Shown in pieces: positions 1 to 64,000 of a stretch of 64,000 bases of DNA. The notes below the pieces were generated by a model, which did no database searches, was not told the DNA's origin, and saw only the letters and a program-made list of their open reading frames with translations. Positions within the stretch are counted from its first letter, which is position 1; each line of letters starts with the position of its first letter. Where the stretch lies: assembly GCA_004570425.1 (NCBI GenBank), contig SPQJ01000007.1, positions 1 through 64,000 on the forward strand, written 5' to 3'. This stretch comes from Bacillus sp. AZ43. Lineage in GTDB: Bacteria > Actinomycetota > Actinomycetes > Mycobacteriales > Geodermatophilaceae. A program made the translations under genes and the position numbers.

Positions 1-154
1 CCGTGGTCCATGCCCTCGTGACCACTCCCGTGGTCCATGCCCTCGTGACCACTCCCGTGGTCCATGCCCTCGTGACCACTCCCGTGGTCCATGCCCTCGT
101 GACCACTCCCGTGGTCCATGCCCTCGTGACCACTCCCGTGGTCCATGCCCTCGT
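1..154. repeat. 27-bp tandem repeat, about 5.7 copies, inside a coding region
   Basis: Five identical 27-bp units beginning CCGTGGTCCATGCCCTCG fill bases 1-135, followed by a partial sixth to about 154. The array may continue outside the window. The unit length is a multiple of three, so copy-number changes keep the minus-strand frame. Each unit adds SGHEGMDHG. The lack of sequence divergence suggests recent expansion or gene conversion. Confidence 0.95.
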
Positions 155-530
155 CGTCCTCGTCCTTGCCGAGCAACAAGAGCGGCGACGGCCGGTCGTG
201 TCCCTTCATTCCTGATCCGGCCCGCCGGATCAGGACAGCTCGGCCCTGGTCCAGAGCCACGGCGACGTCGCTGGGGCGCTGCACGTCCCCTCGGTGCCGC
301 GGCTCGGGAACCTGGCTCCAGAGCACGTCGACGGCTTCTGCGAGCTCCGGTCCGGGTTGCCCCAGGACGACCAGAAGGTCAGTGTCCGCGGGTGAGAGGG
401 CGCGCGGCCAGCCGCGCCGGTCCAGCTCGGCCTCGACGGACCACCGGAGCGTGGTCGCGGCCGGGGCATCGACGAGGAGTACCCGCGGCTTCGCCAGCGC
501 CCAGTTCCGCAGTCGGGCGATCAGGTCCAT
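1..530 (-). CDS. NuoB-like protein without iron-sulfur cysteines, with Met/His repeat tail (3' end outside window)
   Basis: The frame opens at ATG 530 and stays open to the left edge, so the C-terminus is missing. The start overlaps the nuoA stop (ATGGACCTGA), which implies translational coupling. Residues 1 to about 100 look like a NuoB fold: a 'TDLLVVLG' strand followed by a 'VPEPRH' segment resembling the 'MPEP' region of the NuoB/20-kDa complex I subunit. None of the cysteines that bind cluster N2 is present. After about residue 120 comes an acidic DEDDE stretch and then repeats of the unit SGHEGMDHG, encoded by the 27-bp tandem repeat. Inference: a degenerate complex I subunit that gained a metal-binding (Cu or Ni) tail. 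The NuoB likeness was judged by eye. An alternative is an unrelated nuo-operon protein. Confidence 0.6.
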   Translation of the reverse strand, partial: MDLIARLRNWALAKPRVLLVDAPAATTLRWSVEAELDRRGWPRALSPADTDLLVVLGQPGPELAEAVDVLWSQVPEPRHRGDVQRPSDVAVALDQGRAVLIRRAGSGMKGHDRPSPLLLLGKDEDDEGMDHGSGHEGMDHGSGHEGMDHGSGHEGMDHGSGHEGMDHGSGHEGMDH

Positions 531-862
531 CGCAGCGCACCTTCACGCCAGACGTAGGTGACACCGACGAGGAGCACGGCGAGGAAGCCGAACATCTCGA
601 TGACGGCCGTCGCCCCCATGTCCGCGACCACGACGGCCCACGGGTACATGAAGATCATCTCCATGTCGAAGGCGAGGAAGAGAACCGTGATCGCGTACCA
701 CCGCGCGTGGTAGCGGGAGACGGCGTGCTGCTGTGGGAGCAGGCCTGACTCGTACGGCAGGACGACGGCGGGCTCCCGGGCGGTGCGCAACGCCGCCGAC
801 AACGCGTACAGCCCGACGATCCCGGCCACGATCAAGGCGGCCATCGACAGCAGCGCAACCAT
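521..862 (-). CDS. nuoA: NADH-quinone oxidoreductase subunit A
   Basis: A membrane subunit of respiratory complex I (NuoA, ND3 family), 113 residues, the usual length. It shows a first transmembrane helix from about residue 1 to 25, the family motif YESG followed by a long loop, 'RWYAITVLFLAFDME' with the conserved FD(M)E, and two further helices. I chose ATG 862 because GAGGAGG lies six bases upstream. A longer frame to 928 lacks such a site. The stop overlaps the start of the NuoB-like gene, so this is the left-running end of a nuo operon whose remainder lies outside the window. No other complex I genes are visible here. Confidence 0.93.
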   Translation of the reverse strand: MVALLSMAALIVAGIVGLYALSAALRTAREPAVVLPYESGLLPQQHAVSRYHARWYAITVLFLAFDMEMIFMYPWAVVVADMGATAVIEMFGFLAVLLVGVTYVWREGALRWT

Positions 863-1022
863 GGCGCCCTCCTCGCCTTCCGACGGGAACAGCAGGGACT
901 GGGCCGCGAACGGCACAAACATCCGCACGGACGTCCGGGTGTGGCCGACTGTAGGGGTGGTCGAGGACGTTCGCGCGGTGAGGACCGCCCCGGCAACTGC
1001 GCCGGACCCGACACGCCAACTG

Positions 1023-1400
1023 TCAGTCGTCGTCCGGCGCCGCCTCCGAGAGAACGACCAACTGGCGTAGGCAGTGCTCCCGCAGTGGCTCGGGGAAACC
1101 CTCGGCCAGGCGGTAGTACACGACGCGCCCCTGCTTCCGGTTGGTCACCAGTCCCGCCGTGCGCAACAACCGGAGCGCGTACCCCACGGCGTCCTCGTTG
1201 GCCTCCAGGGCCAGCGCGAGATCGCCGACGCAGAGCTCTTCGACCATGTCGAGGGCGAACAGCACGCGGGCCCGGGTCGGGTCTGCCATCAAGCTCAACA
1301 CGCTGGTCAGCTGGGTAGCCTCCTCCCGGCTGGGCAGCCGAGCTCGGGCGTGTGCAACGCGTTCCGGGTCGACCGGATGGGCGTGGCCAGGTTCGGACAT
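1023..1400 (-). CDS. ArsR/SmtB-family metal-sensing repressor
   Basis: A 125-residue winged-helix repressor. The core 'LMADPTRARVLFALDMVEELCVGDLALAL' region, followed by 'AVGYALRLLRTAGLV' and 'GRVVYYRLA', is typical of ArsR/SmtB. The usual ELCVCDL motif is ELCVGDL here, which leaves Cys57. A second cysteine, Cys110, lies in 'REHC' near the C-terminus. That pattern recalls CmtR-type Cd/Pb sensors more than classical ArsR. His/Asp residues near the N-terminus could add ligands. ATG 1400 has GGAGGT nine bases upstream; longer frames run into the divergent gene. It is divergent from the cysteine-rich copper-storage gene at 1518, its likely target. The metal is not deducible from sequence. Confidence 0.85.
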   Translation of the reverse strand: MSEPGHAHPVDPERVAHARARLPSREEATQLTSVLSLMADPTRARVLFALDMVEELCVGDLALALEANEDAVGYALRLLRTAGLVTNRKQGRVVYYRLAEGFPEPLREHCLRQLVVLSEAAPDDD

Positions 1401-1426
1401 TCGAGAAACACCTCCATGTCGCTCAT

Positions 1427-1438
1427 ACCCGTACGGGT
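1427..1438. promoter_or_regulatory. Candidate ArsR-type operator (12-bp palindrome)
   Basis: ACCCGTACGGGT is a perfect palindrome located between the divergent repressor and storage-protein genes, where an ArsR operator would be expected. A related CCGTACG pair occurs at 6167-6182. Confidence 0.5.
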
Positions 1439-1517
1439 CTGCGGGTACGCCGAACACGTCGGCGACAGTCTCGAGCGGCATCCGAGCCGCCCGACGCCGA
1501 GTACCCGAGGAGTAGCC

Positions 1518-1925
1518 ATGACCGTGGCAGCCCAGATGCTCGATACCTACCCCAAGGACCTCGGCGGGGTGGACAAGCAGAAGCTGCTGGCCTGCATCGA
1601 GGCCTGCTTCGAGTGCGCCCAGGCGTGCACCGCCTGTGCCGACGCCTGCCTCAGCGAGGACATGGTCGCCGAGCTGACGAAGTGCATCCGCACCAACATC
1701 GACTGCGCCGACATCTGTGACACCACCGGCCGCGTGCTCTCGCGGCACACCGGCTACGACGCCAACCTGACCCGCGCGGTCCTCGAGGCCTGCGCTGCCG
1801 CCTGCAAGGCATGCGGCGACGAGTGCGAGAGCCACGCCTCAATGCACGAGCACTGCCGAATCTGCGCCGAGGCCTGCCGGCGCTGCGAGCAGGCCTGCCG
1901 CGACCTCATCACCTCACTGGGCTGA
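1518..1925 (+). CDS. Four-helix-bundle copper storage protein (DUF326/Csp type)
   Basis: A 135-residue protein with 18 cysteines spaced in CxxxC and CxxC patterns along predicted helices: residues 26-44 ('CIEACFECAQACTAC'), 56-67, 92-103 and 113-127. This is the signature of the DUF326/Csp proteins, which line a four-helix bundle with Cys thiols and store many Cu(I) ions. There is no signal peptide, so it should be cytosolic (Csp3-like). ATG 1518 has GAGGAG upstream. The divergent ArsR repressor probably controls it. The IS982 element begins about 90 bases past its stop. A decayed second copy lies at 7008-7095. Confidence 0.9.
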   Translation: MTVAAQMLDTYPKDLGGVDKQKLLACIEACFECAQACTACADACLSEDMVAELTKCIRTNIDCADICDTTGRVLSRHTGYDANLTRAVLEACAAACKACGDECESHASMHEHCRICAEACRRCEQACRDLITSLG

Positions 1926-2163
1926 CGGAGACTGGACGGCAGGTCGGCCCCGGAGGCGCCAAGGCCAGGAGCGGCCTGGACGACGCCCCGGGGCCGAACC
2001 AACGCTCCAGCGGCGCACTAGATGACCTATTCCAAGGGGTCGTGCGCCTCGGCGACGTTCCCGCGGAACGTCGGCGGTAGTGGTTCGGCGTGCCTTGATC
2101 AGGTGAGAGGCGAGGGTGCCCAGGCTCGGCGTTGGAACCCAACGTCGAACCGCGGAGGTCCTC

Positions 2164-2926
2164 GTGGACGCCGATCTGGACACCCTCGCGACCGCACTCT
2201 ACGTACGAGTCGATGACCTGTTGAAGGAGCTCCCGCAGCGGGCTCCGGCCCGGCCGAAGGTCGGGATCGCACCGAGAATCACCGACGCAGAGCTGATCAC
2301 GTTGGCGGTGATGCAGGCACTGGCCGGTCGCCACAGCGAGGCCCGCTGGCTGCGCTACGCCTGCTCCCACCTGCGGCATCTGTTCCCCTACCTGCCCGGC
2401 CAACCCGGGTACAACAAGCGGCTACGACACCTCGCCGACACCATCGCCTGGCTGATCACGGTGCTGGCCCGCGACACCAGCTTGTTCACCGACAACGTGT
2501 GGGTCGTTGATTCCACGCCGGTGGAGTGCGCCCGCTCCCGGGAAACGGTCCGCCGCTCGGATCTGGCCGGCTGGGCCGAGTACGGCTACTGCGCCAGCCA
2601 CTCCCGGTTGTTCTGGGGCCTGCGGCTACACCTGCTGTGCACCCTGCACGGGCTGCCGGTCGGCTTCGCCCTCACCGGCGCCAAGGCCGACGAGCGCACG
2701 GTGCTGCTCGACATCCTCGACACCGACCCCACCCTGACCGCCGACCGCCGCCAGCAGGTCGTGATCGCGGACAAGAACTACTACGGCCGCGAGTTCGAAG
2801 GCATCCTCACCGACGCGGGGTTGAACCTGCTGCGCCCGGCCCGCAAGGGCGAACCCGAACGCCCGGGGACGGGCTTCTTCAAGCCATTACGCCAGGTCAT
2901 CGAGTCGATCAACGACACCTTCAAAG
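2164..2926 (+). pseudogene. IS982-family transposase, 5' part (disrupted)
   Basis: The first part of a DDE transposase, with 'ITDAELITLAVMQAL', 'WVVDSTPVECARSR', 'GYCASHSRLFWGLRLH' and 'VIADKNYYG', diagnostic of actinobacterial IS982 transposases. GTG 2164 has GGAGG six bases upstream. The frame is broken after 'SINDTFK' by an IS3 element with an AAG target duplication. The missing end is at 5576-5727. The insertion should abolish transposition unless a complete copy elsewhere acts in trans. Confidence 0.9.
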
Positions 2927-2977
2927 TGAACCGTCCCCGGTCTCGTAGCGGGTCTGAATCCACGGGAGAGTGGAATC

Positions 2978-3274
2978 GTGCCCGCACCGAGGAAGTACCC
3001 CGACGAGCTGCGTGAGCGGTCGATCCGCTTCGCCTGCGACCTCGTCGACGGTCCAGAGAAACTGAGTGTCAACGCCGCCTGCCGGCGGGTGGGTGAGCAG
3101 CTGGGCATCCAGCCGGACACTCTGCGGAACTGGGTCAAGCAGGCCCGTGTCGACGCCGGCGCCGAGCCGGGGCTGACCACCGATGAGCGGGCCCGGCTGC
3201 GTGAGCTGGAGCGGGAGGTCCGCGAGCTGCGCCGCGCGAACGCGATCCTGAAAACGGCCTCGGCTTTCTTCGCG
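2978..3274 (+). pseudogene. IS3 OrfA (HTH protein), interrupted near its end
   Basis: The helix-turn-helix and leucine-zipper subunit of IS3 transposase: 'YPDELRERSIRFACDLV', 'GIQPDTLRNWVKQA', then the coiled 'LRELEREVRELRRANAILK'. GTG 2978 has GGGAGAG upstream. The IS110 insertion after 'ASAFFA' replaces the last codons. Without the insertion the frame would continue 'ELDRPSPR' and stop at 4605-4607, next to the orfB frame. That is the normal place for the programmed frameshift in this family. Confidence 0.88.
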
Positions 3275-4576
3275 TCAATGCCAGCATGAGAGCTGCCCGG
3301 CGGGGTTCGCTCCTTTCTTCGCTGCCCCGGCTGCGGCCGGTGGCTTGTCCAGCGATGTGCGGCCCCGCCGGGTTCCTCCGGTGGCGCGTGGCTTGATAGG
3401 AGCCTGCTCTCCGCTCGATTGAGGCGTGCCCGCGCCGCCGGTGCCCGACCGGTTCACCAACCCGCGGAGGAGCACCACCTTGATCGTCATCGGAGCCGAC
3501 TCGCACAAGCGCACGCACACCGTCGTCGCGCTGGACGCGGTCGGCCGCAAGCTGGCCGAGAAGACCACGCCGGCCACCAGCGAGGGTCACCTGGCGCTGG
3601 TCACCTGGGCGGCGCAGTGGCCCGAGGTCCGGTTCGCCCTCGAGGACTGCCGGCACCTGACCCGCCGACTCGAGCGCGACCTGCTCACCGCCGGCCAGCA
3701 GGTGGTGCGGGTGCCGACCCGGCTGATGGCCGGCGCCCGCCGAGGAGGACGGCATCCGGGCAAGTCCGACCCGATCGACGCCGAGGCCGTCGCGCTGGCC
3801 GCGCTGCGTCATGATGACCTGCCCATCGCCGAGCTCGACGGCCCCACCCGGGAGGTGAAGCTGCTGGTCGACTACCGCCGCGACCTGGTCGCCCAGCGCA
3901 CCCGGGTGCAGAACCAGCTGCGCTGGCACCTGCACGAACTCGACCCGGAGCTACACGTGCCCTCCAGAGGGCTGCGCCGCTACTGCGTCATCGACGACCT
4001 GCTCGACCGGCTCGCCGACCGCCCTGGCGTGGTCGCCCGGCTGACCCGCGCGCTGCTTGAACGCTGCCGCGAGCTGACCGGCCAGATCAACGCTCTGGAG
4101 GCCGAACTGAAGAGCCTGGTCGGCCGCCTGGCTCCGTCACTGCTGGCACTGCCGGGCTGCGGCGTGCTCGGCGCGGCGATGATCCTCGGCGAGACCGCCG
4201 GCGTACACCGGTTCCGCAACAAGGACGCCTACGCCCGGTTCACCGGCACCGCCCCCATCCCGGTCTGGTCAGGCAGCAACAGGCGCGATGGCAAGGTCCG
4301 GCTCAACCGCGGCGGCAACCGCACCATCAACACCGCCCTACACATGATCGCCGTGACCCAGATCCGCGGCGTCGGCCCCGGCAAGGACTACGTCGCCCGC
4401 CTCCATGCCTCCGGCAAGACCTCCACAGAGGCCGTCCGACTGCTTCGCCGACGGCTGTCCGACGCGGTCTTTGCCGCCCTCCGCGCAGACGCGCACTGCG
4501 CTCAAGCATCGCCGGCAGCGGCCCCGGCAGCGGCCCCGACCCCCGGCCTCCCGGCTGTGGCTTGACATAGGAGCAT
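3275..4576 (+). mobile_element. IS110-family element
   Basis: About 1.3 kb inserted in IS3 orfA. CGCG occurs at both junctions (3271-3274 and 4577-4580), so the exact cut is ambiguous. There are no inverted repeats, as expected for IS110, which recombines through a DEDD nuclease rather than a DDE enzyme. The non-coding stretch of roughly 200 bases before the transposase could hold the bridge RNA that many IS110 elements encode. I did not fold it. Confidence 0.85.
3480..4565 (+). CDS. IS110-family transposase
   Basis: A DEDD-type transposase of about 361 residues. The N-terminal RuvC-like half begins 'IGADSHKRTHTVVALD' and has 'KSDPIDAEAVA' and 'VDYRRDLVAQRTRVQNQLR'. The C-terminal transposase_20 domain has 'LLALPGCGVLGAAMILGE', 'DAYARFTG', 'NRGGNRTINTALH' and the serine-type 'SGKTSTEA'. 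TTG 3480 has GGAGG about ten bases upstream. The same frame also reaches GTG 3426, which has no clear ribosome site. The gene appears intact, making this the youngest and possibly active layer of the nested insertions. Confidence 0.88.
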   Translation: MIVIGADSHKRTHTVVALDAVGRKLAEKTTPATSEGHLALVTWAAQWPEVRFALEDCRHLTRRLERDLLTAGQQVVRVPTRLMAGARRGGRHPGKSDPIDAEAVALAALRHDDLPIAELDGPTREVKLLVDYRRDLVAQRTRVQNQLRWHLHELDPELHVPSRGLRRYCVIDDLLDRLADRPGVVARLTRALLERCRELTGQINALEAELKSLVGRLAPSLLALPGCGVLGAAMILGETAGVHRFRNKDAYARFTGTAPIPVWSGSNRRDGKVRLNRGGNRTINTALHMIAVTQIRGVGPGKDYVARLHASGKTSTEAVRLLRRRLSDAVFAALRADAHCAQASPAAAPAAAPTPGLPAVA

Positions 4577-4603
4577 CGCGGAGCTCGACCGCCCCTCGCC
4601 GCG

Positions 4604-5542
4604 CTGATCGACTACATCGACACCTACCGGGAGCAGTTCGGGGTCGAGCCGATCTGCCGGGTCCTGCGCGAGCACGGCCTGCAGATCGCCCCGAGCACCT
4701 ACCGGGCGGCTAAGCGGCGCCCGCCCTCGGCCCGCGCGCAGCGGGACACCGTGGTCCTGGAGCGCATCCGCACGGTGCACAGCGACCGCAAGATCGGCCG
4801 CGGGGTCTACGGCGTGCGCAAGGTGCACGCCCAGCTGCGCCGTGAGGGGGGCGTGGCCGGCCACCCGGTCTCCCGCCGCCAGGTCGAGCGGCTGATGCGC
4901 ACCGAGGGACTGCAAGGCGCCCGCCGCGGCCGGGCGTTCAAGACCACGCGGGCGGACTCGTCAGCGGCCCGACCGCCGGACCTGGTGCAGCGCGACTTCA
5001 CCGCACCGGCGCCCAACCGGCTGTGGCTGGTGGACTTCACCTACGTGCCGACCTGGTCGGGCATGGCGTTCACCGCCTTCGTCCACGACGCCTTCAGCCG
5101 GCGGATCGTCGGCTGGCGCACCGCCTCCTCCATGCCCACCGAACTGCCGCTGGAAGCTCTGGAGATGGCGCTGTGGACCCGGGAACGCGCAGGTGAGGAG
5201 ATCGCTGGCGTCATTCAACACAGCGATGCGGGCAGTCAGTACACCGCAATTCGATACCAGAACCGGCTCGCCGACGCAGGTGCGGTCGCCTCCATCGGCA
5301 GCGTCGGCGACTCCTACGACAACGCCCAGGCCGAGAGCCTGATCGGTCTGTACAAGACCGAGTGCACCCGCCGCGACGGGCCCTGGCGCAGCGTCGAGGA
5401 CCTCGAGCTGGCCACCCTGTCCTGGGTGCACTGGTTCAACAGCGCCCGCCTGCACAGCGCCCTCGACCACAGGCCCCCGGTCGAGGTCGAGCAGGAGTAC
5501 TACCGTTCCATCACCGCCGAGCAGCAGCCGCTGCCGGCATAA
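4604..5542 (+). CDS. IS3-family transposase OrfB
   Basis: The catalytic subunit of an IS3 transposase, translated by frameshift from orfA. In order: 'REQFGVEPICRVLREHG' (HTH_21), 'KIGRGVYGVRKVHAQLRREG', then the rve integrase core with DDE residues in 'LVDFTYVPTW', 'HSDAGSQYT' and 'DNAQAESLIGLYKTE'. The frame has no good start codon of its own near 4604, as expected for a frameshift product. The GTG at 4751 would remove the N-terminal domain. It is separated from its orfA by IS110, so the normal OrfAB fusion cannot form here. Confidence 0.88.
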   Translation: MIDYIDTYREQFGVEPICRVLREHGLQIAPSTYRAAKRRPPSARAQRDTVVLERIRTVHSDRKIGRGVYGVRKVHAQLRREGGVAGHPVSRRQVERLMRTEGLQGARRGRAFKTTRADSSAARPPDLVQRDFTAPAPNRLWLVDFTYVPTWSGMAFTAFVHDAFSRRIVGWRTASSMPTELPLEALEMALWTRERAGEEIAGVIQHSDAGSQYTAIRYQNRLADAGAVASIGSVGDSYDNAQAESLIGLYKTECTRRDGPWRSVEDLELATLSWVHWFNSARLHSALDHRPPVEVEQEYYRSITAEQQPLPA

Positions 5543-5575
5543 CCGCCCCGCTACAGAACCGGGGACGGTTCAAAG

Positions 5576-5727
5576 GTCAACTCGATCTCGAGCAACACGG
5601 CGGACACACCCCCGGCGGGGTCTGGGTCCGTGTCCTGCAACGCGTTCTGGCACTGACCGCCGCCATCTGGCACAACGACCGCAGCGGCGCCCCCGTCGCC
5701 CGCTGCCTCACCGCCTACGACCACTGA
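5576..5727 (+). pseudogene. IS982-family transposase, 3' part
   Basis: Joined to 2926, this gives 'NDTFK-GQLDLEQHGG' and ends 'AAIWHNDRSG...RCLTAYDH', the expected C-terminus of IS982 transposases, without any frameshift. It lacks its own start. Confidence 0.9.
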
Positions 5728-5748
5728 CCCCTTGGAATAGGTCATCTA

Positions 5749-6368
5749 GAGGTCGAGCTGCCACCGAACGACTTGACGAGGGCGTCGTGGTCACAACGAC
5801 AACCCGCACGCCATCGCCTCCGCGTACGCCGCACATCGTCGTGCTTTCGTCCAGTCGTCCGACATCGCGCAGTGTGTTGCCCGGTCGATGCCGAGCAAGT
5901 CGTCCGCGGCTGGCGTGCACCTCAACGGCGTATCGGGCCGCAAGGAACTGCTACACCCACCCGACGACTACAAAGACGCTGCGTGGATGGAACCCAGAAG
6001 ACTCTTCCGAGATATCGCCAGCAGGTGCAGCCCTCCAGGCGCTGCTACCGAGTTCTTCGTGGGACTCCAGCCATGCATCCCACACCGCCGCCACTCTCTG
6101 CACGGCGGCTCGATGGTGAGTACAACGCCAGCTGTTCCGACGGCAGTGTCGGCCTCCCCGGTTTATCCGTACGACCGTACGGGCATGCGGACGGTCGGGG
6201 TACTCCAACCGACCAAGCCTGCCCAGCACAGGCCCGGCGTCGCGGCCGCTGCCTACTGCAACCACGCACATGTGTCACCGGCTGCGGCGAACGGCTCGCG
6301 CGACGATGCAGCCATTCACCTACATCCCCCCATACACACCGACAACGGCAAGGACGGAGATCGGATCA
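5749..6368. other. 620 bases without a recognisable intact gene
   Basis: A plus-strand frame from about 5780 reads 'HNDNPHAIASAYAAHRRAFVQSSDIAQC' in pieces and looks protein-like for about 90 codons. It has no start near the IS boundary and loses coding character after about 6060. It may be the 3' remnant of a gene cut by the IS982 insertion. A CCGTACG pair at 6167-6182 resembles the palindrome at 1427-1438. The last 30 bases hold the ribosome site of the next gene. Confidence 0.4.
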
Positions 6369-6965
6369 ATGGCGACCAAGAAGAACGACGAGGCGAACGA
6401 GCACGGTCACGGCGGCAAGATGTCGCCCGACACCAGAATGTACCTGCGCTTCGCGGCCATGATCTTGACGGCCATGGTTGTGATGTACGGGGTCATGTTT
6501 GTCAGCTCCTGGGAGTGGGGGCACATCCGCTGGAGTCAGAGCCGCATGTTCATGGCGCTCACCATGGGCGGCACCATGGGGCTGATCATGCTCGGCTGGA
6601 TGCTCAACATGTACAAGAACGTGAAGGCGAACATCGCCATCGTGGCGGCGAGCCTCGTGCTGCTGGGGTTCGGAGTGTTCCTCGACCGCAGTCAGACGAC
6701 TGTCCAGGACAGCGCCTGGATGAGTGCGATGATCCCTCATCACTCGATGGCCATCACCCGGTCCGAGCGAGCCGAACTGTCCGACATTCGCGTATGCCAA
6801 CTGGCCGTTGAGATCAGCGAGGCACAGCGGCGGGAAATCGACGAGATGGACTGGCTGATCGAGGACATCGAGCGCAACGGAATCGCCGATACGCCCGAGG
6901 AAGCCGAGGCCCGACCTGTCCCTGACTTCGAGGCCTCGGCAGAGCGTGTCTGCGCTCCAGAGTGA
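6369..6965 (+). CDS. Membrane-anchored DUF305 protein
   Basis: 198 residues. After a His-rich N-terminus ('NEHGHGGKMSPDTRMYLRF') come about three Met-rich transmembrane helices (residues 20-110, including 'MFMALTMGGTMGLIMLGWML'). A soluble DUF305 domain follows with the family motif 'MIPHHSMAI' near residue 120. DUF305 proteins are four-helix, His/Met-containing exported proteins often found with copper-resistance genes; their biochemistry is poorly known. ATG 6369 follows GGAGA. The next gene is convergent. The domain has only one HH motif instead of two, so this is a half-length DUF305. Placement suggests periplasm-side copper or metal handling. Confidence 0.8.
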   Translation: MATKKNDEANEHGHGGKMSPDTRMYLRFAAMILTAMVVMYGVMFVSSWEWGHIRWSQSRMFMALTMGGTMGLIMLGWMLNMYKNVKANIAIVAASLVLLGFGVFLDRSQTTVQDSAWMSAMIPHHSMAITRSERAELSDIRVCQLAVEISEAQRREIDEMDWLIEDIERNGIADTPEEAEARPVPDFEASAERVCAPE

Positions 6966-7007
6966 CCGCGGCACCCTGGGTGTCAGGCTCCGCCCGTGTG
7001 CGCAGAC

Positions 7008-7095
7008 GCGGGAGTCCCGGTTGCGGCACAGCGGCTACGACGCCGACCTCGCACGGTCCCGCAGGCATGCTCGGCCACATGCGAGGCACAGCGCC
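7008..7095 (+). pseudogene. Decayed fragment of a DUF326 copper-storage gene
   Basis: Translation gives 'RHSGYDADLAR' and, after a frame change, 'QACSATCEAQ'. These align with 'RHTGYDANLTR' and 'EACAAACKAC' in the intact protein at 1518-1925. Nothing upstream or downstream continues the gene. It is a relic of a second copy between two convergent genes. Confidence 0.6.
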
Positions 7096-7104
7096 CGACG
7101 TGGC

Positions 7105-7998
7105 TCACTCCCCCAGCACGACATCGAAAGTGTGTCCGCCGTCGTCCGACTCCATCAGCGCCGTGATGGTGACGACGGCGATCCGCAGCGAGCCCTCCGC
7201 CGAGGAGCTCGCCGCCACTGCCTGCGGTGGTGATCCCAGCTGGGGCCCCGCCTGCCAGGTCAGCGCTCCGTCCGAGCTCGTCCACACCGAACCGGACGGG
7301 TCCACGCCCGCGACGTTCATGCCGTCGTCGGCCCAGTCGACCATTTGGAGGAGCGGTGCACCGTCGTTCCGGACCCACGAGCTACCGCCGTCGACGGAGC
7401 TGAGAAGACCCTGCTCCGTGGTGGCGAGGATCGTCCGCCCATCCGGTGCTGCGGCCAGTGTCGCCGGCATTGCCGGTGTCAGCAGTTGCTCCCATTCGTC
7501 GCCGTCGACGCTACGCAGGAGGGAGCCGTCGTAACCGAGGACCCCCGCATCGCTGACCGTCAGCGCATGGAAGTCGGACTCTCCCTGCCGGGACCGCGGT
7601 TCCCACGTCCGGCCGCCGTCGGTCGACTCGATCAGCCCGACCGGATTCGGCAGGTCGACACCCGGCCCGGGATGCCCGGAGGCGAGGTAGTGCCCCGGCC
7701 CGCGCACGGCGAAGCCCATCAGGTCGATGACCGGACCGATGTGAGTCGACTGTCCGTCATCGCCCACCTCGAAGAGCCCGTCGTGCGTGGCCAGGACCAG
7801 TCGTCCGTCGGCTGGGTCGATCGCGACACCGTGGATGTGACTGGACGGCAGCATGCCCGCGGCCACTCCACTCACCTCGGCCTCCGACTGCGCCGACGAC
7901 GAGGTGCAACCAGCGACGACCAGGGCGGAAGCGATCGTTGCTGCCGCCACGACCGAGCGGCGCCGCATCAGCCGCGCCGATGAGTACTTCTTCGTCAC
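7105..7998 (-). CDS. Beta-propeller-like exported lipoprotein (F510_1955/BNR type)
   Basis: 297 residues. GTG 7998 overlaps the ccdA stop (GTGA), so the two are coupled. The N-terminus has Arg/Lys residues, a hydrophobic stretch and a lipobox 'LVVAGC'. The mature part has 'HIHGVAIDPADGRLVLATHDGLFEV' at about residue 50, then repeated 'STDGGRTWEPRS', 'SSVDGGSSWVRN' and 'TSSDGALTWQAG' units. These are the Asp-box (BNR) loops of sialidase-like beta propellers. Annotated relatives are called F510_1955 glycosylhydrolases, but no enzymatic residues are evident. The SCO1-linked protein at 51400 is a paralogue. Presence in an exported thioredoxin-ccdA operon suggests a scaffold or metal/thiol partner rather than a glycosidase. 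Confidence 0.8.
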   Translation of the reverse strand: MTKKYSSARLMRRRSVVAAATIASALVVAGCTSSSAQSEAEVSGVAAGMLPSSHIHGVAIDPADGRLVLATHDGLFEVGDDGQSTHIGPVIDLMGFAVRGPGHYLASGHPGPGVDLPNPVGLIESTDGGRTWEPRSRQGESDFHALTVSDAGVLGYDGSLLRSVDGDEWEQLLTPAMPATLAAAPDGRTILATTEQGLLSSVDGGSSWVRNDGAPLLQMVDWADDGMNVAGVDPSGSVWTSSDGALTWQAGPQLGSPPQAVAASSSAEGSLRIAVVTITALMESDDGGHTFDVVLGE

Positions 7999-8864
7999 AG
8001 GAATGACTCCCCCAATCCGGTGGTCGCGAGCCATGCCCGCAGCCAGAACATCCATCGATCCCAGTAGCCCGTGAGCAGCAGAATGCCGAGCACGATCAAC
8101 AAGCCGCCGCCGACTCGCGTCACCGTGCGGGCATGTCGGCGGGCCCAGGCCGACACGCCGACGACACGGCGGGCCCCCAGCGCCATCGCCACGAACGGGA
8201 TCCCCAAGCCGAGGCAGTAGCCCAACCCGAGCACTGCACCGCGAAGCGCGGACGCTTCTGCGTAGGCGAGGGTGTTGACCGCGGCGAGCGTGGGCCCCAG
8301 GCACGGTGTCCACCCCAAGCCGAAGACGACCCCGAGCACCGGCGCGCCGGCCAGACCGCCGGTAGGCCGGTGGTGCAGACGCCGTTCCCGTTGCAGCCAG
8401 GGAAGCGCGCCGAGGAACGCCAGCCCCATGCCGATGGTCACGACACCGGCTATCCGGGTCAGCGCCGGCGCCCACTCCAGCAGCAGGCGACCCAGGCCGC
8501 CGAACAGGGCGCCGAAGGAGATGAACACTGCGCTGAAGCCGGAGACGAAGAGCAGCGATCCGATCAGCATCCTTCGTCTGCCGGAGCTCCGGGCCGCCGT
8601 CTGAACGGCGCCCGTGCCGTGCTCTGCAGCTATCTCCGCCGGTAGCCCTGTCCCACCGGCGGAGACAGCTCTCCGCCCCTGCGGTTCGTCCGCCTCGACG
8701 GCCGTTCCGGCGAGCCCTGCGATGTAGCCGACGTAGCCGGGGACCAGAGGCAGACTGCAGGGGGAGGCGAAGCTAATCAGGCCGACCAGCGCTGCCACGG
8801 CGAAGGCCACCAGCAACGACCCATCGGTGACGATGCCGGCGAACATGTTTCCGAGGTCGGTCAT
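7995..8864 (-). CDS. ccdA: CcdA/DsbD-type transmembrane thiol-reductant transporter
   Basis: 289 residues with six or more predicted helices. The first motif 'FASPCSLPLVPGYVGYIAGL' and the second 'GLGWTPCLGPTLAAV' contain the two membrane cysteines that pass electrons from cytosolic thioredoxin to exported thiol proteins. An insert of about 50 hydrophilic residues follows helix 1. ATG 8864 overlaps the stop of the exported thioredoxin gene (ATGA), and its own stop overlaps the lipoprotein start. The three genes form a tight operon, thioredoxin-ccdA-lipoprotein. It should reduce the neighbouring exported thioredoxin. A second ccdA lies at 18842 and a decayed copy at 11780-12190. Confidence 0.9.
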   Translation of the reverse strand: MTDLGNMFAGIVTDGSLLVAFAVAALVGLISFASPCSLPLVPGYVGYIAGLAGTAVEADEPQGRRAVSAGGTGLPAEIAAEHGTGAVQTAARSSGRRRMLIGSLLFVSGFSAVFISFGALFGGLGRLLLEWAPALTRIAGVVTIGMGLAFLGALPWLQRERRLHHRPTGGLAGAPVLGVVFGLGWTPCLGPTLAAVNTLAYAEASALRGAVLGLGYCLGLGIPFVAMALGARRVVGVSAWARRHARTVTRVGGGLLIVLGILLLTGYWDRWMFWLRAWLATTGLGESFL

Positions 8865-9481
8865 CCTCCGGTCTCCTGCAGAAGAGTCGACACCGCTGAC
8901 CAAAGGTCATCTCGTGCGACAGCCCCGGTGTAGACACCGGCCACTCGTCCTTCCGTGTCGAGCACGATGGTCGACGGGACGACGTTGGCCGGAAAACCAC
9001 GGAAGGCCATGGCGACTTCGCCCCGCGGGTCGAACATCGACGGATACTCCGCGCCCACGCTGGTCATGAAGGCGCTGGCCATCTGCCGGTCGTCCTTCAC
9101 GTCCACGCCGAGGAATTGCACGCCCTCGTCACGGAACTCGGCGTAGACCTCTTGGAATTCGGGAGTCTCGACGCGGCAGGGTGCGCACCACGATCCCCAG
9201 AAGTTGATGACCGCGATGTCTCCGGCCAGGTCGGCCGAGTTGAACGGGGTGCCATCGAGGAGTTCGCCACTGAAGGGTGGCGCGACCGCGCGGCTGATGG
9301 CTTCGATCACCTGGCCGGCGGGGGTGGCGCCGTCGAACTCGTAGCGAGTCCCGGGCGTCGTCTGGTCGACGTCGTTCGACGAGCACCCGACGAGGGCGAC
9401 GAACAGCGCCGAGACGACCAGGAATGCGAGACGACGAGGCGCACGAACGGATATGGCTGAGCGGCGCGTGCCAACGCGCAT
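8861..9481 (-). CDS. Exported TlpA/ResA-type thioredoxin lipoprotein
   Basis: 206 residues. A signal sequence ends in lipobox 'LVGC' (about residue 32), followed by a thioredoxin-like domain with active site 'WGSWCAPC' and a cis-proline region 'VVPSTIVLD'. TlpA/ResA proteins are anchored outside the membrane and keep cytochrome c haem sites or copper-site thiols reduced. ATG 9481 has GAAGGA five bases upstream. It is the first gene of the operon with ccdA, which would supply electrons. One of three exported thioredoxins in the window (others at 25694 and 47703). Confidence 0.9.
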   Translation of the reverse strand: MRVGTRRSAISVRAPRRLAFLVVSALFVALVGCSSNDVDQTTPGTRYEFDGATPAGQVIEAISRAVAPPFSGELLDGTPFNSADLAGDIAVINFWGSWCAPCRVETPEFQEVYAEFRDEGVQFLGVDVKDDRQMASAFMTSVGAEYPSMFDPRGEVAMAFRGFPANVVPSTIVLDTEGRVAGVYTGAVARDDLWSAVSTLLQETGG

Positions 9482-9603
9482 GGGTAGTCCTTCGAGACGG
9501 TGAGGCTGACGTTGAGAGAGCGCTCCGACCCTTCGGCCGAAGGCGCGAAGCTGTCGACGGGTGGCGCTGTCCCGGATCTGGAACAGCACCACCCGTCGCC
9601 GCG

Positions 9604-10254
9604 TCAGCCGCCCAACTCGCTCAGCAGCGTCTGCATCTCCTCGATCTCAGCGGTCTGGGACTCGACGATCTCCCGAGCCATGTCGATGGCGTCCGGATTG
9701 GCACCGTCGGCGATCTCCGTCTCGGCCATGTCCACGGCGCCCCGATGGTGCGGAATCATCATCTCGAGGAACATCCGGTCGAACTCAGCGCCAGAGGCGG
9801 AGTCCAGCGCTGTCATGTCCGCCTCGGACATGCCTTCCATGTCCATGCCTTCCATGTCCATGCCTTCCATGTCCATGCCGCCGGAGCCGTGGTCCATGCC
9901 GCCCATGTCATCCTCGGGCAGCGGCTCGCCCCACTCCTCGAGCCAGCCGGTCATCGTCTCGATCTCCGGCCCCTGCGCGGCCTCGATGCGATCCGCCAGG
10001 TCGATCACCCGCGGGTCCGAGGCCCGGCCGTCGGCGAGCTGAGCCATGCGGAGAGCGCCCTCGTGGTGCGGGAGCATCCCCTGGACGAACGTCACGTCAG
10101 CGTCGTTGTGGACGGCGGCGTCACTGGCGGAACTACCGGTGGTGGGGCTGCTCTCGGCATTGGAGCCTTCGCTGCCGTTCGAGCAGCCGCTCAGGACGAT
10201 GGCGCCTGCGATGAGGCCACCGGCAAAGCGGACAAGTCGTGTCGTGCGAGCCAT
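9604..10254 (-). CDS. DUF305 lipoprotein with Met-rich repeat insert
   Basis: 216 residues with signal peptide and lipobox 'VLSGC'. Two half-domains carry 'MLPHHEGAL' (about residue 60) and 'MIPHHRGAV' (about residue 165), the paired HH motifs of full-length DUF305. Between them lies a loop of 'MGGMDHGSGGMDMEGMD' type made of three copies of a 15-bp repeat (MEGMD) near 9830-9880. Met/His/Asp loops of this kind bind Cu(I)/Ag(I) in copper oxidases and CusF-type chaperones. ATG 10254 follows AGGAG. The gene is monocistronic as far as visible. Confidence 0.88.
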   Translation of the reverse strand: MARTTRLVRFAGGLIAGAIVLSGCSNGSEGSNAESSPTTGSSASDAAVHNDADVTFVQGMLPHHEGALRMAQLADGRASDPRVIDLADRIEAAQGPEIETMTGWLEEWGEPLPEDDMGGMDHGSGGMDMEGMDMEGMDMEGMSEADMTALDSASGAEFDRMFLEMMIPHHRGAVDMAETEIADGANPDAIDMAREIVESQTAEIEEMQTLLSELGG

Positions 10255-10340
10255 CTGAGTTCTCCTGCGGTTGTAGGTCCATAGGCGTGCGCGTATGACC
10301 CGACCGCGCCGAGGGCTGAGTCGGGGTCAAGGCATTCGGC

Positions 10341-10787
10341 CTAGATCCGCAGGAGACAGAGAGCGGACAAATCTGGCGGCCGAGGGACCCTCGACCACCA
10401 GGTGTGCCACAACGGAGAAGGAGCCCGAGCGCGAACGCTCGATGCCGAGGCTCGACCGATCAGCGCTGCAGCAGCCAGTGCACCCACGCCGGTCAGGACC
10501 ATCGCCAAGCAGACAGCTACGAGGGCCGAGCCGCTCGGCAGTGAGCCGTCCGGGGAGACAGCGGCAGCAGCGGCGACCGTCATTCGAACAGACACCGTCG
10601 CGGCAGACAGGTGGGGTGCGGCGGTGAGAGCCGAGTCGATCTGCGCTGCCTGAGTGGACACAGCAGCCGAGACGTGTCCCGCCCCGCGCATCCCGTGACC
10701 GGAGACGTCAGCCGCCATGCACTGGACACCGTGCATGGCGAATACGGCAGTGAGCAGCAGCAGTGCCCAGATGCGTCGTGCCGACAT
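10341..10787 (-). CDS. Small membrane protein, possibly DUF6153-like
   Basis: 148 residues with an N-terminal signal/TM segment ('IWALLLLTAVFAMHGVQCM') and a second helix ('ALVAVCLAMVLTGVGALAAAALIGRA'). Short His/Met segments ('GHGMRGAGHV') lie between them. The N-terminal 'AMHG' pattern resembles small actinobacterial proteins (DUF6153) seen near DUF305 genes. I did not confirm the family. ATG 10787 is preceded by an uninterrupted run of ten G residues one base upstream, which is an odd ribosome-binding region. Confidence 0.55.
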   Translation of the reverse strand: MSARRIWALLLLTAVFAMHGVQCMAADVSGHGMRGAGHVSAAVSTQAAQIDSALTAAPHLSAATVSVRMTVAAAAAVSPDGSLPSGSALVAVCLAMVLTGVGALAAAALIGRASASSVRARAPSPLWHTWWSRVPRPPDLSALCLLRI

Positions 10788-11142
10788 GCCCCCCCCCCAA
10801 CGACCGAGCTCAGGCTACTAGGCCGCCGAGGACTAACAGCCGCCTCTGGTGAGCCGCCCCGAACTGGCAAGAGTCCGTCGGACTGCGTCCGGTCCGACAA
10901 AGCGTATGCGGGCGCAGGGCCTTGGCCCGCCTCGGTGCTGATGTCCATGCGGCCAACGGCCAAGGCGCTCGAGGGGCGCGACCGACTGATCGCTGGGTGC
11001 TCCACGAACACGCATGAACTCCAGCGCGTCTCCGCGGTCGGAGAGAGCGCTCCTACTAGCCTGCGTAGTCGAGTATCGCAGCGGGCGGACAGAGCGCCGG
11101 GCAGGTGCCTGCATCCGAGTCCGGTGAAGAGGGAGGGCAGAG
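10788..11142. other. 355-base divergent intergenic region
   Basis: Contains the G10 tract (plus-strand C10, 10789-10798) before the minus-strand gene and a TACTA dyad at 11054-11070 before the plus-strand NlpC gene. No other gene or RNA is recognised. Confidence 0.5.
11054..11070. promoter_or_regulatory. BlaI-type operator candidate
   Basis: TACTAGCCTGCGTAGTC fits TACTA-N7-TAGTA with one mismatch in the right arm. It lies about 70 bases upstream of the NlpC/P60 start. Confidence 0.55.
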
Positions 11143-11727
11143 TTGGTGGACGGCCTGGCACAAGTGCAGTCGCGAATCGCCGACATCCGCGCTCGGTTTC
11201 CACCGGTTGTCCGCGCTGACACCGCCGCCGCAGTGACCTGGGCATCCGAGGCGGCGCGCGCGGGACTGACGACCGCCGCAACGATCCCCAGCCAGCCTGC
11301 CGCGTCGTCCAACGCGGGAGGCATCGACCCGGCTGGCCCGCCGTCCTCCGATAAGGCTTCCGCGGTCATCACGAGGGCTCGCGAGTACCTCGGCGTGCCG
11401 TACCTCTGGGGTGGCACCGACCCGGCCAAGGGACTGGACTGCTCCGGGTTCACCCAGCTGGTCTACGGGAGCCTGGGCGTCTCGCTCCCCCGCGTGTCAT
11501 CTCAGCAGGCGACCGCCGGACGGGCGGTCGGCTCGCTGTCGGAGGCCCGACCCGGCGACCTCCTGTTCTTCGACTACTCCACCGATCGGCCAGGCATCGA
11601 CCACGTCGGCATCTACGTAGGCGACGGCACGATGATCGCCGCTCCCCAGCCCGGCGATGTCGTGAAGGTGCAGCCGGCCGGCCAACCCACCATCATCCGT
11701 CGAGTCCTCCCAGAGGCGGGCGCCTAG
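11143..11727 (+). CDS. NlpC/P60 peptidoglycan endopeptidase with no visible signal peptide
   Basis: 194 residues from TTG 11143 (GGGAGG seven bases upstream; GTG 11146 is almost as good). The N-terminus 'GLAQVQSRIADIRARF' resembles the start of wall hydrolases in actinobacterial flagellar clusters. A low-complexity linker follows, then an NlpC/P60 domain from about residue 80: 'YLGVPYLWGGTDPAKGLDCSGF' with catalytic Cys, and 'DHVGIYVGDG' with catalytic His. The family cuts D-gamma-Glu-diaminopimelate bonds in peptides. No signal sequence is seen, so export would need another route or an unseen start. A BlaI-type dyad is upstream. Confidence 0.82.
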   Translation: MVDGLAQVQSRIADIRARFPPVVRADTAAAVTWASEAARAGLTTAATIPSQPAASSNAGGIDPAGPPSSDKASAVITRAREYLGVPYLWGGTDPAKGLDCSGFTQLVYGSLGVSLPRVSSQQATAGRAVGSLSEARPGDLLFFDYSTDRPGIDHVGIYVGDGTMIAAPQPGDVVKVQPAGQPTIIRRVLPEAGA

Positions 11728-11779
11728 AATGCAGTGCCCCCTGAACAGCTGCCTATTGCGAGGGGCGCGTGCCGCGCCC

Positions 11780-12190
11780 TCTTAGGCCTGGGCATTCTCC
11801 TCCCCACGAGTGGTCCGGTCGATGAGACGGCCACTGGGCCGACGCGGGTACGGCCGTCCTCCCCCACCACGAGGAGCCCGTCGTTCGCGATAGATGTAGG
11901 GCGCTTCCTCGCGGTCGATGCCGACGCCGTGTGATCTGCGGGGCCGACAGGCGACCAACAGGACGTCAAGCAGGACCGGCCCCCACCCCACCGACGCGGA
12001 TGACCGTCCATGCATGGCGTCGCGCCCACGACGACAGATGCATCTGCCCGGCGCGTGCCCATCGCGATCGCGACGAATAGAACTCCGAAGCCGAGGCAGT
12101 GCCGAGCTCCAGAACGGCCCCCGCGATGCCGACGCCTCGGTTTAGGCGAGGGGTAGTGACGACTGCAAGGGTCGGACCGTCCGGAGGGGC
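11780..12190 (-). pseudogene. Decayed copy of the ccdA-lipoprotein gene pair
   Basis: Reading the minus strand, three frames in turn give 'GPTLAVVTT', 'GAVLELG', 'LGFGVLFVAIAMGTRRA' and 'SWARRHAWTVIRVGG'. These match the C-terminal half of CcdA at 7995 ('GPTLAAVNT', 'LGLGIPFVAMALGARR', 'WARRHARTVTRVGG'). Further on come 'HGVGID' and 'NDGLLVVGEDGRTRVGPV', matching 'HGVAID' and 'HDGLFEVGDDGQSTHIGPV' of the lipoprotein. Gene order is kept, but frameshifts are frequent and both ends are missing. Confidence 0.75.
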
Positions 12191-12209
12191 CCACTGGGAG
12201 TCCCAGCGC

Positions 12210-13268
12210 TCAAACGATCCGCCGCGCTCCGACGTAACCGGACATGTCGACACTGCCGATCGTGACGGGAACGCCGAACGTCGAAGCATGGACCATCCTG
12301 CCGCCCCCTATGTAGATGCCGATGTGACTCACGGGGCTGTAGTAGTAAACGAGATCCCCGGGCTGCAGGTCCGCCCGCGCCACCGGCCGACCCATGGTCG
12401 CCTGAATCCTGCTCGAGTGCGGTAGTGAGATCCCGGCGGCGGCGTAGGCGTACTGCATCAGGCCGGAGCAGTCGAACGAGTCAGGTCCGGCCGCCGCCCA
12501 GACGTACGGGTCGCCCAGTTGCGCATAGGCGGTGTCGACCGCGATCTGCGCTGCCTCACTGTTCGCGACAACGGTGTTCGGGGGCGGCGCTTCCAACGAC
12601 CGTCCGCCATGCGCGACGTCGGCAGCCAGCCGCTCCTCGACTGTCAGAGCGTTGTACTGCGCCTGGTAGTCGGTGATCTCCGCTTGGAGCCCCACTTGCT
12701 TGGCCGCCACGGCGTCGACCTGCTGCTGGGCCTCGGCGGCCGCCCGGTCGGCGGCGAGCCTCGCCTCATCGGCGGCCGCGCGGGCGGTCGTTACGCGGTT
12801 CATGATCTCGTTGTGGTGGCCGGCCACGCTCTCCATTATGGCGATACGATCGAGAAACTCTTCGGGGGAACCGCTGGTCATGAACGCCTGCAGTGACGAG
12901 AGTCCCGGACCGGTGTACGCCGTCTTGGCCAGCCCGGCCAGCTGGTCCCTCAGAACGGTCAGCTGCGCTTCGGCCTCCCTGACGGCCGTAGCGGCCGCTG
13001 CCGCCGCGGCCTGCTGTGCGTTCTGCTTCTCGCGGGCCTCATTGAACTCCTCGGTGAGGACCTCCAGCTGATGACCACGCTCAGCTACCAGGGAAGCAGC
13101 CTCGTCGGCGGTTGCGGGCGAGTTGCCGGGTGCGGCTGCCCCTGTTGTCGCCGTCAACCCGAGCGCGAGAGCGCTGATCACCGCAATGAACAGGACCCGC
13201 CTGCAATCGGAGCGCAACGATCTGCCGGACGGAGCTGGAGCAAGCTTCTGGACGCGCGACGTCGCCAC
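12210..13268 (-). CDS. RipA-like secreted NlpC/P60 endopeptidase
   Basis: 352 residues: signal peptide (residues 20-45, ending 'GAAAPG'), a long Ala/Glu/Gln-rich coiled coil (about 50-215), then an NlpC/P60 domain with 'DPYVWAAAGPDSFDCSGLMQYAYAAAG' (catalytic Cys) and 'SHIGIYIGGGRMVHAS' (catalytic His). The layout matches mycobacterial RipA-type hydrolases, which cut stem peptides during growth and are restrained by the coiled coil. The mRNA leader carries a c-di-AMP riboswitch (13290-13425). In other actinobacteria that class controls Rpf and NlpC/P60 genes. The start is a TTG or near it at 13268; no ribosome site decides it. Confidence 0.9.
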   Translation of the reverse strand: MATSRVQKLAPAPSGRSLRSDCRRVLFIAVISALALGLTATTGAAAPGNSPATADEAASLVAERGHQLEVLTEEFNEAREKQNAQQAAAAAAATAVREAEAQLTVLRDQLAGLAKTAYTGPGLSSLQAFMTSGSPEEFLDRIAIMESVAGHHNEIMNRVTTARAAADEARLAADRAAAEAQQQVDAVAAKQVGLQAEITDYQAQYNALTVEERLAADVAHGGRSLEAPPPNTVVANSEAAQIAVDTAYAQLGDPYVWAAAGPDSFDCSGLMQYAYAAAGISLPHSSRIQATMGRPVARADLQPGDLVYYYSPVSHIGIYIGGGRMVHASTFGVPVTIGSVDMSGYVGARRIV

Positions 13269-13289
13269 GGGTGGCGGCTCTCCTGTCTT

Positions 13290-13425
13290 CCGTAGCCGCC
13301 TACCGAGTTAGCTGTCGGATTCGGGCGGGAAGTCGCCCTACCTGGCACCAGGTTCTCGGCGCTACAGGATTCACCCCAGTACTGCGGTGGGTCCCCGGTC
13401 CTGGTAGTCATGCGCCCAGGTTCGG
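13290..13425 (-). ncRNA. c-di-AMP riboswitch (ydaO/yuaA class)
   Basis: Read on the minus strand, the conserved blocks occur in order: CCGGGGACCCA, GGGGTGAATCC, GGTAGGGCGACT, CCCGAATCCGACAGCTAAC and GGTAGGCGGC. They lie just upstream of the secreted NlpC/P60 gene. Known behaviour of the class: c-di-AMP binding turns expression off. Ends are approximate. Confidence 0.9.
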
Positions 13426-13937
13426 CGGCGCCCGACCAGGGTCTCCGTCTGGAGACCGACACCCGGCCCGACTCGGCCAACATAGAGCCGTGACCACTTC
13501 GTGACAACGCCTCCTAGGCGTGTCGGATAGTTGAGCCGCACCGTCGAGACTGGGACCGGCACCACCCACCTCGCTGACACCACCCGCCTCAGCGAGACCG
13601 TCCGCCTCGTCGCCATCCGGAGTCGATCCGGCTGAGAAGTACTCCTCTGCTGGAGAAGGCGTTCACGCAATGCATGGACAGGACTCTCGCCGCCACCGTG
13701 TCGCTATGCGGGACGCCCCTGCCGTCGCTTCCGACCATCCTTCAGCCTAGGACTGACACATCCCCGAGTTGGAGACGTGGCCAGCACTTGTGGAGGACGC
13801 TCCATCATCGGTTCGGGAACCAATGACGTAGGCTCTCGGTGCTCGTCGAAACCGCCGAGCACCGGGCCGATCGACCCTCGTCAAGACGTGTCCGGCCTGG
13901 AGACTGACGCCAGGGTCGTCGACACAAGGGAGCCGTG
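13426..13937. other. 512 bases without a gene
   Basis: Must contain the promoter of the riboswitch transcript (minus) and of blaI (plus). I find no convincing ORF and no TACTA dyad before blaI. Confidence 0.4.
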
Positions 13938-14300
13938 ATGCCCCGTCTGGGCAAGCTAGAGGCGGCCATCATGGACATCCTCTGGTCCTCCGACGGCTCA
14001 CTGACCGTGCGCGAGGTCCTCGAGAAGCTGCCTCCCCAGCGCAACCTGGCTTACACGACCGTCATGACCGTGCTCAGCAACCTCCATCGCAAGGCAATGG
14101 TGGCGCGGGAGCCCGCTGGCCGGGCTTACAGCTACCGGCCGACGTCTACCCGTCAAGGAGCTGCGGCCGCATCGCTTCGAGAGATCCTGAACGCGTCGGA
14201 CGACCCGCAGTCGGTGCTGATGCACTTCGCCGAGACCGCCTCAGAGGAGGAATCCACGGTCTTGCGGGACGGCCTGGCGCGCCGCGCTCCCCAGTCATGA
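13938..14300 (+). CDS. blaI: BlaI/MecI/CopY-family repressor
   Basis: 120 residues. The winged helix 'GKLEAAIMDILWSSDGSLTVREVLEKLP', 'LAYTTVMTVLSNLHRKAMVAREPAGRAYSYRP' is the standard BlaI/MecI DNA-binding domain, followed by a dimerisation helix region. Family members bind TACTAC-type dyads and are removed by cleavage triggered by a BlaR/MecR protease. ATG 13938 has AGGGAG upstream; a GTG immediately before it is also possible. The stop overlaps the start of the M56 protease gene (ATGA). No beta-lactamase is nearby. Nine or more matching dyads elsewhere in the window suggest a wide local regulon. Confidence 0.92.
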   Translation: MPRLGKLEAAIMDILWSSDGSLTVREVLEKLPPQRNLAYTTVMTVLSNLHRKAMVAREPAGRAYSYRPTSTRQGAAAASLREILNASDDPQSVLMHFAETASEEESTVLRDGLARRAPQS

Positions 14301-15235
14301 CCGGGATGCTGACACTCCTGGTGGGCAGCACGATGGTGGGCTTGCACGGTCACCGGCCCCTGCAGTGGCTCGCGGACCGGCGAATCGATCCCACGATCCT
14401 GCTGACCGGATGGATCTTGTCCACCGTCGGATTGGTCGTCTCAGCAGTCGCCACCATCGGTTCGTTCGCGTTGCCGGCCGACAACCACCCAGCGACCGGC
14501 ATCTTCGGCCTCGCGGGCGGCTGCTGGACCGCACTCTCCTCTGGCCATCTCCCCGGCTGGAGAGAAGGCGCGGCCGCCCTCAGCGTCGTGGGCGCAGCAG
14601 GCATCGTGTTACGCATTGGTTGGGCAACAGCGGGATGGCGCCGGCGGCGACAGGATCACGCTCCGCACGTGGCGCAGCTTCGCCTTCTCGCCGCCAGCAA
14701 GCCGTCGACGGAGCCGCTGTGGGTGCGGGACAACCGCCCGTTGGCCATGTCTATCGGCGGCCGCCCAGGCGTGATCCTCATGAGCGATGCACTACGTGAT
14801 CATCTGACTGCCGAGGCAATGGCAGCCACCCTCGAACATGAGCGGGCACATCTGCGCGGTCGCCACCACGTGCTCGTCGCGATCGCCGACATTCTGGCCG
14901 CCGCCCTACCCGCGGTTCCGCTGCTTCGATTCGCCCCGTCCGCGATCAGGGACCTCATCGAGCTCGCTGCCGATGCACAGGCCGCCCGCCGCTGTGGGCC
15001 GGCCGCGGTCCGCGAAGCCTTGTCCCAGCTCACCGGACAGCCGACGTCACCTGTCGGCCTGGCCATGGCCAGCCGCCTCACCCAAACGCGCCTGACGCGA
15101 TTGACGACCAGCAGCTTTCCCGCCAATCGCGGTGGCCGGTTTGCCGGAGCTGCGGCAGTAGCAGCAGCGGCTCTGGCGCTGCCTGCGGCCGCCGGATGGC
15201 TGGCGCTGAACGTGGTCGGCTGCGTCGTCGCTTGA
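14297..15235 (+). CDS. BlaR1/MecR1-like M56 membrane metalloprotease
   Basis: 312 residues with four or five predicted helices: 1-20, 33-58 and 68-115 broadly, and one at the end. The zinc-protease motif 'LEHERAHLRGRHH' (HExxH) is in the middle, with a downstream Glu in 'DLIELAADAQAARR'. This is the M56 family, whose members cleave or trigger cleavage of BlaI. It lacks the C-terminal penicillin-binding sensor domain of true BlaR1, so its signal is unlikely to be a covalently bound beta-lactam. Translationally coupled to blaI. Confidence 0.88.
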   Translation: MTGMLTLLVGSTMVGLHGHRPLQWLADRRIDPTILLTGWILSTVGLVVSAVATIGSFALPADNHPATGIFGLAGGCWTALSSGHLPGWREGAAALSVVGAAGIVLRIGWATAGWRRRRQDHAPHVAQLRLLAASKPSTEPLWVRDNRPLAMSIGGRPGVILMSDALRDHLTAEAMAATLEHERAHLRGRHHVLVAIADILAAALPAVPLLRFAPSAIRDLIELAADAQAARRCGPAAVREALSQLTGQPTSPVGLAMASRLTQTRLTRLTTSSFPANRGGRFAGAAAVAAAALALPAAAGWLALNVVGCVVA

Positions 15236-15250
15236 CGAACTCGCCCCAAC

Positions 15251-15267
15251 TACTACGATGCGTAGTG
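15251..15267. promoter_or_regulatory. BlaI-type operator candidate
   Basis: TACTACGATGCGTAGTG; the core ACTACG-ATG-CGTAGT is a perfect 6-bp inverted repeat. It lies 16 bases past the M56 gene and about 95 bases before the small leader ORF. Confidence 0.65.
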
Positions 15268-15360
15268 AGTGGATGGATGATGGTTGAGGTGGCTCGCCGC
15301 CGTCGCCGCTGGAGACGTCGGCGGCGGTGCCCCCTCATCGTGATAGGCAGAGAACGAACC

Positions 15361-15390
15361 ATGATGAGCACTCCCACCGCCGCACCGTGA
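15361..15390 (+). CDS. Nine-residue leader peptide (MMSTPTAAP), putative
   Basis: ATGATG... ends in a TGA that overlaps the GTG start of the next gene (GTGA). No RNA structure was tested. It could couple ribosomes into the membrane-protein gene or be fortuitous. Confidence 0.35.
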   Translation: MMSTPTAAP

Positions 15391-15908
15391 CGGCCGCCGT
15401 CGATTCTGCCGCTCGCCTTCGATCTCACTGGCCGCGCCGACGTATCGGCGCTGCTGGTCTTGCGACGGTGACGTTCGCCCTAGCAGTGGGCGTGCCGACC
15501 GGCGTGGTCCCCACCCCGCTGTTCACGCGCATGACACCGGTCCTGTGGTGGAACTACGGCGTCTGGGCCGCCACCGCCGTGTTGGGTGGCTTGGTCGTCG
15601 CGACCTACATCCGTCGGCCGGGAGATCGGACACCTCGAAACGGAGTAGCCGCCGCGTCGGGTGGAGGATTGCTTGCGGCGTTCGCCGTTGGCTGCCCCGT
15701 CTGCAACAAACTCGTCGTGGCAGCGTTGGGCATGTCCGGCGCCCTGACCATCTGGGCTCCACTGCAGCCCGTCATCGCGGTCGTGTCGATTGCAGCACTG
15801 GGATGGGCTCTCCGGTCTCGACTCAGGAGTGAGTACGCCTGCTCGATCGGTACCGATCGGCCGTCACCCAAGCCGCGTCACACGTTCGAACAACCGCTGG
15901 CCCCCTGA
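15387..15908 (+). CDS. Integral membrane protein with conserved-looking CPVCNK motif
   Basis: 173 residues with about four helices (residues 20-45, 52-75, 88-120, 125-145). A CxxC motif 'VGCPVCNKLVVAALGMSGAL' sits at the start of a helix, which suggests thiol redox or metal binding in the membrane. Other recognisable parts are 'PTGVVPTPLFTRMTP' and 'WWNYGVWAATA'. I do not know an experimentally characterised family. GTG 15387 overlaps the leader ORF; an in-frame upstream ATG at 15327 has no ribosome site. It follows blaI-blaR and a BlaI-type dyad, so it is probably induced by BlaR signalling. VKOR-like or DsbB-like chemistry is conceivable but unproven. Confidence 0.65.
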   Translation: MTAAVDSAARLRSHWPRRRIGAAGLATVTFALAVGVPTGVVPTPLFTRMTPVLWWNYGVWAATAVLGGLVVATYIRRPGDRTPRNGVAAASGGGLLAAFAVGCPVCNKLVVAALGMSGALTIWAPLQPVIAVVSIAALGWALRSRLRSEYACSIGTDRPSPKPRHTFEQPLAP

Positions 15909-16057
15909 CGGTCGGAGCGGAGATTCCGGCAACCCCTGCGACTCGGCCCCCTCCAGCAGTCACCGGCCCGGTTTCGCGCCCCGCAGAGGCCCCTGTGCGT
16001 CGCAGTTTCTCGACCCCCCCAGCTTTTCCTCAAGTCACACGCCTACCGTGCCGACTC

Positions 16058-16074
16058 TACTAGAGACCTTAGTA
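16058..16074. promoter_or_regulatory. BlaI-type operator candidate (perfect arms)
   Basis: TACTAGAGACCTTAGTA matches TACTA-N7-TAGTA exactly, about 40 bases before the M23 peptidase start. Confidence 0.7.
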
Positions 16075-16115
16075 GTGGGACGGCTGTGCGCCTCCCCGCC
16101 GCCCCGGAGAGGGAC

Positions 16116-17504
16116 ATGCGAGCACCAGGAGAAAGCGCGCCATTTCCGGAACAATCGTCCAGAGGAGCAAGCCCCCTCGGGCGCTGCAGGAGCAGGAAAC
16201 GCCCTATCGTGCGGACGATGCTGGGCTCCATCGCCGGCGCACTGCTAGTGCTCTCCGCCCAACCCGCCTTGGCCGCTCCTGGCAATCCGAGTGACGCAGA
16301 GATTGCCGCTGCCCAGTCGGCTCAGGGAACCGCTGCGGCTGACGTGGGCCGAATTGCCGGATTGGTCGCCGCTGCCGAAGCCGAGCTCGAGCGAGTGACC
16401 CTGGAAGCGCAGGCCGCCGCGGACGCCCAGTTGGTGACACAGGCCGCCCTCGAGCGCGCACAGACGGCCGCGACTGCCGCGCAAGCCGAGCTGCTCACGG
16501 CACGTGCCGAAGCCGACGACGCGCGGGCGGACGTCGCGACGCTCGGACGGGAGAGCTACATGCGTGGCGCCACCTTGACCGGGGTGGCCGCGATGATGAA
16601 CGCCGACGGACCGGCGGCCGTGCTCCAGCAGGCAGCGACTCTCGACTTTCTCGGTATCGAGCGCACTGCCGCACTCGAGAGCCTGGACGTTGCAGTGGTC
16701 CGCCAGGCCAACGCCGAGGCGGCCGCGCGGGAAGCCGTCGCACTATCGCAGCAGGCGGAGCAGGCCGCTACACAGGCCCGGACGGCTGCCGACGCCCGCG
16801 CGGCCTCGACCCGAGCCTCGTTCGATGCCACCGCTGCACAGAAGGCCGAGTACGACCAGCAATTGCAGCAGGCACAGATCACCTTGCTCGGTTTGGAGGG
16901 TGCCCGCGACGCGCACCAGGCCTGGCAGCAAGAGCAAGCTTCCCGCGCTGCGGTCGAGGCCGCCGAGGCGGCTGCTGGGGCGAGGGCTGCTGCCCAGGCA
17001 GCCGAGAAGGCCCGGAACAGCCCGGCGCCGCGACCGTCGCCAGCCCCCACGCCGACGCGCTCATCGCCCACGCCCCCGTCCACGCCGACGAGGACCGACA
17101 CGGCCGTCGCACCGACGAGCGGCCGCTTCACGACCTGCTGGGAGATGCGCTGGGGCACGATGCACTACGGCGTCGACATCGCAGCCCCGATCGGTACCCC
17201 GATCTATTCACCCCTTGCCGGGCGGGTGCTGCGCGCCGGACCGGCAAGCGGGTTCGGCTTGGCCGTCTACATCCAGCACGACGACGGCTCGGTGACGGTG
17301 TACGGGCACATCAACAACTACTTCGTCACCGCCGGACAGCGAGTCTCCGCGGGTACGACGATCGCCGAAGTCGGTAACGAGGGCCAGTCCACCGGACCGC
17401 ATCTGCACTTCGAGGTGCACGCGGACGGTCTGTACCAAGGGCGCACCGACCCGATGCCATGGCTGGCCGCCCGCGGCGTCTTCATGGGGGGCCGCTGCAG
17501 CTGA
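16116..17504 (+). CDS. Secreted M23 peptidoglycan endopeptidase with coiled coil
   Basis: 462 residues from ATG 16116 (GGAGAGGGA upstream; GTG 16086 also in frame). The signal peptide ends near 'QPALAAPG'. An Ala/Glu/Gln-rich coiled coil spans about residues 60-300. A Pro/Thr/Ser linker follows, then an M23 LytM domain with 'GTMHYGVDIAAPIGTPIY' and 'GPHLHFEVH' (zinc ligands and general base intact). It should cut peptidoglycan cross-bridges outside the cell. A close paralogue lies at 52407 ('MHYGVDIAASIGTPIYTP'), but this gene has a BlaI-type dyad and no riboswitch, while the paralogue has a riboswitch. The two may therefore answer different signals. Confidence 0.9.
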   Translation: MRAPGESAPFPEQSSRGASPLGRCRSRKRPIVRTMLGSIAGALLVLSAQPALAAPGNPSDAEIAAAQSAQGTAAADVGRIAGLVAAAEAELERVTLEAQAAADAQLVTQAALERAQTAATAAQAELLTARAEADDARADVATLGRESYMRGATLTGVAAMMNADGPAAVLQQAATLDFLGIERTAALESLDVAVVRQANAEAAAREAVALSQQAEQAATQARTAADARAASTRASFDATAAQKAEYDQQLQQAQITLLGLEGARDAHQAWQQEQASRAAVEAAEAAAGARAAAQAAEKARNSPAPRPSPAPTPTRSSPTPPSTPTRTDTAVAPTSGRFTTCWEMRWGTMHYGVDIAAPIGTPIYSPLAGRVLRAGPASGFGLAVYIQHDDGSVTVYGHINNYFVTAGQRVSAGTTIAEVGNEGQSTGPHLHFEVHADGLYQGRTDPMPWLAARGVFMGGRCS

Positions 17505-17662
17505 CGCCCCGGAGCGTGGGGACGGCGCCTCCCCTGCCGGTTGACAACCAGCGCGCCCGCTCCCCCGCAGTGTGCATCGGTACCGGGTGCCCGAGCCTTC
17601 CGAGAAGATGGTCTTCCGCAACGCCTCGGACAGGTCCCGATTTTCGTCCGCCGTAACCGTGT

Positions 17663-17821
17663 TCAGTCGCCCACGGTCACGTCGTTGAAGGGTAGGCGGG
17701 GTTCCACCCAAGGGAAGACGACGAACAACAGCAGCGCGCAGACGCCGAGCACCAGGATCAGGGCGGTCACCGCCTTGATCGCCGTGCCGCCGGGAAGGTG
17801 ACGCCAGATCCAGGAATACAT
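17663..17821 (-). CDS. Small single-helix membrane protein paired with class E sortase
   Basis: 52 residues: 'MYSWIWRHLPGG', one helix ('AVTALILVLGVCALLLFVVFPW'), then 'VEPRLPFNDVTVGD'. Short proteins of this type are common in actinobacteria next to class E sortases. Function unknown. It begins 11 bases after the sortase stop and is probably co-transcribed. Confidence 0.85.
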   Translation of the reverse strand: MYSWIWRHLPGGTAIKAVTALILVLGVCALLLFVVFPWVEPRLPFNDVTVGD

Positions 17822-17831
17822 GCGGGTCCTC

Positions 17832-18584
17832 TCAGCTCTCGCGCAGAGCCGGCGGACCGTCGGGCATTTCAGCCTTGGGCAGGCCGGCGCCGTCCAGGCC
17901 GGCGTGGATGATCAGCCGCTGCCTCGCGGAGTACTTCGGATGGCAAGTGGTCAGCGTCAGGTACGCCCCGCTCGGCGGACCGTTGTCGGGTCCATTGGGC
18001 GTCGGCGAGATCACCTCGACATCGGACGGGCGGACGATCTGCCGGCCGGGGATCCCGCTCGGGTCGGTGGTGAAGTCGCCTGTCGCAGGGTCACCGAGCA
18101 CCCGATAGACGAACCATCGATCGGCAGTCTCGACGACGATCGAGTCGCCCGGCCGCAGCAGGTCGAGGTCCAGGAACGGCGCCCCGTTACCGACTCGGTG
18201 ACCTGCGAGCGCCATGTTGCCCTGCTCACCCGGCAGCGCCGTCCCCTCGTAGTGGCCCGGCCCCTGCGCGAGCTGCTCCTCGGCGGTGCCTTCGAGCACG
18301 ACCTGCTCGTAGTCGGCGCCGAGCCGTGGGATGTGCAGGACGGCGAACGCGTCACCCAGCGCACTGACGCGCGGTGTCGTCGGAGCCACGGGCTCAGATT
18401 CCCACTCCTGACGCAGGTTCTCCTTCAGCTGGTCCTGCCGACGATCCGTGAGCACGTCGGTCACGAACACCTCGTAGACGACGAACAGAACCAGCACCAG
18501 GCCACCGGTCACCAGGACCTCCCCGACCGAGCGGGCAACGGTGCGCCATCGCGCCTGACCACCAGTGGATTCGGCGCGGGGCAC
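17832..18584 (-). CDS. Class E sortase
   Basis: 250 residues from GTG 18584, which has GGGAG six bases upstream (the frame extends to GTG 18638). There is one N-terminal transmembrane helix ('VLVTGGLVLVLFVVYEVFV') and then the sortase domain. Catalytic His is in 'MALAGHRVGNGAPF', Cys in 'TLTTCHPKYSARQR', with the Arg following. Class E sortases attach proteins with LAXTG-type signals to the wall or process pili. No sorting-signal substrate was recognised in this window. It is followed by the small paired membrane protein. A degenerate TACTA dyad lies about 95 bases upstream. Confidence 0.9.
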   Translation of the reverse strand: MPRAESTGGQARWRTVARSVGEVLVTGGLVLVLFVVYEVFVTDVLTDRRQDQLKENLRQEWESEPVAPTTPRVSALGDAFAVLHIPRLGADYEQVVLEGTAEEQLAQGPGHYEGTALPGEQGNMALAGHRVGNGAPFLDLDLLRPGDSIVVETADRWFVYRVLGDPATGDFTTDPSGIPGRQIVRPSDVEVISPTPNGPDNGPPSGAYLTLTTCHPKYSARQRLIIHAGLDGAGLPKAEMPDGPPALRES

Positions 18585-18675
18585 TCGGTTCTCCCAAGGG
18601 TGTGGGGGCGATGATGGCCGGTCGGCGAGATGCCGCACACCTGCCCGTTGGCTGGATCCCTTCGGACTCAGTTTC

Positions 18676-18694
18676 TACTATTGCGCATCGTAGT
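18676..18694. promoter_or_regulatory. Degenerate BlaI-type operator candidate
   Basis: TACTATTGCGCATCGTAGT: TACTA and CGTAGT half-sites with a central TGCGCA. Spacing is two bases longer than at the other sites. It lies between the sortase (minus) and a short plus-strand ORF at 18711. Confidence 0.45.
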
Positions 18695-18710
18695 CGGGGA
18701 GGCGCACGGC

Positions 18711-18785
18711 GTGACTGAGAAGTTCCGACGATCGAAGGCGCGCGACGCCGACGTCCGGACGCGGTCTCTACAGGGGACCGCCTAG
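18711..18785 (+). other. 24-codon ORF directly after an operator-like dyad
   Basis: GTG 18711, with GGGGAGG eight bases upstream, gives 'MTEKFRRSKARD...' and stops at 18785. It may be a truncated gene whose promoter survived, a micro-protein, or chance. Confidence 0.25.
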
Positions 18786-18841
18786 TGGTCGACTGCTAGC
18801 TCCTGGAGATCGACGGCTCAGGACGCTTCAGTGGGCTCGAG

Positions 18842-19594
18842 TCAGATGGGCGGCCATCCCAGCCGCGCGTAGAAGGCGAGCATCCGGCTCATCAGCACGG
18901 TCCAGCCTCCGGTCATCATCGCAACGCCCATGCCGACCAAGAGCAGCCCACCGACGATCTCGATTCGCCGGGAGTGCCGCTGGAGCCATCGCAACGGGCC
19001 CCGCCCCCGCGCCATCGCCCGCGCCACCAAGAGGAAGGGCAGCCCGAGTCCCAGCGAGTAGGCGAGCAGCAGCAGGGCCCCCCGGCCCACAGTCGCGGTA
19101 CCGGCCGCGGTCGCCAGGATCGAGGCCAGGACCGGACCGACACAGGGAGTCCAGCCGAAGGCGAATGCGGCCCCGAGCGGCAGAGCGCCGCCGGGACCGG
19201 GCTGCCACCGACGGAGGTCGCTGCGTACCTGACGGTGCAGGAACGGGATCCGCACGACGCCGGTGGTCGCCAATCCCATCAGCACGACGAAAGCACCGCC
19301 CACCAGATTGATCGCCTGCAGGTTCCGGATCAGCAGGAATCCGAGTGCCGACGACGTCGCGCCCAGCATGGTGAACACCGCGGCGAACCCGAGCAGGAAC
19401 AGCAACGAACCCGCGAACACCCGTTGGCGCGCTCGGACCGCCAACGGGCCGCTCCCCACCGTCGGCGCATCCGCACCGCGGGACAGCCCGGAGACGTAGG
19501 ACACGAACCCTGGCAGGAGCGGCAGAGTGCAGGGGGAGGTGAAGGACACCACGCCGGCCACGAGCGCCAGCGACATCAACGCGAAGAGCTCCAT
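18842..19594 (-). CDS. ccdA: CcdA-type transmembrane thiol-reductant transporter, second copy
   Basis: 250 residues with six helices. 'FTSPCTLPLLPGFVSYVSGL' and 'FGWTPCVGPVLASILATAAG' supply the two membrane cysteines. It moves reducing equivalents outward, here presumably to the CcmG/CcmH proteins encoded divergently. ATG 19594 has GAAGGG six bases before it; two in-frame ATGs just upstream are alternatives. The divergent arrangement with ccmA across a TACTA dyad (19659-19675) suggests coordinate control. It is clearly diverged from the ccdA at 7995, which has a longer loop. Confidence 0.9.
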   Translation of the reverse strand: MELFALMSLALVAGVVSFTSPCTLPLLPGFVSYVSGLSRGADAPTVGSGPLAVRARQRVFAGSLLFLLGFAAVFTMLGATSSALGFLLIRNLQAINLVGGAFVVLMGLATTGVVRIPFLHRQVRSDLRRWQPGPGGALPLGAAFAFGWTPCVGPVLASILATAAGTATVGRGALLLLAYSLGLGLPFLLVARAMARGRGPLRWLQRHSRRIEIVGGLLLVGMGVAMMTGGWTVLMSRMLAFYARLGWPPI

Positions 19595-19658
19595 CCCCAT
19601 CCCTTCGCACATCGGCGCGCGTGCCCGGCGCCGACGGTCCTGTCCACCTCCGACTTTC

Positions 19659-19675
19659 TACTAAGTACCGTAGGG
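19659..19675. promoter_or_regulatory. BlaI-type operator candidate between ccdA and ccmA
   Basis: TACTAAGTACCGTAGGG has a perfect left arm and an imperfect right arm. CTAC/GTAG arms also flank an inner GTAC. It is central in the divergent promoter region. Confidence 0.5.
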
Positions 19676-19736
19676 CACGCGGCCGCCCCGTCCTGTCCCC
19701 GTCCTGTCCCCGTCTCGGCCGTCAGAGAGCTGGATC

Positions 19737-20474
19737 GTGCCTGAGCCCCGAGAGCCACGGGTCTCCCCCGGCGAGGACCTGTTGTCCGGTGGGTCGTCGC
19801 CTCTCCTCATCGACCTGACAGACCTGTCGGTGACGGTCGAACGCACGCCGGTGCTCCGCGATCTGACGATGCGCGTCGCGGCCGGCGAGGCAGTCGGCCT
19901 GATCGGAGCCAACGGCTCCGGAAAGAGCACACTTCTGCGGCTCCTCACCACCCTGCTGCCCCCGGTCGCGGGAACCGGGCAGGTGCTGGGCGCACGGCTG
20001 GGCACCCGCGCAGTCGACCGGATCCGCCCCGGCATCGCACTCGTCGGCCACATCCCCGCGCTGTACCCGCGTCTCACGCTCGGGGAGAACCTGCGGTTCT
20101 ACTGCCGTCTCACCGGCCGGGGCACCGACGAGGTGGGGGCAGCGCTGGGCGCGGTGGGTCTGGCTCGGGCGACCGACCGACCGGCGGACCGCTGCTCGCA
20201 CGGGATGCTCCGACGCGCCGAGCTCGCACGTGTGATGATCACCTCGCCCCGACTCCTGCTGCTCGACGAGGCCCATGCCGGCCTGGACCGCGCGTCCGCC
20301 GGGCTCGTCGAGGTCGTCGTCGATGAGGTCCGCCAGCGCGGTGGCGGCGCGGTGGTCGTGTCGCACGAGCGGGACCGACTGACCGGGATCGTCGACCGGA
20401 TCCTGGAAATCGAGAACGGTGCGCTGCGGCCCGCCGACCCCTCGATGCACACCGTCGGGGAGGTGCTGGGGTGA
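19737..20474 (+). CDS. ccmA: Haem exporter ATP-binding protein CcmA
   Basis: 245-residue ABC ATPase: Walker A 'GANGSGKST', signature region 'CSHGMLRRAELARV' in place of LSGGQ, Walker B 'RLLLLDEAH', and 'VVVSHE' for the switch His. In System I, CcmA powers release of haem-loaded CcmE from CcmC. GTG 19737 has GAGAG upstream. The assignment rests on the following CcmB-C-D-E-F genes, each overlapping the next by four to eight bases. The signature motif is weak, as is common in CcmA. Confidence 0.9.
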   Translation: MPEPREPRVSPGEDLLSGGSSPLLIDLTDLSVTVERTPVLRDLTMRVAAGEAVGLIGANGSGKSTLLRLLTTLLPPVAGTGQVLGARLGTRAVDRIRPGIALVGHIPALYPRLTLGENLRFYCRLTGRGTDEVGAALGAVGLARATDRPADRCSHGMLRRAELARVMITSPRLLLLDEAHAGLDRASAGLVEVVVDEVRQRGGGAVVVSHERDRLTGIVDRILEIENGALRPADPSMHTVGEVLG

Positions 20475-21160
20475 CCCGCCCGTGGCCTGTCACACCCGGA
20501 CCCCTGCAGCAGGCCCTCGAACTGGCCCGCAAGGACCTGCTCCTGGAGCGGCGCGCCGGTGAGGCGCTGCTTGTGACCGCCCCCTTCGGAGCGGTCGCAC
20601 TGGTGCTCGTGCCGCTCGCCGTGGGTACCGATGTACCGCTGCTGCGATCGGTCGGATCCGGCATGTACTGGGTTGTCGTCCTGCTGTTCGGCGTCCTGGT
20701 GACCCTCCGTCAGAGCGCCGCCGACCCACCGCCTCAGGTCGCGCTGCTCCGGCTCGCCGGAATCCATCCGGCCGTCGCCCTGGCCGGTCGCGCGACCGCC
20801 AATGCCGTCCTGCTGCTGGCCTTCGAACTGGCAGTGCTGCCGGTTGCCATCATCGTCTACGACCCGCCGCTGAACAGCTGGCCGTGGCTACTCGTGGTCC
20901 TGCCGCTGGTGGCAGTCGGCCTCGCCGTGCTCGGCACGTTGGCCGGCGCCCTGACGCAGGGCCTGGCCGGACGCACCACCCTGGGCCCGCTCTTGGCCGT
21001 CCCGCTCGCCCTGCCGCTTCTGCTGTCGGCCACTCAGGTCATCGAGGCCACCCGCTACGGCCGGGCTCCCTGGAACTGGCTGGCCCTGCTGGCGCTGGTC
21101 GACGTCGTCGCCGCGCTCGCTGTCCTCCTGTCCGCCCGATCCCTCGAGGAGGTCTCGTGA
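20471..21160 (+). CDS. ccmB: Haem exporter membrane subunit CcmB
   Basis: 229 residues, mostly six helices, beginning 'LQQALELARKDLLLERRAGEALL', the usual CcmB N-terminus. It partners CcmA in the ABC complex that releases holo-CcmE. GTG 20471 overlaps the ccmA stop. Typical length is about 220. Confidence 0.88.
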   Translation: MTRPWPVTPGPLQQALELARKDLLLERRAGEALLVTAPFGAVALVLVPLAVGTDVPLLRSVGSGMYWVVVLLFGVLVTLRQSAADPPPQVALLRLAGIHPAVALAGRATANAVLLLAFELAVLPVAIIVYDPPLNSWPWLLVVLPLVAVGLAVLGTLAGALTQGLAGRTTLGPLLAVPLALPLLLSATQVIEATRYGRAPWNWLALLALVDVVAALAVLLSARSLEEVS

Positions 21161-21891
21161 AGTCGCTCTCGCGGCACCTGACCACGATCGCCGTCATGAC
21201 CATGGCCGTAGGCCTGGTGGCAGCTCTCACCGCACCACCGGACCGGTTGCAGGGCAACCTGCAACGGCTGATGTACGTGCACGTCCCCGCGGCCTGGCTG
21301 GCCTACCTGAGCTTCGCCATCACCTTCGGGGCGAGCATCGGCTGGTTGTGGAAGCGGACGGTGCGGCTGGACCGGCTGGCAGCGGCCAGCGCGGAGGTCG
21401 GGGTCTTCTTCACCGGCCTGACCATCGTGCTGGGAGCCGTCTGGGGCAAACCGGTGTGGGGCGTGTGGTGGACCTGGGACCCCCGGCTGGTGACGACCGC
21501 GCTGATGTTCTTCGTCTATCTGGGCTACCTGGCGCTGCGCCGGGCCACGCTGAATCCGACCGTGCGGGCCCGCCGCGCCGCCGTGTTCGGCATCCTGGCC
21601 TTCGCACAAGTGCCCGTCGTGCACATGTCGGTGATCTGGTGGCGGGCGCTGCACCAGCCGCCCACGGTGCTCAAGCCGGGCGACCCGAGCATCGACCACT
21701 GGATGCTGGCCGTGCTGCTGCTCAACGTGGTGGCCTTCACCGCGGTCTACGCCGCGCTGCTGCGCTCCCGCCTCCGGCTCGCCGTCGAGGAGGAGGCACT
21801 AGAGGCCACACAGGACGCCGCCACGAGCGATCTGGCTGGAGCGGCCGTGGCCGCTCCCGACTACGGAAAGGAGGCGGGTCATCGTGTCTGA
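21157..21891 (+). CDS. ccmC: Haem-handling protein CcmC
   Basis: 244 residues with six helices. It has the tryptophan-rich WWD motif 'WGVWWTWDPRL' and flanking His residues in 'YVHVPAAW' and 'VVHMSVIWW', which hold haem at the outer face and attach it to the CcmE histidine. GTG 21157 overlaps ccmB. The stop lies 8 bases inside ccmD. Confidence 0.95.
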   Translation: MKSLSRHLTTIAVMTMAVGLVAALTAPPDRLQGNLQRLMYVHVPAAWLAYLSFAITFGASIGWLWKRTVRLDRLAAASAEVGVFFTGLTIVLGAVWGKPVWGVWWTWDPRLVTTALMFFVYLGYLALRRATLNPTVRARRAAVFGILAFAQVPVVHMSVIWWRALHQPPTVLKPGDPSIDHWMLAVLLLNVVAFTAVYAALLRSRLRLAVEEEALEATQDAATSDLAGAAVAAPDYGKEAGHRV

Positions 21892-22006
21892 GTGGGCGTG
21901 GGTCGCTCTCGGCTTCGGCATCACCTATGGAGCCACGGGCGGGTACCTGCTGACATTGCGACGCCGGACCGCCGCCGTCCGCCGGGGCCTCGGGCAGCTC
22001 CGGTGA
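21884..22006 (+). CDS. ccmD: CcmD-like small haem-exporter subunit
   Basis: 40 residues: one helix ('WAWVALGFGITYGATGGYLLTL') and a basic tail 'RRRTAAVRRGLGQLR'. Size, topology, and position between ccmC and ccmE match CcmD. GTG 21884 has AAGGAGG upstream and overlaps ccmC; its stop overlaps the ccmE start. Confidence 0.85.
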   Translation: MSEWAWVALGFGITYGATGGYLLTLRRRTAAVRRGLGQLR

Positions 22007-22443
22007 AGCGCTACCGGCTGCTGGCGCTGGCCGCTCTCGGAGCGGCCGTGGTTCTCCTAGGCGTGCTGTTCGTCGGGAACATCAACGGCAACCTCGTGTA
22101 CTTCCTGACCCCGGAGGAAGCGCTGGTGCAGAAGTCGGACTTCGTCGACGGCCGCCGCCTGCAGATCGGTGGCCTGGTGCAGGAGGGCAGCGTCGAGTCG
22201 AGCCCCGACGGTCTGCGCTTCACGGTGGTTTCCGATAGCGGGCTGGAGGACGCCGCGGTGCCCGTCGTCTACGACGGATCTCCCGCACAGCTGTTCCGAC
22301 CGGGGATCGGGGTCGTCATGGAGGGCACCTGGGCCGACGGCACCTTCGACGCCGACACCATGATCGTCAAGCACGACGAGAACTACGCCCCTCCGGAGGC
22401 CGAGGCTCAGTCCGAGGAGTCAGAGCTGGAGGGCGTCCCGTGA
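22003..22443 (+). CDS. ccmE: Haem chaperone CcmE
   Basis: 146 residues: N-terminal anchor, OB-fold beta barrel starting 'NLVYFLTPEEAL', and the haem-binding segment 'VKHDENYAPPE'. The His and Tyr of the HxxxY motif are intact, so it is the histidine type, not the CxxxY archaeal/Desulfovibrio type. GTG 22003 overlaps ccmD. Confidence 0.95.
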   Translation: MKRYRLLALAALGAAVVLLGVLFVGNINGNLVYFLTPEEALVQKSDFVDGRRLQIGGLVQEGSVESSPDGLRFTVVSDSGLEDAAVPVVYDGSPAQLFRPGIGVVMEGTWADGTFDADTMIVKHDENYAPPEAEAQSEESELEGVP

Positions 22444-24422
22444 GCATGGTTCTGGGAGCCGCCGGCTGGACCGGCGCAGCGCTCGGCGCGGTCTCCTCGC
22501 TCGTCCTCGCCGTCCTCGGGTTGCGCGCTCAGCGGCACCCGGAAGCCGTGGACCGGGCACACCTGCGGGCTGCGGTCTACTGCGTGCTGGGCGGTGCGGT
22601 GCTGTCCATGGCGGCGCTCGAGACCGCGCTGCTCACCGATGATTTCGGCATTTCCTACGTCGCGGAGAACCACCAGCTCTCCACCAACTGGTTCTACAGC
22701 GTCACCGGCGCCTGGTCTGCCCTGGAGGGCAGCATCGTCCTGTGGACGCTGGTCCTCGCCGGGTTCACCGCGGCCGTGCTGCGACAGGTCCGCACCACCG
22801 AAGACCGGCTGGGCACCGGTGCGCTGGGGATCATGGGCCTGGTCGGCATCTTCTTCTTCGGCTTGGTGGCCACCGTCGCCAACCCCTTCACCCTCGTGGC
22901 CACTCCCCCGGTCGACGGAGCCGGCGGAAACCCGCTGCTGCAGGACCACGTTTTGGTGGCCTTCCACCCGCCGCTGCTCTACCTGGGCTACGTCGGATTC
23001 ACGGTGCCCTTCGCATTCGCGATGTCGGCCCTCCTGCTCCGGCAGGGTGGGGTGGACTGGTTGCGTCGTACCCGAAGGGCCAACCTGGTGGCCTGGGCCT
23101 CCTTGACCGGCGGTCTGGTACTGGGCGCGTGGTGGTCCTACGAGGTGCTCGGCTGGGGTGGCTACTGGGCGTGGGACCCGGTGGAGAACGCCGCCCTCAT
23201 CCCCTGGCTGGTGGCCACCGCTTTCATCCACTCCGCGATCGTCCAGATCAAGCGGGGCATGCTTCAGGCCTGGAACTTCGTCCTCGTGCTGGCCACCTTC
23301 GCGCTGACCATTCTGGGAACCTTCCTCACCCGCTCGTCGGTGGTCGTCTCGGTGCACAGCTTCTCGCAGTCCCCGATCGGCCCGGCGCTGCTGGGATTCT
23401 TCGTCCTCGTGCTGGTCGGCGGGTTCACGTTGTTCGCCCTCCGCGGCGAGCGCATCGCGTCGATGGCCAGACCGGAGTCGCTGGTCAGCCGGGAGGGCGC
23501 GTTCCTGGTGAACAACCTCATCCTCAGCCTGTTCGCCTTCGTCGTGCTCCTGGGCACGGTGTACCCGATCCTGGTGGAGGCGTTCACCGGCAACCAGGTC
23601 TCCGTAGGCCGGCCGTTCTTCGACCGCATGGCCGTGCCGCTGTCGTTCGCGTTGCTGCTGGCCATGGGCGCCGGACCCTTTATGCCGTACCGCCGCGCCA
23701 CCGCTGCCGTGGTCTGGACCCGGCTGCGCTGGCCGCTGCTGGCGGGCAGCGCCGCTGCCGCGGCCGTCGTCCTGGCCGGAATTCGCAGCGTGGGAGTGGT
23801 GGTCGTCGTCCTGCTGGTGGTGACGATCGCCGCGGCGAGCCTGCGGCACTTCCTCGTAACCCTGCCCGTCGCCACGCCCCGAGCGGCGCTGAACCTGCTG
23901 ACGGGCCAGCGCGCCTTCTGGGGCGGGCAGGTCGCCCACCTCGGCGTGGCCCTGGTCGCTCTCGCGATCGCCGTTTCCGGCGGCCTCGCCACCCGTGCCG
24001 AGGCCACCTTGGACCTCGGTGATTCCGTCGAGTTCGCCGGCTACACCGTCACGTTCGAGACGACCGAGGAGCACCGGGAGCCCGACCGGCTGATCACCGA
24101 TGCACACATGGTGTTCCGCAGCGGCGATCAGGTCGCCTTCGTGGCCACCCCCCGGCTGACCGCCTTCGGCAACCAACCGCAGGCCATCGGTGCCCCGTCG
24201 GTGTGGACCCGCCCCGGTGGCGACATCTACGTGGCGCTCTCGAACCTGGACCCGCAGACAGTCTCGGTCAACCTTTACCAGTACCCGCTGATGTCGTGGC
24301 TCTGGGTAGGCGGGGTCCTGATAGCCGCCGGCGGCGTGTGGGCGCTCGGCGGGCGACGGCGCCGCGAGCCGCTCCCCCGGCCGGCAGCGGAACCGACCGT
24401 GGAGGTGGTCGGTCGTGCCTGA
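22440..24422 (+). CDS. ccmF: Cytochrome c haem lyase CcmF
   Basis: 660 residues with about 14 helices. The WWD motif 'GWGGYWAWDPVENAALIPWL' lies near residue 240, and family segments 'VAFHPPLLYLGYVG' and 'LGTFLTRSSVV' surround it with His residues for haem. CcmF, with CcmH, ligates haem to the apocytochrome CxxCH site. GTG 22440 overlaps ccmE; ccmH starts inside the last codons. Full length for the family. Confidence 0.96.
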   Translation: MSMVLGAAGWTGAALGAVSSLVLAVLGLRAQRHPEAVDRAHLRAAVYCVLGGAVLSMAALETALLTDDFGISYVAENHQLSTNWFYSVTGAWSALEGSIVLWTLVLAGFTAAVLRQVRTTEDRLGTGALGIMGLVGIFFFGLVATVANPFTLVATPPVDGAGGNPLLQDHVLVAFHPPLLYLGYVGFTVPFAFAMSALLLRQGGVDWLRRTRRANLVAWASLTGGLVLGAWWSYEVLGWGGYWAWDPVENAALIPWLVATAFIHSAIVQIKRGMLQAWNFVLVLATFALTILGTFLTRSSVVVSVHSFSQSPIGPALLGFFVLVLVGGFTLFALRGERIASMARPESLVSREGAFLVNNLILSLFAFVVLLGTVYPILVEAFTGNQVSVGRPFFDRMAVPLSFALLLAMGAGPFMPYRRATAAVVWTRLRWPLLAGSAAAAAVVLAGIRSVGVVVVVLLVVTIAAASLRHFLVTLPVATPRAALNLLTGQRAFWGGQVAHLGVALVALAIAVSGGLATRAEATLDLGDSVEFAGYTVTFETTEEHREPDRLITDAHMVFRSGDQVAFVATPRLTAFGNQPQAIGAPSVWTRPGGDIYVALSNLDPQTVSVNLYQYPLMSWLWVGGVLIAAGGVWALGGRRRREPLPRPAAEPTVEVVGRA

Positions 24423-24894
24423 GCGTCTCCGCCACGCCGGCGTCCTCGGCGCGATCCTTGTGCTCCTCGGAGTGGTGGCAGCCGGCCTGCTGTCCGGGTC
24501 CGGCCGGCCCGCAGACCGCGCGTACGACCTGGAGCAGCGGCTGCGTTGCCCCGTGTGCAAGACGGTGTCCATCGCCGAATCCATGTCTGATACGGCGGTG
24601 GCCATGCGGGCCACCGTCGAGCAGCAGGTGGAGGCCGGCCGCAGTGACGAGGAGATCATCGCGTACTTCACCGATCGATACGGGGACTGGGTGCTGATGG
24701 ATCCGCCCGCCCGAGGCAACACGCTTCCGCTGTGGCTGATCCCGGTGGCGGTCGGGGGCGCCGGGGTGGCCCTGCTGCTGACGCGCCGACGACCGGCCCC
24801 CGAGCCCGATGACCTCACCGACGCCGACCGCGAGCGGGTCTCCGAGGCGGTGGCGCGCATGCGCGCCACCGCAGTCGACGAGGACGGGCTGTGA
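24415..24894 (+). CDS. ccmH: CcmH thiol oxidoreductase subunit of haem lyase
   Basis: 159 residues: N-terminal helix or signal, the family motif 'LRCPVCKTVSIAES', then 'YFTDRYGDWVL', a second helix and a short tail. CcmH handles the disulfide of the apocytochrome. GTG 24415 overlaps ccmF. Confidence 0.94.
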   Translation: MPERLRHAGVLGAILVLLGVVAAGLLSGSGRPADRAYDLEQRLRCPVCKTVSIAESMSDTAVAMRATVEQQVEAGRSDEEIIAYFTDRYGDWVLMDPPARGNTLPLWLIPVAVGGAGVALLLTRRRPAPEPDDLTDADRERVSEAVARMRATAVDEDGL

Positions 24895-25697
24895 CCGGCG
24901 ACCGGGCACACCTCGAGGAGCAGCGCGACCGGGCACTGCGCGACCTCGTCGACCTCGATCGACAGGTGGCCGACGGCGAACTGCCCGACGACGTCGCCGC
25001 CGAGCTCCGCTCCCGGTACGAGCGCACCGCCGCGGCCGCCCTCGCTCAGCTGTCGGAGCGTTCGGAGGAGCCGGCACCGGCCGCCGACCGTGCCTCGGCG
25101 CGCGCCCGATGGGGCGCCTACGCCCTCGCCCTCGCCGCCGCCGCCTTCGCGGCGGTCATCCTGCTGCCCAGCTACCTCGGGGAGCGGGTGCCCGGCGGGG
25201 CGGTCAGCGGTAACGAGGCCCTCGGCTCCACCTCTGCTGGCGATGAGCAGGCCGCCCCCCGGGACCTCTCCACCGTCACCAACGAGGAGATGGAGGCGGT
25301 CATCGCGGAGAACCCGGACGTGGTGGACATGCGCCTGGCGCTCGCGCACCGCTACCTCGATGCGGCCGACTACCTGGCCGCCGCCCGCCACTACCTGGTC
25401 GCCCTCGACCAGGAACCTCGCAACGTCGAGGCGCGGGCGCACTACGGCTGGCTGCTCATGCAGCTCGACGAGCCGGAGCAGGCCATGGAATCGGTGGACG
25501 GGGCCCTCGAGCAGGACCCCCAGCACGTCGAGGCCCTCTGGTTCAAGGCCTCCATCGCCCTCTACGGCCTCTCCGACCCAGCCACCGCGGTCGCCGTCCT
25601 CGAACAGTTGCAGCAGCAGACCGATCTCGAACCGGGGGTTCGCAGCCAGGTCGACGCGCTGCTCGCCGCGGCCCGCGGCGAGGGAGGCCCGGGATGA
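24891..25697 (+). CDS. ccmI: CcmI-like TPR protein
   Basis: 268 residues: N-terminal segment 'HLEEQRDRALRDLVDLDRQVADGEL', a helix at about 75-95, then TPR repeats 'LALAHRYLDAADYLAAARHY' and 'EARAHYGWLLMQLDEPEQAM'. In System I, CcmI presents the apocytochrome C-terminus to CcmFH. Position between ccmH and ccmG supports this. GTG 24891 overlaps ccmH. Confidence 0.85.
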   Translation: MTGDRAHLEEQRDRALRDLVDLDRQVADGELPDDVAAELRSRYERTAAAALAQLSERSEEPAPAADRASARARWGAYALALAAAAFAAVILLPSYLGERVPGGAVSGNEALGSTSAGDEQAAPRDLSTVTNEEMEAVIAENPDVVDMRLALAHRYLDAADYLAAARHYLVALDQEPRNVEARAHYGWLLMQLDEPEQAMESVDGALEQDPQHVEALWFKASIALYGLSDPATAVAVLEQLQQQTDLEPGVRSQVDALLAAARGEGGPG

Positions 25698-26329
25698 CCG
25701 ATCCGGCACCCGCCGCTCGGGCCCGGTCCTGGCGCACCGTGCGGTTCCTGGCCCTGACCGTGGTCGCCGTGGTGGTCGGGGTGGCCGCCGTCCTCGGCAG
25801 CCGGATCAACCAGGACACAACTCTGGTCGACAGCCCGCTGATCGGCCAGGCCGCGCCCGACCTCAACCTGCCCGAGCTCGAGGGTGCCGGCAGCGTGTCG
25901 CTCGGGGATCTGCGCGGCCAGATCGTCGTCGTGAACTTCTGGGCCTCCTGGTGCGTGCCCTGCCGCAACGAGCACCCCGTCCTGGTGGCCGCGAACGACG
26001 CCTACCGCGACGCCGGTGTCACCTTCGTCGGGATCAACTTCCAGGACCAACAGGCGTCCGCGATGGCATTCCTCGACGAGCTGGGGCGCGGCGACGGGTA
26101 TCGGTACGTCACGGACCCGGACTCCCAAGCCGCCGTCGAGTTCGGGGTCTACGGCATACCGGAGACCTACTTCATCGACCGCACCGGCACGATCGTCGCC
26201 AAGATCACCGGTGAGTCGAACAGCCGTCTCATGGCCGAGGTGCTCGACGCGATCCTGGCCGGACGCGAGCCGCAGTCGCGCCTGGACGGGACGGTCCAGC
26301 CGGGCCCGGGGCAGGATCCGATCGGCTGA
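25694..26329 (+). CDS. ccmG: CcmG/DsbE thiol-disulfide protein
   Basis: 211 residues: an anchor helix (18-38), then a thioredoxin fold with 'FWASWCVPCRNEHP' and the CcmG signature 'YGIPETYFIDRTG' with the cis-proline. It reduces apocytochrome cysteines and would receive electrons from the divergent CcdA. ATG 25694 overlaps ccmI. Last gene of the overlapping run. Confidence 0.93.
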   Translation: MTDPAPAARARSWRTVRFLALTVVAVVVGVAAVLGSRINQDTTLVDSPLIGQAAPDLNLPELEGAGSVSLGDLRGQIVVVNFWASWCVPCRNEHPVLVAANDAYRDAGVTFVGINFQDQQASAMAFLDELGRGDGYRYVTDPDSQAAVEFGVYGIPETYFIDRTGTIVAKITGESNSRLMAEVLDAILAGREPQSRLDGTVQPGPGQDPIG

Positions 26330-26456
26330 CCCGTCCCGACGGTCGCAACCGTTCGTGTCGGCGGCTGTGACATCAGCGGTGCCGACCCCGACCATCCGGC
26401 CTCCGGTGCCGGGGAGCAGAGGCGGCCCATCTGCCGACCATCCGTACGCTGGCCAG

Positions 26457-26897
26457 GTGACGTCTACGGCCTGTCGCCGGGCACTCCTCGGGACCCTCCT
26501 CGCCGTGGGTGTCGCGGCGACCGCCTGTTCCGGTGAACGAGCCGACGGAGCGGCCACTGCGCCGACGACCGCGGTGAGGGCCGAGCAGGTCGTGCCGGCC
26601 GAGTTCGCGGCCGTGGTCGCTGACGAGGACGTCGTCACGGTGAACGTGCACGTTCCGGACGAGGGCTCGATCCCCGGCACCGATGCCGCTATCCCCTTCG
26701 ACCAGATCACGACCAGCGTCGGTAAGCTGCCGGAGGAGCGCAGCACGCCGCTGGCCGTCTACTGCCGTACCGGCAGCATGAGTACCGAGGCGGTGCAAAC
26801 CCTGCGCGACCTGGGCTACACGGATCTCGTCGAGCTGCGCGGCGGGATGGATGCCTGGACCGCCGACGGTAGAGAGCTGCTGAGCCCGGTCGACTGA
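26457..26897 (+). CDS. Rhodanese-domain lipoprotein
   Basis: 146 residues from GTG 26457. The signal peptide has lipobox 'VAATAC'. The rhodanese fold has 'VNVHVPDEGSIPGTDAAIPF' and the active loop 'VYCRTGSMS' with catalytic Cys, then 'LVELRGGMDAW'. Exported rhodaneses carry sulfur or bind metals; the exact substrate is unknown. The gene is 127 bases after ccmG in the same direction and may be a separate unit. Convergent with the Lgt-like gene. Confidence 0.85.
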   Translation: MTSTACRRALLGTLLAVGVAATACSGERADGAATAPTTAVRAEQVVPAEFAAVVADEDVVTVNVHVPDEGSIPGTDAAIPFDQITTSVGKLPEERSTPLAVYCRTGSMSTEAVQTLRDLGYTDLVELRGGMDAWTADGRELLSPVD

Positions 26898-26915
26898 TCC
26901 ATCTCGGCCTGCGCT

Positions 26916-28508
26916 TCAAGCCACGACCAGCCCGAGCACCGAGGCAGCCACGACGAGCCCGGTGAGCACCATCATGGCCACCCGGCCGTACGCCGTCGCC
27001 CGCGGGATACCCCGAAGCGGGAACAGCACTTGGCGGCCGAAGGTGTAGGCGGAAAGACCGATGACGAAGAGGAGACCGTCCACCGCCGGATCGAGCAGGG
27101 CCACGGCGAGCAGGACCGCCGTAGCGACCGTTCCCGCCATCGCGGACTCGATGAGCTGTACCGGGATGCGACGGACGCCCATCCCGCGGTCGGAGGACCA
27201 GATTCCCCACCGGGAGGCTGTCGGCCGACCGACACAGCATCCTCCGAAGAAGCAGCCAAGCCGGCCGATCGTCATACCGAGCAGCAAGCCGGGTGCGGAG
27301 ACGTCAAGCGCCGGACCGACGGGGATGCCGGCCCACCAGCAGCCCAACAGGAGGGTCGGTACGGCGGTCAGCACGAAACCCTGGACGGACATGCCCGCCC
27401 TGAACGCGGAGACCTTCTCCGCTGGGTTGGTGAGCAGGTAGTACGCCTTGGCCCCGACCAGGCCGACCAGGGAGGCCAGCACGCTGACGACGAGCAGCCG
27501 CCCGGTCGGCAGCCCCCGTTGCGCGCCCAGCAGCCACTGCACCAGGAGCGCCACGAGGAAGCCCGCGCCCACGAGCGCCGGCCAGGCACCGATCCGCACA
27601 CCGGGCGCGCGAACGTTGACCACCGGAAGGAACGCGGTGGTCCCCGTACCCGAGCCCTGGGACAACTGGCCTCGTGGAGCCGGGAAGGAGGTCCCGTCCG
27701 CTCTTCGGGGGACCACGGGGCCGGCCGTGACCTCCCAGGTCCCCGGCGCCACCCCCCTGACCCGGGTCGTCAACGACACGCGTCCACTGCCAGGCACGAC
27801 CCGCTCGACGGTGCGCACCGTCTCGAATGCCTGTTTTCCGGTCACCGGCCCGTCGCCGGAGATCCGCCGGCCGGTGAACCGGACGCTGACGGGGTACGGG
27901 GCGCCGTCCGGTGCGGCCTCGAACCAGTAGGTCATCCCCAGTCCCTGCGGCTCGACGCCGTCCACCTGGGAGCAGTTCCAGGACATGACCTGCACGGGAC
28001 CCGCGGGCATGTCACTGGCGAGGAACGGCGCCCGTCCCGACCCTGCCGGCGATGCCCGACGTGTGGGCGTCGCCACGGTGGCCGCAGCCGAAGCGGACTG
28101 TGGGGCCCGCCTTGGCGGCCGGGCGTCACCGTGCGCCGAGACCCCAGATTTGGGCGTGCTTGCCCCAGGCCGCTGCCCAGACGCAGACCTCACCGGGGCC
28201 GCCGCTTGCGGCGGCGCCCCCGGCTCGCGGGCGGTGGACGCAGGGGACAACGCCCGCGCCGACGCAGCATCGGCCAGGGACGACTTCCGCGGCGGCGAGG
28301 ACTGCCGGGACGGCGGTGTGACCTTAGGAGCTCGGAACGCTTGCAACGGCGGTGCGGTGTTGGCACGCGACCGCGCGTCGGCTCCGTCGTTCGTGGTCGG
28401 CGTAGCTCCCGCCGCGGACCCAGCACCCGAGAAGGGCGCACCCCGGCCCGGCTGGGGCCCCTTCCTGGGCTGGCTTCGCTTCTTGCTTCGGGACGACTTG
28501 GCCGACAT
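26916..28508 (-). CDS. Lgt-like membrane enzyme with long N-terminal extension
   Basis: 530 residues from ATG 28508 (GAGGTGA upstream). Residues 1-150 are Ala/Pro/Ser/Arg low complexity. About 160-290 is a beta-rich domain with 'MTYWFEAAPDGAPYPVSVRF' and 'TTRVRGVAPGTWEVTAGPV'. From about 305 there are seven helices resembling prolipoprotein diacylglyceryl transferase, with 'GRLGCFFGGCCVGRPT' where Lgt has its GRxGNF signature, and 'RIPVQLIES'. Lgt adds diacylglycerol to lipobox Cys. The Cys-rich signature and extension are unusual, so the substrate may differ. Near seven lipoprotein genes and lnt. A BlaI-type dyad lies upstream at 28832. Confidence 0.7.
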   Translation of the reverse strand: MSAKSSRSKKRSQPRKGPQPGRGAPFSGAGSAAGATPTTNDGADARSRANTAPPLQAFRAPKVTPPSRQSSPPRKSSLADAASARALSPASTAREPGAPPQAAAPVRSASGQRPGASTPKSGVSAHGDARPPRRAPQSASAAATVATPTRRASPAGSGRAPFLASDMPAGPVQVMSWNCSQVDGVEPQGLGMTYWFEAAPDGAPYPVSVRFTGRRISGDGPVTGKQAFETVRTVERVVPGSGRVSLTTRVRGVAPGTWEVTAGPVVPRRADGTSFPAPRGQLSQGSGTGTTAFLPVVNVRAPGVRIGAWPALVGAGFLVALLVQWLLGAQRGLPTGRLLVVSVLASLVGLVGAKAYYLLTNPAEKVSAFRAGMSVQGFVLTAVPTLLLGCWWAGIPVGPALDVSAPGLLLGMTIGRLGCFFGGCCVGRPTASRWGIWSSDRGMGVRRIPVQLIESAMAGTVATAVLLAVALLDPAVDGLLFVIGLSAYTFGRQVLFPLRGIPRATAYGRVAMMVLTGLVVAASVLGLVVA

Positions 28509-29047
28509 GGGCGTCACCTCGGGCTCGAGCCGTTGAGCTGGTCGATCGACACGCGAGCCGCTCCGGCCGATGGAAGAGAGGACGACGGAGGCCATGCCGT
28601 GTTCGACCGAGGGGTGCGAGGACGGTCGATCGGACCGCGCCGGGACCGGGCGTCACTGACCAAGTGCAGTGACCCCGACCAGCTCAATGACCTCGGCCCT
28701 TTGAAGCAAGTGCCGGCTCTCACTGCGAGATGGGGTGGGACACGCGGATCTCGCTCCGATCGGTCGGCGGGCCGGAGCCACTCTGGGGTCCGCTAACGCG
28801 ACACCCGGTTCGGAGGTGCATGGCGCCGTAGTACTACGGAGGATAGTACACATGCCGTGCTCGAGTCCGGGCTTCCTGAGCCGGAGTCGCGTGCCCTGCT
28901 TGGCAGCCGGCGCTCTACCGTCCCGTTCAGACCCCCCGGACCGACGGTGCATCGATGCAGGCCCATCCGTTCGTGCCCACGCGATCGGGGGTGGTTGCAC
29001 CGACACATGGGCTCGGTCCGGTCCGGCCCGCTCGGGCGGCCTATGAC
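28509..29047. other. 539-base divergent-upstream region with operator
   Basis: Holds the dyads at 28826-28848 and presumably the promoter of the Lgt-like gene. A minus-strand stretch near 28690-28730 reads 'RHLLQRAEVIELVGVTALG' and may be a remnant of an unknown gene. Nothing else is recognised. Confidence 0.4.
28826..28848. promoter_or_regulatory. BlaI-type operator candidate (two overlapping dyads)
   Basis: CCGTAGTACTACGG (28826-28839) is a perfect 14-bp palindrome. Overlapping it, TACTACGGAGGATAGTA (28832-28848) fits TACTA-N7-TAGTA exactly. It is about 320 bases upstream of the Lgt-like start. Confidence 0.7.
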
Positions 29048-29650
29048 TCAGATTGACGATTCGGCTTTGTGTGCCACGAATCGCACTATTCGACCACCAA
29101 AGGAATCGCATAGGCGTGACACGCGAAGTCCGGCGTGCGTGAGGGCCGGCTCGAGGGCCTGGCGTTCAATGAGGCGGTGAGGCGACTTGTCGACTCGATG
29201 AAGCCAGGACGCCGCCCGTGAATCGGTCAGGTCATAGCCGACGAATTGCCCACCAGGCCGCAACACTCGGCCTACCTCCGTAATGGTCTGCTCCCAGTCA
29301 ATCACGTGATGCAGCATGAGAAAACTCAGTACGGCATCAAACGTTTTCCCGGTGAACGGGAGGTGCGCGGCGTCCGCTTGACGCACTGTCACCTGAGGGA
29401 ACTCGCCGAGGCGTTCGCGTGCAGCTTCCACCATCGCCGGATCATGGTCGGTCACGGTCAGCCGCAACAGTGGATGCAACCGCAGCAAGTCCCCGGCCAT
29501 GGCGCCGCTTCCGCCACCGATCTCCAGGACGTCCCCCTCAAGCGGAACTCCCTGAATCGCCCACGAGAGGACACGGTGCGAGGCAAGTCGCCACGGCGCG
29601 CTGCGGCAGAACCACGCTTCGACGGCAGACATCGCAGGCATGGTCGCCAT
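29048..29650 (-). CDS. Class I SAM-dependent methyltransferase
   Basis: 200 residues. SAM-binding motif I 'VLEIGGGSGAMAGDLL', motif II 'VTDHDPAMVEAARERL', acidic motif 'RQADAAHLPFTGKTFDAVLS' and 'LMLHHVIDW' define a Methyltransf_11 domain. Substrate unknown. Start is ATG 29650 or ATG 29641; the latter is better spaced from AGGATGG. It is divergent from the multicopper oxidase gene. Confidence 0.85.
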   Translation of the reverse strand: MATMPAMSAVEAWFCRSAPWRLASHRVLSWAIQGVPLEGDVLEIGGGSGAMAGDLLRLHPLLRLTVTDHDPAMVEAARERLGEFPQVTVRQADAAHLPFTGKTFDAVLSFLMLHHVIDWEQTITEVGRVLRPGGQFVGYDLTDSRAASWLHRVDKSPHRLIERQALEPALTHAGLRVSRLCDSFGGRIVRFVAHKAESSI

Positions 29651-29899
29651 CCTGCACCCACGGGGAGTGCACGACTCCAGTGACCGATCCCAACCCGAAC
29701 CATAGGTACGAAGGGCACTCATCGGGTGCAGGAGGGAAGTGGGTTCGACGGAGTCGCCGAAGGACAACGGGCCAGCCCGTCGTTCCTGAAGGTTCGGTGT
29801 AGTTCCCGGCTCCACGGTGTCTCGCGGCGCGCCACGTGGTTGCTTGGGGTGCCCGCTCGAGAGCGGGCCGAACCCACGCGCCTGAGTGAAGGAACCGTG

Positions 29900-31429
29900 A
29901 TGCGCACCAAGAAGTCCCTGATCGTCGTCTCCGTGGCGGCCGTGTTGGCGATCGTGACCGGAGTCGTCGTGTGGCTGCTGCCCGGCGACGAGCCGTCTGC
30001 CGCCCGGCTCGTCGACCCGGACTCCGACGCGGTCACCCAGACGGAGCAGGCACGCACGGTGGACGGGGCCCGCACGATCGAGATGGCGCTGACCGCGGCA
30101 CCGGCAACCGTCGAGGTCGGCGGCCGGACCGTGGACACCTGGGCCTTCAACGGCGCCGTCCCGGCACCGACGATTCGGGCTACCGCCGGCGACGTGCTGC
30201 GCGCCCGGGTGGTGAACGACCTGCCCGAGGAACTGACCATCCACTGGCACGGCATCGCGCTGCGCAACGACATGGACGGCGTGCCCGACCTGACACAGGA
30301 CTCGATCGCGCCCGGTGAGGAGTTCGTGTACGAGTTCACCCTGCCGGACCCCGGCACCTACTTCTACCACCCGCACACCGGCACCCAACTCGACCGTGGC
30401 CTCTACGGGGCGCTGATCGTCGACGAGCGCGACGCCGCCGCTCCGAGCGCAGACATTCCGCTCCTGCTCGACGACTGGATCGACGGCACGGGCCAGACCC
30501 CGGACGAGGTCCTGGAGGGGCTGACCTCCATGGAAGGCATGGACGACGGCTCGATGCCGGGCATGGACCACGGCTCCATGGGCGGGATGGACATGTCGGA
30601 GCCCGATCCGTCGGGCGCGACGAGCCCGCTCGGCACCGACATCTCCGACGTCAGCTACCCGCTCTACGTGATCAACGGGCGCGCGGCCGAGGCGCCGGAG
30701 GTCCACCCGGTGTCCGCCGGCGAGCAGGTTCGGCTGCGGCTGATCAACGCCGCGTCGAGCGTGCCCTTCCGGGTGGCCTTCGGCGGCGGCGAGATGACTG
30801 TCGTCGCCACCGACGGCTTCCCGGTCGAGCCGGTGGCCACCGATACCGTGCTCATCGGCATGGGCGAGCGATACGACGTCCTGGTCACCGTTCCCGGCGA
30901 CGGCGCCTTCCCGCTGGTCGCCGCCGTGGAAGGCGGGAGCGACCAGGCCATGACCGTCCTGCAGGCCGGCGCCGGGGCACTGCCGGCCGCCGACGTCCGG
31001 CCGGTCCAGCTCGACGGCCGACTGCTCACCTACGACGACCTGCAGGCGACCGCCGATGTCGCGCTGCCCTCGGAAGAGGTCGACCGGAATTACGAGATGA
31101 CACTGACCGGCAACATGATGAGCTACGACTGGGGCATCGATGCACCACAGGAGGACGGGGTCACCATGCCCGTCCGGGAGGGTGAGCGGGTGCGACTGAC
31201 GTTCGTCAACGACACCAGCATGTGGCACCCGATGCACCTGCACGGGCACACGTTCCAGCTGGTGTCCGACGAGGGAATCGGCCCACGCAAGGACACCGTC
31301 AACGTCGCACCCGGCGATAGCGTGACCGTGGAGTTCGAAGCGGACAACCCGGGCCAGTGGCTCCTGCACTGCCACAACACCTACCACGCCGAGGCAGGCA
31401 TGCAGACCACGGTGTCCTACCTGCAGTAG
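29900..31429 (+). CDS. Exported multicopper oxidase (CueO/CopA-like) with Met-rich loop
   Basis: 509 residues. An N-terminal anchor or signal (6-30) is followed by three cupredoxin domains. Copper ligands are visible in order: 'IHWHGIAL', 'YFYHPHTG', 'WHPMHLHGHTF', and 'LHCHNTYHAEAGM' (type 1 Met, Cys, His; type 2/3 His). Residues about 215-235 form a loop of 'MEGMDDGSMPGMDHGSMGGM' type, similar to the Met-rich Cu(I) loop of CueO. Probably oxidises Cu(I) outside the membrane. ATG 29900 has AAGGA six bases upstream. The two-component system follows 165 bases downstream. Confidence 0.93.
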   Translation: MRTKKSLIVVSVAAVLAIVTGVVVWLLPGDEPSAARLVDPDSDAVTQTEQARTVDGARTIEMALTAAPATVEVGGRTVDTWAFNGAVPAPTIRATAGDVLRARVVNDLPEELTIHWHGIALRNDMDGVPDLTQDSIAPGEEFVYEFTLPDPGTYFYHPHTGTQLDRGLYGALIVDERDAAAPSADIPLLLDDWIDGTGQTPDEVLEGLTSMEGMDDGSMPGMDHGSMGGMDMSEPDPSGATSPLGTDISDVSYPLYVINGRAAEAPEVHPVSAGEQVRLRLINAASSVPFRVAFGGGEMTVVATDGFPVEPVATDTVLIGMGERYDVLVTVPGDGAFPLVAAVEGGSDQAMTVLQAGAGALPAADVRPVQLDGRLLTYDDLQATADVALPSEEVDRNYEMTLTGNMMSYDWGIDAPQEDGVTMPVREGERVRLTFVNDTSMWHPMHLHGHTFQLVSDEGIGPRKDTVNVAPGDSVTVEFEADNPGQWLLHCHNTYHAEAGMQTTVSYLQ

Positions 31430-31594
31430 GCCGGCGCCGCCACGCCGCCGCCGTCCTGCGCCGTCCTCGGTGTGGGACGGCGGTTCGTTGCTCGTCACAC
31501 TCGCTTCTGCGGCTCCCATGCACGACCACCTCAACCGCGAGCGCCTGCCTGCCCTACGGCCCGGGCGGGCACGCGACAGGATCGGAGGAAGCGG

Positions 31595-32326
31595 ATGACC
31601 CACGGGCATACGCCGTCGAACCGTCCGAGCGGGCGGCGGGTGCTGGTCGTCGATGACGAGGCGCCGCTGGCCCGGCTGGTCGCCGGCTATCTGACCCGCG
31701 ACGGATTCGAGGTCACCGTCGTCGGCGACGGCAGAGCCGCGGTCACCGCGGCCCGCACCGTAGACCCGGACGTCGTGGTGCTCGACCTCGGCCTGCCTGG
31801 CCTCGACGGGCTGGCGGTGTGCCGGGCGCTGCGAGAGTTCTCCGACTGCTACGTGCTGATGCTCACTGCCCGCAGCGAGGAGCACGACAAGCTCGGCGGG
31901 CTCGCCGCCGGCGCCGACGATTACGTGACCAAGCCGTTCAGTCCGCGGGAGCTTGTGGCCCGGGTGCATGTGCTGCTCCGCCGCCCGCGCACCCCCCGCG
32001 CCGCGCCGGTCGGCGACGAGCCGCCACGGCGGTTCGGCTCGCTGACCATCGACGTGCCCGGCCGGGAGGTACACCTGGACGGGCAGCTGGTGCCGCTGAC
32101 CCGCACCGAATTTGACGTGCTGGCCGCGCTGTCGGAGCGTCCGCAGCGGGTGCTCAGCCGGGCGGCGCTGATCGTGGCGGTGTGGGGAGAGAACTGGGTC
32201 GGCGATGAACATCTCGTCGACGTGCACATCGGGCACCTGCGCCGCAAGCTCGGCGACGACGCCGCCGCGCCGCACTTCGTACGAACCGTTCGAGGCGTGG
32301 GCTACCGGATGGGCGACGGCCGATGA
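31595..32326 (+). CDS. OmpR-family response regulator
   Basis: 243 residues: receiver domain with 'LVVDDEAPLARL', phosphoacceptor Asp in 'VVVLDLGLPGLDG', Thr in 'MLTARSE' and Lys in 'VTKPFSPREL'. The C-terminal winged helix has 'LTRTEFDVLAALSERP' and 'VDVHIGHLRRKLG...VRTVRGVGYRM'. ATG 31595 has GGAGGAA upstream. Overlaps the kinase gene by four bases. By neighbourhood it may be a copper or envelope-stress CopR/CusR-like regulator. Confidence 0.94.
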   Translation: MTHGHTPSNRPSGRRVLVVDDEAPLARLVAGYLTRDGFEVTVVGDGRAAVTAARTVDPDVVVLDLGLPGLDGLAVCRALREFSDCYVLMLTARSEEHDKLGGLAAGADDYVTKPFSPRELVARVHVLLRRPRTPRAAPVGDEPPRRFGSLTIDVPGREVHLDGQLVPLTRTEFDVLAALSERPQRVLSRAALIVAVWGENWVGDEHLVDVHIGHLRRKLGDDAAAPHFVRTVRGVGYRMGDGR

Positions 32327-33429
32327 GCCGGTCCCGGCGAGGCGGGCTGGCCCTGCGGCTGCTCGCCGCGCAATTGCTCGTGGTGGCCGCCGCCGCGGCG
32401 GCCGCCGGCCTGGCCGCGATCGCCGTCGGCCCGCCGATCTTCCGGACGCACTTGGGCCAGGACGCCCACGTCGCCGACCCAGGCAGCGCAGCAGCGCACG
32501 CCGAGCAGGCGTTCCGGGACGCCGGCGCAATCAGCCTCGCCGTCGCGCTGCTCGCCGCGCTGGTGGCCGCCACCGCCGTCAGCGCCTTCGTCACCCGCCG
32601 GATCACCCGCCCCACCCAGGCACTGGCTGCAGCCGCCGCCGGCGTGTCCGCCGGGCGGTACGACGTCGACCTGCCGGCCCCGGCCCTGGGGGCGGAGTTC
32701 GACACGCTCACCTCCGCGTTCGGCACGATGGCCGCGCAACTACGGCGGGTCGAGGTAACCCGACGCCGGCTGCTGGCCGATCTGGCCCACGAGATGCGCA
32801 CGCCCGTGGCCACCCTGGACGGCTACCTGGAGGGGCTCGAGGACGGCGTCGCGGCCTGGGACACCGACACCGCCGCAATGCTGCGCGCCCAGACCCGGCG
32901 GCTGGCCCGACTCGCCGAGGACATCACCGCAGTGTCGAAGGCCGAGGAGGGCCGGCTGGACCTCCGTCCCGTGACCACCAACCCTGGGCACTTGATCGAC
33001 GCGGCGGTAGCGGCCGCCGCCGAGCGCTACGCCCAGCGCGGCGTGACGCTCACCAGCGACATCGCCCCCGGGCTGCCCACAGTCACGGTGGACCCCGACC
33101 GCATCGGGCAGGTGCTGGGCAACCTGCTCGACAACGCGCTGCGACACACCCCACCCGGCGGGCAGGTGCATCTGCGCGCACTCGCTACTGCTGGGGAGGT
33201 CTCACTGGAGGTGGTCGACACCGGCCCAGGCATCCCGCCCGAGCACCTGCCGCACGTGTTCGAGCGGTTCTACCGAGTCGACGCCGCCCGCGACCGGGCG
33301 CACGGAGGCTCGGGCGTCGGCCTGGCCATCGCCAAGGCCCTCGTCGAGGCGCACGGCGGCCGGATCAGCGCCCACAGCACGCCCGGCTTCGGTGCCGCGT
33401 TCACCCTCACACTGCCCGCAACCCGCTGA
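32323..33429 (+). CDS. Sensor histidine kinase
   Basis: 368 residues: two helices (10-35 and 67-90) bracketing a very short external loop of about 30 residues, HAMP 'RRITRPTQALAAAAAGVSAGRYD', phosphoacceptor 'LLADLAHEMRTPVATLDGYLEG', N-box 'LGNLLDNALRHTP', G1 'VVDTGPGIPPEHLPHVFERF' and G2 'GSGVGLAIAKALVEAHGG'. The small sensor loop contains 'GQDAHVADP' with few metal ligands, so the signal is uncertain. Coupled to the response regulator. Confidence 0.93.
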   Translation: MSRSRRGGLALRLLAAQLLVVAAAAAAAGLAAIAVGPPIFRTHLGQDAHVADPGSAAAHAEQAFRDAGAISLAVALLAALVAATAVSAFVTRRITRPTQALAAAAAGVSAGRYDVDLPAPALGAEFDTLTSAFGTMAAQLRRVEVTRRRLLADLAHEMRTPVATLDGYLEGLEDGVAAWDTDTAAMLRAQTRRLARLAEDITAVSKAEEGRLDLRPVTTNPGHLIDAAVAAAAERYAQRGVTLTSDIAPGLPTVTVDPDRIGQVLGNLLDNALRHTPPGGQVHLRALATAGEVSLEVVDTGPGIPPEHLPHVFERFYRVDAARDRAHGGSGVGLAIAKALVEAHGGRISAHSTPGFGAAFTLTLPATR

Positions 33430-33459
33430 GGAGCGCGGCGCCTCCAGCGGATGCGCGCC

Positions 33460-33710
33460 GGTTCGCTGAAGGTCCACCGATTCCCTGAAAGTGAGGCGCT
33501 CGGCGCCCGAGAGCTGCTGCACATGGCAGGCCGGCGAAACGACGAGCACCAGCCCGTCCAACCGACGGCCTGGGAGAAGAAGCCCGAAGATCATGTTCGC
33601 ACACGACCACGACCTCGATGTACGGGTTGAGGCGGATGTCCAGGCCGGCGAAGTACCGGGCAGGAATGATCCCGTCGGGTGCCTCCGGCACATTCGCCGC
33701 GGGAACTCCA
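33460..33710 (+). pseudogene. Duplicated, truncated copy of the SHOCT-gene leader and start
   Basis: Bases 33460-33482 match 34041-34063 exactly, and 33517-33600 match 34097-34180 with scattered changes, including the start of the SHOCT gene ('MFAHDHD' versus 'MFGYGHD'). The copy then diverges and lacks the membrane and SHOCT parts. Confidence 0.65.
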
Positions 33711-33771
33711 TCAGGCTCAGATCTCCTCCGGCCAGGGTCGGAGCGGAGGCCACGCCGGCGACATCCGCAGC

Positions 33772-34039
33772 AAGGTGAGCGTGGACGGCGCGATCGTGAC
33801 GGTCGGGATCGCGGGCGGGGCCCCTTCCCATGTCGTGGCTGACATGCTCTACAGCCTGCGCGTGATGACCACGTACCGGGGGCACCTGGCCGGAGCTGCG
33901 CGCCATCCTGGCCCTCGCTGCCAAGGGCGACCTGGTCGCGCAGAGCAAGGAGTGGCCGCTGAGCCGGGCGACCGAGGCCTACGACGCGCTACGCGCCGGC
34001 ACGGTGACCGGCCGAGCGGCGGTTCCGGTCGAACCGTGA
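33772..34039 (+). pseudogene. C-terminal remnant of a zinc-type alcohol dehydrogenase
   Basis: 'VSVDGAIVTVGIAGGAP' and 'SLRVMTTYRG' in one frame, then 'WPELRAILALAAKGDLV', 'RATEAYDALRAGTVTGRAAV' and a stop in another, form the end of a medium-chain dehydrogenase. The shift lies in the GGGGG run near 33888. The N-terminal catalytic half is absent. Confidence 0.75.
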
Positions 34040-34167
34040 AGGTTCGCTGAAGGTCCACCGATTACCTGTACCCCAAGCGTTCGGTGGGGCGAGGCTGCAC
34101 ATAGCAGGCCGGCGATGTGATGAGCACCAGCCCGTCCAGTCAACGGCCTCGGAGGAGGGGACCGAAG

Positions 34168-34437
34168 ATGATGTTCGGGTACGGCCACGATTTCAGCGCA
34201 TGGGGTTGGGTCGGGATGATTCTCGGCATGGTGGCGTTCTGGGCCCTGGTCGTCGTGGCCGTCGTGTGGCTCGTCCGTAGTCTCGACCAGCGGCAGCCCG
34301 GATCGCCGTCGGCACCGCTGCCCGGGCCGGAGCAGGTGCTGGCAGAGCGCTTCGCTCGTGGCGAGGTCGATGAGCACGAGTTCAGCGACCGTCTCGCCAC
34401 GTTGCGTGGCGTCCGGCGTCCGGCGGTGCGGTCGTGA
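34168..34437 (+). CDS. SHOCT-domain single-pass membrane protein
   Basis: 89 residues: N-terminal 'MMFGYGHDFSAWGW', one helix ('MILGMVAFWALVVVAVVWLV'), a Pro/Ser linker and a C-terminal SHOCT motif 'EQVLAERFARGEVDEHEFSDRL'. SHOCT segments are short oligomerisation or regulatory domains. ATG 34168 has GGAGGAGGGG upstream. Overlaps the next gene by four bases. Paralogous to 35017-35277. Confidence 0.85.
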   Translation: MMFGYGHDFSAWGWVGMILGMVAFWALVVVAVVWLVRSLDQRQPGSPSAPLPGPEQVLAERFARGEVDEHEFSDRLATLRGVRRPAVRS

Positions 34438-34700
34438 CTGTCACCGCTGCCCCACGCACGCCGACCTGGCGAACGGTGAACATCACGCCGCCGGAGCGAC
34501 TCGGCCGCATCGTGCTCGGCGGAGCCGCAGCCGCAGTTGGCGTCGGCCTCCTCTTGTCGGCAGCGTCGCTGCTGGCCGTGATCTTCGAGGTGCTGCTGAT
34601 CGCCGTCGGGCTCGACCTCGTGCTCACCGGCGCGCTGGGCCACTGTCCGCTCTACGCCCGCCTGGGCTACACACCCGAGTCGTTGAGGAAGCGGCCATGA
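34434..34700 (+). CDS. DUF2892-type membrane protein
   Basis: 88 residues: 'ERLGRIVLGGAAAAVGVGLLL', a second helix, and the family end 'GHCPLYARLGY'. DUF2892 proteins are two-helix membrane proteins sometimes fused to rhodanese (YgaP); their role is unclear. GTG 34434 overlaps the SHOCT gene, and the stop overlaps the next start. Confidence 0.85.
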   Translation: MTVTAAPRTPTWRTVNITPPERLGRIVLGGAAAAVGVGLLLSAASLLAVIFEVLLIAVGLDLVLTGALGHCPLYARLGYTPESLRKRP

Positions 34701-35017
34701 CGATCCCGAAGCGGCAGGTCCCTGCCGCGCTCACACACCTGGCAGGATCCACCAGCCCCGCCGGTGGTCACCCCGGCCACCGTGGGCACGGCTTGATGAG
34801 GGTCGCCTGCTGTGTCCCGATGCTGGTGATCGCGGTCGCCCTCGTGGCCACCGGGGCGGCCAGTCCGGGCTTTCTCCTCGTCGCGGTGCTGTGCACGGCG
34901 ATGATGGCGATGATGATGGGCGGCATGCACGACGGTGGGCACGGCGGCGAAGGGCAGAAGCGTGAAGGCCACCTCCGGGACGACACCCGGCCGGCTGTGG
35001 GAAGTGATCTGCCGTGA
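34697..35017 (+). CDS. Small His/Met-rich membrane protein
   Basis: 106 residues with 'GGHPGHRGHG' before the first helix, two closely spaced helices ('MLVIAVALVATGAASPGFLLVAVL'), then 'MMAMMMGGMHDGGHGG'. The His and Met clusters on the same side of the membrane suggest metal binding. I do not recognise the family. Coupled by overlap to both neighbours. Confidence 0.7.
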   Translation: MTIPKRQVPAALTHLAGSTSPAGGHPGHRGHGLMRVACCVPMLVIAVALVATGAASPGFLLVAVLCTAMMAMMMGGMHDGGHGGEGQKREGHLRDDTRPAVGSDLP

Positions 35018-35277
35018 TGTGGTGGTTCGGGGACGGATCGTTGAACGGGTGGGGTTACGCGCTCATGACCGTGAGCATGGTGCTGTTCTGGGGTCTGGTG
35101 ATCTACGGCGTCGTGTGGCTTCTGCGCTCCGCCGGGCGAGACGACCGCGCGGACGTCGGTCGGTCCCCGGAGGACCTGCTCGCCGAGCGCTTCGCTCGTG
35201 GTGAGATCGACGAGCCGGAGTATCGACAGCGGCTCGAGGTCCTCGGGCAGCGGTACGGCTCCGCGAGCAAGCTTTGA
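35017..35277 (+). CDS. SHOCT-domain single-pass membrane protein, second copy
   Basis: 86 residues: 'MWWFGDGSLNGWGYA', one helix, and 'EDLLAERFARGEIDEPEYRQRLEVL' SHOCT end. ATG 35017 shares its A with the preceding stop; a GTG at 35014 is also possible. Last gene of the four-gene overlapping cluster. Confidence 0.85.
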   Translation: MWWFGDGSLNGWGYALMTVSMVLFWGLVIYGVVWLLRSAGRDDRADVGRSPEDLLAERFARGEIDEPEYRQRLEVLGQRYGSASKL

Positions 35278-35537
35278 CGCGGACTCGATATCCCCAGAGC
35301 GCTGTGTAGGGCGTTCGGCGGCGGGCGCAACCGCACTCTGGTGCCGCCACGGCACAGGGCGATGCGGCGCGAGCGCCGCGGTCGTCGCCGCCACCGGCCC
35401 TGACAGGCATGTCGGCGCGGGATGTGATCCATGGACTGCGGATCGCCCCCGCTCTCCGCGTGGTCGACCTAAGGTCTGGATGCGGGAAGGGCCGTGTGCC
35501 TCATCGGACAGGATCACGGGGATCGGAGGTGGTCGGC

Positions 35538-35825
35538 TTGGATTTCGACCGGCTAGGGAGGGCACTTGGCCACCGCCTCGTGCCGTGGCGACGTCGGCAC
35601 GTGGGTCAGGTAGAGGGCCCCGTCTGCCGGCTGGACATCAAACTGCAGGACTTGGCCCAGGTCAGCGATGCCGCCGCGGCGGTCGCGCTCCTGCGCGATG
35701 CTCCGGGAGTGGTCGACGTGCACGCGGACGCCCGTGGCCGCCGGATCATCGTGCTGCATGACTCCCGCACGTCGGTGGCCGAGCTGTGGAACTGGCTGCG
35801 CCTCCAACCCGGCCCGCCCCGGTGA
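35538..35825 (+). CDS. Unrecognised small protein with HMA-like secondary structure
   Basis: 95 residues from TTG 35538, which has GGAGG seven bases upstream; the same frame is open from ATG 35409. After a basic N-terminus the sequence 'VCRLDIKLQDLAQVSDAAAAVALLRDAPGVVDVHADARGRRIIVL' alternates strand and helix like a heavy-metal-associated domain, but it lacks the CxxC motif. Family and function unknown. It lies between the SHOCT cluster and a broken UbiB gene. Confidence 0.5.
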   Translation: MDFDRLGRALGHRLVPWRRRHVGQVEGPVCRLDIKLQDLAQVSDAAAAVALLRDAPGVVDVHADARGRRIIVLHDSRTSVAELWNWLRLQPGPPR

Positions 35826-36044
35826 GGCCGGACGATGTCGTTACCGCCCATGCATGCCGACGGTCACCTGCAGTTGATTAGCTGTCCCCCCGGTCATGTG
35901 GGGGTGACTCGGGGTGCGAACGACGCCCGATCCACAGCTGCGGCGAGTCCCGCTGCGGCCAGGGGAACGACCGCGCATCCGAAACCGCGCAGCTGATCCC
36001 GGATCAGCTTCCTGGCGGTGCGGGACGTCGTCCGCCTTCCGGCG

Positions 36045-36428
36045 TTATGCGCGCCGGTCTCTGCGCGAGGCCGTCTTCCTCAAATAGGCGCCGAGCGCCG
36101 CGAGTGCACCGGCTCCTCCCACGACCAGCGGTCCTCGCAGCACCGCCCACCGTCCGGGGGAGGCGGCCACGATCTGTCCCACACCGTTGATGAGCGCGGC
36201 CGCGATGACCCCGGCGATCACCCGATTGCCGGTGCGGTCAGCCTGTTCGGCGAGCTGCTGCAGTTCCGCAGCACGCAGGTGTACGTCCAAGCCACGGCGT
36301 TCGATAACGGCCGCCAGGCCCCGAAGGCTGCGCGGGGTCTCGGCTCCGGGCGACTGGCACTCCCCCGGCCCGCAGCCGGCCGACGAGGTCGGCGGCAGCG
36401 GTGGAGAGGTCCGGCCCGCCTGGGACAC
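36045..36428 (-). pseudogene. C-terminal remnant of an AarF/UbiB-family kinase
   Basis: 'GLDVHLRAAELQQLAEQADRTGNRVIAGVIAAALINGVGQIV' and the final helix match the end of actinobacterial ABC1/UbiB proteins. The kinase domain is absent, and the frame upstream of about 36330 loses similarity. Whether the 127-residue frame is expressed is unknown. Confidence 0.65.
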
Positions 36429-36546
36429 TGGATCTGATCGACTCCCAGCTGAAGATCACCGCTGGTACGGCGGCACCGCGCCGAGCGGTCGCGGTGCCGC
36501 CGACGCGATCTGGTCGTCGGCGGAAAATCTGCCGCGGGATGGGTGG

Positions 36547-37674
36547 TCACAGTCGGCTCCCTGAGGACCGTGGCGCTGTCGCGCCGCGAGTCAGAACAGC
36601 TGCGACCTGCCCGGCGATCTCCACGTCCTCGCGCGCGGTGACGACCAGGGTCCGCACCGCCGACCCGACGGCACCGACGTCGGTGTCACCGGTGGCCGCT
36701 TCGTTGCGGTCCGGATCGACGTCGACACCGAGGTAGGCCAGCCGGGCCGCGACCTGAGCGCGTACCAGGCGCGCGTACTCGCCGATCCCGCCGGTCATCA
36801 CCAGGACGTCGAGGCCGCCGATCGCGGCGGTCATCGCCGCGATCTCCCGGGTGAGCCGGTGCAGGAAGACGTCGAAGGCCAGAGCACAGTCCGAGTTTCC
36901 GGCGTCCCGCCCGGCGAGAACATCCCGCAGGTCACCAGACGTACCCGACAGACCGCGGAGGCCGGACTCGTGCTCGAGCACCCAGTTGAGCTCGTCGACG
37001 CCGACCTTGCCGTGCTGGAGCAACCACAGCAGCAGACCGGGGTCGACGTCGCCGGACCGGGTGGCCATGACCAGCCCGGCCAGCGGAGTGAACCCCATCG
37101 TGGTGTCCCGGCAGACCCCGTCCAGGACCGCGGCCAGCGACGCGCCGGCGCCCAGATGGCAGGAGACGATCCGCTCCCTGGGCGCCGTCTCCCCCACCAG
37201 CTCGACCGCCCGCCGGGTCACGTAGCCGTGAGACAACCCGTGGAAGCCGTACCGGCGCAGCCCCCAGCGCTCGTTCCACTCGCGCGGCAGCGCATAGGTT
37301 CTCGCGGCGTCCGGGAGGCCGGCGTGGAAGGCGGTGTCGAAGCAGGCCACCGCGGGCACGCCCGGCAGCAGTTCCCGGACGGCCCTTACCCCCGCGAGCG
37401 CGCGGGGATTGTGCAACGGCGCCAGGTCGGCAATCGACTCCAGGTAGGTCAGCAACTCGCCGTCGACCCGGGCCGGCCCGGTGTACCGCGGGCCGCCGTG
37501 CACCACCCGGTGTCCGACGGCGTCGACCGGGCCGCACGCCTCCAGGAACTGCGTCAGCGGTTCGAGATGGCCCGCGCCCCGCCAGCGCTCGATGGTGGTC
37601 GCCGCGGTGACCTCGCCGTCGTCCGTCAGCCGGGACAGCTTGAGGCTGCTGGAGCCGGCGTTGACGACGAGCAT
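36547..37674 (-). CDS. ackA: Acetate kinase
   Basis: 375 residues: N-terminal 'MLVVNAGSSSLKL', 'HRVVHGGPRYTGP', 'ACFDTAFHAGLPDAARTYALP', 'RRYGFHGLSHGYVTRRA', 'CHLGAGASLAAV', 'DTTMGFTPLAGLVMATRSGDVDP' and 'FTGGIGE'-type 'MTGGIGEYARLVR'. All ASKHA motifs are present. It makes ATP and acetate from acetyl phosphate supplied by the phosphoketolase directly upstream; only two bases separate them. GTG 37680 (overlapping the upstream stop) is an alternative start. Slightly shorter than typical (about 400). Confidence 0.95.
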   Translation of the reverse strand: MLVVNAGSSSLKLSRLTDDGEVTAATTIERWRGAGHLEPLTQFLEACGPVDAVGHRVVHGGPRYTGPARVDGELLTYLESIADLAPLHNPRALAGVRAVRELLPGVPAVACFDTAFHAGLPDAARTYALPREWNERWGLRRYGFHGLSHGYVTRRAVELVGETAPRERIVSCHLGAGASLAAVLDGVCRDTTMGFTPLAGLVMATRSGDVDPGLLLWLLQHGKVGVDELNWVLEHESGLRGLSGTSGDLRDVLAGRDAGNSDCALAFDVFLHRLTREIAAMTAAIGGLDVLVMTGGIGEYARLVRAQVAARLAYLGVDVDPDRNEAATGDTDVGAVGSAVRTLVVTAREDVEIAGQVAAVLTRGATAPRSSGSRL

Positions 37675-37676
37675 CC

Positions 37677-40121
37677 TCACGGCTCCGGTTCCTCCAGCGG
37701 GTTTCCGCCGCCGGTGGACGGCCCCGCATGGCCGGTCCACTGCCAGTTGCGGACCTCGGGCATGTCCTGGCCGTGGGTGCGGATGTACTGCCGGTGCTCG
37801 ATCAGCTTGTTCCGGAGGGCTTCGCGGGCATGGGCCGAGACCGACTGCAGGCGAGGTACCCGGTCGAGCACGTCGATGGCCAGGTTGAACCGGTCGATCC
37901 GGTTGAGCACGGCCATGTCGAACGGGGTGGTGGTGGTGCCCTCCTCCACGTAGCCGCGGACGGCGAAGTTCTTGTGATTGGTCCGCCGGTAGGTCAGCCG
38001 GTGGATCAGCCACGGATAGCCGTGGTAGGCGAAGATCACCGGCCGGTCGGTGGTGAACAACGAGTCGAAGGCCGCATCCGGCAGCCCGTGCGGGTGATCC
38101 CGCTGATCCTGCAACCGCATGAGGTCGACGACGTTGACGACGCGGATGCGCAAGTCGGGGAAGTACCCGCGGAGGATCTCCACCGCGGCGAGGGTCTCCA
38201 TGGTCGGCACGTCGCCGGCGCAGCCGAGCACGACGTCGGGCTCGGCGCCGGCGTCGGTGCTGGCCCACTCCCAGATCCCGATGCCCTTGGTGGCGTGCAC
38301 GACGGCGTCCGGCATCGACAGGTACTGCAGCTGCGGCTGCTTGCCGGCGACGATCACGTTGACGTACTGCTTGCTGCGCAGGCAGTGGTCGGCCACAGAC
38401 AGCAGCGTGTTGGCGTCCGGCGGCAGATACACCCGGATGACCTCCGGGCCCTTGTTGATCACGTGGTCGATGAAGCCGGGGTCCTGGTGGGAGAAGCCGT
38501 TGTGGTCCTGCCGCCAGACGTGCGAGGTCAGCAGGTAGTTCAACGAGGCGATCGGCCGCCGCCACGGGATGCCGTCGGTGACCTTCAGCCACTTGGCGTG
38601 CTGGTTGAACATCGAGTCGACGATGTGGATGAACGCCTCGTAGCAGGAGAAAAACCCGTGCCGGCCGGTCAGGAGATAACCCTCCAGCCAGCCCTGGCAG
38701 GTGTGCTCCGACAGGATCTCCATCACCCGCCCGTCGGGCGCCAGGCCGACGTCCTCCGGCAGGATCGGCGCCATCCAGGCCCGGTCGGTCACCTCGAGCA
38801 CGGCGCCCAGCCGGTTGGAGTTGTTCTCATCGGGGGCGAACACCCGGAAGTTCGTCATGTTGTTGCCTATGACGTCGCGCAGGAACTCCCCCAGCACCCG
38901 GGTGGCCTCCACGGCCCCGGTCCCGGGATGGTCCACCGGCACCGCGTAGTTGCGGAAGTCGGGCATCCGCAGATCCCGCAGCAGCAATCCGCCGTTGGCG
39001 TGCGGATTGGCGCTCATCCGCCGCTGGCCGGCCGGGTGCAGGTCGCGGATGGCCGGCACCGGGGCGCCGTCGGCGTCGAACAGCTCCTCGGGCCGGTAGC
39101 TGCGCAGCCACTCCTCCAGCACCGCGCGATGGGAATCGTCTTCCCGGGCGTTCGCGAAGGGCACCTGATGGGAGCGCCAGAACCCCTCCACCTTCAGCCC
39201 GTCGACCTCCTTGGGCCCCGTCCACCCCTTCGGGGAGACCAGCACGATCATCGGCCACCGCGGCCGCTCGGTGACGCCGTCCTCCCGGGCCCGGCGGCGA
39301 ATCTGGGTGATCTCGTCCAGGCAGCGGTCCAGGGTGGCGGCGAAGTCCTGGTGCATCTGCTCGGGGTCGGCGCCCTCGACGTAGTACGGGGTGTGCCCGT
39401 AGCCGCGCAGCAGCCCGTCCAGCTCGTCCCGCTCGATCCGGGCCAACACCGTCGGATTGGCGATCTTGTAGCCGTTTAGGTGCAGGATCGGCAGCACCGC
39501 CCCGTCGCGGGCCGGGTCGACGAACTTGGTCGAGTGCCAGCTGGCCGCCAGCGGCCCGGTCTCCGCTTCCCCGTCACCCACCACGGCGGCCACGATCAGG
39601 TCCGGGTTGTCGAAGGCCGCGCCGTAGGCGTGGGACAGGGCGTAGCCCAGCTCCCCGCCCTCGTGGATCGATCCGGGGGTCTCCGGGGCCACGTGGCTGG
39701 GAATGCCGCCGGGGAAGGAGAACTGGGTGAACAGCCGGCGCATCCCCGCCTCGTCCTGGGACACGTCGGAGTAGATCTCGCTGTAGGTGCCCTCCAGCCA
39801 CGCCGCGGCGACCGGGCCGGGGCCGCCGTGCCCCGGCCCCATCACGTACATCGCGTCCAGGTCGCGGGCGGCGATCGCCCGGTTGAGATGGGCGTAGACG
39901 AAGTTCAGCCCCGGCGTGGTGCCCCAGTGCCCCAGCAGCCGCGGCTTGACGTGCCCTGGTTCCAGCGGCTGGCGCAGCAGCGGGTTGTCCATCAGGTAGA
40001 TCTGCCCGACCGACAGATAGTTCGCCGCCCGCCACCAGGCGTGGATGCGCTCCAGCTCGTCGGCCGAGAGCGGTCCGGTGGCGCGGGCGGCGAGCTCCGT
40101 CGTGCCCTGTGCGGAATCCAT
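37677..40121 (-). CDS. xfp: Xylulose-5-phosphate/fructose-6-phosphate phosphoketolase
   Basis: 814 residues, the family length. Recognisable parts: '[21 protein letters not shown]', '[20 protein letters not shown]', '[10 protein letters not shown]', '[26 protein letters not shown]', the thiamine diphosphate site '[13 protein letters not shown]...[12 protein letters not shown]', and '[18 protein letters not shown]'. It splits sugar phosphates with inorganic phosphate into acetyl phosphate and a shorter sugar. With acetate kinase it forms a short ATP-yielding route independent of respiration. ATG 40121 has AGGA close upstream. No BlaI-type dyad seen. Confidence 0.96.
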
Positions 40122-40198
40122 GTCCTGATCGATCCTTCCTGTCGCAGGTGCCGTGCGATCGGCTGCCGTCGCCGGGAGTCGCTCGGTGCAGGGTCCGG

Positions 40199-42685
40199 TC
40201 AGCGGGTGCCGGCCGGCACCGGGGTCGGCTCGGTACCCGCCGTGTCGGCGGTGCGGGTCTCCGGAGGCGGCGCAGGCAGCTTGAGCCGCTTGAGCATCAG
40301 GGCGTTGACCGCGACGATCAGCGACGACCCGGACATGGAGAGGGCGGCGATCTCCGGGCGCAGCACGAGGCCGAACGCCGGCTGGAAGACCCCGGCGGCG
40401 ATCGGCAGGGCGATCACGTTGTAGCCGATAGCCCAGGCCAGGTTCTGCCGTTCCTTGCGCACGGTTCCCTTGCCGATCCGGATGGCGATCGGCACGTCGA
40501 GGGGGTCCGAGCGCATCAGCACGACATCGGCGGTCTCGATCGCCACATCGGTGCCCGCGCCGATCGCGATCCCGAGGTCGGCCTGGGCCAGCGCGGGGGC
40601 GTCGTTGACGCCGTCACCGACCATCGCCACCTTCTTGCCGGCGCGCTGCAGCTCGGCGATCTTGTCCGCCTTGTCGCCGGGCAACACCTCGGCGATCACC
40701 GTGTCGATGCCCAGCTGGCCGGCGATCCGCCGCGCCGTGGCCTCGTTGTCCCCGCTGAGCATGACCACCTCGATGCCCAGCTCGTGCAGCGAGGACACCG
40801 CGGCCGCAGACGTCTCCCGGGCGGCATCGGCCAGCCCGATCACCGCCACGCCGCGCCCGTCGACCGCCACCAGCACCGCGGTGCGACCGGACGACGCCAG
40901 CTCGTCCCGCCGCGCGAGCAGGGACCCCAGGTCGACCCCCTCGTCGACCATGAGCTTGCGGTTGCCGACCAGCACCCGGCGGCCGGACACCTGCGCATCC
41001 GCGCCGTGACCGGGCACATTGCGGAAATCCGCGGCCGCCAAAGCAGGCGCGCCGTGATCCTCGGCGTACCGGGCGATCGCGGCCGCCAGCGGGTGCTCGG
41101 ACTCCCGCTCCACCGCAGCCACCAGCGCCAACAGCTCGGTCTCGTCCATACCCTCGATGATCACGTCGGTGACCTCCGGCTCCCCCTTGGTCAGGGTGCC
41201 GGTCTTGTCCATCACCACCGTGTCGATTCCCGCCGACGCCTCCAGGGCGGTCGCGTTCTTGAACAACACGCCCCGCTGCGCACCCAGCCCGGTGCCCACC
41301 ATGATCGCCGTCGGCGTGGCCAAGCCCAGCGCGTCCGGACAGGTGATCACCACCACGGTGATGGCGAACAGAATGGCGGTGGACACCTCCGCCCCGGCCA
41401 GCAGCCACCACACCAGGAAGGTGCCGGTGCCGCCGATCAGCGCGACGAACACCAACCAGAACGCGGCCCGGTCAGCCAGCCGCTGCCCCGGCGCCTTGGA
41501 GTTCTGCGCCTCCTGGACCATCTTCACGATCTGCGCCAGCGCGGTGTCCGCACCGACCCTGGTCGTCCGGACCCGCAGCGTGCCGGTCGTGTTGATGGAG
41601 GCCCCGATCACCTCGGCCCCGGGGGCCTTGGACACCGGCAGGCTCTCGCCGGTCACCATCGACTCGTCGACCTCGGAGATCCCGTCCTCCACGACGCCGT
41701 CCACCGGGATCTTCGATCCCGGCCGGACCAGCATCAGGTCCCCGACCTGTACCTCAGCCGTCGGGATCTCCAGTTCCTGACCGTCGCGCAGCACCACCGC
41801 CTTCGGCGGCGACAGCTCCAGCAAGGTCCGGACGGCGTCGTTCGCCCCGCCACGGGCGCGCATCTCGAACCAGTGCCCCAGCAGCACGAAGGACGCGAGC
41901 ACCGTGGCAGCCTCGTAGAACACCTCGCCGCCGCCGGTGAACGTGACGAAGACGCTGTACAGCCAGCCGGCGCCGATCGCCACCGCGACCAGCACCATCA
42001 TGTCCAGAGTGCGGTTCCGCAACGCCCGGTAGGCGCCGTCGAAGAAGATCCAGGACGAGTAGAAGACCACCGGCAGCGACAGGATCAGCGAGAAGACGTC
42101 GTCCCGCAGGCCGAACGGAGCCGCGACGGTGAAACCCAGCACGTCACGGCCGATCGGCGACCACAGCAAGATCGGGATCGACAGCAGCGCGGCGACCAGG
42201 AACCGGTTACGCATGTCCCTGACCATGTCGTCCATCGACATGCCGTGACCGCCGCCATGGCCCATCACATCCTGCGCCGAGCGACTCGAAGGAGGCTCGT
42301 GGCCGCCGTGTGCCCCCTCATGGCCTGCGGGGGCTGCAGGGGCGCCGTGAGCGGTGTGGGTTGCCGCTGTTCCGGGCACGGCGTGGACGTGCGCGCTGCC
42401 GTGACCCGGATGACCCTCATCGGAGGGCTCGCTCATCGGATCACAGATGTGGTCGGGCACCGAGCGCCCGTCGCAGTGATAGCCGCACTCGCGCACCCAG
42501 TCCGTGAGTTGAGCGACGTTCGTCCGGTCCGGGTCATAAGTCACCGTGGCCGTCTGCGACACCGGGTTCATGTCCACCTCGAGAACCCCCGGTTGGCGGG
42601 ACAGCCCGGCCTCGACCACGGCCTTGGACGACCCGCGGTACACCCCCAGGGCCTCGATCACCGCAGTTGCCGACGTCGTGCTCAC
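40199..42685 (-). CDS. P1B-type metal ATPase with CPD membrane motif and His-rich N-terminus
   Basis: 828 residues from GTG 42685 (GGAGGGTGAT upstream). The N-terminal HMA-like domain lacks CxxC ('[13 protein letters not shown]'). Next is a His-rich segment ('[15 protein letters not shown]', '[11 protein letters not shown]', '[14 protein letters not shown]'). The ATPase core has 'VTGES', the transmembrane metal motif '[14 protein letters not shown]', phosphorylation site '[10 protein letters not shown]', '[13 protein letters not shown]' and '[12 protein letters not shown]'. Copper pumps normally have CPC or CPH; CPD is uncommon. His-rich N-terminus resembles CopB-type exporters. Metal not certain; copper or silver is most likely. 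A TACTA dyad is upstream at 42846. Confidence 0.9.
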
Positions 42686-42845
42686 ATCACCCTCCGAACG
42701 CTCATCAACGGATCGAGCCTGTGGTCGAACACCTACCGGGGGGCAAAGCCCACCCAACCCCGTGACATCCCCGAGCCGCGCCAACCTGGCCCGGCCCGGT
42801 TGCACGTTCGACCGTGTCGCGGTGGACCAGCCCAACAGCCGTTTC

Positions 42846-42862
42846 TACTACCTAGCCTAGGG
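42846..42862. promoter_or_regulatory. BlaI-type operator candidate (imperfect)
   Basis: TACTACCTAGCCTAGGG: perfect left arm, right arm TAGGG. About 160 bases before the CPD ATPase start, in a 308-base region holding no recognised gene. Confidence 0.45.
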
Positions 42863-42993
42863 GGCGTCCTGTGGCGTGACAGCCCGCGTGTAGCTAGCGC
42901 AAGGTCTGGCATCCGACAGCAACACTGACGAGAGCGGCTCCGGCACTCCGACCGCTCGCCGAGGACGGACCCGGCTGCCTACCAGTCCCGCGT

Positions 42994-45339
42994 TCATCCC
43001 GCGTCGACCAGCTGCCGGCCACCGAGGCTCCGGTCCGCACCGGATCCACCGTCCCCCTGCGCCGAGGCCATGGCCTTGAACCGGCGTAGGCGCAGGCTGT
43101 TGGAGACGACGAAGACCGAGGAGAAGGCCATGGCCGCCCCGGCGATGAGCGGGTTTAGCAGACCGGCTGCGGCCAGCGGCAGGGCGGCGACGTTGTAGGC
43201 GAACGCCCAGAACAGGTTGCCCTTGATGGTGCTCAGCGTCGTGCGCGAGAGCCGGATCGCATCGGCGGCGACCCGGAGGTCCCCGCGTACCAGGGTCAGG
43301 TCACTGGCCTCGATCGCGACGTCGGTGCCGGTGCCCATGGCCAGCCCCAGGTCGGCCTGGGCCAGGGCGGCGGCGTCGTTGACCCCGTCGCCCACCATTG
43401 CAACAACTTTGCCGTCGGCCTGCAGCCGCTTGACCACGTCGACCTTGTCGGCCGGCAGCACCTCGGCGATCACCTCGGCGATGCCGACCTGGGCTCCGAC
43501 CGAGCGGGCGACGGTCTCGTTGTCTCCGGTCAGCAGCACCGGCGAGAGCCCGAGGTCGCGCAGTTGCCGGATCGCCTCGGCGGAGGTCTCTTTGATGGCG
43601 TCGGCCACCACGAGCACGCCGCGGGCGGCGCCGTCCCAGCCCACGGCCACAGCGGTTTTCCCGTCGGCCTCGGCCGCAGCCTTGGCTCGCTCGAGGTCCG
43701 CGGGCAGCTGCTGAGACCACTCGGCCAGCAGCCGGGTACGACCGACCAGCACGGCGTGGCCGTCGACGACCCCCTGCACGCCGAGCCCCTCCAGGTTGGT
43801 GAAGCCCTCCACGGGCGGCAGCGTGCCGACCCGCTCGACGGCACCCCTGGCGATCGCCTGAGCGATCGGGTGCTCGGAGGCGTCCTCCAGGGCGCCGGCC
43901 AGGCGCAGCACCTGCAGTTCGTCCTCGCCGGGGGCCGGGACGACGTCGAGCAGGGTCATCCGGCCGGTGGTCACGGTCCCGGTCTTGTCCAGCACGACGG
44001 TGTCGACCTTGCGGGTGGACTCCAGTACCTCGGGGCCCTTGATCAGGATCCCGAGCTGGGCGCCGCGTCCGGTACCGACAATGAGCGCGGTCGGCGTGGC
44101 GAGGCCGAGGGCGCAGGGGCAGGCGATGATCAGCACGGCGACTGTCGCGGTGAACGCCACCGCGACCCCGGCTCCGCTGCCGATCCAGAAGCCGAGCGTG
44201 GCCACCGCCAGGGCGATCACGATGGGCACGAAGATCCCGGAGACCCGGTCGGCCAGGCGCTGAACCTCGGCCTTGCCGTTCTGCGCCTCCTCGACGAGCT
44301 TCGCCATCTGGGCCAGCTGGGTGTCCGAGCCGATCCGGGTGGCCCGCACGACGATGCGCCCACCGGCGTTCACGGTGGCACCCACGACGCTGTCCTCGGG
44401 CCCGACCTCCACGGGCACGGATTCCCCGGTCAGCATCGACGCGTCGACCGCGGAGGAGCCCTCGGTGATCACGCCATCGGTGGCGATCTTCTCCCCCGGG
44501 CGGACGACGAACAGGTCACCGACGGCCAGTTGCTCGATCGGGATCCGCTCCTCGCGCCCGGCGCGCAGGACGGCGACCTCCTTGGCGCCGAGCTCCAGCA
44601 GCGCACGCAGCGCCGCCCCGGCCTGCCGCTTGGAGCGGGCCTCGAAGTAGCGACCGGCGAGGATGGCCGTGGTCACCCCGGCGGCGACCTCCAGGTAGAT
44701 GTTCGCCATGCCGTCCGCCCGGCCGATGGTCAGCTCGAACGGGTGCTTCATGCCCGGCACACCCGCGGTGCCGAGGAAGAGGGCGTAGAGCGACCAGGCG
44801 AAGGCCGCCAGCGTGCCCATCGAGACGAGTGTATCCATCGTCGAGGCGCCGTGCCGCAGGTTGGTCCAGGCCGCCTTGTGGAACGGCCACGCGCCCCAGA
44901 CGACGACCGGCGCGGCCAGCGTGAGCGACAGCCACTGCCAGTAGGTGAATTGCAGGGCGGGGATCATCGCCATCGCGATCACCGGGACGGTGAGCGCCGT
45001 GGAGATCAACAGACGCTGCCGCAGCGGCCGCACCGGGTCGTGCTCATCGGCCCCGTCGTCCGCGGCGGCGTTCCCGGCTCGCGGCGGCTCGGGCAGCCGC
45101 GCGCTGTAGCCCGCCTTCTCCACCGCCGCCACGAGGTCCTCCGGGCTGACGCCGTCGGCGTAGCTCACCCGGGCCTTCTCGGTGGCGTAGTTCACCGTCG
45201 CGGTGACCCCGTCGAGCTTGTTCAGCCGCTTCTCGATCCGCATGGCGCACGACGCACAGGTCATACCGCCGATCGTGAGCTCGAGCTGCTCATCACCGGT
45301 TGGCGGCTGCGGTGTCGTGCTGTTCGTCGCGGAGCTCAT
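42994..45339 (-). CDS. copA: Cu(I)-exporting P1B-1 ATPase CopA
   Basis: 781 residues: N-terminal HMA domain with '[16 protein letters not shown]', eight-helix core with 'LTGESVPV', ion motif '[16 protein letters not shown]', '[12 protein letters not shown]', '[12 protein letters not shown]', 'LTGDNE' and '[12 protein letters not shown]', and C-terminal '[39 protein letters not shown]' region typical of CopA. It pumps Cu(I) from cytosol outward. ATG 45339 has AGGAGG upstream. Downstream partner of the small Met/His protein, CopZ and CsoR, all on the minus strand. Confidence 0.95.
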
Positions 45340-45429
45340 CGGTCCTCCTGGCAGTGGTTTGCTTCATTGCGCGAACGGCGGCCCCGGGGTGCGACGCCAG
45401 CCCGGCGCTGTGCACCCCGGGGCGGACGG

Positions 45430-45609
45430 TCAGCCGCCGGCGTCGGCGTCCATGTCCATGCCGCCGTGGCCGACCTCTGTCCCCGCCGGCTGCTGATGCT
45501 GGTCACCGGCCGGCCCGACCGGTCCGACCGCGCTGCCGACCCCGAGGGCAGCGAGGAAGACCACGGCGAGGCCCGCCAGATAGGCGCCGACCCTCGTGGA
45601 AGTGCTCAC
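45430..45609 (-). CDS. Small membrane-anchored Met/His-tailed protein
   Basis: 59 residues: 'MSTSTRVGAYLAGLAVVFLAALGVGSAVGPVG' (one helix), then 'DQHQQPAGTEVGHGGMDMDADAGG'. Similar short proteins accompany copA in actinobacteria. The exposed His/Met/Asp tail could bind copper at the outer face. GTG 45609 follows a purine-rich GGGGGAGGGGG stretch. Lies between copZ and copA. Confidence 0.75.
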   Translation of the reverse strand: MSTSTRVGAYLAGLAVVFLAALGVGSAVGPVGPAGDQHQQPAGTEVGHGGMDMDADAGG

Positions 45610-45673
45610 CCCGAACCCCCTCCCCCTCTCGTATCCCGACGCCGACCGCGGGCGGTGTCCGGCGCCCGAAGGC

Positions 45674-45961
45674 TCAGCGGCAGCCGCAGCCGCACCCGGA
45701 CCCCTGGCCCTCCGCCGTCACCACTTGCAGTTCAGGCGCGGGCACGTCGTTGGCCGGGGTGGCCACTTCGTATCCGGCCTCCTCCACGGCGGCGCGCACC
45801 GCGGCGTCATCGACGTCGGTCGCGCTCACCACGGTGAGGCCGCCGCTGGCCAGATCGACCTGGACGTCACTGACGCCGGGAACCTGGCTGACCTCCTCGG
45901 TCACCGAGTTGACGCAGTGCCCGCAGGTCATGCCGACCACGGTGTAGGTGGCGGTGCTCAT
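45674..45961 (-). CDS. copZ: CopZ-type copper chaperone with Cys-rich tail
   Basis: 95 residues: HMA domain (1-68) with metal site 'GMTCGHCVNSV', then a linker and the ending 'GSGCGCGCR' with three extra cysteines. CopZ carries Cu(I) to CopA. ATG 45961 follows GAGAGGACG. The tail is not part of the standard fold and may add a second Cu(I) site. Confidence 0.92.
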   Translation of the reverse strand: MSTATYTVVGMTCGHCVNSVTEEVSQVPGVSDVQVDLASGGLTVVSATDVDDAAVRAAVEEAGYEVATPANDVPAPELQVVTAEGQGSGCGCGCR

Positions 45962-46053
45962 CTTCTGACGTCCTCTCACTGTTGGCTGTACTGCTTCCGG
46001 TGTTGCCCGGCTGATGGCGGGGCAGTGCCCGCCGCCGTGAAATCGCTGGTGGG

Positions 46054-46344
46054 TCAGGAACGCACCAGACGAGCGATCGCCTCGGATGCCTCGCGAACCT
46101 TCTCGTCGGCTCCCCTGCCGCCGGCCTTCGCGGCCGCTACCACGCAGTGGCTCATGTGCTCTTCAAGCAGGCCGAGCGCGACCGACTGCAGGGCCTTCGT
46201 CATGGCCGAGACCTGGGTGAGGATGTCGATGCAGTACTTCTCGTCCTCGACCATCCGCTGCAGACCGCGGGCCTGGCCCTCGATCCGCCGCAGCCGCTTG
46301 AGGTAGTCGTCCTTGCGGTGGATGTACCCGTGTCCGGCCTGCAT
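46054..46344 (-). CDS. csoR: CsoR-family copper-sensing repressor
   Basis: 96 residues: 'KDDYLKRLRRIEGQARGLQRMVEDEKYCIDILTQVSAM' with the first Cys, then 'LEEHMSHCVV' with the His and second Cys of the Cys-His-Cys Cu(I) site. Cu(I) binding releases it from the operator. ATG 46344 has GGAGGGAGAGG upstream. Candidate operator at 46385-46396. Likely controls csoR-copZ-copA. Confidence 0.93.
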   Translation of the reverse strand: MQAGHGYIHRKDDYLKRLRRIEGQARGLQRMVEDEKYCIDILTQVSAMTKALQSVALGLLEEHMSHCVVAAAKAGGRGADEKVREASEAIARLVRS

Positions 46345-46384
46345 GCCCTCTCCCTCCGCTCCCACAGTGGCGAACTGTATACCC

Positions 46385-46396
46385 CCTACCGGTAGG
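46385..46396. promoter_or_regulatory. CsoR operator candidate
   Basis: CCTACCGGTAGG, a perfect palindrome inside TATACCCCCTACCGGTAGGT, about 40 bases before csoR. It matches the C/G-tract type of CsoR sites. Confidence 0.7.
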
Positions 46397-46607
46397 TGGC
46401 AAGGGCCCCTGTCCGGCCTCATCCCGCGCGGTCACCGACCGACGTGACCAAGCCGCCGTGACAAGCTCCTCGTGCCCGAGATGCAGTCGGCCAGGCGCTT
46501 CAAGCAGTCATCGCTCTGCAGGTGGAGGGCAGCCGCTCGCTGCAGGAACTCAGCAGGAGGCTGGAGTCGACGGCGCCGCGGTGAACGACCTCGGGTGACG
46601 ACGTGCT

Positions 46608-47402
46608 TCAATCTCGCCGCAGGAAGACGGACGTCATTCCCATGACGCTCGTCATCCGATCGAACTCCTGGTTGACGCCGCGGACAAGCGCCGGGCGGCC
46701 GGCACGTGAAGCCGCCCGGGCCCACCGCAGCAGCGGCGGTAGCGCGATCGAGTCCAGGTACGTCAGCCCAGTAACGTCGATGGCTACGACCGTCACCCCC
46801 TCCAGTTGTCGCTCGAGGCCGAGGCGGCGGATCGCTGAGGCGTCCACCTCGCCTCGCAACTGCAGCACCCAGCCATCCGTATCCCGCTCCAGGACGATGG
46901 CTTCGTTCCTCTCTCCGGCGACCACGGCGACGTGCGCTGGAGTGATGTGATCCGGCAGCTTGGCCAGTTCGGAGTCCACCGTGTGCTGCACCATCCGCTG
47001 CATCGCTTTTCGCTGCACGGCGTGCAGCAGACGACTGCCGCCCTTCGGCTCGCGAGTGACCGTGATGGTGACGCGAGTAGAGCCCGGCTCTACGTCGTCG
47101 AGTTCGATGCGGGTCTGCCAGGTCTCCGACGCCCGCTCCAGCCGGGTTCCGATGCATCGCTGTTCGGCCCATTCGACGATCTCTCCGGCCACCGCGTTCG
47201 GCGGCGGTTCCGCACTCTCCAGTCGGCCGGGTACGCAGACGAACCGGCTCGCCAGACCGATCGCCTGTCCGCCACCACTCGAGGTGTCGTCGAACACGTA
47301 GGAGACGTCGCACACCGAGCAGTACGTGGTCGGATCGGTGAGGGCGCGCCAGACGAGCTCTCGGCTGACCGGAACCTCACGTGCGCCTCTGGCGGATGCC
47401 AT
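46608..47402 (-). CDS. SRPBCC domain fused to STAS domain
   Basis: 264 residues. Residues 1-150 form a polyketide-cyclase/SRPBCC fold ('EVPVSRELVWRALTDPTTYCSVCDVSYVF', 'TRVTITVTREPKGGSRLL'). 'CSVC' there is a possible metal or redox site. Residues 170-260 are STAS-like ('LQLRGEVDASAIRRLGLE', 'VVAIDVTGLTYLDSIALPPLLRWARAA'), with Ser at the position where anti-sigma antagonists are phosphorylated. Such STAS domains act in partner switching. ATG 47402 has AAGGAG upstream. Two BlaI-type dyads lie between it and the divergent thioredoxin gene. Confidence 0.8.
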   Translation of the reverse strand: MASARGAREVPVSRELVWRALTDPTTYCSVCDVSYVFDDTSSGGGQAIGLASRFVCVPGRLESAEPPPNAVAGEIVEWAEQRCIGTRLERASETWQTRIELDDVEPGSTRVTITVTREPKGGSRLLHAVQRKAMQRMVQHTVDSELAKLPDHITPAHVAVVAGERNEAIVLERDTDGWVLQLRGEVDASAIRRLGLERQLEGVTVVAIDVTGLTYLDSIALPPLLRWARAASRAGRPALVRGVNQEFDRMTSVMGMTSVFLRRD

Positions 47403-47442
47403 CCCGCTCCTTCGCGTCAGACGGCTCTATTGCGCCGGTTCG

Positions 47443-47459
47443 TACTAGGGTCATTAGTG
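47443..47459. promoter_or_regulatory. BlaI-type operator candidate
   Basis: TACTAGGGTCATTAGTG, one mismatch to TACTA-N7-TAGTA; about 40 bases before the SRPBCC-STAS start. Confidence 0.6.
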
Positions 47460-47531
47460 GCGCGCCGCGCCCGCAGTACGCGCTCGCCCATCGGCCGCCG
47501 ATCGGCTGGCGGCAGCCGACTGCCCATGAGC

Positions 47532-47548
47532 TACTATCGCGAATAGTA
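47532..47548. promoter_or_regulatory. BlaI-type operator candidate (perfect arms)
   Basis: TACTATCGCGAATAGTA: perfect 6-bp arms TACTAT/ATAGTA. About 155 bases before the exported thioredoxin start; the 300-base region holds no gene. Confidence 0.7.
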
Positions 47549-47702
47549 AATCTTATCGTTCGGGTCTGCAGGTCTGTGACTTCACGGTTCGCCAGCTACG
47601 GCCGGCGCCCGCCTCTCTGCCCGCGGAAGACTCGGGCCAGCTTCGCAAGGGGGATCCGACCATGACGTCAGTCGGTGTACGAGCTCAGCCCCGGAAGGCC
47701 GG

Positions 47703-48326
47703 ATGACTCCACCGGTGGGCGCGCACACGCTGCTCCGCCGCTCGGCCGCCACACTCGTGGCCGTGATCGCTTTGAGTGGCTGCAGCGGCGGTGCGACACC
47801 TTCGGCGGCAGAGAGCGAAGCCCCGTCGTCGGTCGCCATCCCTGCCGACGTGACCGGCTGCGAGTCCTTCTCTGCGGACGGCGACGCGGTCGACGGCGGT
47901 GAGTCACTGCCCGCCCTGGAACTCCCCTGTCTCGTCGGAGGCCAAGACGTATCCCTCGGCGATCTCGGCGACCGGCCCGTTCTGCTGAACCTCTGGGCGA
48001 GCTGGTGCGCCCCCTGCCGCGAGGAGATGCCCCTGCTCCAGGCGGCGTACGAGGGCAACGGTGACCGGGTCGGCTTTCTCGGCGTCATCACGGAGGACAC
48101 CCCTGCGGCTGCGGTATCTCTGCTGGCCGACCTGGGTGTGACCTATGCGCACGTCGTGGACCGGGACAAGGAACTGCTGGCCGAGCTGGCGGCGCCGGGG
48201 TTGCCGGTCACCCTCGCCATCGCCGGCGACGGCCGGATCCTCGACCGGCAGATCGGACAGGCGTCCGCCTCCCGTCTCGATGAGCTCGTGTCACTTCTGG
48301 TGGAAGACGCCGCCCGAACGCGGTGA
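47703..48326 (+). CDS. Exported TlpA-type thioredoxin lipoprotein
   Basis: 207 residues: signal with lipobox 'IALSGC' (about residue 27), thioredoxin fold with 'LWASWCAPCREEMP' and the cis-proline region 'GLPVTLAIAG'. Two more cysteines ('VTGCESF' and 'LPCLVGG') lie before the active site. ATG 47703 has GGAAGG upstream. Four-base overlap with lnt, so a lipoprotein and its N-acyltransferase are made together. Confidence 0.9.
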   Translation: MTPPVGAHTLLRRSAATLVAVIALSGCSGGATPSAAESEAPSSVAIPADVTGCESFSADGDAVDGGESLPALELPCLVGGQDVSLGDLGDRPVLLNLWASWCAPCREEMPLLQAAYEGNGDRVGFLGVITEDTPAAAVSLLADLGVTYAHVVDRDKELLAELAAPGLPVTLAIAGDGRILDRQIGQASASRLDELVSLLVEDAARTR

Positions 48327-49921
48327 CGGCCACCGATGAGGAGCCGAAGCCGGCTGAGGAGGCGGGCGCTCCGACGACGGGGATCGACGGCTGGAGTCCT
48401 GTCCGCAGCCGATGGCTGCTCGGGTGGCCACGGCTGTTCGCCGGCCTGCTCGCCGGGGCGCTCTTGGCAGGCAGCATGCCGCCGCGTGAGGCGTGGTACC
48501 TGGCTCCCGTCGGCGCCGCCGTCCTTACCTGGGCCGCGCTGTCCTTGCCGTGGCGGCAGCGGCTGACGCTGGGTGCCACAACGGGCTTGGCCTTCTTTGT
48601 GCCGACGTTGAGCTGGCTGACCGACTTCCATCCCGCCGGCTTCGCCGCCGTGCTCGTCGTGGAGGTCGTCATGTTCTCCGCGGCGATGCTGTTGGTCGAT
48701 CCCCGGCGAGCCCGCTGGTGGACCGTCCCGGCAGCGCTGGTCGGCTTGGAAGCGGTGCGCGTCCGGTTCCCGTTCGGCGGCTTCCCGATTCCGGGGATCG
48801 CCGTGGGGCAGCTGGACGGCCCGTTCGCCGCCGCCGCTCCCCTCGGCGGGTCGCTCCTCGTCGTCGGGCTGGCCTTGGGAGCCGGCGCCGCGGTGACCGG
48901 CCTCGCCGTCACCGGTCGGCGCGTGCGCACGCTGGTCACCGTCGCCGTGCTGGTCGCGGTGAGCGCGGTCGGGGTCCTGCTGGCCGCTCCGGACGGGGAG
49001 CCCGCCGGTTCGCTACGCGCAGCGCTCGTGCAAGGGGGCGGCCCGCGGGGCATCCCTGCTGTCGTCAGTGACGCCGACGCCGTGACCGAACGGCAGTTCC
49101 TCCTGAGCGAGGACCTGCCGCCCGACCTCGACCTGGTGCTCTGGCCGGAGAGCAGCCTGGGCGTCTCCGGCCCCGTCGTCGACACACGAGAGGCCGAAGG
49201 CGTGGCGCAGCTCGCCCGGCGCACCGGAGCAACCGTCGTCGTCGGGCTCAGCGAGTCCTACGACGACGGCTTCCGGAACGCCGCTGTGGCCTGGGCCCCG
49301 GACGGCCGTATCGTCGACCGTTACGAGAAGGTCCACCGCGTGCCCTTCGGGGAGTACATCCCGGCCCGGGGCCTTTTCGAGCGCCTCTCGGACATGACGT
49401 CCCTGGTGCCCCGGGATGCGATCCCGGGGAGCGGAGCGGGGTTGCTTCGGACGCCCGCCGGCCCGCTCGGTGTGGTGATCTCCTACGAAGTCTTCTTCTC
49501 CGACCGCGTCCGCGCCGCCGTCGCCGCGGGGGGCCAGGTCCTCCTCGTCCCGACGAACGCGGCCTCGTACACCACCGAGGAGGTGCCGGCGACGGAGGTC
49601 GCCGCCGCACGGATGCGCGCCCTGGAGTTCGACCGGGCGGTCCTGCAAGCCGCGCCGACGGGGTACACGGCAATCGTGCGGCCCGACGGACTGGTCGTCG
49701 AGCAGAGTGGGCTCAGCACGGCAGAGGTCCTGACAGCGACCGTGCCACTGCGCACCGGCATGACCGCGTACGCCCGCACCGGCGACGGCCCCATCCTCAC
49801 CGTCGTGGCGTTGGCCCTGCTGGCCGGTCCGCTCATGCGTCTGCTCCACCTGCCTGGCGTCCGGAAGTACAACGGTCCAGCCGTGCGGCTGCTCGGCCGC
49901 GTTCCCGGGCGACAGGGGTGA
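48323..49921 (+). CDS. lnt: Apolipoprotein N-acyltransferase (catalytic Cys replaced by Ser)
   Basis: 532 residues: about six helices, then a nitrilase-type domain. Glu is in 'LDLVLWPESSLG', Lys in 'RYEKVHRVPFGEYIP', and the third catalytic position is Ser in 'GVVISYEVFF' where Escherichia coli Lnt has Cys. A second part has 'VPTNAASYTTEEVPATEVAAARMRALE'. It would N-acylate lipoproteins after Lgt and LspA. With Ser, activity or acyl chemistry may differ; I recall Ser/Cys variation among actinobacterial relatives but cannot check it. GTG 48323 overlaps the thioredoxin gene. Confidence 0.88.
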   Translation: MTATDEEPKPAEEAGAPTTGIDGWSPVRSRWLLGWPRLFAGLLAGALLAGSMPPREAWYLAPVGAAVLTWAALSLPWRQRLTLGATTGLAFFVPTLSWLTDFHPAGFAAVLVVEVVMFSAAMLLVDPRRARWWTVPAALVGLEAVRVRFPFGGFPIPGIAVGQLDGPFAAAAPLGGSLLVVGLALGAGAAVTGLAVTGRRVRTLVTVAVLVAVSAVGVLLAAPDGEPAGSLRAALVQGGGPRGIPAVVSDADAVTERQFLLSEDLPPDLDLVLWPESSLGVSGPVVDTREAEGVAQLARRTGATVVVGLSESYDDGFRNAAVAWAPDGRIVDRYEKVHRVPFGEYIPARGLFERLSDMTSLVPRDAIPGSGAGLLRTPAGPLGVVISYEVFFSDRVRAAVAAGGQVLLVPTNAASYTTEEVPATEVAAARMRALEFDRAVLQAAPTGYTAIVRPDGLVVEQSGLSTAEVLTATVPLRTGMTAYARTGDGPILTVVALALLAGPLMRLLHLPGVRKYNGPAVRLLGRVPGRQG

Positions 49922-50676
49922 ACCGCCTCCCCCGGCGGGTCTGGGTGCGTGTCCTTGCCGTCCTCGTTCTCCTGGTCGTCGGCACAGCAGTGGCCCTGTC
50001 GGCCGAATTGCCGAGCGTCGCCGGAATGCGAACCTGGCTGGACGAGGGGGGTTCGGTGCGCTGGGTCGCGATGGTTGTCGGCGTCGCCGTTGCACTGTTG
50101 ACCCCGATCTCACGGACGGCGCTCTCCGTCCTGGTGGGCGCCGTCGCCGGCTTCCCCGCGGGCCTCGCCGTGGCATTGAGCGGTGGGCTACTCGGTGGGC
50201 TGGCCGGTTTCGCCCTGAGCCGCTGGCTGGGCCGGGAGGTCATGACCCGCCTGCCCGGCGCTCGCCTGGCCCGGCTGGACCGCGTGGTGAGCGAGCGAGG
50301 CTTCGTCTCGGTCCTGGTTGCGCGGATCATGCCGGTGCCCCCGTTCGTGTTCGTCAGCTACGCGGCGGGCCTCAGCGGCGTCCGGCTCGGGCCCTACCTG
50401 CTCGGAACCGCAGTCGGGCTGGTGCCGTGGTCGGTCCTGTACGTCGGAGTCGGCGCTTCGGTGACAAGGATTGACTCCTGGACCTCCCTGGTTGACGTCG
50501 TTCCCGCGCTCGCCGTCGTCGTGTTGCTGGCGTTGTTGGCGGGCTTCTTCTGGTGGCGACGGCGACGGCGGCTGCCGACCCAGCCCGACAGCGGCCCGAG
50601 CGCAACGGTCGCGGACACCTTGGGTCGAGGCGACGACACCTCGTCCGCCCAGCCCGCGCCGGAGCGTGGCGCCTGA
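49918..50676 (+). CDS. TVP38/TMEM64 (SNARE-associated, DedA-like) membrane protein
   Basis: 252 residues, about six helices: 'LLTPISRTALSVLVGAVAGFPAGLAVALSGGLLGGLAGFALSRWLGRE', then 'VLVARIMPVPPFVFVSYAAGLSGVRLGPYLLGTAVGLVPWS'. The R-x-x-P-x-x-P motif and re-entrant region are typical of VTT-domain proteins, implicated in lipid scrambling or undecaprenyl-phosphate recycling. GTG 49918 overlaps lnt; end of the three-gene operon, convergent with the SCO1 gene. Confidence 0.9.
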   Translation: MNRLPRRVWVRVLAVLVLLVVGTAVALSAELPSVAGMRTWLDEGGSVRWVAMVVGVAVALLTPISRTALSVLVGAVAGFPAGLAVALSGGLLGGLAGFALSRWLGREVMTRLPGARLARLDRVVSERGFVSVLVARIMPVPPFVFVSYAAGLSGVRLGPYLLGTAVGLVPWSVLYVGVGASVTRIDSWTSLVDVVPALAVVVLLALLAGFFWWRRRRRLPTQPDSGPSATVADTLGRGDDTSSAQPAPERGA

Positions 50677-50746
50677 TGCCGCTGGAGCAGCCCGCGCCGG
50701 TGGCGATCAACGCAGCGGCGTCGGAGGCAGCCGCGAGCGTGAGGCC

Positions 50747-51403
50747 TTACGAGCCTTCGGTCAGCAGCCGGCGTAGGTCACTGATGTACTGCGCGACCGT
50801 CGTCCCTCCGCTGTGCAGGACGGTGGTCCGGTCGTCGGGCCCGAAGAGGTAGACCACGCCGCTGTGCTCCAGCTCGCCGTCCTCGTGCGGCGGGCCGTCG
50901 GGAGGGTCAACGTGACCTTCGGTCCGCGGCAGGTGCAGTTCATCGAGCACCCGCTCGGTGCTGGCGTCGCCTCCCATCAGGCCGATGAAGTCTCCGTCGA
51001 ACCGGTCGAGCCACTCGCGGAGGACCACCGGGGTGTCCGAAGCCGGGTCCTCGGTGACGAAGACAACCGTGACTCGGTCCTGATCGGCAGCCGGCAACTC
51101 GCGCTTGGCCGAGGCGAGGTCGGCCATCGTGGTCGGGCAGACGTCCGGGCACTGCGTGTAGCCGAAGAACAGTGCCGTGACGCCGTCGGTGTCTGCCTGC
51201 AGGTCGTAGGGCTGGCCGTCGGTGTCGGGGAGGACCAGGGTCGGGCGCCGCACCGGCGGGTCGGACAGCAGGGTGCCCGCGTATCCGTCGGCCGCCTGCG
51301 CGCTCACCACGTCGGCGACGGGCCCGTCGGCGCTCGACGTGGAGCAACCAGCCAGGACCAGGAGGACCACGCCGGCGCCGGCCAGGGAGGCGACGGCGTT
51401 CAT
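50747..51403 (-). CDS. SCO1/SenC copper-chaperone lipoprotein
   Basis: 218 residues: signal with lipobox 'LVLAGC', thioredoxin fold with the Cu-binding 'FFGYTQCPDVCPTTM' and the ligand His in 'LEHSGVVYLFGPD'. SCO proteins load the CuA site of cytochrome c oxidase or buffer exported Cu. ATG 51403 overlaps the stop of the upstream lipoprotein gene (ATGA), so the two are translationally coupled. Confidence 0.93.
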   Translation of the reverse strand: MNAVASLAGAGVVLLVLAGCSTSSADGPVADVVSAQAADGYAGTLLSDPPVRRPTLVLPDTDGQPYDLQADTDGVTALFFGYTQCPDVCPTTMADLASAKRELPAADQDRVTVVFVTEDPASDTPVVLREWLDRFDGDFIGLMGGDASTERVLDELHLPRTEGHVDPPDGPPHEDGELEHSGVVYLFGPDDRTTVLHSGGTTVAQYISDLRRLLTEGS

Positions 51404-52281
51404 TCCGCGTACCGGACCGTGAAGGTGGCCCCGCCGTCGTCGCTGCTCAGGATGCCCTGCTCGGCGACAGCGACGTAGAGGCGTTCCGAGTCGTCGTCGA
51501 TGCTCACGGTGAGCGCCTCCGGTTCTCCACCCAGCGCACCGCGGGGGGACCACGTCGCGCCGCCGTCGAGAGAGTGCTGCACCACGCCGTCCGGAGTGAT
51601 CCCGTACAGAGACCCCTGAAGTCCCCAGGCAAGGACCGTCAGCGTGGGCGCGCCGGTGACTGGGGCCCACGCGTGCCCGCCGTCACCACTGCGGAACAGC
51701 CCTGTTTCCGTCGTCGCCAGCAGCCTCTGCGGTTCATCGGGGCTCACCACAAGATCGCGGAGGTCCAAGACGCTCCGGGTTTCCCAGCTTCGGCCGTCAT
51801 CGCCGGACACCATCACGCGGCCGCTCCCCGAGTCCCATCCGTAGACCTGTCCGTGGGCGGCGTGCAACACGTGGAAGTCAGCTTCCCCGCTCATGGAGAC
51901 GCTCTGCCAGGTCTCCCCGGCATCTGCGCTGCGGATCAGGCCGAGGCGGGTCGGCAGGTCGGGGTCCATCTGGAAGTCCGGATGCCCCGAGCCCAGGAAC
52001 GTGCCCGGACCGAGGATGGTGAAGCCCATCGTGTCCTGGTATCGGTCAGCCACCCTCGTCGCCTCGCCCTGCTCAGGGATGCGCCACAGTCCGAAGTGAG
52101 TGGCGGCGTAGAGCACACCGTCGGCGGGGTCAATCCCGAGTCCGTGCACATGCTCCACCCCCAACTCCTGAGTGACGGGCGCGGTCGCGACGCGACTGGC
52201 GTCCGAATCCGGAGTGCAAGCAGCCAACCCGAGGGACAGGAGAACGACGCCGGCCATGACGGGTAGGCGGTGAGGAGACAT
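51400..52281 (-). CDS. Beta-propeller-like exported lipoprotein (F510_1955/BNR type), second copy
   Basis: 293 residues from ATG 52281 (GGAAGG upstream): signal with lipobox 'GLAAC', then 'VEHVHGLGIDPADGVLYAATHFGLWRI', 'GFTILGPGTFLGSGHPD', and Asp-box loops 'SADAGETWQSVS', 'SGDDGRSWETRS', 'SGDGGHAWAPVT' and 'SSDDGGATFTV'. Same architecture and opening motif as the protein at 7105. Here it is coupled to a copper chaperone, there to ccdA. The conserved 'HVHGLGID' His pair could bind metal. A TACTA-like dyad lies upstream. Confidence 0.82.
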   Translation of the reverse strand: MSPHRLPVMAGVVLLSLGLAACTPDSDASRVATAPVTQELGVEHVHGLGIDPADGVLYAATHFGLWRIPEQGEATRVADRYQDTMGFTILGPGTFLGSGHPDFQMDPDLPTRLGLIRSADAGETWQSVSMSGEADFHVLHAAHGQVYGWDSGSGRVMVSGDDGRSWETRSVLDLRDLVVSPDEPQRLLATTETGLFRSGDGGHAWAPVTGAPTLTVLAWGLQGSLYGITPDGVVQHSLDGGATWSPRGALGGEPEALTVSIDDDSERLYVAVAEQGILSSDDGGATFTVRYAE

Positions 52282-52342
52282 GCGGCCTTCCGGTGACAAG
52301 TTCTCCGCCGACAGGCCATCGGTGACATCAGGGCGGGCGTCC

Positions 52343-52359
52343 TACGAGGCTACCTAGTG
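52343..52359. promoter_or_regulatory. BlaI-type operator candidate (imperfect)
   Basis: TACGAGGCTACCTAGTG: one mismatch per arm. About 60 bases before the lipoprotein-SCO1 operon. Confidence 0.45.
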
Positions 52360-52406
52360 GCAGCACCCGACCCCATGACACTCGAGGACGGGTCTTGCGA
52401 CGGCGG

Positions 52407-53684
52407 TCAGCAGCCTCCGCCGAGCGAGACACCGCGAGCTGCCAGCCAGGGCACCGGATTGCTGCGATTAGCGTAGAGGCCGCCGGTGTGCACCTCGAAA
52501 TGCAGATGCGGACCTGTCGACTGGCCCTTGTTCCCCACTTCGGCGATCTGCTGGCCGGCCGCTACCTGCTGTCCGGCTGACACGAAGTAGGCGTTGATGT
52601 GGCCGTAGACGGTGATGGAGCCGTCGGCGTGCTGGATGTAGACGGCCAGCCCGAAGCCACTGGCCGGTCCCGCCTGCAGAACGCGCCCCGCCTCCGGCGT
52701 GTAGATGGGTGTGCCGATGGAGGCGGCGATGTCGACGCCGTAGTGCATGGTTCCCCAACGGGAGCCGTAGCAAGAGGTCACGCGTCCGGTAGTGGGAGGG
52801 ACAGCGCGACCGCTGGCGGCAGCAGCAGCGTTGACGGCGGCGACAGCGTCCTTCTCCGCGTTCTCCGCATTCACGCCCGCGGCCCAGGCTGCCCGCGGAT
52901 CGGCAGCCCCCTCGAGCGCCAGAAGCTCCATCTCGGCCTGCTGCAGTTGGCGGTCCAGGGCCGCCTTCTCCGCGATCACGTCGTCATACGCATCCTGCGC
53001 CGCCGTCAGGCGTGCGTTGGCGGCGGCCTCCAGCTCTGCCGCACCTCCGGCTGCCCGTTCACGCTGGGTGACAGCGTCCCGGGCCGCCTGCTCGGCCCGA
53101 GACTGCTCCTCTTGCACGACCCTGAACTCCGTCAGTTGCTCAGTGCGGTCGTCGGCGAGCAGTTCGAGGGTGGACGCTCGCTGCAGGAAGTCCCCCGGAC
53201 CCTGTGAGTCAAGGAACGCCGCCGCGGTACCGAAGGCGTCGTTCTCCATGTAGCTCTCCCGGCCGAGGTTCGCGATCTCGGCACGCTCCCGATCCACCGC
53301 CGACGTAGCGGCCTGGAGGTTGGCTTCCGCCGCCACCGCCTCAGCCTCTGCCGCGAGCAGCTCCGCCTGTGCCATCCGAGACGCGTCAGCGGCCGCCTCG
53401 GCCTCGACTGTGAAGCGCGCCAGATCGTCTTCTGCCTCAGTGACCAATAGCTCGATGCGTTCCACCTCCGCCGCAGCGGCGTCTCGGTCCGACTGTGCCG
53501 TAGCCCCCGGCGCCGCGACAGCTGCAGGCATCGAGAAACTGACGCCCAGGGCGACGACTGCGCCCAACGCGGACACCGCGATGGTCCTAGCAAGGGGCCG
53601 GCGCTGCCGGGGGGTCAAGTGGAAAGTCGATCGTGCGTCGGACGAGGCGCCGTCGCAGGCAGGTGGTACGCGCAGGGTCGCCAA
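52407..53684 (-). CDS. Secreted M23 peptidoglycan endopeptidase, riboswitch-controlled
   Basis: 425 residues from TTG 53684 (GGAG upstream; uncertain). A signal or anchor ends near 'AAVAAPG'. The Ala/Glu/Gln coiled coil spans about 65-310 with 'LGRESYMENDAFGTAAAFLDSQGPGDFLQRASTLE'. The LytM domain has 'GTMHYGVDIAASIGTPIY' and 'GPHLHFEVH'. Same architecture as the protein at 16116 and a clear paralogue. A c-di-AMP riboswitch precedes it instead of a perfect TACTA dyad, linking it to wall-tension or osmotic signalling. Confidence 0.9.
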   Translation of the reverse strand: MATLRVPPACDGASSDARSTFHLTPRQRRPLARTIAVSALGAVVALGVSFSMPAAVAAPGATAQSDRDAAAAEVERIELLVTEAEDDLARFTVEAEAAADASRMAQAELLAAEAEAVAAEANLQAATSAVDRERAEIANLGRESYMENDAFGTAAAFLDSQGPGDFLQRASTLELLADDRTEQLTEFRVVQEEQSRAEQAARDAVTQRERAAGGAAELEAAANARLTAAQDAYDDVIAEKAALDRQLQQAEMELLALEGAADPRAAWAAGVNAENAEKDAVAAVNAAAAASGRAVPPTTGRVTSCYGSRWGTMHYGVDIAASIGTPIYTPEAGRVLQAGPASGFGLAVYIQHADGSITVYGHINAYFVSAGQQVAAGQQIAEVGNKGQSTGPHLHFEVHTGGLYANRSNPVPWLAARGVSLGGGC

Positions 53685-53704
53685 GGCGACGAGCTCCGTT
53701 CTTC

Positions 53705-53835
53705 CGCGCCGCCTACCGAGTTAGCTGACGGGCTCGGGCTGGAAGACGCCCTACCCGGCGCGCGTAGGCGCGCCAGGATTCACCCCAAGGGAACGGTGGG
53801 TCCCCGGTCCGTCGTGACGATGGTCGACGACGGTT
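53705..53835 (-). ncRNA. c-di-AMP riboswitch (ydaO/yuaA class), second copy
   Basis: Minus-strand blocks in order: CCGGGGACCCACCG, TTGGGGTGAATCCTGG, GGGTAGGGCG, AGCCCGTCAGCTAACTCGG and GGTAGGCGGCG. The end abuts the M23 gene leader. A near twin of the element at 13290-13425. Ends approximate. Confidence 0.88.
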
Positions 53836-54336
53836 CGGCGGAGTCCGGCCGAGGCCTCTCGGTTGAAGGGCAAGTGCTCGATCGGACCGGCCGCGACAGT
53901 ACTACGAAGGGCCATAGTTGTCACGATCAGATAACGGTGGTGACCCGACCAGCGAAGGTAGGCAGTCTCGCGGCGAGGCCAACGGCCAGAAATCTTCGCT
54001 GTTCGCCAAGGCACCGCCTCACCGCACGGACACGCACTACCCCGGTGGGCCAAGCAAGTGCAGCGTGCAGTCAGGGCTCTCAGGATCGAGACGCGATCCG
54101 TCCAGGGCCGCCGGGATCGTGATCTGAAGGAGCCCTGGCGCCGGAGCGGCGCTGGGCACGCAGCAGGCGTCGGTGCAGCCGCCCGCGCAGCCGCACCCTG
54201 GAGGAGCCGGCTGGCAAGGGGGTTGAGTCGGTGAGGCCCGATCGAAGCTCGCATCCGTGTACTGCTCACCGGGCTACAGGTGCGCTCGGGCCCCAGCCAC
54301 TGAGCTCCGCATCGGCGAACCGGGCCTGACCGTTGC
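53836..54336. other. 501 bases without a recognised gene
   Basis: Contains the promoter of the riboswitch transcript and a degenerate dyad (TACTACGAAGGGCCATAGT, 53900-53918). A minus-strand stretch near 54140-54200 reads 'CGCAGGCTDACCV' (Cys-rich) in an open frame with no start codon; probably a remnant. Confidence 0.4.
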
Positions 54337-55575
54337 TCAGTCCGGACTCCGCGGGGCTGCCTCGTGCGAGGGTGCGGATGTGCGGCTGGCGACGAAGCCG
54401 ACGGCGGCGGCGAGCAGGAGTAGGACGCCGCCGAGGTAGTAGACGGCGCGGATCCCCATGGTGTCGGCGAGCAGTCCGCCGACGCCGAGACTGGCCAGGC
54501 GCCCGCTCTGCCAGAGCAGGTCCATGAGGGCGAAGACCCGCCCGCGCGTGCGGTCGGTGACGTGCGACTGCAGCAGGCTGTTGAAGGTGACGGCGCCGGT
54601 GGAGGTTCCGATGCCGTACACGGCCAGGACGGCGGCGGCGACCGGCAGCGAGCGGACCGAGGCGAGCACCAGGTCGACCACGCCCCGCAGCACATAGGGG
54701 CCGAACACGTACAGCGGCCGGCGTGGATCGGGGATGAACCGCAGCAGGAGGATGGGCCCAAGGGCAGCGCCGACGCCGATCGCGCCGACCAGGATTCCGT
54801 AGGCATCCGCCGGTGCCCGAAGGTGCTCGGCGGCGAGGACGACCAGCAGCGCGCTGGTCGCCCCGGCCGACAACGCGGCCAGCAACTGTCCGATGGCAAG
54901 CGCGCGCAGCAGCCGGTCGCGGCCGACCAGGGCCACGCCGTTGCGGGCGTCGGCGAGCAGCCGGCGGCGGCCGACCTCGCCCGGCGGCTCGACCAGCCGC
55001 AGGCCGCGCAGCGCCAGCGCCGAGACGACGAAGCTCGCGGCGTTGATGCCGAACGCCCAGCCGGGACCGACCAGGGCAACCAGGCCTCCCGCCAGCGGCG
55101 CAAGGACGACCTGCGACAGCACCGCCGCGGTCCAGACGGCGCTGTTGGCGGCGACGATCTCCCGGTCGGCCACGACCGAGGGCAACACGCTGTTGGCCGC
55201 GGGGTTGAAGAACGCCGCCCCGGCGGACAAGCCGAACGCGACCGCGTAAATGACCAGCGGGTCGTCGTGCCAGACCACCAGCACGCCGGCCAGGGCGGCA
55301 CGGAGTACGTCGGCGGCAACCATCACCTGGACGCGGGGCAGCCGGTCGACGACCACGCCGGCAATCGGGGCGATGAGCAGCACCGGGACGATCTCGGCGA
55401 CGACGACGCCCGCCACGCCCAGCCCCGAGCCGGTCAGCCGGTAGATCAAGATGGCCAGCGCAACGAAACTGAAGATGTCACCCCACTGGCTGACCGTGCG
55501 CGCCGCCCAGAGCCGCCGGAATTCCGGCTGGGCCAGCACCGCACGCATCCCCGGCCGCCGCTCCTCGTCCGCCAC
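54337..55575 (-). CDS. Major facilitator superfamily transporter (MFS_3/enterobactin-exporter type)
   Basis: 412 residues, 12 predicted helices: N-terminal 'FRRLWAARTVSQWGDIFSFVALAILIY', the loop 'VVVDRLPRVQVMVAADVLRA', 'NPAANSVLPSVV' and 'VTDRTRGRVFALMDLLWQSGR'. Substrate unknown; similar proteins are annotated as EntS-like exporters. GTG 55575 is chosen because AGGAGG lies four bases upstream (an upstream GTG at 55596 lacks this). Separated from merA by a hairpin. Confidence 0.88.
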   Translation of the reverse strand: MADEERRPGMRAVLAQPEFRRLWAARTVSQWGDIFSFVALAILIYRLTGSGLGVAGVVVAEIVPVLLIAPIAGVVVDRLPRVQVMVAADVLRAALAGVLVVWHDDPLVIYAVAFGLSAGAAFFNPAANSVLPSVVADREIVAANSAVWTAAVLSQVVLAPLAGGLVALVGPGWAFGINAASFVVSALALRGLRLVEPPGEVGRRRLLADARNGVALVGRDRLLRALAIGQLLAALSAGATSALLVVLAAEHLRAPADAYGILVGAIGVGAALGPILLLRFIPDPRRPLYVFGPYVLRGVVDLVLASVRSLPVAAAVLAVYGIGTSTGAVTFNSLLQSHVTDRTRGRVFALMDLLWQSGRLASLGVGGLLADTMGIRAVYYLGGVLLLLAAAVGFVASRTSAPSHEAAPRSPD

Positions 55576-55621
55576 GCCCCTCCTGTCCTTCGTCACCGGA
55601 GTTCCACTGCCCCACCGTCCG

Positions 55622-55642
55622 GGGCTGAGCCTCGCTCAGCCC
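55622..55642 (-). terminator. Hairpin between merA and the MFS gene
   Basis: GGGCTGAGC and GCTCAGCCC form a perfect 9-bp stem with a 3-base loop, about 120 bases past the merA stop. No clear T-tract, as is common in actinobacteria. Confidence 0.65.
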
Positions 55643-55761
55643 TCACCGGGTTGGCCCGTCCTTGTGAACGTCCGGGCTCCCCGTACTGCCGTCCAGGCAC
55701 TCCGACACTGGCACCTGAGCGAACGCAACCGACCCGCAGTGCCCAAGCAGGATGCCTCCGC

Positions 55762-57129
55762 TCATGCGCAGCAGCTGGTCGGCTTGTCGGTGCGGAACAG
55801 TCCGGCGGCGATGCGCAGCGCTTCGCTCATCGTGAGGTAGGGCGCCCACGTGTCGGCCAGGTCGTCGACGGTCAGCCCAAACTTGATCGCGTAGGTGGCG
55901 GCAAGCATCACGTCACCGGCGCCGTCGAGTACGGCGTGCACGCCCAGCACCTTGCCGGTGTCGGCGTCGATGACCAGCTTGAGGGCGCCGCGGGTGTCCC
56001 GGTTGGCCAGCGCCCGCGGGATGTCCTGCGCGCCGAGCACCCGGCAGTCGCAAGCGTGACCGCGCGCGAGCGCCTGCTCCTCGGTGAGGCCGGCACTGCC
56101 CAGCTGCGGCGTCGTGAACGTCACCCCGGGCAGTCCGCGGTAGTCCACGGTTGTCGGCGCACCAAGCGCTCCTGCGGCAGCGGCGTGCCCGGTCTGCGCG
56201 GCGACGTAGACGTACTGCGGCGCCCGAGAAACGTCGCCGGCAGCGAAGATCCGCGGATTCGTGGTGCGCTGGTGCGCGTCGACCACGACGAAGCCCCGCT
56301 CATCGGTCGTCACCCCCGCCGCCTCCAGACCCAGGTCGCCGGTGTCGGCGTACCGGCCGGTGGCCACCAGAAGTCGCTGCCCTTGCGCCTCCCGGCCGCC
56401 GCTTGTCGTGACCACGATGCCGTCGGCGCTGCCGGCCACGGCCACCCCGCGCTCCTCGACCACGGTGATGCCGTCGTCGGCGAACACCTCACGCAACACC
56501 GCAGCGATTTCTGGCTCCGTGTGCGGCGCGAACCGGCCCACGACGGTGACCTGCACGCCCAGGTGCGCGAAGAGCTGCGCCTGCTCCAGCCCGACGTAGC
56601 CGCCGCCCAGCACGACCAGCGACTCCGGCAGCCGGGTCAGCTCCATCGCCGTGGTGGAGGTCACGTAGTCGACGCCGGCCAGGCCGGGCAGGTCGGGGAT
56701 GTGCGGGGCCGCGCCGGTGGCCACCACGTACGCAGGCGCCACCAGTGGCTGCCCGTCGACCTCGAGGGTCTGCTCGTCGACGAACCGGGCGTGCCCGTAC
56801 CGGACGGGGAAACCGTGCGCCTCGGCGACGTCGGCGTACTTGAGCTGCCGCAGCCGGTCGATGAGCTCCTGCTTCTGCTCGGTCAGTGCGGCCATGTCCA
56901 CGTCGCCGGCGCCGGTCGGCACCGCCGGGAACGGGTTGACCTGGGCACGGTGCCGCCGGCCGGCGGCGGCGAGCAGGTTCTTGCTCGGTACGCAGCCGAT
57001 GTTCAGGCAGGTCCCACCCAGCGGTCCATGCTCGACCAGCACGGCGGACTTGCCGCGGGAGCGTGCCTCGATGCCGGCAGCCATCGCCGCCCCGCCGGTT
57101 CCGATGACTACCAGATCGACTGCGTCCAC
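55762..57129 (-). CDS. merA: Mercuric reductase
   Basis: 455 residues of the pyridine nucleotide-disulfide family: FAD site 'VVIGTGGAAMAAGIEARSRG', redox 'GGTCLNIGCVPSK', NAD site 'LVVLGGGYVGLEQAQLFAHLG', 'GDVSRAPQYVYVAAQTGHAAA', dimerisation domain, and the C-terminal 'TSCCA' vicinal cysteines that deliver Hg(II). No N-terminal HMA domain. It reduces Hg(II) to Hg(0) with NADPH. GTG 57129 has GGAGGAG upstream. Divergent from merR across a MerR-type promoter; no merT/merP/merB seen. Confidence 0.95.
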   Translation of the reverse strand: MDAVDLVVIGTGGAAMAAGIEARSRGKSAVLVEHGPLGGTCLNIGCVPSKNLLAAAGRRHRAQVNPFPAVPTGAGDVDMAALTEQKQELIDRLRQLKYADVAEAHGFPVRYGHARFVDEQTLEVDGQPLVAPAYVVATGAAPHIPDLPGLAGVDYVTSTTAMELTRLPESLVVLGGGYVGLEQAQLFAHLGVQVTVVGRFAPHTEPEIAAVLREVFADDGITVVEERGVAVAGSADGIVVTTSGGREAQGQRLLVATGRYADTGDLGLEAAGVTTDERGFVVVDAHQRTTNPRIFAAGDVSRAPQYVYVAAQTGHAAAAGALGAPTTVDYRGLPGVTFTTPQLGSAGLTEEQALARGHACDCRVLGAQDIPRALANRDTRGALKLVIDADTGKVLGVHAVLDGAGDVMLAATYAIKFGLTVDDLADTWAPYLTMSEALRIAAGLFRTDKPTSCCA

Positions 57130-57173
57130 GTGCCGCTCCTCCGCTTGGCTCGATGACCTGGTAGCCGACGCTA

Positions 57174-57199
57174 GGGCTTCCACTGGGCTGGAAGGTCAA
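57174..57199 (-). promoter_or_regulatory. MerR-type promoter/operator for merA
   Basis: On the minus strand, TTGACC (57199-57194) is followed by the dyad CTTCCAGCCCAGTGGAAG, which overlaps its last base, with a -10-like TAGCGT or CTAGCG 19-20 bases on. An over-long spacer with a dyad inside is the hallmark of MerR-activated promoters. Confidence 0.75.
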
Positions 57200-57215
57200 G
57201 TCGTAGGGTGCGCCG

Positions 57216-57641
57216 GTGCGTATCGGCCAGCTCGCCGCCCGAACCGGGCTGACGACCAAGACGATCCGGTTCTACGAATCCGCCGGCGTACTTCCCGCAC
57301 CGGCTCGGCGTCCCTCCGGCTACCGGGACTACGACGAGGACGCCGTCGACCGGTTGGCATTCGTCAAAGCGGCCCAAGCCGCCGGGCTCAGCCTGGCCGA
57401 GATCCGCGAGATCATCACCGTCCGGGCGAGCAGCGGAGCTCCGTGCCAGCACGTCCTCACCCTGCTGGACAGCCACGCCGCCGACCTCGACCGGCGCATC
57501 GCCGAGCTGACCGCGTTACGCGCGGACGTCGAACGGCTCCGCTCCCGGGCGGGCACCCTGGACCCGGCCACGTGCAGCCCCGCCGCCGTCTGCCAGGTGA
57601 TACCCGCCGACGTCGTTGCACGGCACGTGCCCACCAGCTGA
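57216..57641 (+). CDS. merR: MerR-family regulator, probably Hg(II)-responsive
   Basis: 141 residues: winged helix 'IGQLAARTGLTTKTIRFYESAGVLPAPARRPSGYRDY', then 'VDRLAFVKAAQAAGLSLAEIREII', coiled coil, and cysteines in 'GAPCQHV' and 'DPATCSPAAVCQV'. The three-Cys arrangement suits trigonal Hg(II) binding in MerR dimers. GTG 57216. Divergent from merA. Its last 126 bases overlap the convergent double-HTH gene. Confidence 0.88.
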   Translation: MRIGQLAARTGLTTKTIRFYESAGVLPAPARRPSGYRDYDEDAVDRLAFVKAAQAAGLSLAEIREIITVRASSGAPCQHVLTLLDSHAADLDRRIAELTALRADVERLRSRAGTLDPATCSPAAVCQVIPADVVARHVPTS

Positions 57642-58043
57642 CGCCGGGTCACGCGTCCTGGCGCCGGCAGGGATGCCGAGAGCGCGGGACACCCGGTTCA
57701 GCGCCGTCAGGTCGTGCCGGTGGCCCCGGCCCTGCTCGATGCGCTGGCAAGTCATGATCGGCACGCCTGCCAGCTGGGCCAGTTGCTCCAGGGACAGGCC
57801 GCGGGCCAAGCGCAGCACCCGCAGCGTAGGGCGAGCCGGGTCGACGTCGTACAGAGCGACCGGGTCAACGCCGAGGGCGGCTGCCAGCCGCGGCACGTAC
57901 CGCGCCTGCGGTGCGTGCGCGCCCCGCTCCCAGTCCCGGACGCGGTCGGCCGAGCGCACGCCGGCCTGCTGGGCGAGATCTTCGCGGGTCAACCCGGCGG
58001 CGAGCCGAGCGTGCCGCAGCCGGTCGCCGCAGAAGTGCCCCAC
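57516..58043 (-). CDS. Protein with two XRE-type helix-turn-helix domains
   Basis: 175 residues. 'RLRHARLAAGLTREDLAQQAGVRSADRVRDWERG' forms a first HTH_3 domain and 'TLRVLRLARGLSLEQLAQLAGVPIMTCQRIEQGRGH' a second. About 45 residues at the C-terminus are encoded over the merR 3' end and look like antisense shadow, so the natural stop may have been lost. GTG 58043 start. Small double-HTH proteins are common in actinobacterial plasmids and integrative elements. Target unknown. Confidence 0.7.
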   Translation of the reverse strand: MGHFCGDRLRHARLAAGLTREDLAQQAGVRSADRVRDWERGAHAPQARYVPRLAAALGVDPVALYDVDPARPTLRVLRLARGLSLEQLAQLAGVPIMTCQRIEQGRGHRHDLTALNRVSRALGIPAGARTRDPASAGGHVPCNDVGGYHLADGGGAARGRVQGARPGAEPFDVRA

Positions 58044-58232
58044 CGGCGCATCGTGACACCGGCCGTGGGTTCATCACCACCGGTTCGTCCCAGTCCTCGA
58101 CCTCGCTGACGCCGCTCCTAGTGTCGCTCCATGGCTCCCGGTGGCGGCTTGCGAGTCCTCGACCGCCGCCGGCGGGACCACTGGAGTCACCTCGGCTGCC
58201 TCTGGGCCATGGGGCCGGCTCGGCTGCGCCGA

Positions 58233-58571
58233 TCAGGAGCTCCCCGTGGCCACCGGTCTCGCCGGAGTGGCCGCTGGCCGTTCGGTCATCTTCGTCAGCC
58301 GCCGTACCTCGGCGGTATCCATCTCCAGCAGCGCGGCCGCCCGCTCAGCCGAGACATCCTCGGCCAGGAGGGCGCGCAGCGTCTCAGCGAGCGTCGCCGT
58401 CGCCGCCTGCAGCCCCTGCTCGGTCTCCCGTCGCGCCTCCAGGGCCACGAGCGCCTCGGCCGTCGCCTGCTCGACCCGACGGTCGTGTTCATCGCGGGCG
58501 GCGTCCAGGGCCCGTCGTCGCTCCCGCGCCTTCGTCAGCGCCGCCGCCTGCCGACTCACCGTTCTGGCCAC
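58233..58571 (-). CDS. Small coiled-coil protein next to relaxase
   Basis: 112 residues, almost entirely helical and Ala/Glu/Arg-rich: 'QAAALTKARERRRALDAARDEHDRRVEQATAEALVALEARRETEQGL', then a helix-rich end 'LEMDTAEVRRLTKM'. The last part could be a HTH. No family recognised; possibly a conjugation accessory protein or regulator. GTG start 58571. Confidence 0.6.
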   Translation of the reverse strand: MARTVSRQAAALTKARERRRALDAARDEHDRRVEQATAEALVALEARRETEQGLQAATATLAETLRALLAEDVSAERAAALLEMDTAEVRRLTKMTERPAATPARPVATGSS

Positions 58572-58791
58572 CGCTTCCTCCGCTCTCTCAGCTGACCGAC
58601 CGCCGGATCGTCACACGCCCTCATGACACGGCTGCCGGCTCGAGCGTCACCCCAGCAGGCCGACGTCTGGAGCCGGCGTCACCCCGACCCCTCCGACCTG
58701 ACACACCTCATGCATCACGGCCCGGACCGCCGCTTGTCGATGCGCCGCGGCGCCGGAGCGTGGCAGAGGTGCTCGCGATTGTCGGGTCGTG

Positions 58792-61700
58792 ATGACGCTG
58801 CACAAGCTCACCGCGGGGGACGGATACACGTATCTGACCCGCCAGGTGGCTGCGCACGACGCCACGACCCGCGGGTTCGACAACCTGGGCGACTACTACA
58901 GCGAGAAGGGCGAGGCTCCGGGCGTCTGGATGGGACGCGGGCTTGCCGCCGTGCCCGATTTTACGGTCGGTGACCGGGTCACCGAGGCGCAGATGGTCGC
59001 GCTGTTCGGGGAAGGGCGACACCCCAATGCCGACCAGATCGAGCGCGATGCACAGCTTGCTGGGAAGACCCCCCAGCAGGTCGATCAGGCCAGCCGCCTG
59101 GGCGCGCCCTACCGGATTCACGAGCAGGCCAACGTGTTCCACCGCCGCTCGGCAGGGGCGTTCCGCGACCACAACACCGCGCTCGGCCTGCCCGCCGACA
59201 CCCCCGTGCCGGCCGAGGAACGAGCCCGCATCCGCACCGAGCTGGCCTCGACGATGTTCGTCGAGACCTACGGGCGTCCGCCGGCCGACGCCCGCGAACT
59301 CTCCGGTCATCTGGCCCGCATCTCCCGGCAGGCCACCACCGCGGTCGCCGGGTACGACCTGACGTTCAGCCCGGTCAAGAGCGTCTCCACGCTGTGGGCG
59401 ATCGCCCCGCCAGAGGTCGCAGCCGTCATCGAGCAGGCGCACGCCGACGCGGTGGCAGACACCCTGACCTGGTTGGAGGACCACGCCGCCTACACCCGCA
59501 CGGGCCGCAACGGTGTGGCGCAGGTGGAGGTACGCGGGCTGATCGCGGCGGCGTTCACCCATCGCGACTCACGGGCCGGCGACCCGGATCTGCACACCCA
59601 CGTGGCCGTCAGCAACAAGGTGCAGACCCGCGACGGGCGGTGGCTAGCGCTCGACGGTCGGCTGCTCTACAAGAACAACGTCACCGCCTCCGAGCGGTAC
59701 AACACCCGCCTGCAGGCTCTGCTCACCGAGCGGCTCGGCGTCCGCTTCGCCGACCGTCCCGGCGCCGACCCAAGCAAGCGCCCGGTGCGCGAGATCGTCG
59801 GCGTCGATGGCGAGCTGCCCAGCCTCTGGTCGTCGCGGCGGGCGTCGATCGATAGCCGCCGCGCGGAGCTGTCGGCGCAGTTCCAGGCCGACCACGGGCG
59901 ACCGCCGACGCCGAAGGAGGCCGTGTCCCTGGCGCAGCGGGCCAACCTCGAGACCCGGCAGCGTAAGCACCAGCCCCGCTCCTACGCCGAGCAGCGCGCC
60001 GCCTGGCGCACCGAGGCGCTGGCGGTGCTGGGCGGCGAGAGCGGCCTGCGCGACTACCTCCGGGGTGCACTCGCCCCCCGCCGCGGACCCGAGGCGAAGC
60101 GCCCGACGCGCAGATGGATCGACCAGACCGCCCAGCACGTGCTGTCGGCGGTGCAGAGCTCGCGTGCGACCTGGCAGGTCAACCACGTCCGCGCCGAGGC
60201 CGAGCGGCAGGCTCGCGCCGCCGCGATCCGGCTGACCGACCTCGACGGAGCCACCGACGCCGTCGTCGAGAGAGCGCTGTCCCTGTCGACGCCGTTGGGC
60301 AGCCGTGAGCCGGTGGCCGAGCCAGCCGCGCTACGCCGCTCGGACGGCAGCTCCGTCTACACCGTGGCCGGTTCGGCGCTGTACACCTCGACCGAGATCC
60401 TCGCCGCCGAGCGCGCCATCCTCGCCGCGGCCGGACGCCGTGACGGACGCGTGGTGCCGGCTGCGGCCGTCGACGTCGCACTGCTGGAGTCCACCGCCAA
60501 CCGGATCGAGCTCAACCCCGGCCAGGTGCAGCTGGTCCGCCAGCTGGCCACCTCCGGCACCCGGGTGCAACTGGCACTGGCCCCGGCAGGCACCGGGAAG
60601 ACCACCGCCCTGCGTGCGCTGTCCGCGGCATGGCGGGCCGACGGTGGCAACGTCGTCGGCCTTGCTCCCTCGGCAGCTGCGGCGGCGGCGCTGGGTGAGG
60701 AGGTCGGCACCGACACCGACACTCTCGCCAAGCTGATCCACGCACTATCCACCGGCAACGCCGTCCCGCCCTGGGTCAAGCGCATCGGCCCGGACAGCCT
60801 CGTGGTCGTCGACGAAGCGGGCATGGCCAGCACCCTCGACCTGGCCCGGGCGATCGCGTTCATCACCGAGGCCGGCGGGTCGGTCCGGCTGATCGGCGAC
60901 GACCAGCAGCTGGCGGCGATCGGCGCCGGCGGAGTGCTGCGCGACATCGCCGCCGCTCACGGTGCGGTCACCCTCTCGCAGGTCCTGCGCTTCACCGACC
61001 CCGATACCGGTGCTCCTGACCACGCCGAGGGCGCCGCGTCCCTGGCGTTGCGCGACGGCGACCCGGCCGCCCTCGCCTACTACATCGATCACGGACGCGT
61101 GCATGTCGGGGACCTGGCCACGGTGACCGACGACGCCTACACCGCCTGGTCGAACGACCGCGCCGCCGGGCGCGACGCCATCATGCTGGCGCCCACCCGC
61201 GAGCTGGTCGCCGAACTGAACACCCGCGCCCGCCGCGACCGCCTCGCCCAGCAGAACGGCGCGATCGGTCCCCAGGTCACCCTCGCCGACGCTTCGCAGG
61301 CCTCCGCCGGCGATGCGGTCATCACCCGCCGCAACGAGCGCACCCTCCCGATCGGCGCCACCGACTGGGTCAAGAACGGCGACCGGTTCACGGTCACCGC
61401 CGTCCGCGACACCGGCGCCCTCGACGTCGTCCACCAGCGCACCGGACGGCGCCTCACCCTGCCCGCCGACTACGTCAGCGACCACGTCAGCCTGGGCTAC
61501 GCCACCACCGTGCACGGCGCGCAAGGCCTCACCGCCGACACCTGCTACACCGTCGCAACCGGCGAAGAGTCGCGCCAACTGCTCTACGTCGCCCTGACCC
61601 GCGGCCGACACGCCAACCACCTCTTCCTCACCACCGCCAGCGACGGCGACCCGCACAGCGTGATCACCCGCGACGCGCTGCTGCCGCCCACCGCCGTCGA

Positions 61701-64000
61701 CGTCTTGACTCGTGTGCTGGCTCGCGACGGCGCCCCGACCTCAGCCACCAGCCAGGCCCGCGAGCTGACCGATCCCGCCGCTCTGCTTGCTTGCGCCGCA
61801 GATCGGTACTACGACGCGCTCAACACCGCCGCGGAGGAGCGCCTGGGCCTAGAGGTGCTCGAGGCCATCGACGCTGCCGCCGACGCCGCGATGCCGGGCC
61901 TGACCACGCAGGCGGCCTACCCCGTCCTGCGCGCGCACCTGGCGCTGTGCGCCGTCTCCGGTCGTGATCCCTCCGACGTCCTCCGGCAGGCCCTGGCCTC
62001 GGATCGACGTCTGGACGACGCCCGCGATGTGGCCGCGGTCCTGGACTGGCGTATCGACCCCACCGGACGACACTCACCCGGGACCGGCCCCCTGCCGTGG
62101 CTGCCTGGCCTTCCGAAGACGCTCGGCGACGACCTCGAGTGGGGCCCCTACCTCGCCGACTCCGCCGATCAGGTCAGCTCACCGGCCGTCGATGTCGCCG
62201 CCCGTGCACGCGCCTGGACCCCCACCAGCGCTCCCGCGTGGGCGCTTCCGCTCATCGACCGCGATCCCCAGCTGGTCGCCGATCTCGCCGTCTGGCGCAC
62301 CGCCCACAGCGTTGACGACGCCGACCGCCGTCCCACCGGCCCGGCGCTGCCGCGCGCCGCTGACGCCCGGGCCCAGCGGGCGCTTGACGACCGCGTCACG
62401 CGGCTGCTCGGCGACGGGCGCGCGCTCACCGCGCGCTGGGCACCGCTTGTCGACAGCATCGACCCACGCATCGCCGGCGACCCCTACTGGCCGGTCCTGG
62501 CCGAGCGGCTCGCCGCCGCCGACCGCGTCGGCATCGACATCACCGCGCTCGCCCGGGCCGTCGCCGCCGAACGTCCCCTGCCGGACGAGCAGCCCGCCGC
62601 CGCGCTGTGGTGGCGCCTGTGTCGGCACCTCTCCCCCGCCGCGATGACCGCCACCGATTCCTACGTCCCGGAGACGCTGCGCCCGGACTGGACCCCGGTT
62701 CTGGCCAGCGTCCTCGGCTCTGAAGCAGCCGAGCGGGTGGTCGCCGACCCTGCCTGGCCCGCGCTGGTCGCCGCCGTCACCGCTGCCCGCCCCGCCGGTT
62801 GGCAGCCCGACCAGGTGCTGTCCACGGCCCATGACCTGCTGCGCGCCGGTCATCCCGACGACGACCAACTGCGCCCGGATGAGCTGGCCACCGCCCTGGT
62901 GTGGCGGATCCGCGTGCTCACCGACCCAGCGTCCGCCGCACGCGCACACGCGCCGACGCCGCCGATCGACCTCGATCAGCTGCCCACTGCAGACGGAGTA
63001 GCCGCCGACGACTGGCTGGCCGGTCTGGTCGAACCCGACGACACCGAACTTCTCCATGAGGACCTGTACGGGGACGACCCGGCCGGTGACGAACATCATG
63101 TCTCGACACCAACCGACCGCCGGGCCACCAACCCGAGTCACCTAGCCGCAACTGACCGGGCTGACGAAGAGGGAGTTGGCGTTGACCGGGATCGTCTCCT
63201 GGAGCTCAACCAGCAGGCCGCCGACTTCTTCGCCGCTCACTTCCGTGACTCTTGGGCGCCGGCCTACCTGACCGACCGGCTCGGCACCGACCTTGCCGAC
63301 GAGGAGCCGTTCACCCTCGGCTACACACCCGTGGGCTGGACCGCACTGACCAGCCACCTGCGCCGCCTCGGCGCCACCGACGCCGAGATCGTCGCCGCCG
63401 GCCTCGGCAGCTACGCATCCACCGGCCGGGTCATCGACCGCTTCCGCGACCGGCTCGTCTTCGCCATCCGCGATGGCGAAGGGATCCACGGCTGGATCGG
63501 CCGCCGCAACCCCGACCACGACGAGGACGGGACCCCCGCCGGCCCCAAGTACCTCAACACCGCGGAGACCGCGCTGTTCACCAAGGGCCACGAGCTGTAC
63601 GGCCTCACCGAAGGCGCCACCGCGCTGACCGGCGGTGCCGTCCCGGTCCTCGTGGAAGGCCCCCTCGACGCGCTGGCAGTCACCCTCGCCGGCGACGGCG
63701 ACTACGTCGGCATCGCCCCACTGGGCACGGCCTTCACCGACGCACAGGCCGACGCGCTACGCCCATTCATCGGCGGCGGAAAGCCCGGGATCATCGTCGC
63801 CACCGACGCCGACCGGGCTGGACAGCGGGCCGCCCAGCGGATCTTCTGGCAGCTCACCGCCCGTGGTGACGATCCCCGCCACCTCGCCATTCCGACCGGC
63901 AAGGACCCCGCCGAGCTGCTGCAGACGGCCGGCGCCGCCGCTCTGCGTCGGGCCCTTGCGGCCTCCGACAGCCTGGCCAGCGCACTCATCGACGCCCGCG
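58792..64000 (+). CDS. MobF relaxase-helicase TraA with C-terminal primase-like/Toprim domain (3' end outside window)
   Basis: The frame runs from ATG 58792 (or GTG 58789) to the right edge, at least 1,736 codons. TrwC relaxase domain: N-terminal tyrosines in 'GDGYTYLTRQVA', 'GYDLTFSPVKSVSTLWAIAP' and the metal triad 'HRDSRAGDPDLHTHVAVSNK' (about 255-275). Helicase: Walker A 'APAGTGKTTALRAL' (about 597) and 'LVVVDEAGM'. After a linker, residues from about 1,465 resemble the DnaG core ('GVGVDRDRLLELNQQAADFF', 'GWIGRRNPDHD', 'VEGPLDALAVTL', 'IVATDADRAGQRAA'). It nicks oriT, unwinds and transfers DNA in conjugation. The primase-like part could prime complementary-strand synthesis. Confidence 0.88.
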   Translation, partial: MTLHKLTAGDGYTYLTRQVAAHDATTRGFDNLGDYYSEKGEAPGVWMGRGLAAVPDFTVGDRVTEAQMVALFGEGRHPNADQIERDAQLAGKTPQQVDQASRLGAPYRIHEQANVFHRRSAGAFRDHNTALGLPADTPVPAEERARIRTELASTMFVETYGRPPADARELSGHLARISRQATTAVAGYDLTFSPVKSVSTLWAIAPPEVAAVIEQAHADAVADTLTWLEDHAAYTRTGRNGVAQVEVRGLIAAAFTHRDSRAGDPDLHTHVAVSNKVQTRDGRWLALDGRLLYKNNVTASERYNTRLQALLTERLGVRFADRPGADPSKRPVREIVGVDGELPSLWSSRRASIDSRRAELSAQFQADHGRPPTPKEAVSLAQRANLETRQRKHQPRSYAEQRAAWRTEALAVLGGESGLRDYLRGALAPRRGPEAKRPTRRWIDQTAQHVLSAVQSSRATWQVNHVRAEAERQARAAAIRLTDLDGATDAVVERALSLSTPLGSREPVAEPAALRRSDGSSVYTVAGSALYTSTEILAAERAILAAAGRRDGRVVPAAAVDVALLESTANRIELNPGQVQLVRQLATSGTRVQLALAPAGTGKTTALRALSAAWRADGGNVVGLAPSAAAAAALGEEVGTDTDTLAKLIHALSTGNAVPPWVKRIGPDSLVVVDEAGMASTLDLARAIAFITEAGGSVRLIGDDQQLAAIGAGGVLRDIAAAHGAVTLSQVLRFTDPDTGAPDHAEGAASLALRDGDPAALAYYIDHGRVHVGDLATVTDDAYTAWSNDRAAGRDAIMLAPTRELVAELNTRARRDRLAQQNGAIGPQVTLADASQASAGDAVITRRNERTLPIGATDWVKNGDRFTVTAVRDTGALDVVHQRTGRRLTLPADYVSDHVSLGYATTVHGAQGLTADTCYTVATGEESRQLLYVALTRGRHANHLFLTTASDGDPHSVITRDALLPPTAVDVLTRVLARDGAPTSATSQARELTDPAALLACAADRYYDALNTAAEERLGLEVLEAIDAAADAAMPGLTTQAAYPVLRAHLALCAVSGRDPSDVLRQALASDRRLDDARDVAAVLDWRIDPTGRHSPGTGPLPWLPGLPKTLGDDLEWGPYLADSADQVSSPAVDVAARARAWTPTSAPAWALPLIDRDPQLVADLAVWRTAHSVDDADRRPTGPALPRAADARAQRALDDRVTRLLGDGRALTARWAPLVDSIDPRIAGDPYWPVLAERLAAADRVGIDITALARAVAAERPLPDEQPAAALWWRLCRHLSPAAMTATDSYVPETLRPDWTPVLASVLGSEAAERVVADPAWPALVAAVTAARPAGWQPDQVLSTAHDLLRAGHPDDDQLRPDELATALVWRIRVLTDPASAARAHAPTPPIDLDQLPTADGVAADDWLAGLVEPDDTELLHEDLYGDDPAGDEHHVSTPTDRRATNPSHLAATDRADEEGVGVDRDRLLELNQQAADFFAAHFRDSWAPAYLTDRLGTDLADEEPFTLGYTPVGWTALTSHLRRLGATDAEIVAAGLGSYASTGRVIDRFRDRLVFAIRDGEGIHGWIGRRNPDHDEDGTPAGPKYLNTAETALFTKGHELYGLTEGATALTGGAVPVLVEGPLDALAVTLAGDGDYVGIAPLGTAFTDAQADALRPFIGGGKPGIIVATDADRAGQRAAQRIFWQLTARGDDPRHLAIPTGKDPAELLQTAGAAALRRALAASDSLASALIDAR

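Follow-up and report, generated by a model that had tools for sequence, protein, structure and literature searches.

A putative copper-transporting derivative of complex I in at least two bacterial phyla

The gene order nuoA-X-nuoHJKLMN is already known as the “partial NDH-1” or “marine adaptation genes” operon (PMC3314556, PMC6676996), and its second gene, here called X, has been described as encoding a hypothetical protein with no homologs in UniProt or PDB (PMC6676996). The open-licence papers found contained no link of the partial NDH-1 operon to copper or to NuoB/NuoD, and a search of the same kind of literature for copper in combination with nuo or NuoJ returned nothing relevant; an earlier report elsewhere is possible. 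The window, which is the whole stretch of 64,000 nucleotides analyzed here (positions 1 to 64,000 of contig SPQJ01000007.1 from Bacillus sp. AZ43, placed by GTDB in the Geodermatophilaceae), starts within an operon that shares gene content and order with the partial NDH-1 operons of Salinispora, Kocuria, and Streptomyces and belongs to the same operon family, Salinispora being also among the relatives compared here (L099). Three features are located at the left edge of the window:

1..154, minus strand: repeat array, each unit coding for SGHEGMDHG
1..530, minus strand: gene X, 5' part, with a NuoB-like domain (about residues 1 to 95) and the start of a Met/His linker; it continues on contig C42
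521..862, minus strand: nuoA of the partial operon (Oxidored_q4, E = 1.6e-27), ATG at 862 by comparison

The array is composed of 5.7 copies of a 27-bp unit that are 100% identical, and a chance match was excluded. The open reading frame from 3 to 530 on the minus strand reads (SGHEGMDHG)n in frame, contains no cysteine residue in its 176 amino acids, and overlaps nuoA, with its stop at 521, by 10 bases. The initial annotation had recorded the coupling to nuoA, the identical repeats, the absence of ligands for the N2 cluster from this part of X, and a Met/His array, apparently metal binding and variable in length, and all of this agrees with the present data. It had also described the repeat as a tail of the protein, which was not the case. 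The window begins at the start of contig C72 (SPQJ01000007.1), so that the array is cut by the assembly. The only other site in the genome with the 27-bp unit, allowing up to two mismatches, is on contig C42, which ends at base 42086 in this repeat in the same orientation as in the window and with units that differ from those of the window by one synonymous base per unit. Reading across the left edge, the repeat continues on C42, followed by about 210 further residues in the frame of X and by nuoH, J, K, L, M, and N. Synteny and the repeat thus point to a join of C42 and C72; sister Blastococcus genomes possess the whole X gene uninterrupted (L018, 85% identity). Together, the assembled pieces hold about 12 repeat copies, with both sides ending at contig ends. 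The repeat is an internal linker of X between a NuoB-like and a degenerate NuoD-like domain.

In some relatives this linker is no more than a short stub, in others it reaches about 250 residues, and slippage at the perfect 27-bp units may lead to a fast change in linker length. One member from the window's own genus (L022, 7216-8526) has an acidic DDGDS repeat with almost no His or Met as the linker, and a search for copper genes nearby found none. Either X or the operon was disrupted in Pseudarthrobacter defluvii (plasmid, L030, 13995-16450), Sulfitobacter dubius (L223, 9654-12069), and Streptomyces NBC_00080 (L031), the types of breakage being an IS3 insertion inside X, a frameshifted X, and a nuoA without the remaining nuo genes.

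A Pfam search yielded zero matches with the window part of X and also with the full-length X of a sister genome alone, so the homology of X was deduced from profile searches, from distantly related members, and from structure prediction. The NCBIfam model nuoB_fam matched residues 32 to 79 of the window X (E = 9e-4), with related NuoB models ranking after it, and a profile from a linker-free alignment of 11 X relatives matched NuoB chains in the PDB (E = 1.7e-6). For a member of 361 residues, AlphaFold2 gave a model with a pLDDT of 86.5, a pTM of 0.83, and a low-confidence linker; its first domain matched NuoB chains with a Foldseek probability of 1.0. The profile, the NCBIfam match, and Foldseek agree on a NuoB-derived protein, as initially annotated, but this is true for the N-terminal half only. 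The second half, which had been missed, is NuoD derived: the second domain of the model matched mycobacterial NuoD with a Z score of 14.6 and an rmsd of 2.7 Å over 182 residues. The matches listed in this structure comparison were NuoD or hydrogenase-type relatives and covered mainly the C-domain, so the N-domain was assigned from the Foldseek and sequence matches.

More distant members contain all parts in a single chain. X proteins of the Rubrobacter type and of alphaproteobacteria carry the heavy-metal-binding domain HMBD (PF19335) together with PF00346 (NuoD) and a weak PF01058 (NuoB), the number of HMBD copies varying from one to five and their insertion point in X being shared. The HMBD motif CPMHP...CP.CGM is present in other members but absent from the window part of X and from the full-length sister X. 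None of the N2 cysteines survives in X according to the alignment, whereas the canonical NuoB on contig C12 retains all four; similarly, the canonical NuoD loop GPQHPSTHG (C12) is replaced by a GPVLPGWPTG-type sequence in X, with both histidines lost. X is, judged by alignment and model, a NuoB-NuoD fusion without cluster ligands that would cap a complex I derivative.

The operon comprises the eight genes nuoA-X-nuoHJKLMN, and this gene set was present in 92 genome or plasmid loci wherever the contig was long enough and the operon unbroken. Markers for NuoB, NuoD, NuoF, NuoG, and NuoI were found in none of the 92 loci, with NuoF, NuoG, and NuoI representing the NADH and iron-sulfur subunits; the same markers were detected in a random window holding a full complex I operon (L149). 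The annotated plasmid operons listed no genes for NADH or iron-sulfur subunits, and the mrpA-G gene set was likewise not part of the operon, which contains complex I-type genes only. Intact NuoB and NuoD exist once each in the genome, both encoded by a separate full operon on C12, and no intact NuoB is encoded in the operon of X. In contrast to the initial assumption, the operon of X encodes a separate complex and not the complex I of the cell.

In comparison to actinobacterial complex I, the eight-gene operons form one clade with a support of 1.0. Their hosts span Actinomycetota and Pseudomonadota, with the proteobacterial members found through plasmid searches; several hosts are marine, many are terrestrial or clinical, and plasmid and IS contexts were found around the clusters. 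Two copies per genome were present in Pseudonocardia oceani (L055, L088) and Blastococcus litoris (L019, L021). Plasmids of clinical Mycobacterium avium, M. intracellulare, and M. paragordonae also carry the cluster; on the M. avium plasmid pHP17a (L024, 13669-21811), a heavy-metal P-type ATPase is near, and X is annotated as a DUF4779 protein.

The residues of the membrane arm were compared in MAFFT alignments of about 96 to 100 members, using E. coli numbering. The following were kept in 92 to 100% of the members: E144, K229, H254, H338, K342, and K399 of NuoL; K234, K265, H322, H348, and E407 of NuoM; K158, K217 (94%), K247, and K395 of NuoN; E36 and E72 of NuoK; D79 (or Glu) and E81 of NuoA; and E157 and E228 of NuoH. 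The main exceptions among the channel residues were E144 of NuoM, which is mostly Asp, and E133 of NuoN, which is lost. R46 of NuoH and the loop around positions 209 to 218 (R209, D213, E216, E218) were not conserved.

Compared to the canonical actinobacterial subunits, the Met content is increased in NuoJ (9.6 versus 3.2%), NuoK (8.9 versus 5.0%), and NuoA (5.2 versus 2.5%), and no Met enrichment was visible in NuoH, L, M, or N. Ten positions of NuoJ (M58, M59, E62, M63, M66, M70, M74, M76, M85, and H87) show no variation among all 99 members, where V, Y, A, I, L, V, etc., occur in canonical NuoJ; M59, M63, M66, M70, and M74 are spaced so that they lie on the same side of helix 3. In NuoK, Met is gained at positions 30, 32, 69, and 73 around its two glutamates, and NuoA gains His59, His65, Met82, and Met85. 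Methionine is usually easily replaced, but 18 of 30 Met columns in NuoA, J, and K were at least 98% conserved, compared to 11 of 142 aliphatic columns (p = 1e-9). The NuoJ motif was found in all 99 genome or plasmid loci and in all 11 further plasmid loci, of which ten belong to Pseudomonadota; the 12 canonical complex I operons examined and E. coli lack it. The motif was present both with and without a Met/His-rich linker, and the assumption that this linker is the sole copper feature was rejected for this reason. The Met/His array noticed at the outset does exist but exemplifies a broader pattern, which includes HMBD domains, Met rows in NuoJ, NuoK, and NuoA, and neighboring copper genes. 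Roseivivax, Acuticoccus, and Halomonas have a His-rich stretch at the C terminus of NuoJ and not in X:

L215, 13938-14840: NuoJ with His-rich C terminus
L216, 13938-14648: NuoJ with His-rich C terminus
L214, 13923-14549: NuoJ with His-rich C terminus

The window itself is a copper island. Its nuoA displays the family-specific His and Met residues QQHAVSRYHARW ... FDMEMIFM, and the island contains in addition:

1023..1400, minus strand: ArsR/SmtB-family metal-type regulator upstream of nuoA, by profile matches
1427..1438, no strand: palindrome ACCCGTACGGGT, flanked by the ArsR and Csp1 genes
1518..1925, plus strand: Cys-rich four-helix copper-storage-like protein (DUF326; Csp1-family model below cut-off)
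9604..10326, minus strand: DUF305 protein with DMEGM repeats (open frame limits)
13832..15235, plus strand: BlaI/CopY-type regulator (13908-14300) and M56 peptidase (open frames)
29684..31429, plus strand: multicopper oxidase with a Met/His-rich insert (open frame limits)
40199..46431, minus strand: two CopA-like P-type ATPases, a CopZ-like chaperone, and a CsoR-like repressor (open frame limits)

The palindrome ACCCGTACGGGT is near to the TACCC-N-GGGTA type of operator and may have such a function. In-frame Met/His-type repeats were also observed at 9829-9879 (DMEGM, in the DUF305 protein) and 30536-30592 (GMDHGSM, in the multicopper oxidase), which makes repeat expansion a recurrent feature of the island. 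Several transposase-like open frames at 2116-5542, IS5-, IS110-, and IS3-like by eye, separate the nuo operon from the other genes of the island.

Across the loci, copper genes within about 10 to 14 kb accompanied 34 of 45 clusters with a Met/His-rich linker and 5 of 31 others (p = 4e-7), with most copper markers searched within about 10 kb and the related loci not being phylogenetically independent. Counted by genus, the numbers were 16 of 23 and 3 of 13 (p = 0.014), and 1 of 19 random windows contained copper genes. After correction for phylogeny, 7 versus 1 in 14 contrasts agreed with the link (p = 0.07), so that the connection between linker and copper genes, taken alone, is suggestive. 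The Actinomadura clusters, mostly with short linkers, had core copper markers within 10 kb in 0 of 14 cases and kept the NuoJ motif. Nine of the 11 further plasmid clusters were near genes for CueR, CopA-type ATPases, CopABCD, cupredoxins, or multicopper oxidases, and copper neighbors were not found at the remaining two, in Thioclava and Paracoccus sediminicola. Frequent neighbors in Actinomycetota and Pseudomonadota were CopA, CsoR, CopZ, CueR, and multicopper oxidases. Of 96 loci, 23 had a candidate CsoR-type palindrome upstream of nuoA, compared to a background of 3.4%, and the enrichment stayed strong (17 of 90, p = 8e-9) when six possible ribosome-binding sites were removed. The HMBD domains, the His-rich NuoJ tails, the neighbors of the further plasmid clusters, and these palindromes support the connection to copper independently of the linker statistics.

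The complex probably moves or responds to copper instead of respiring, as far as sequences can indicate. The operon is best read as encoding an electron-dead complex I derivative that would translocate or sense Cu(I) in a proton-coupled manner, and the mechanism of proton-driven Cu(I) export set out below may be given an even chance. A further-reaching version, a Cu(I) transporter with a fused NuoB-NuoD cap, a copper-binding linker, the E-channel of NuoA, NuoJ, and NuoK as a methionine path, and proton-driven export, is proposed tentatively and with somewhat less confidence. Such a complex would transfer no electrons. The cytosolic linker of X would capture Cu(I), perhaps also Ag(I), and pass it to the histidines of NuoA, the Met row in transmembrane helix 3 (TM3) of NuoJ, and the surroundings of Glu36 and Glu72 of NuoK, with the former E-channel being the route of Cu(I). 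By H+/Cu+ antiport beside CopA, a proton flow via NuoL, M, and N and the A/J/K/H module would expel cytosolic Cu(I). Counting against this proposal, CopA exports Cu(I) already, and a second pump needs a reason. Moreover, the Met rows could serve packing or hydration, and a single path formed by the Met residues would go beyond what a model of a monomer can show.

The main rival is a copper-gated ion channel without copper transport, in which the linker binds Cu(I) as a switching ligand, a trigger that replaces quinone reduction and opens an H+ or Na+ flux through the membrane arm. This would protect the proton motive force or the pH under copper stress, with copper being sensed and not carried. 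It shares the evidence from the fusion, the channel, and the neighborhood, and the linker connects those subunit domains that flank the quinone site and N2 in complex I. In addition, mammalian complex I shows a rotation of the cytoplasmic half of the helix that corresponds to NuoJ TM3 (PMC8357420). Gating alone, however, leaves the Met row along this helix and around Glu36 and Glu72 of NuoK unexplained, and we consider it possible but doubtful.

The published interpretation as marine adaptation was made for the identical gene order (PMC3314556, PMC6676996) and would agree with the retained ion-channel residues and the marine origin of several hosts. A respiratory pump as published is impossible without the electron-input module and the iron-sulfur ligands, the copper neighbors, the HMBD domains, and the Met/His rows are left without explanation, and many hosts are terrestrial or clinical, which makes this interpretation improbable. 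The linker could also be a neutral repeat expansion, with the copper genes hitchhiking on mobile elements, in line with the perfect repeats, the variable lengths, and the plasmid and IS contexts. Different repeat types and HMBD domains arising at one shared place and a NuoJ motif that is invariant in two phyla render this even less plausible. A Cu(I):quinone oxidoreductase, in which Cu(I) on the linker donates the electrons that reduce quinone close to NuoH and power proton pumping, would profit from putative copper sites close to the expected N2 position and from the intact channel residues, but is highly improbable with both histidines of the NuoD loop gone and R46, R209, D213, E216, and E218 of NuoH not retained.

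The putative copper-transporting complex I derivative would thus occur in at least two phyla and spread on plasmids. It suggests that a machine for copper handling has gone unrecognized in marine proteobacteria and in actinobacteria of environmental and clinical origin, and provides an alternative to the marine-adaptation reading repeated in several comparative-genomics papers. The coupling mechanism of complex I is debated because electron transfer and pumping are hard to separate. A natural complex with the residues of the pump, without the redox parts, and with another trigger or cargo would be a direct test object for coupling.

With respiratory complex I (NDH-1), the operon shares homologous A, H, J, K, L, M, and N subunits, the folds of NuoB and NuoD within X, and the channel residues. 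Separate B and D genes as well as F, G, and I genes are missing from the operon, which has also lost the N2 cysteines and the quinone-loop residues and has extra Met and His in its NuoJ, NuoK, and NuoA. Mrp-type cation/proton antiporters are alike in the proposed complex I-related ion translocation without electron transfer, but they use a different gene set, and the operon instead retains NuoA, NuoH, and the NuoB/NuoD cap. The energy-converting-hydrogenase-related (Ehr) complexes are complex I relatives that possess a large-subunit homologue without catalytic ligands; they are likened to the operon by description, and we know of no copper link for them. HMBD domains occur in proteins of metal efflux systems, whereas in X they sit between two complex I subunit domains, and the X of the window has Met/His repeats instead. 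Compared to the partial NDH-1 papers, new here are the identity of X as a predicted NuoB-NuoD fusion, its linker that is often Met/His rich or contains one to five heavy-metal-binding domains, the retained proton-channel residues together with Met rows and His residues in NuoJ, NuoK, and NuoA that are absent from canonical complex I, and the frequent location of the clusters beside copper genes in two phyla.
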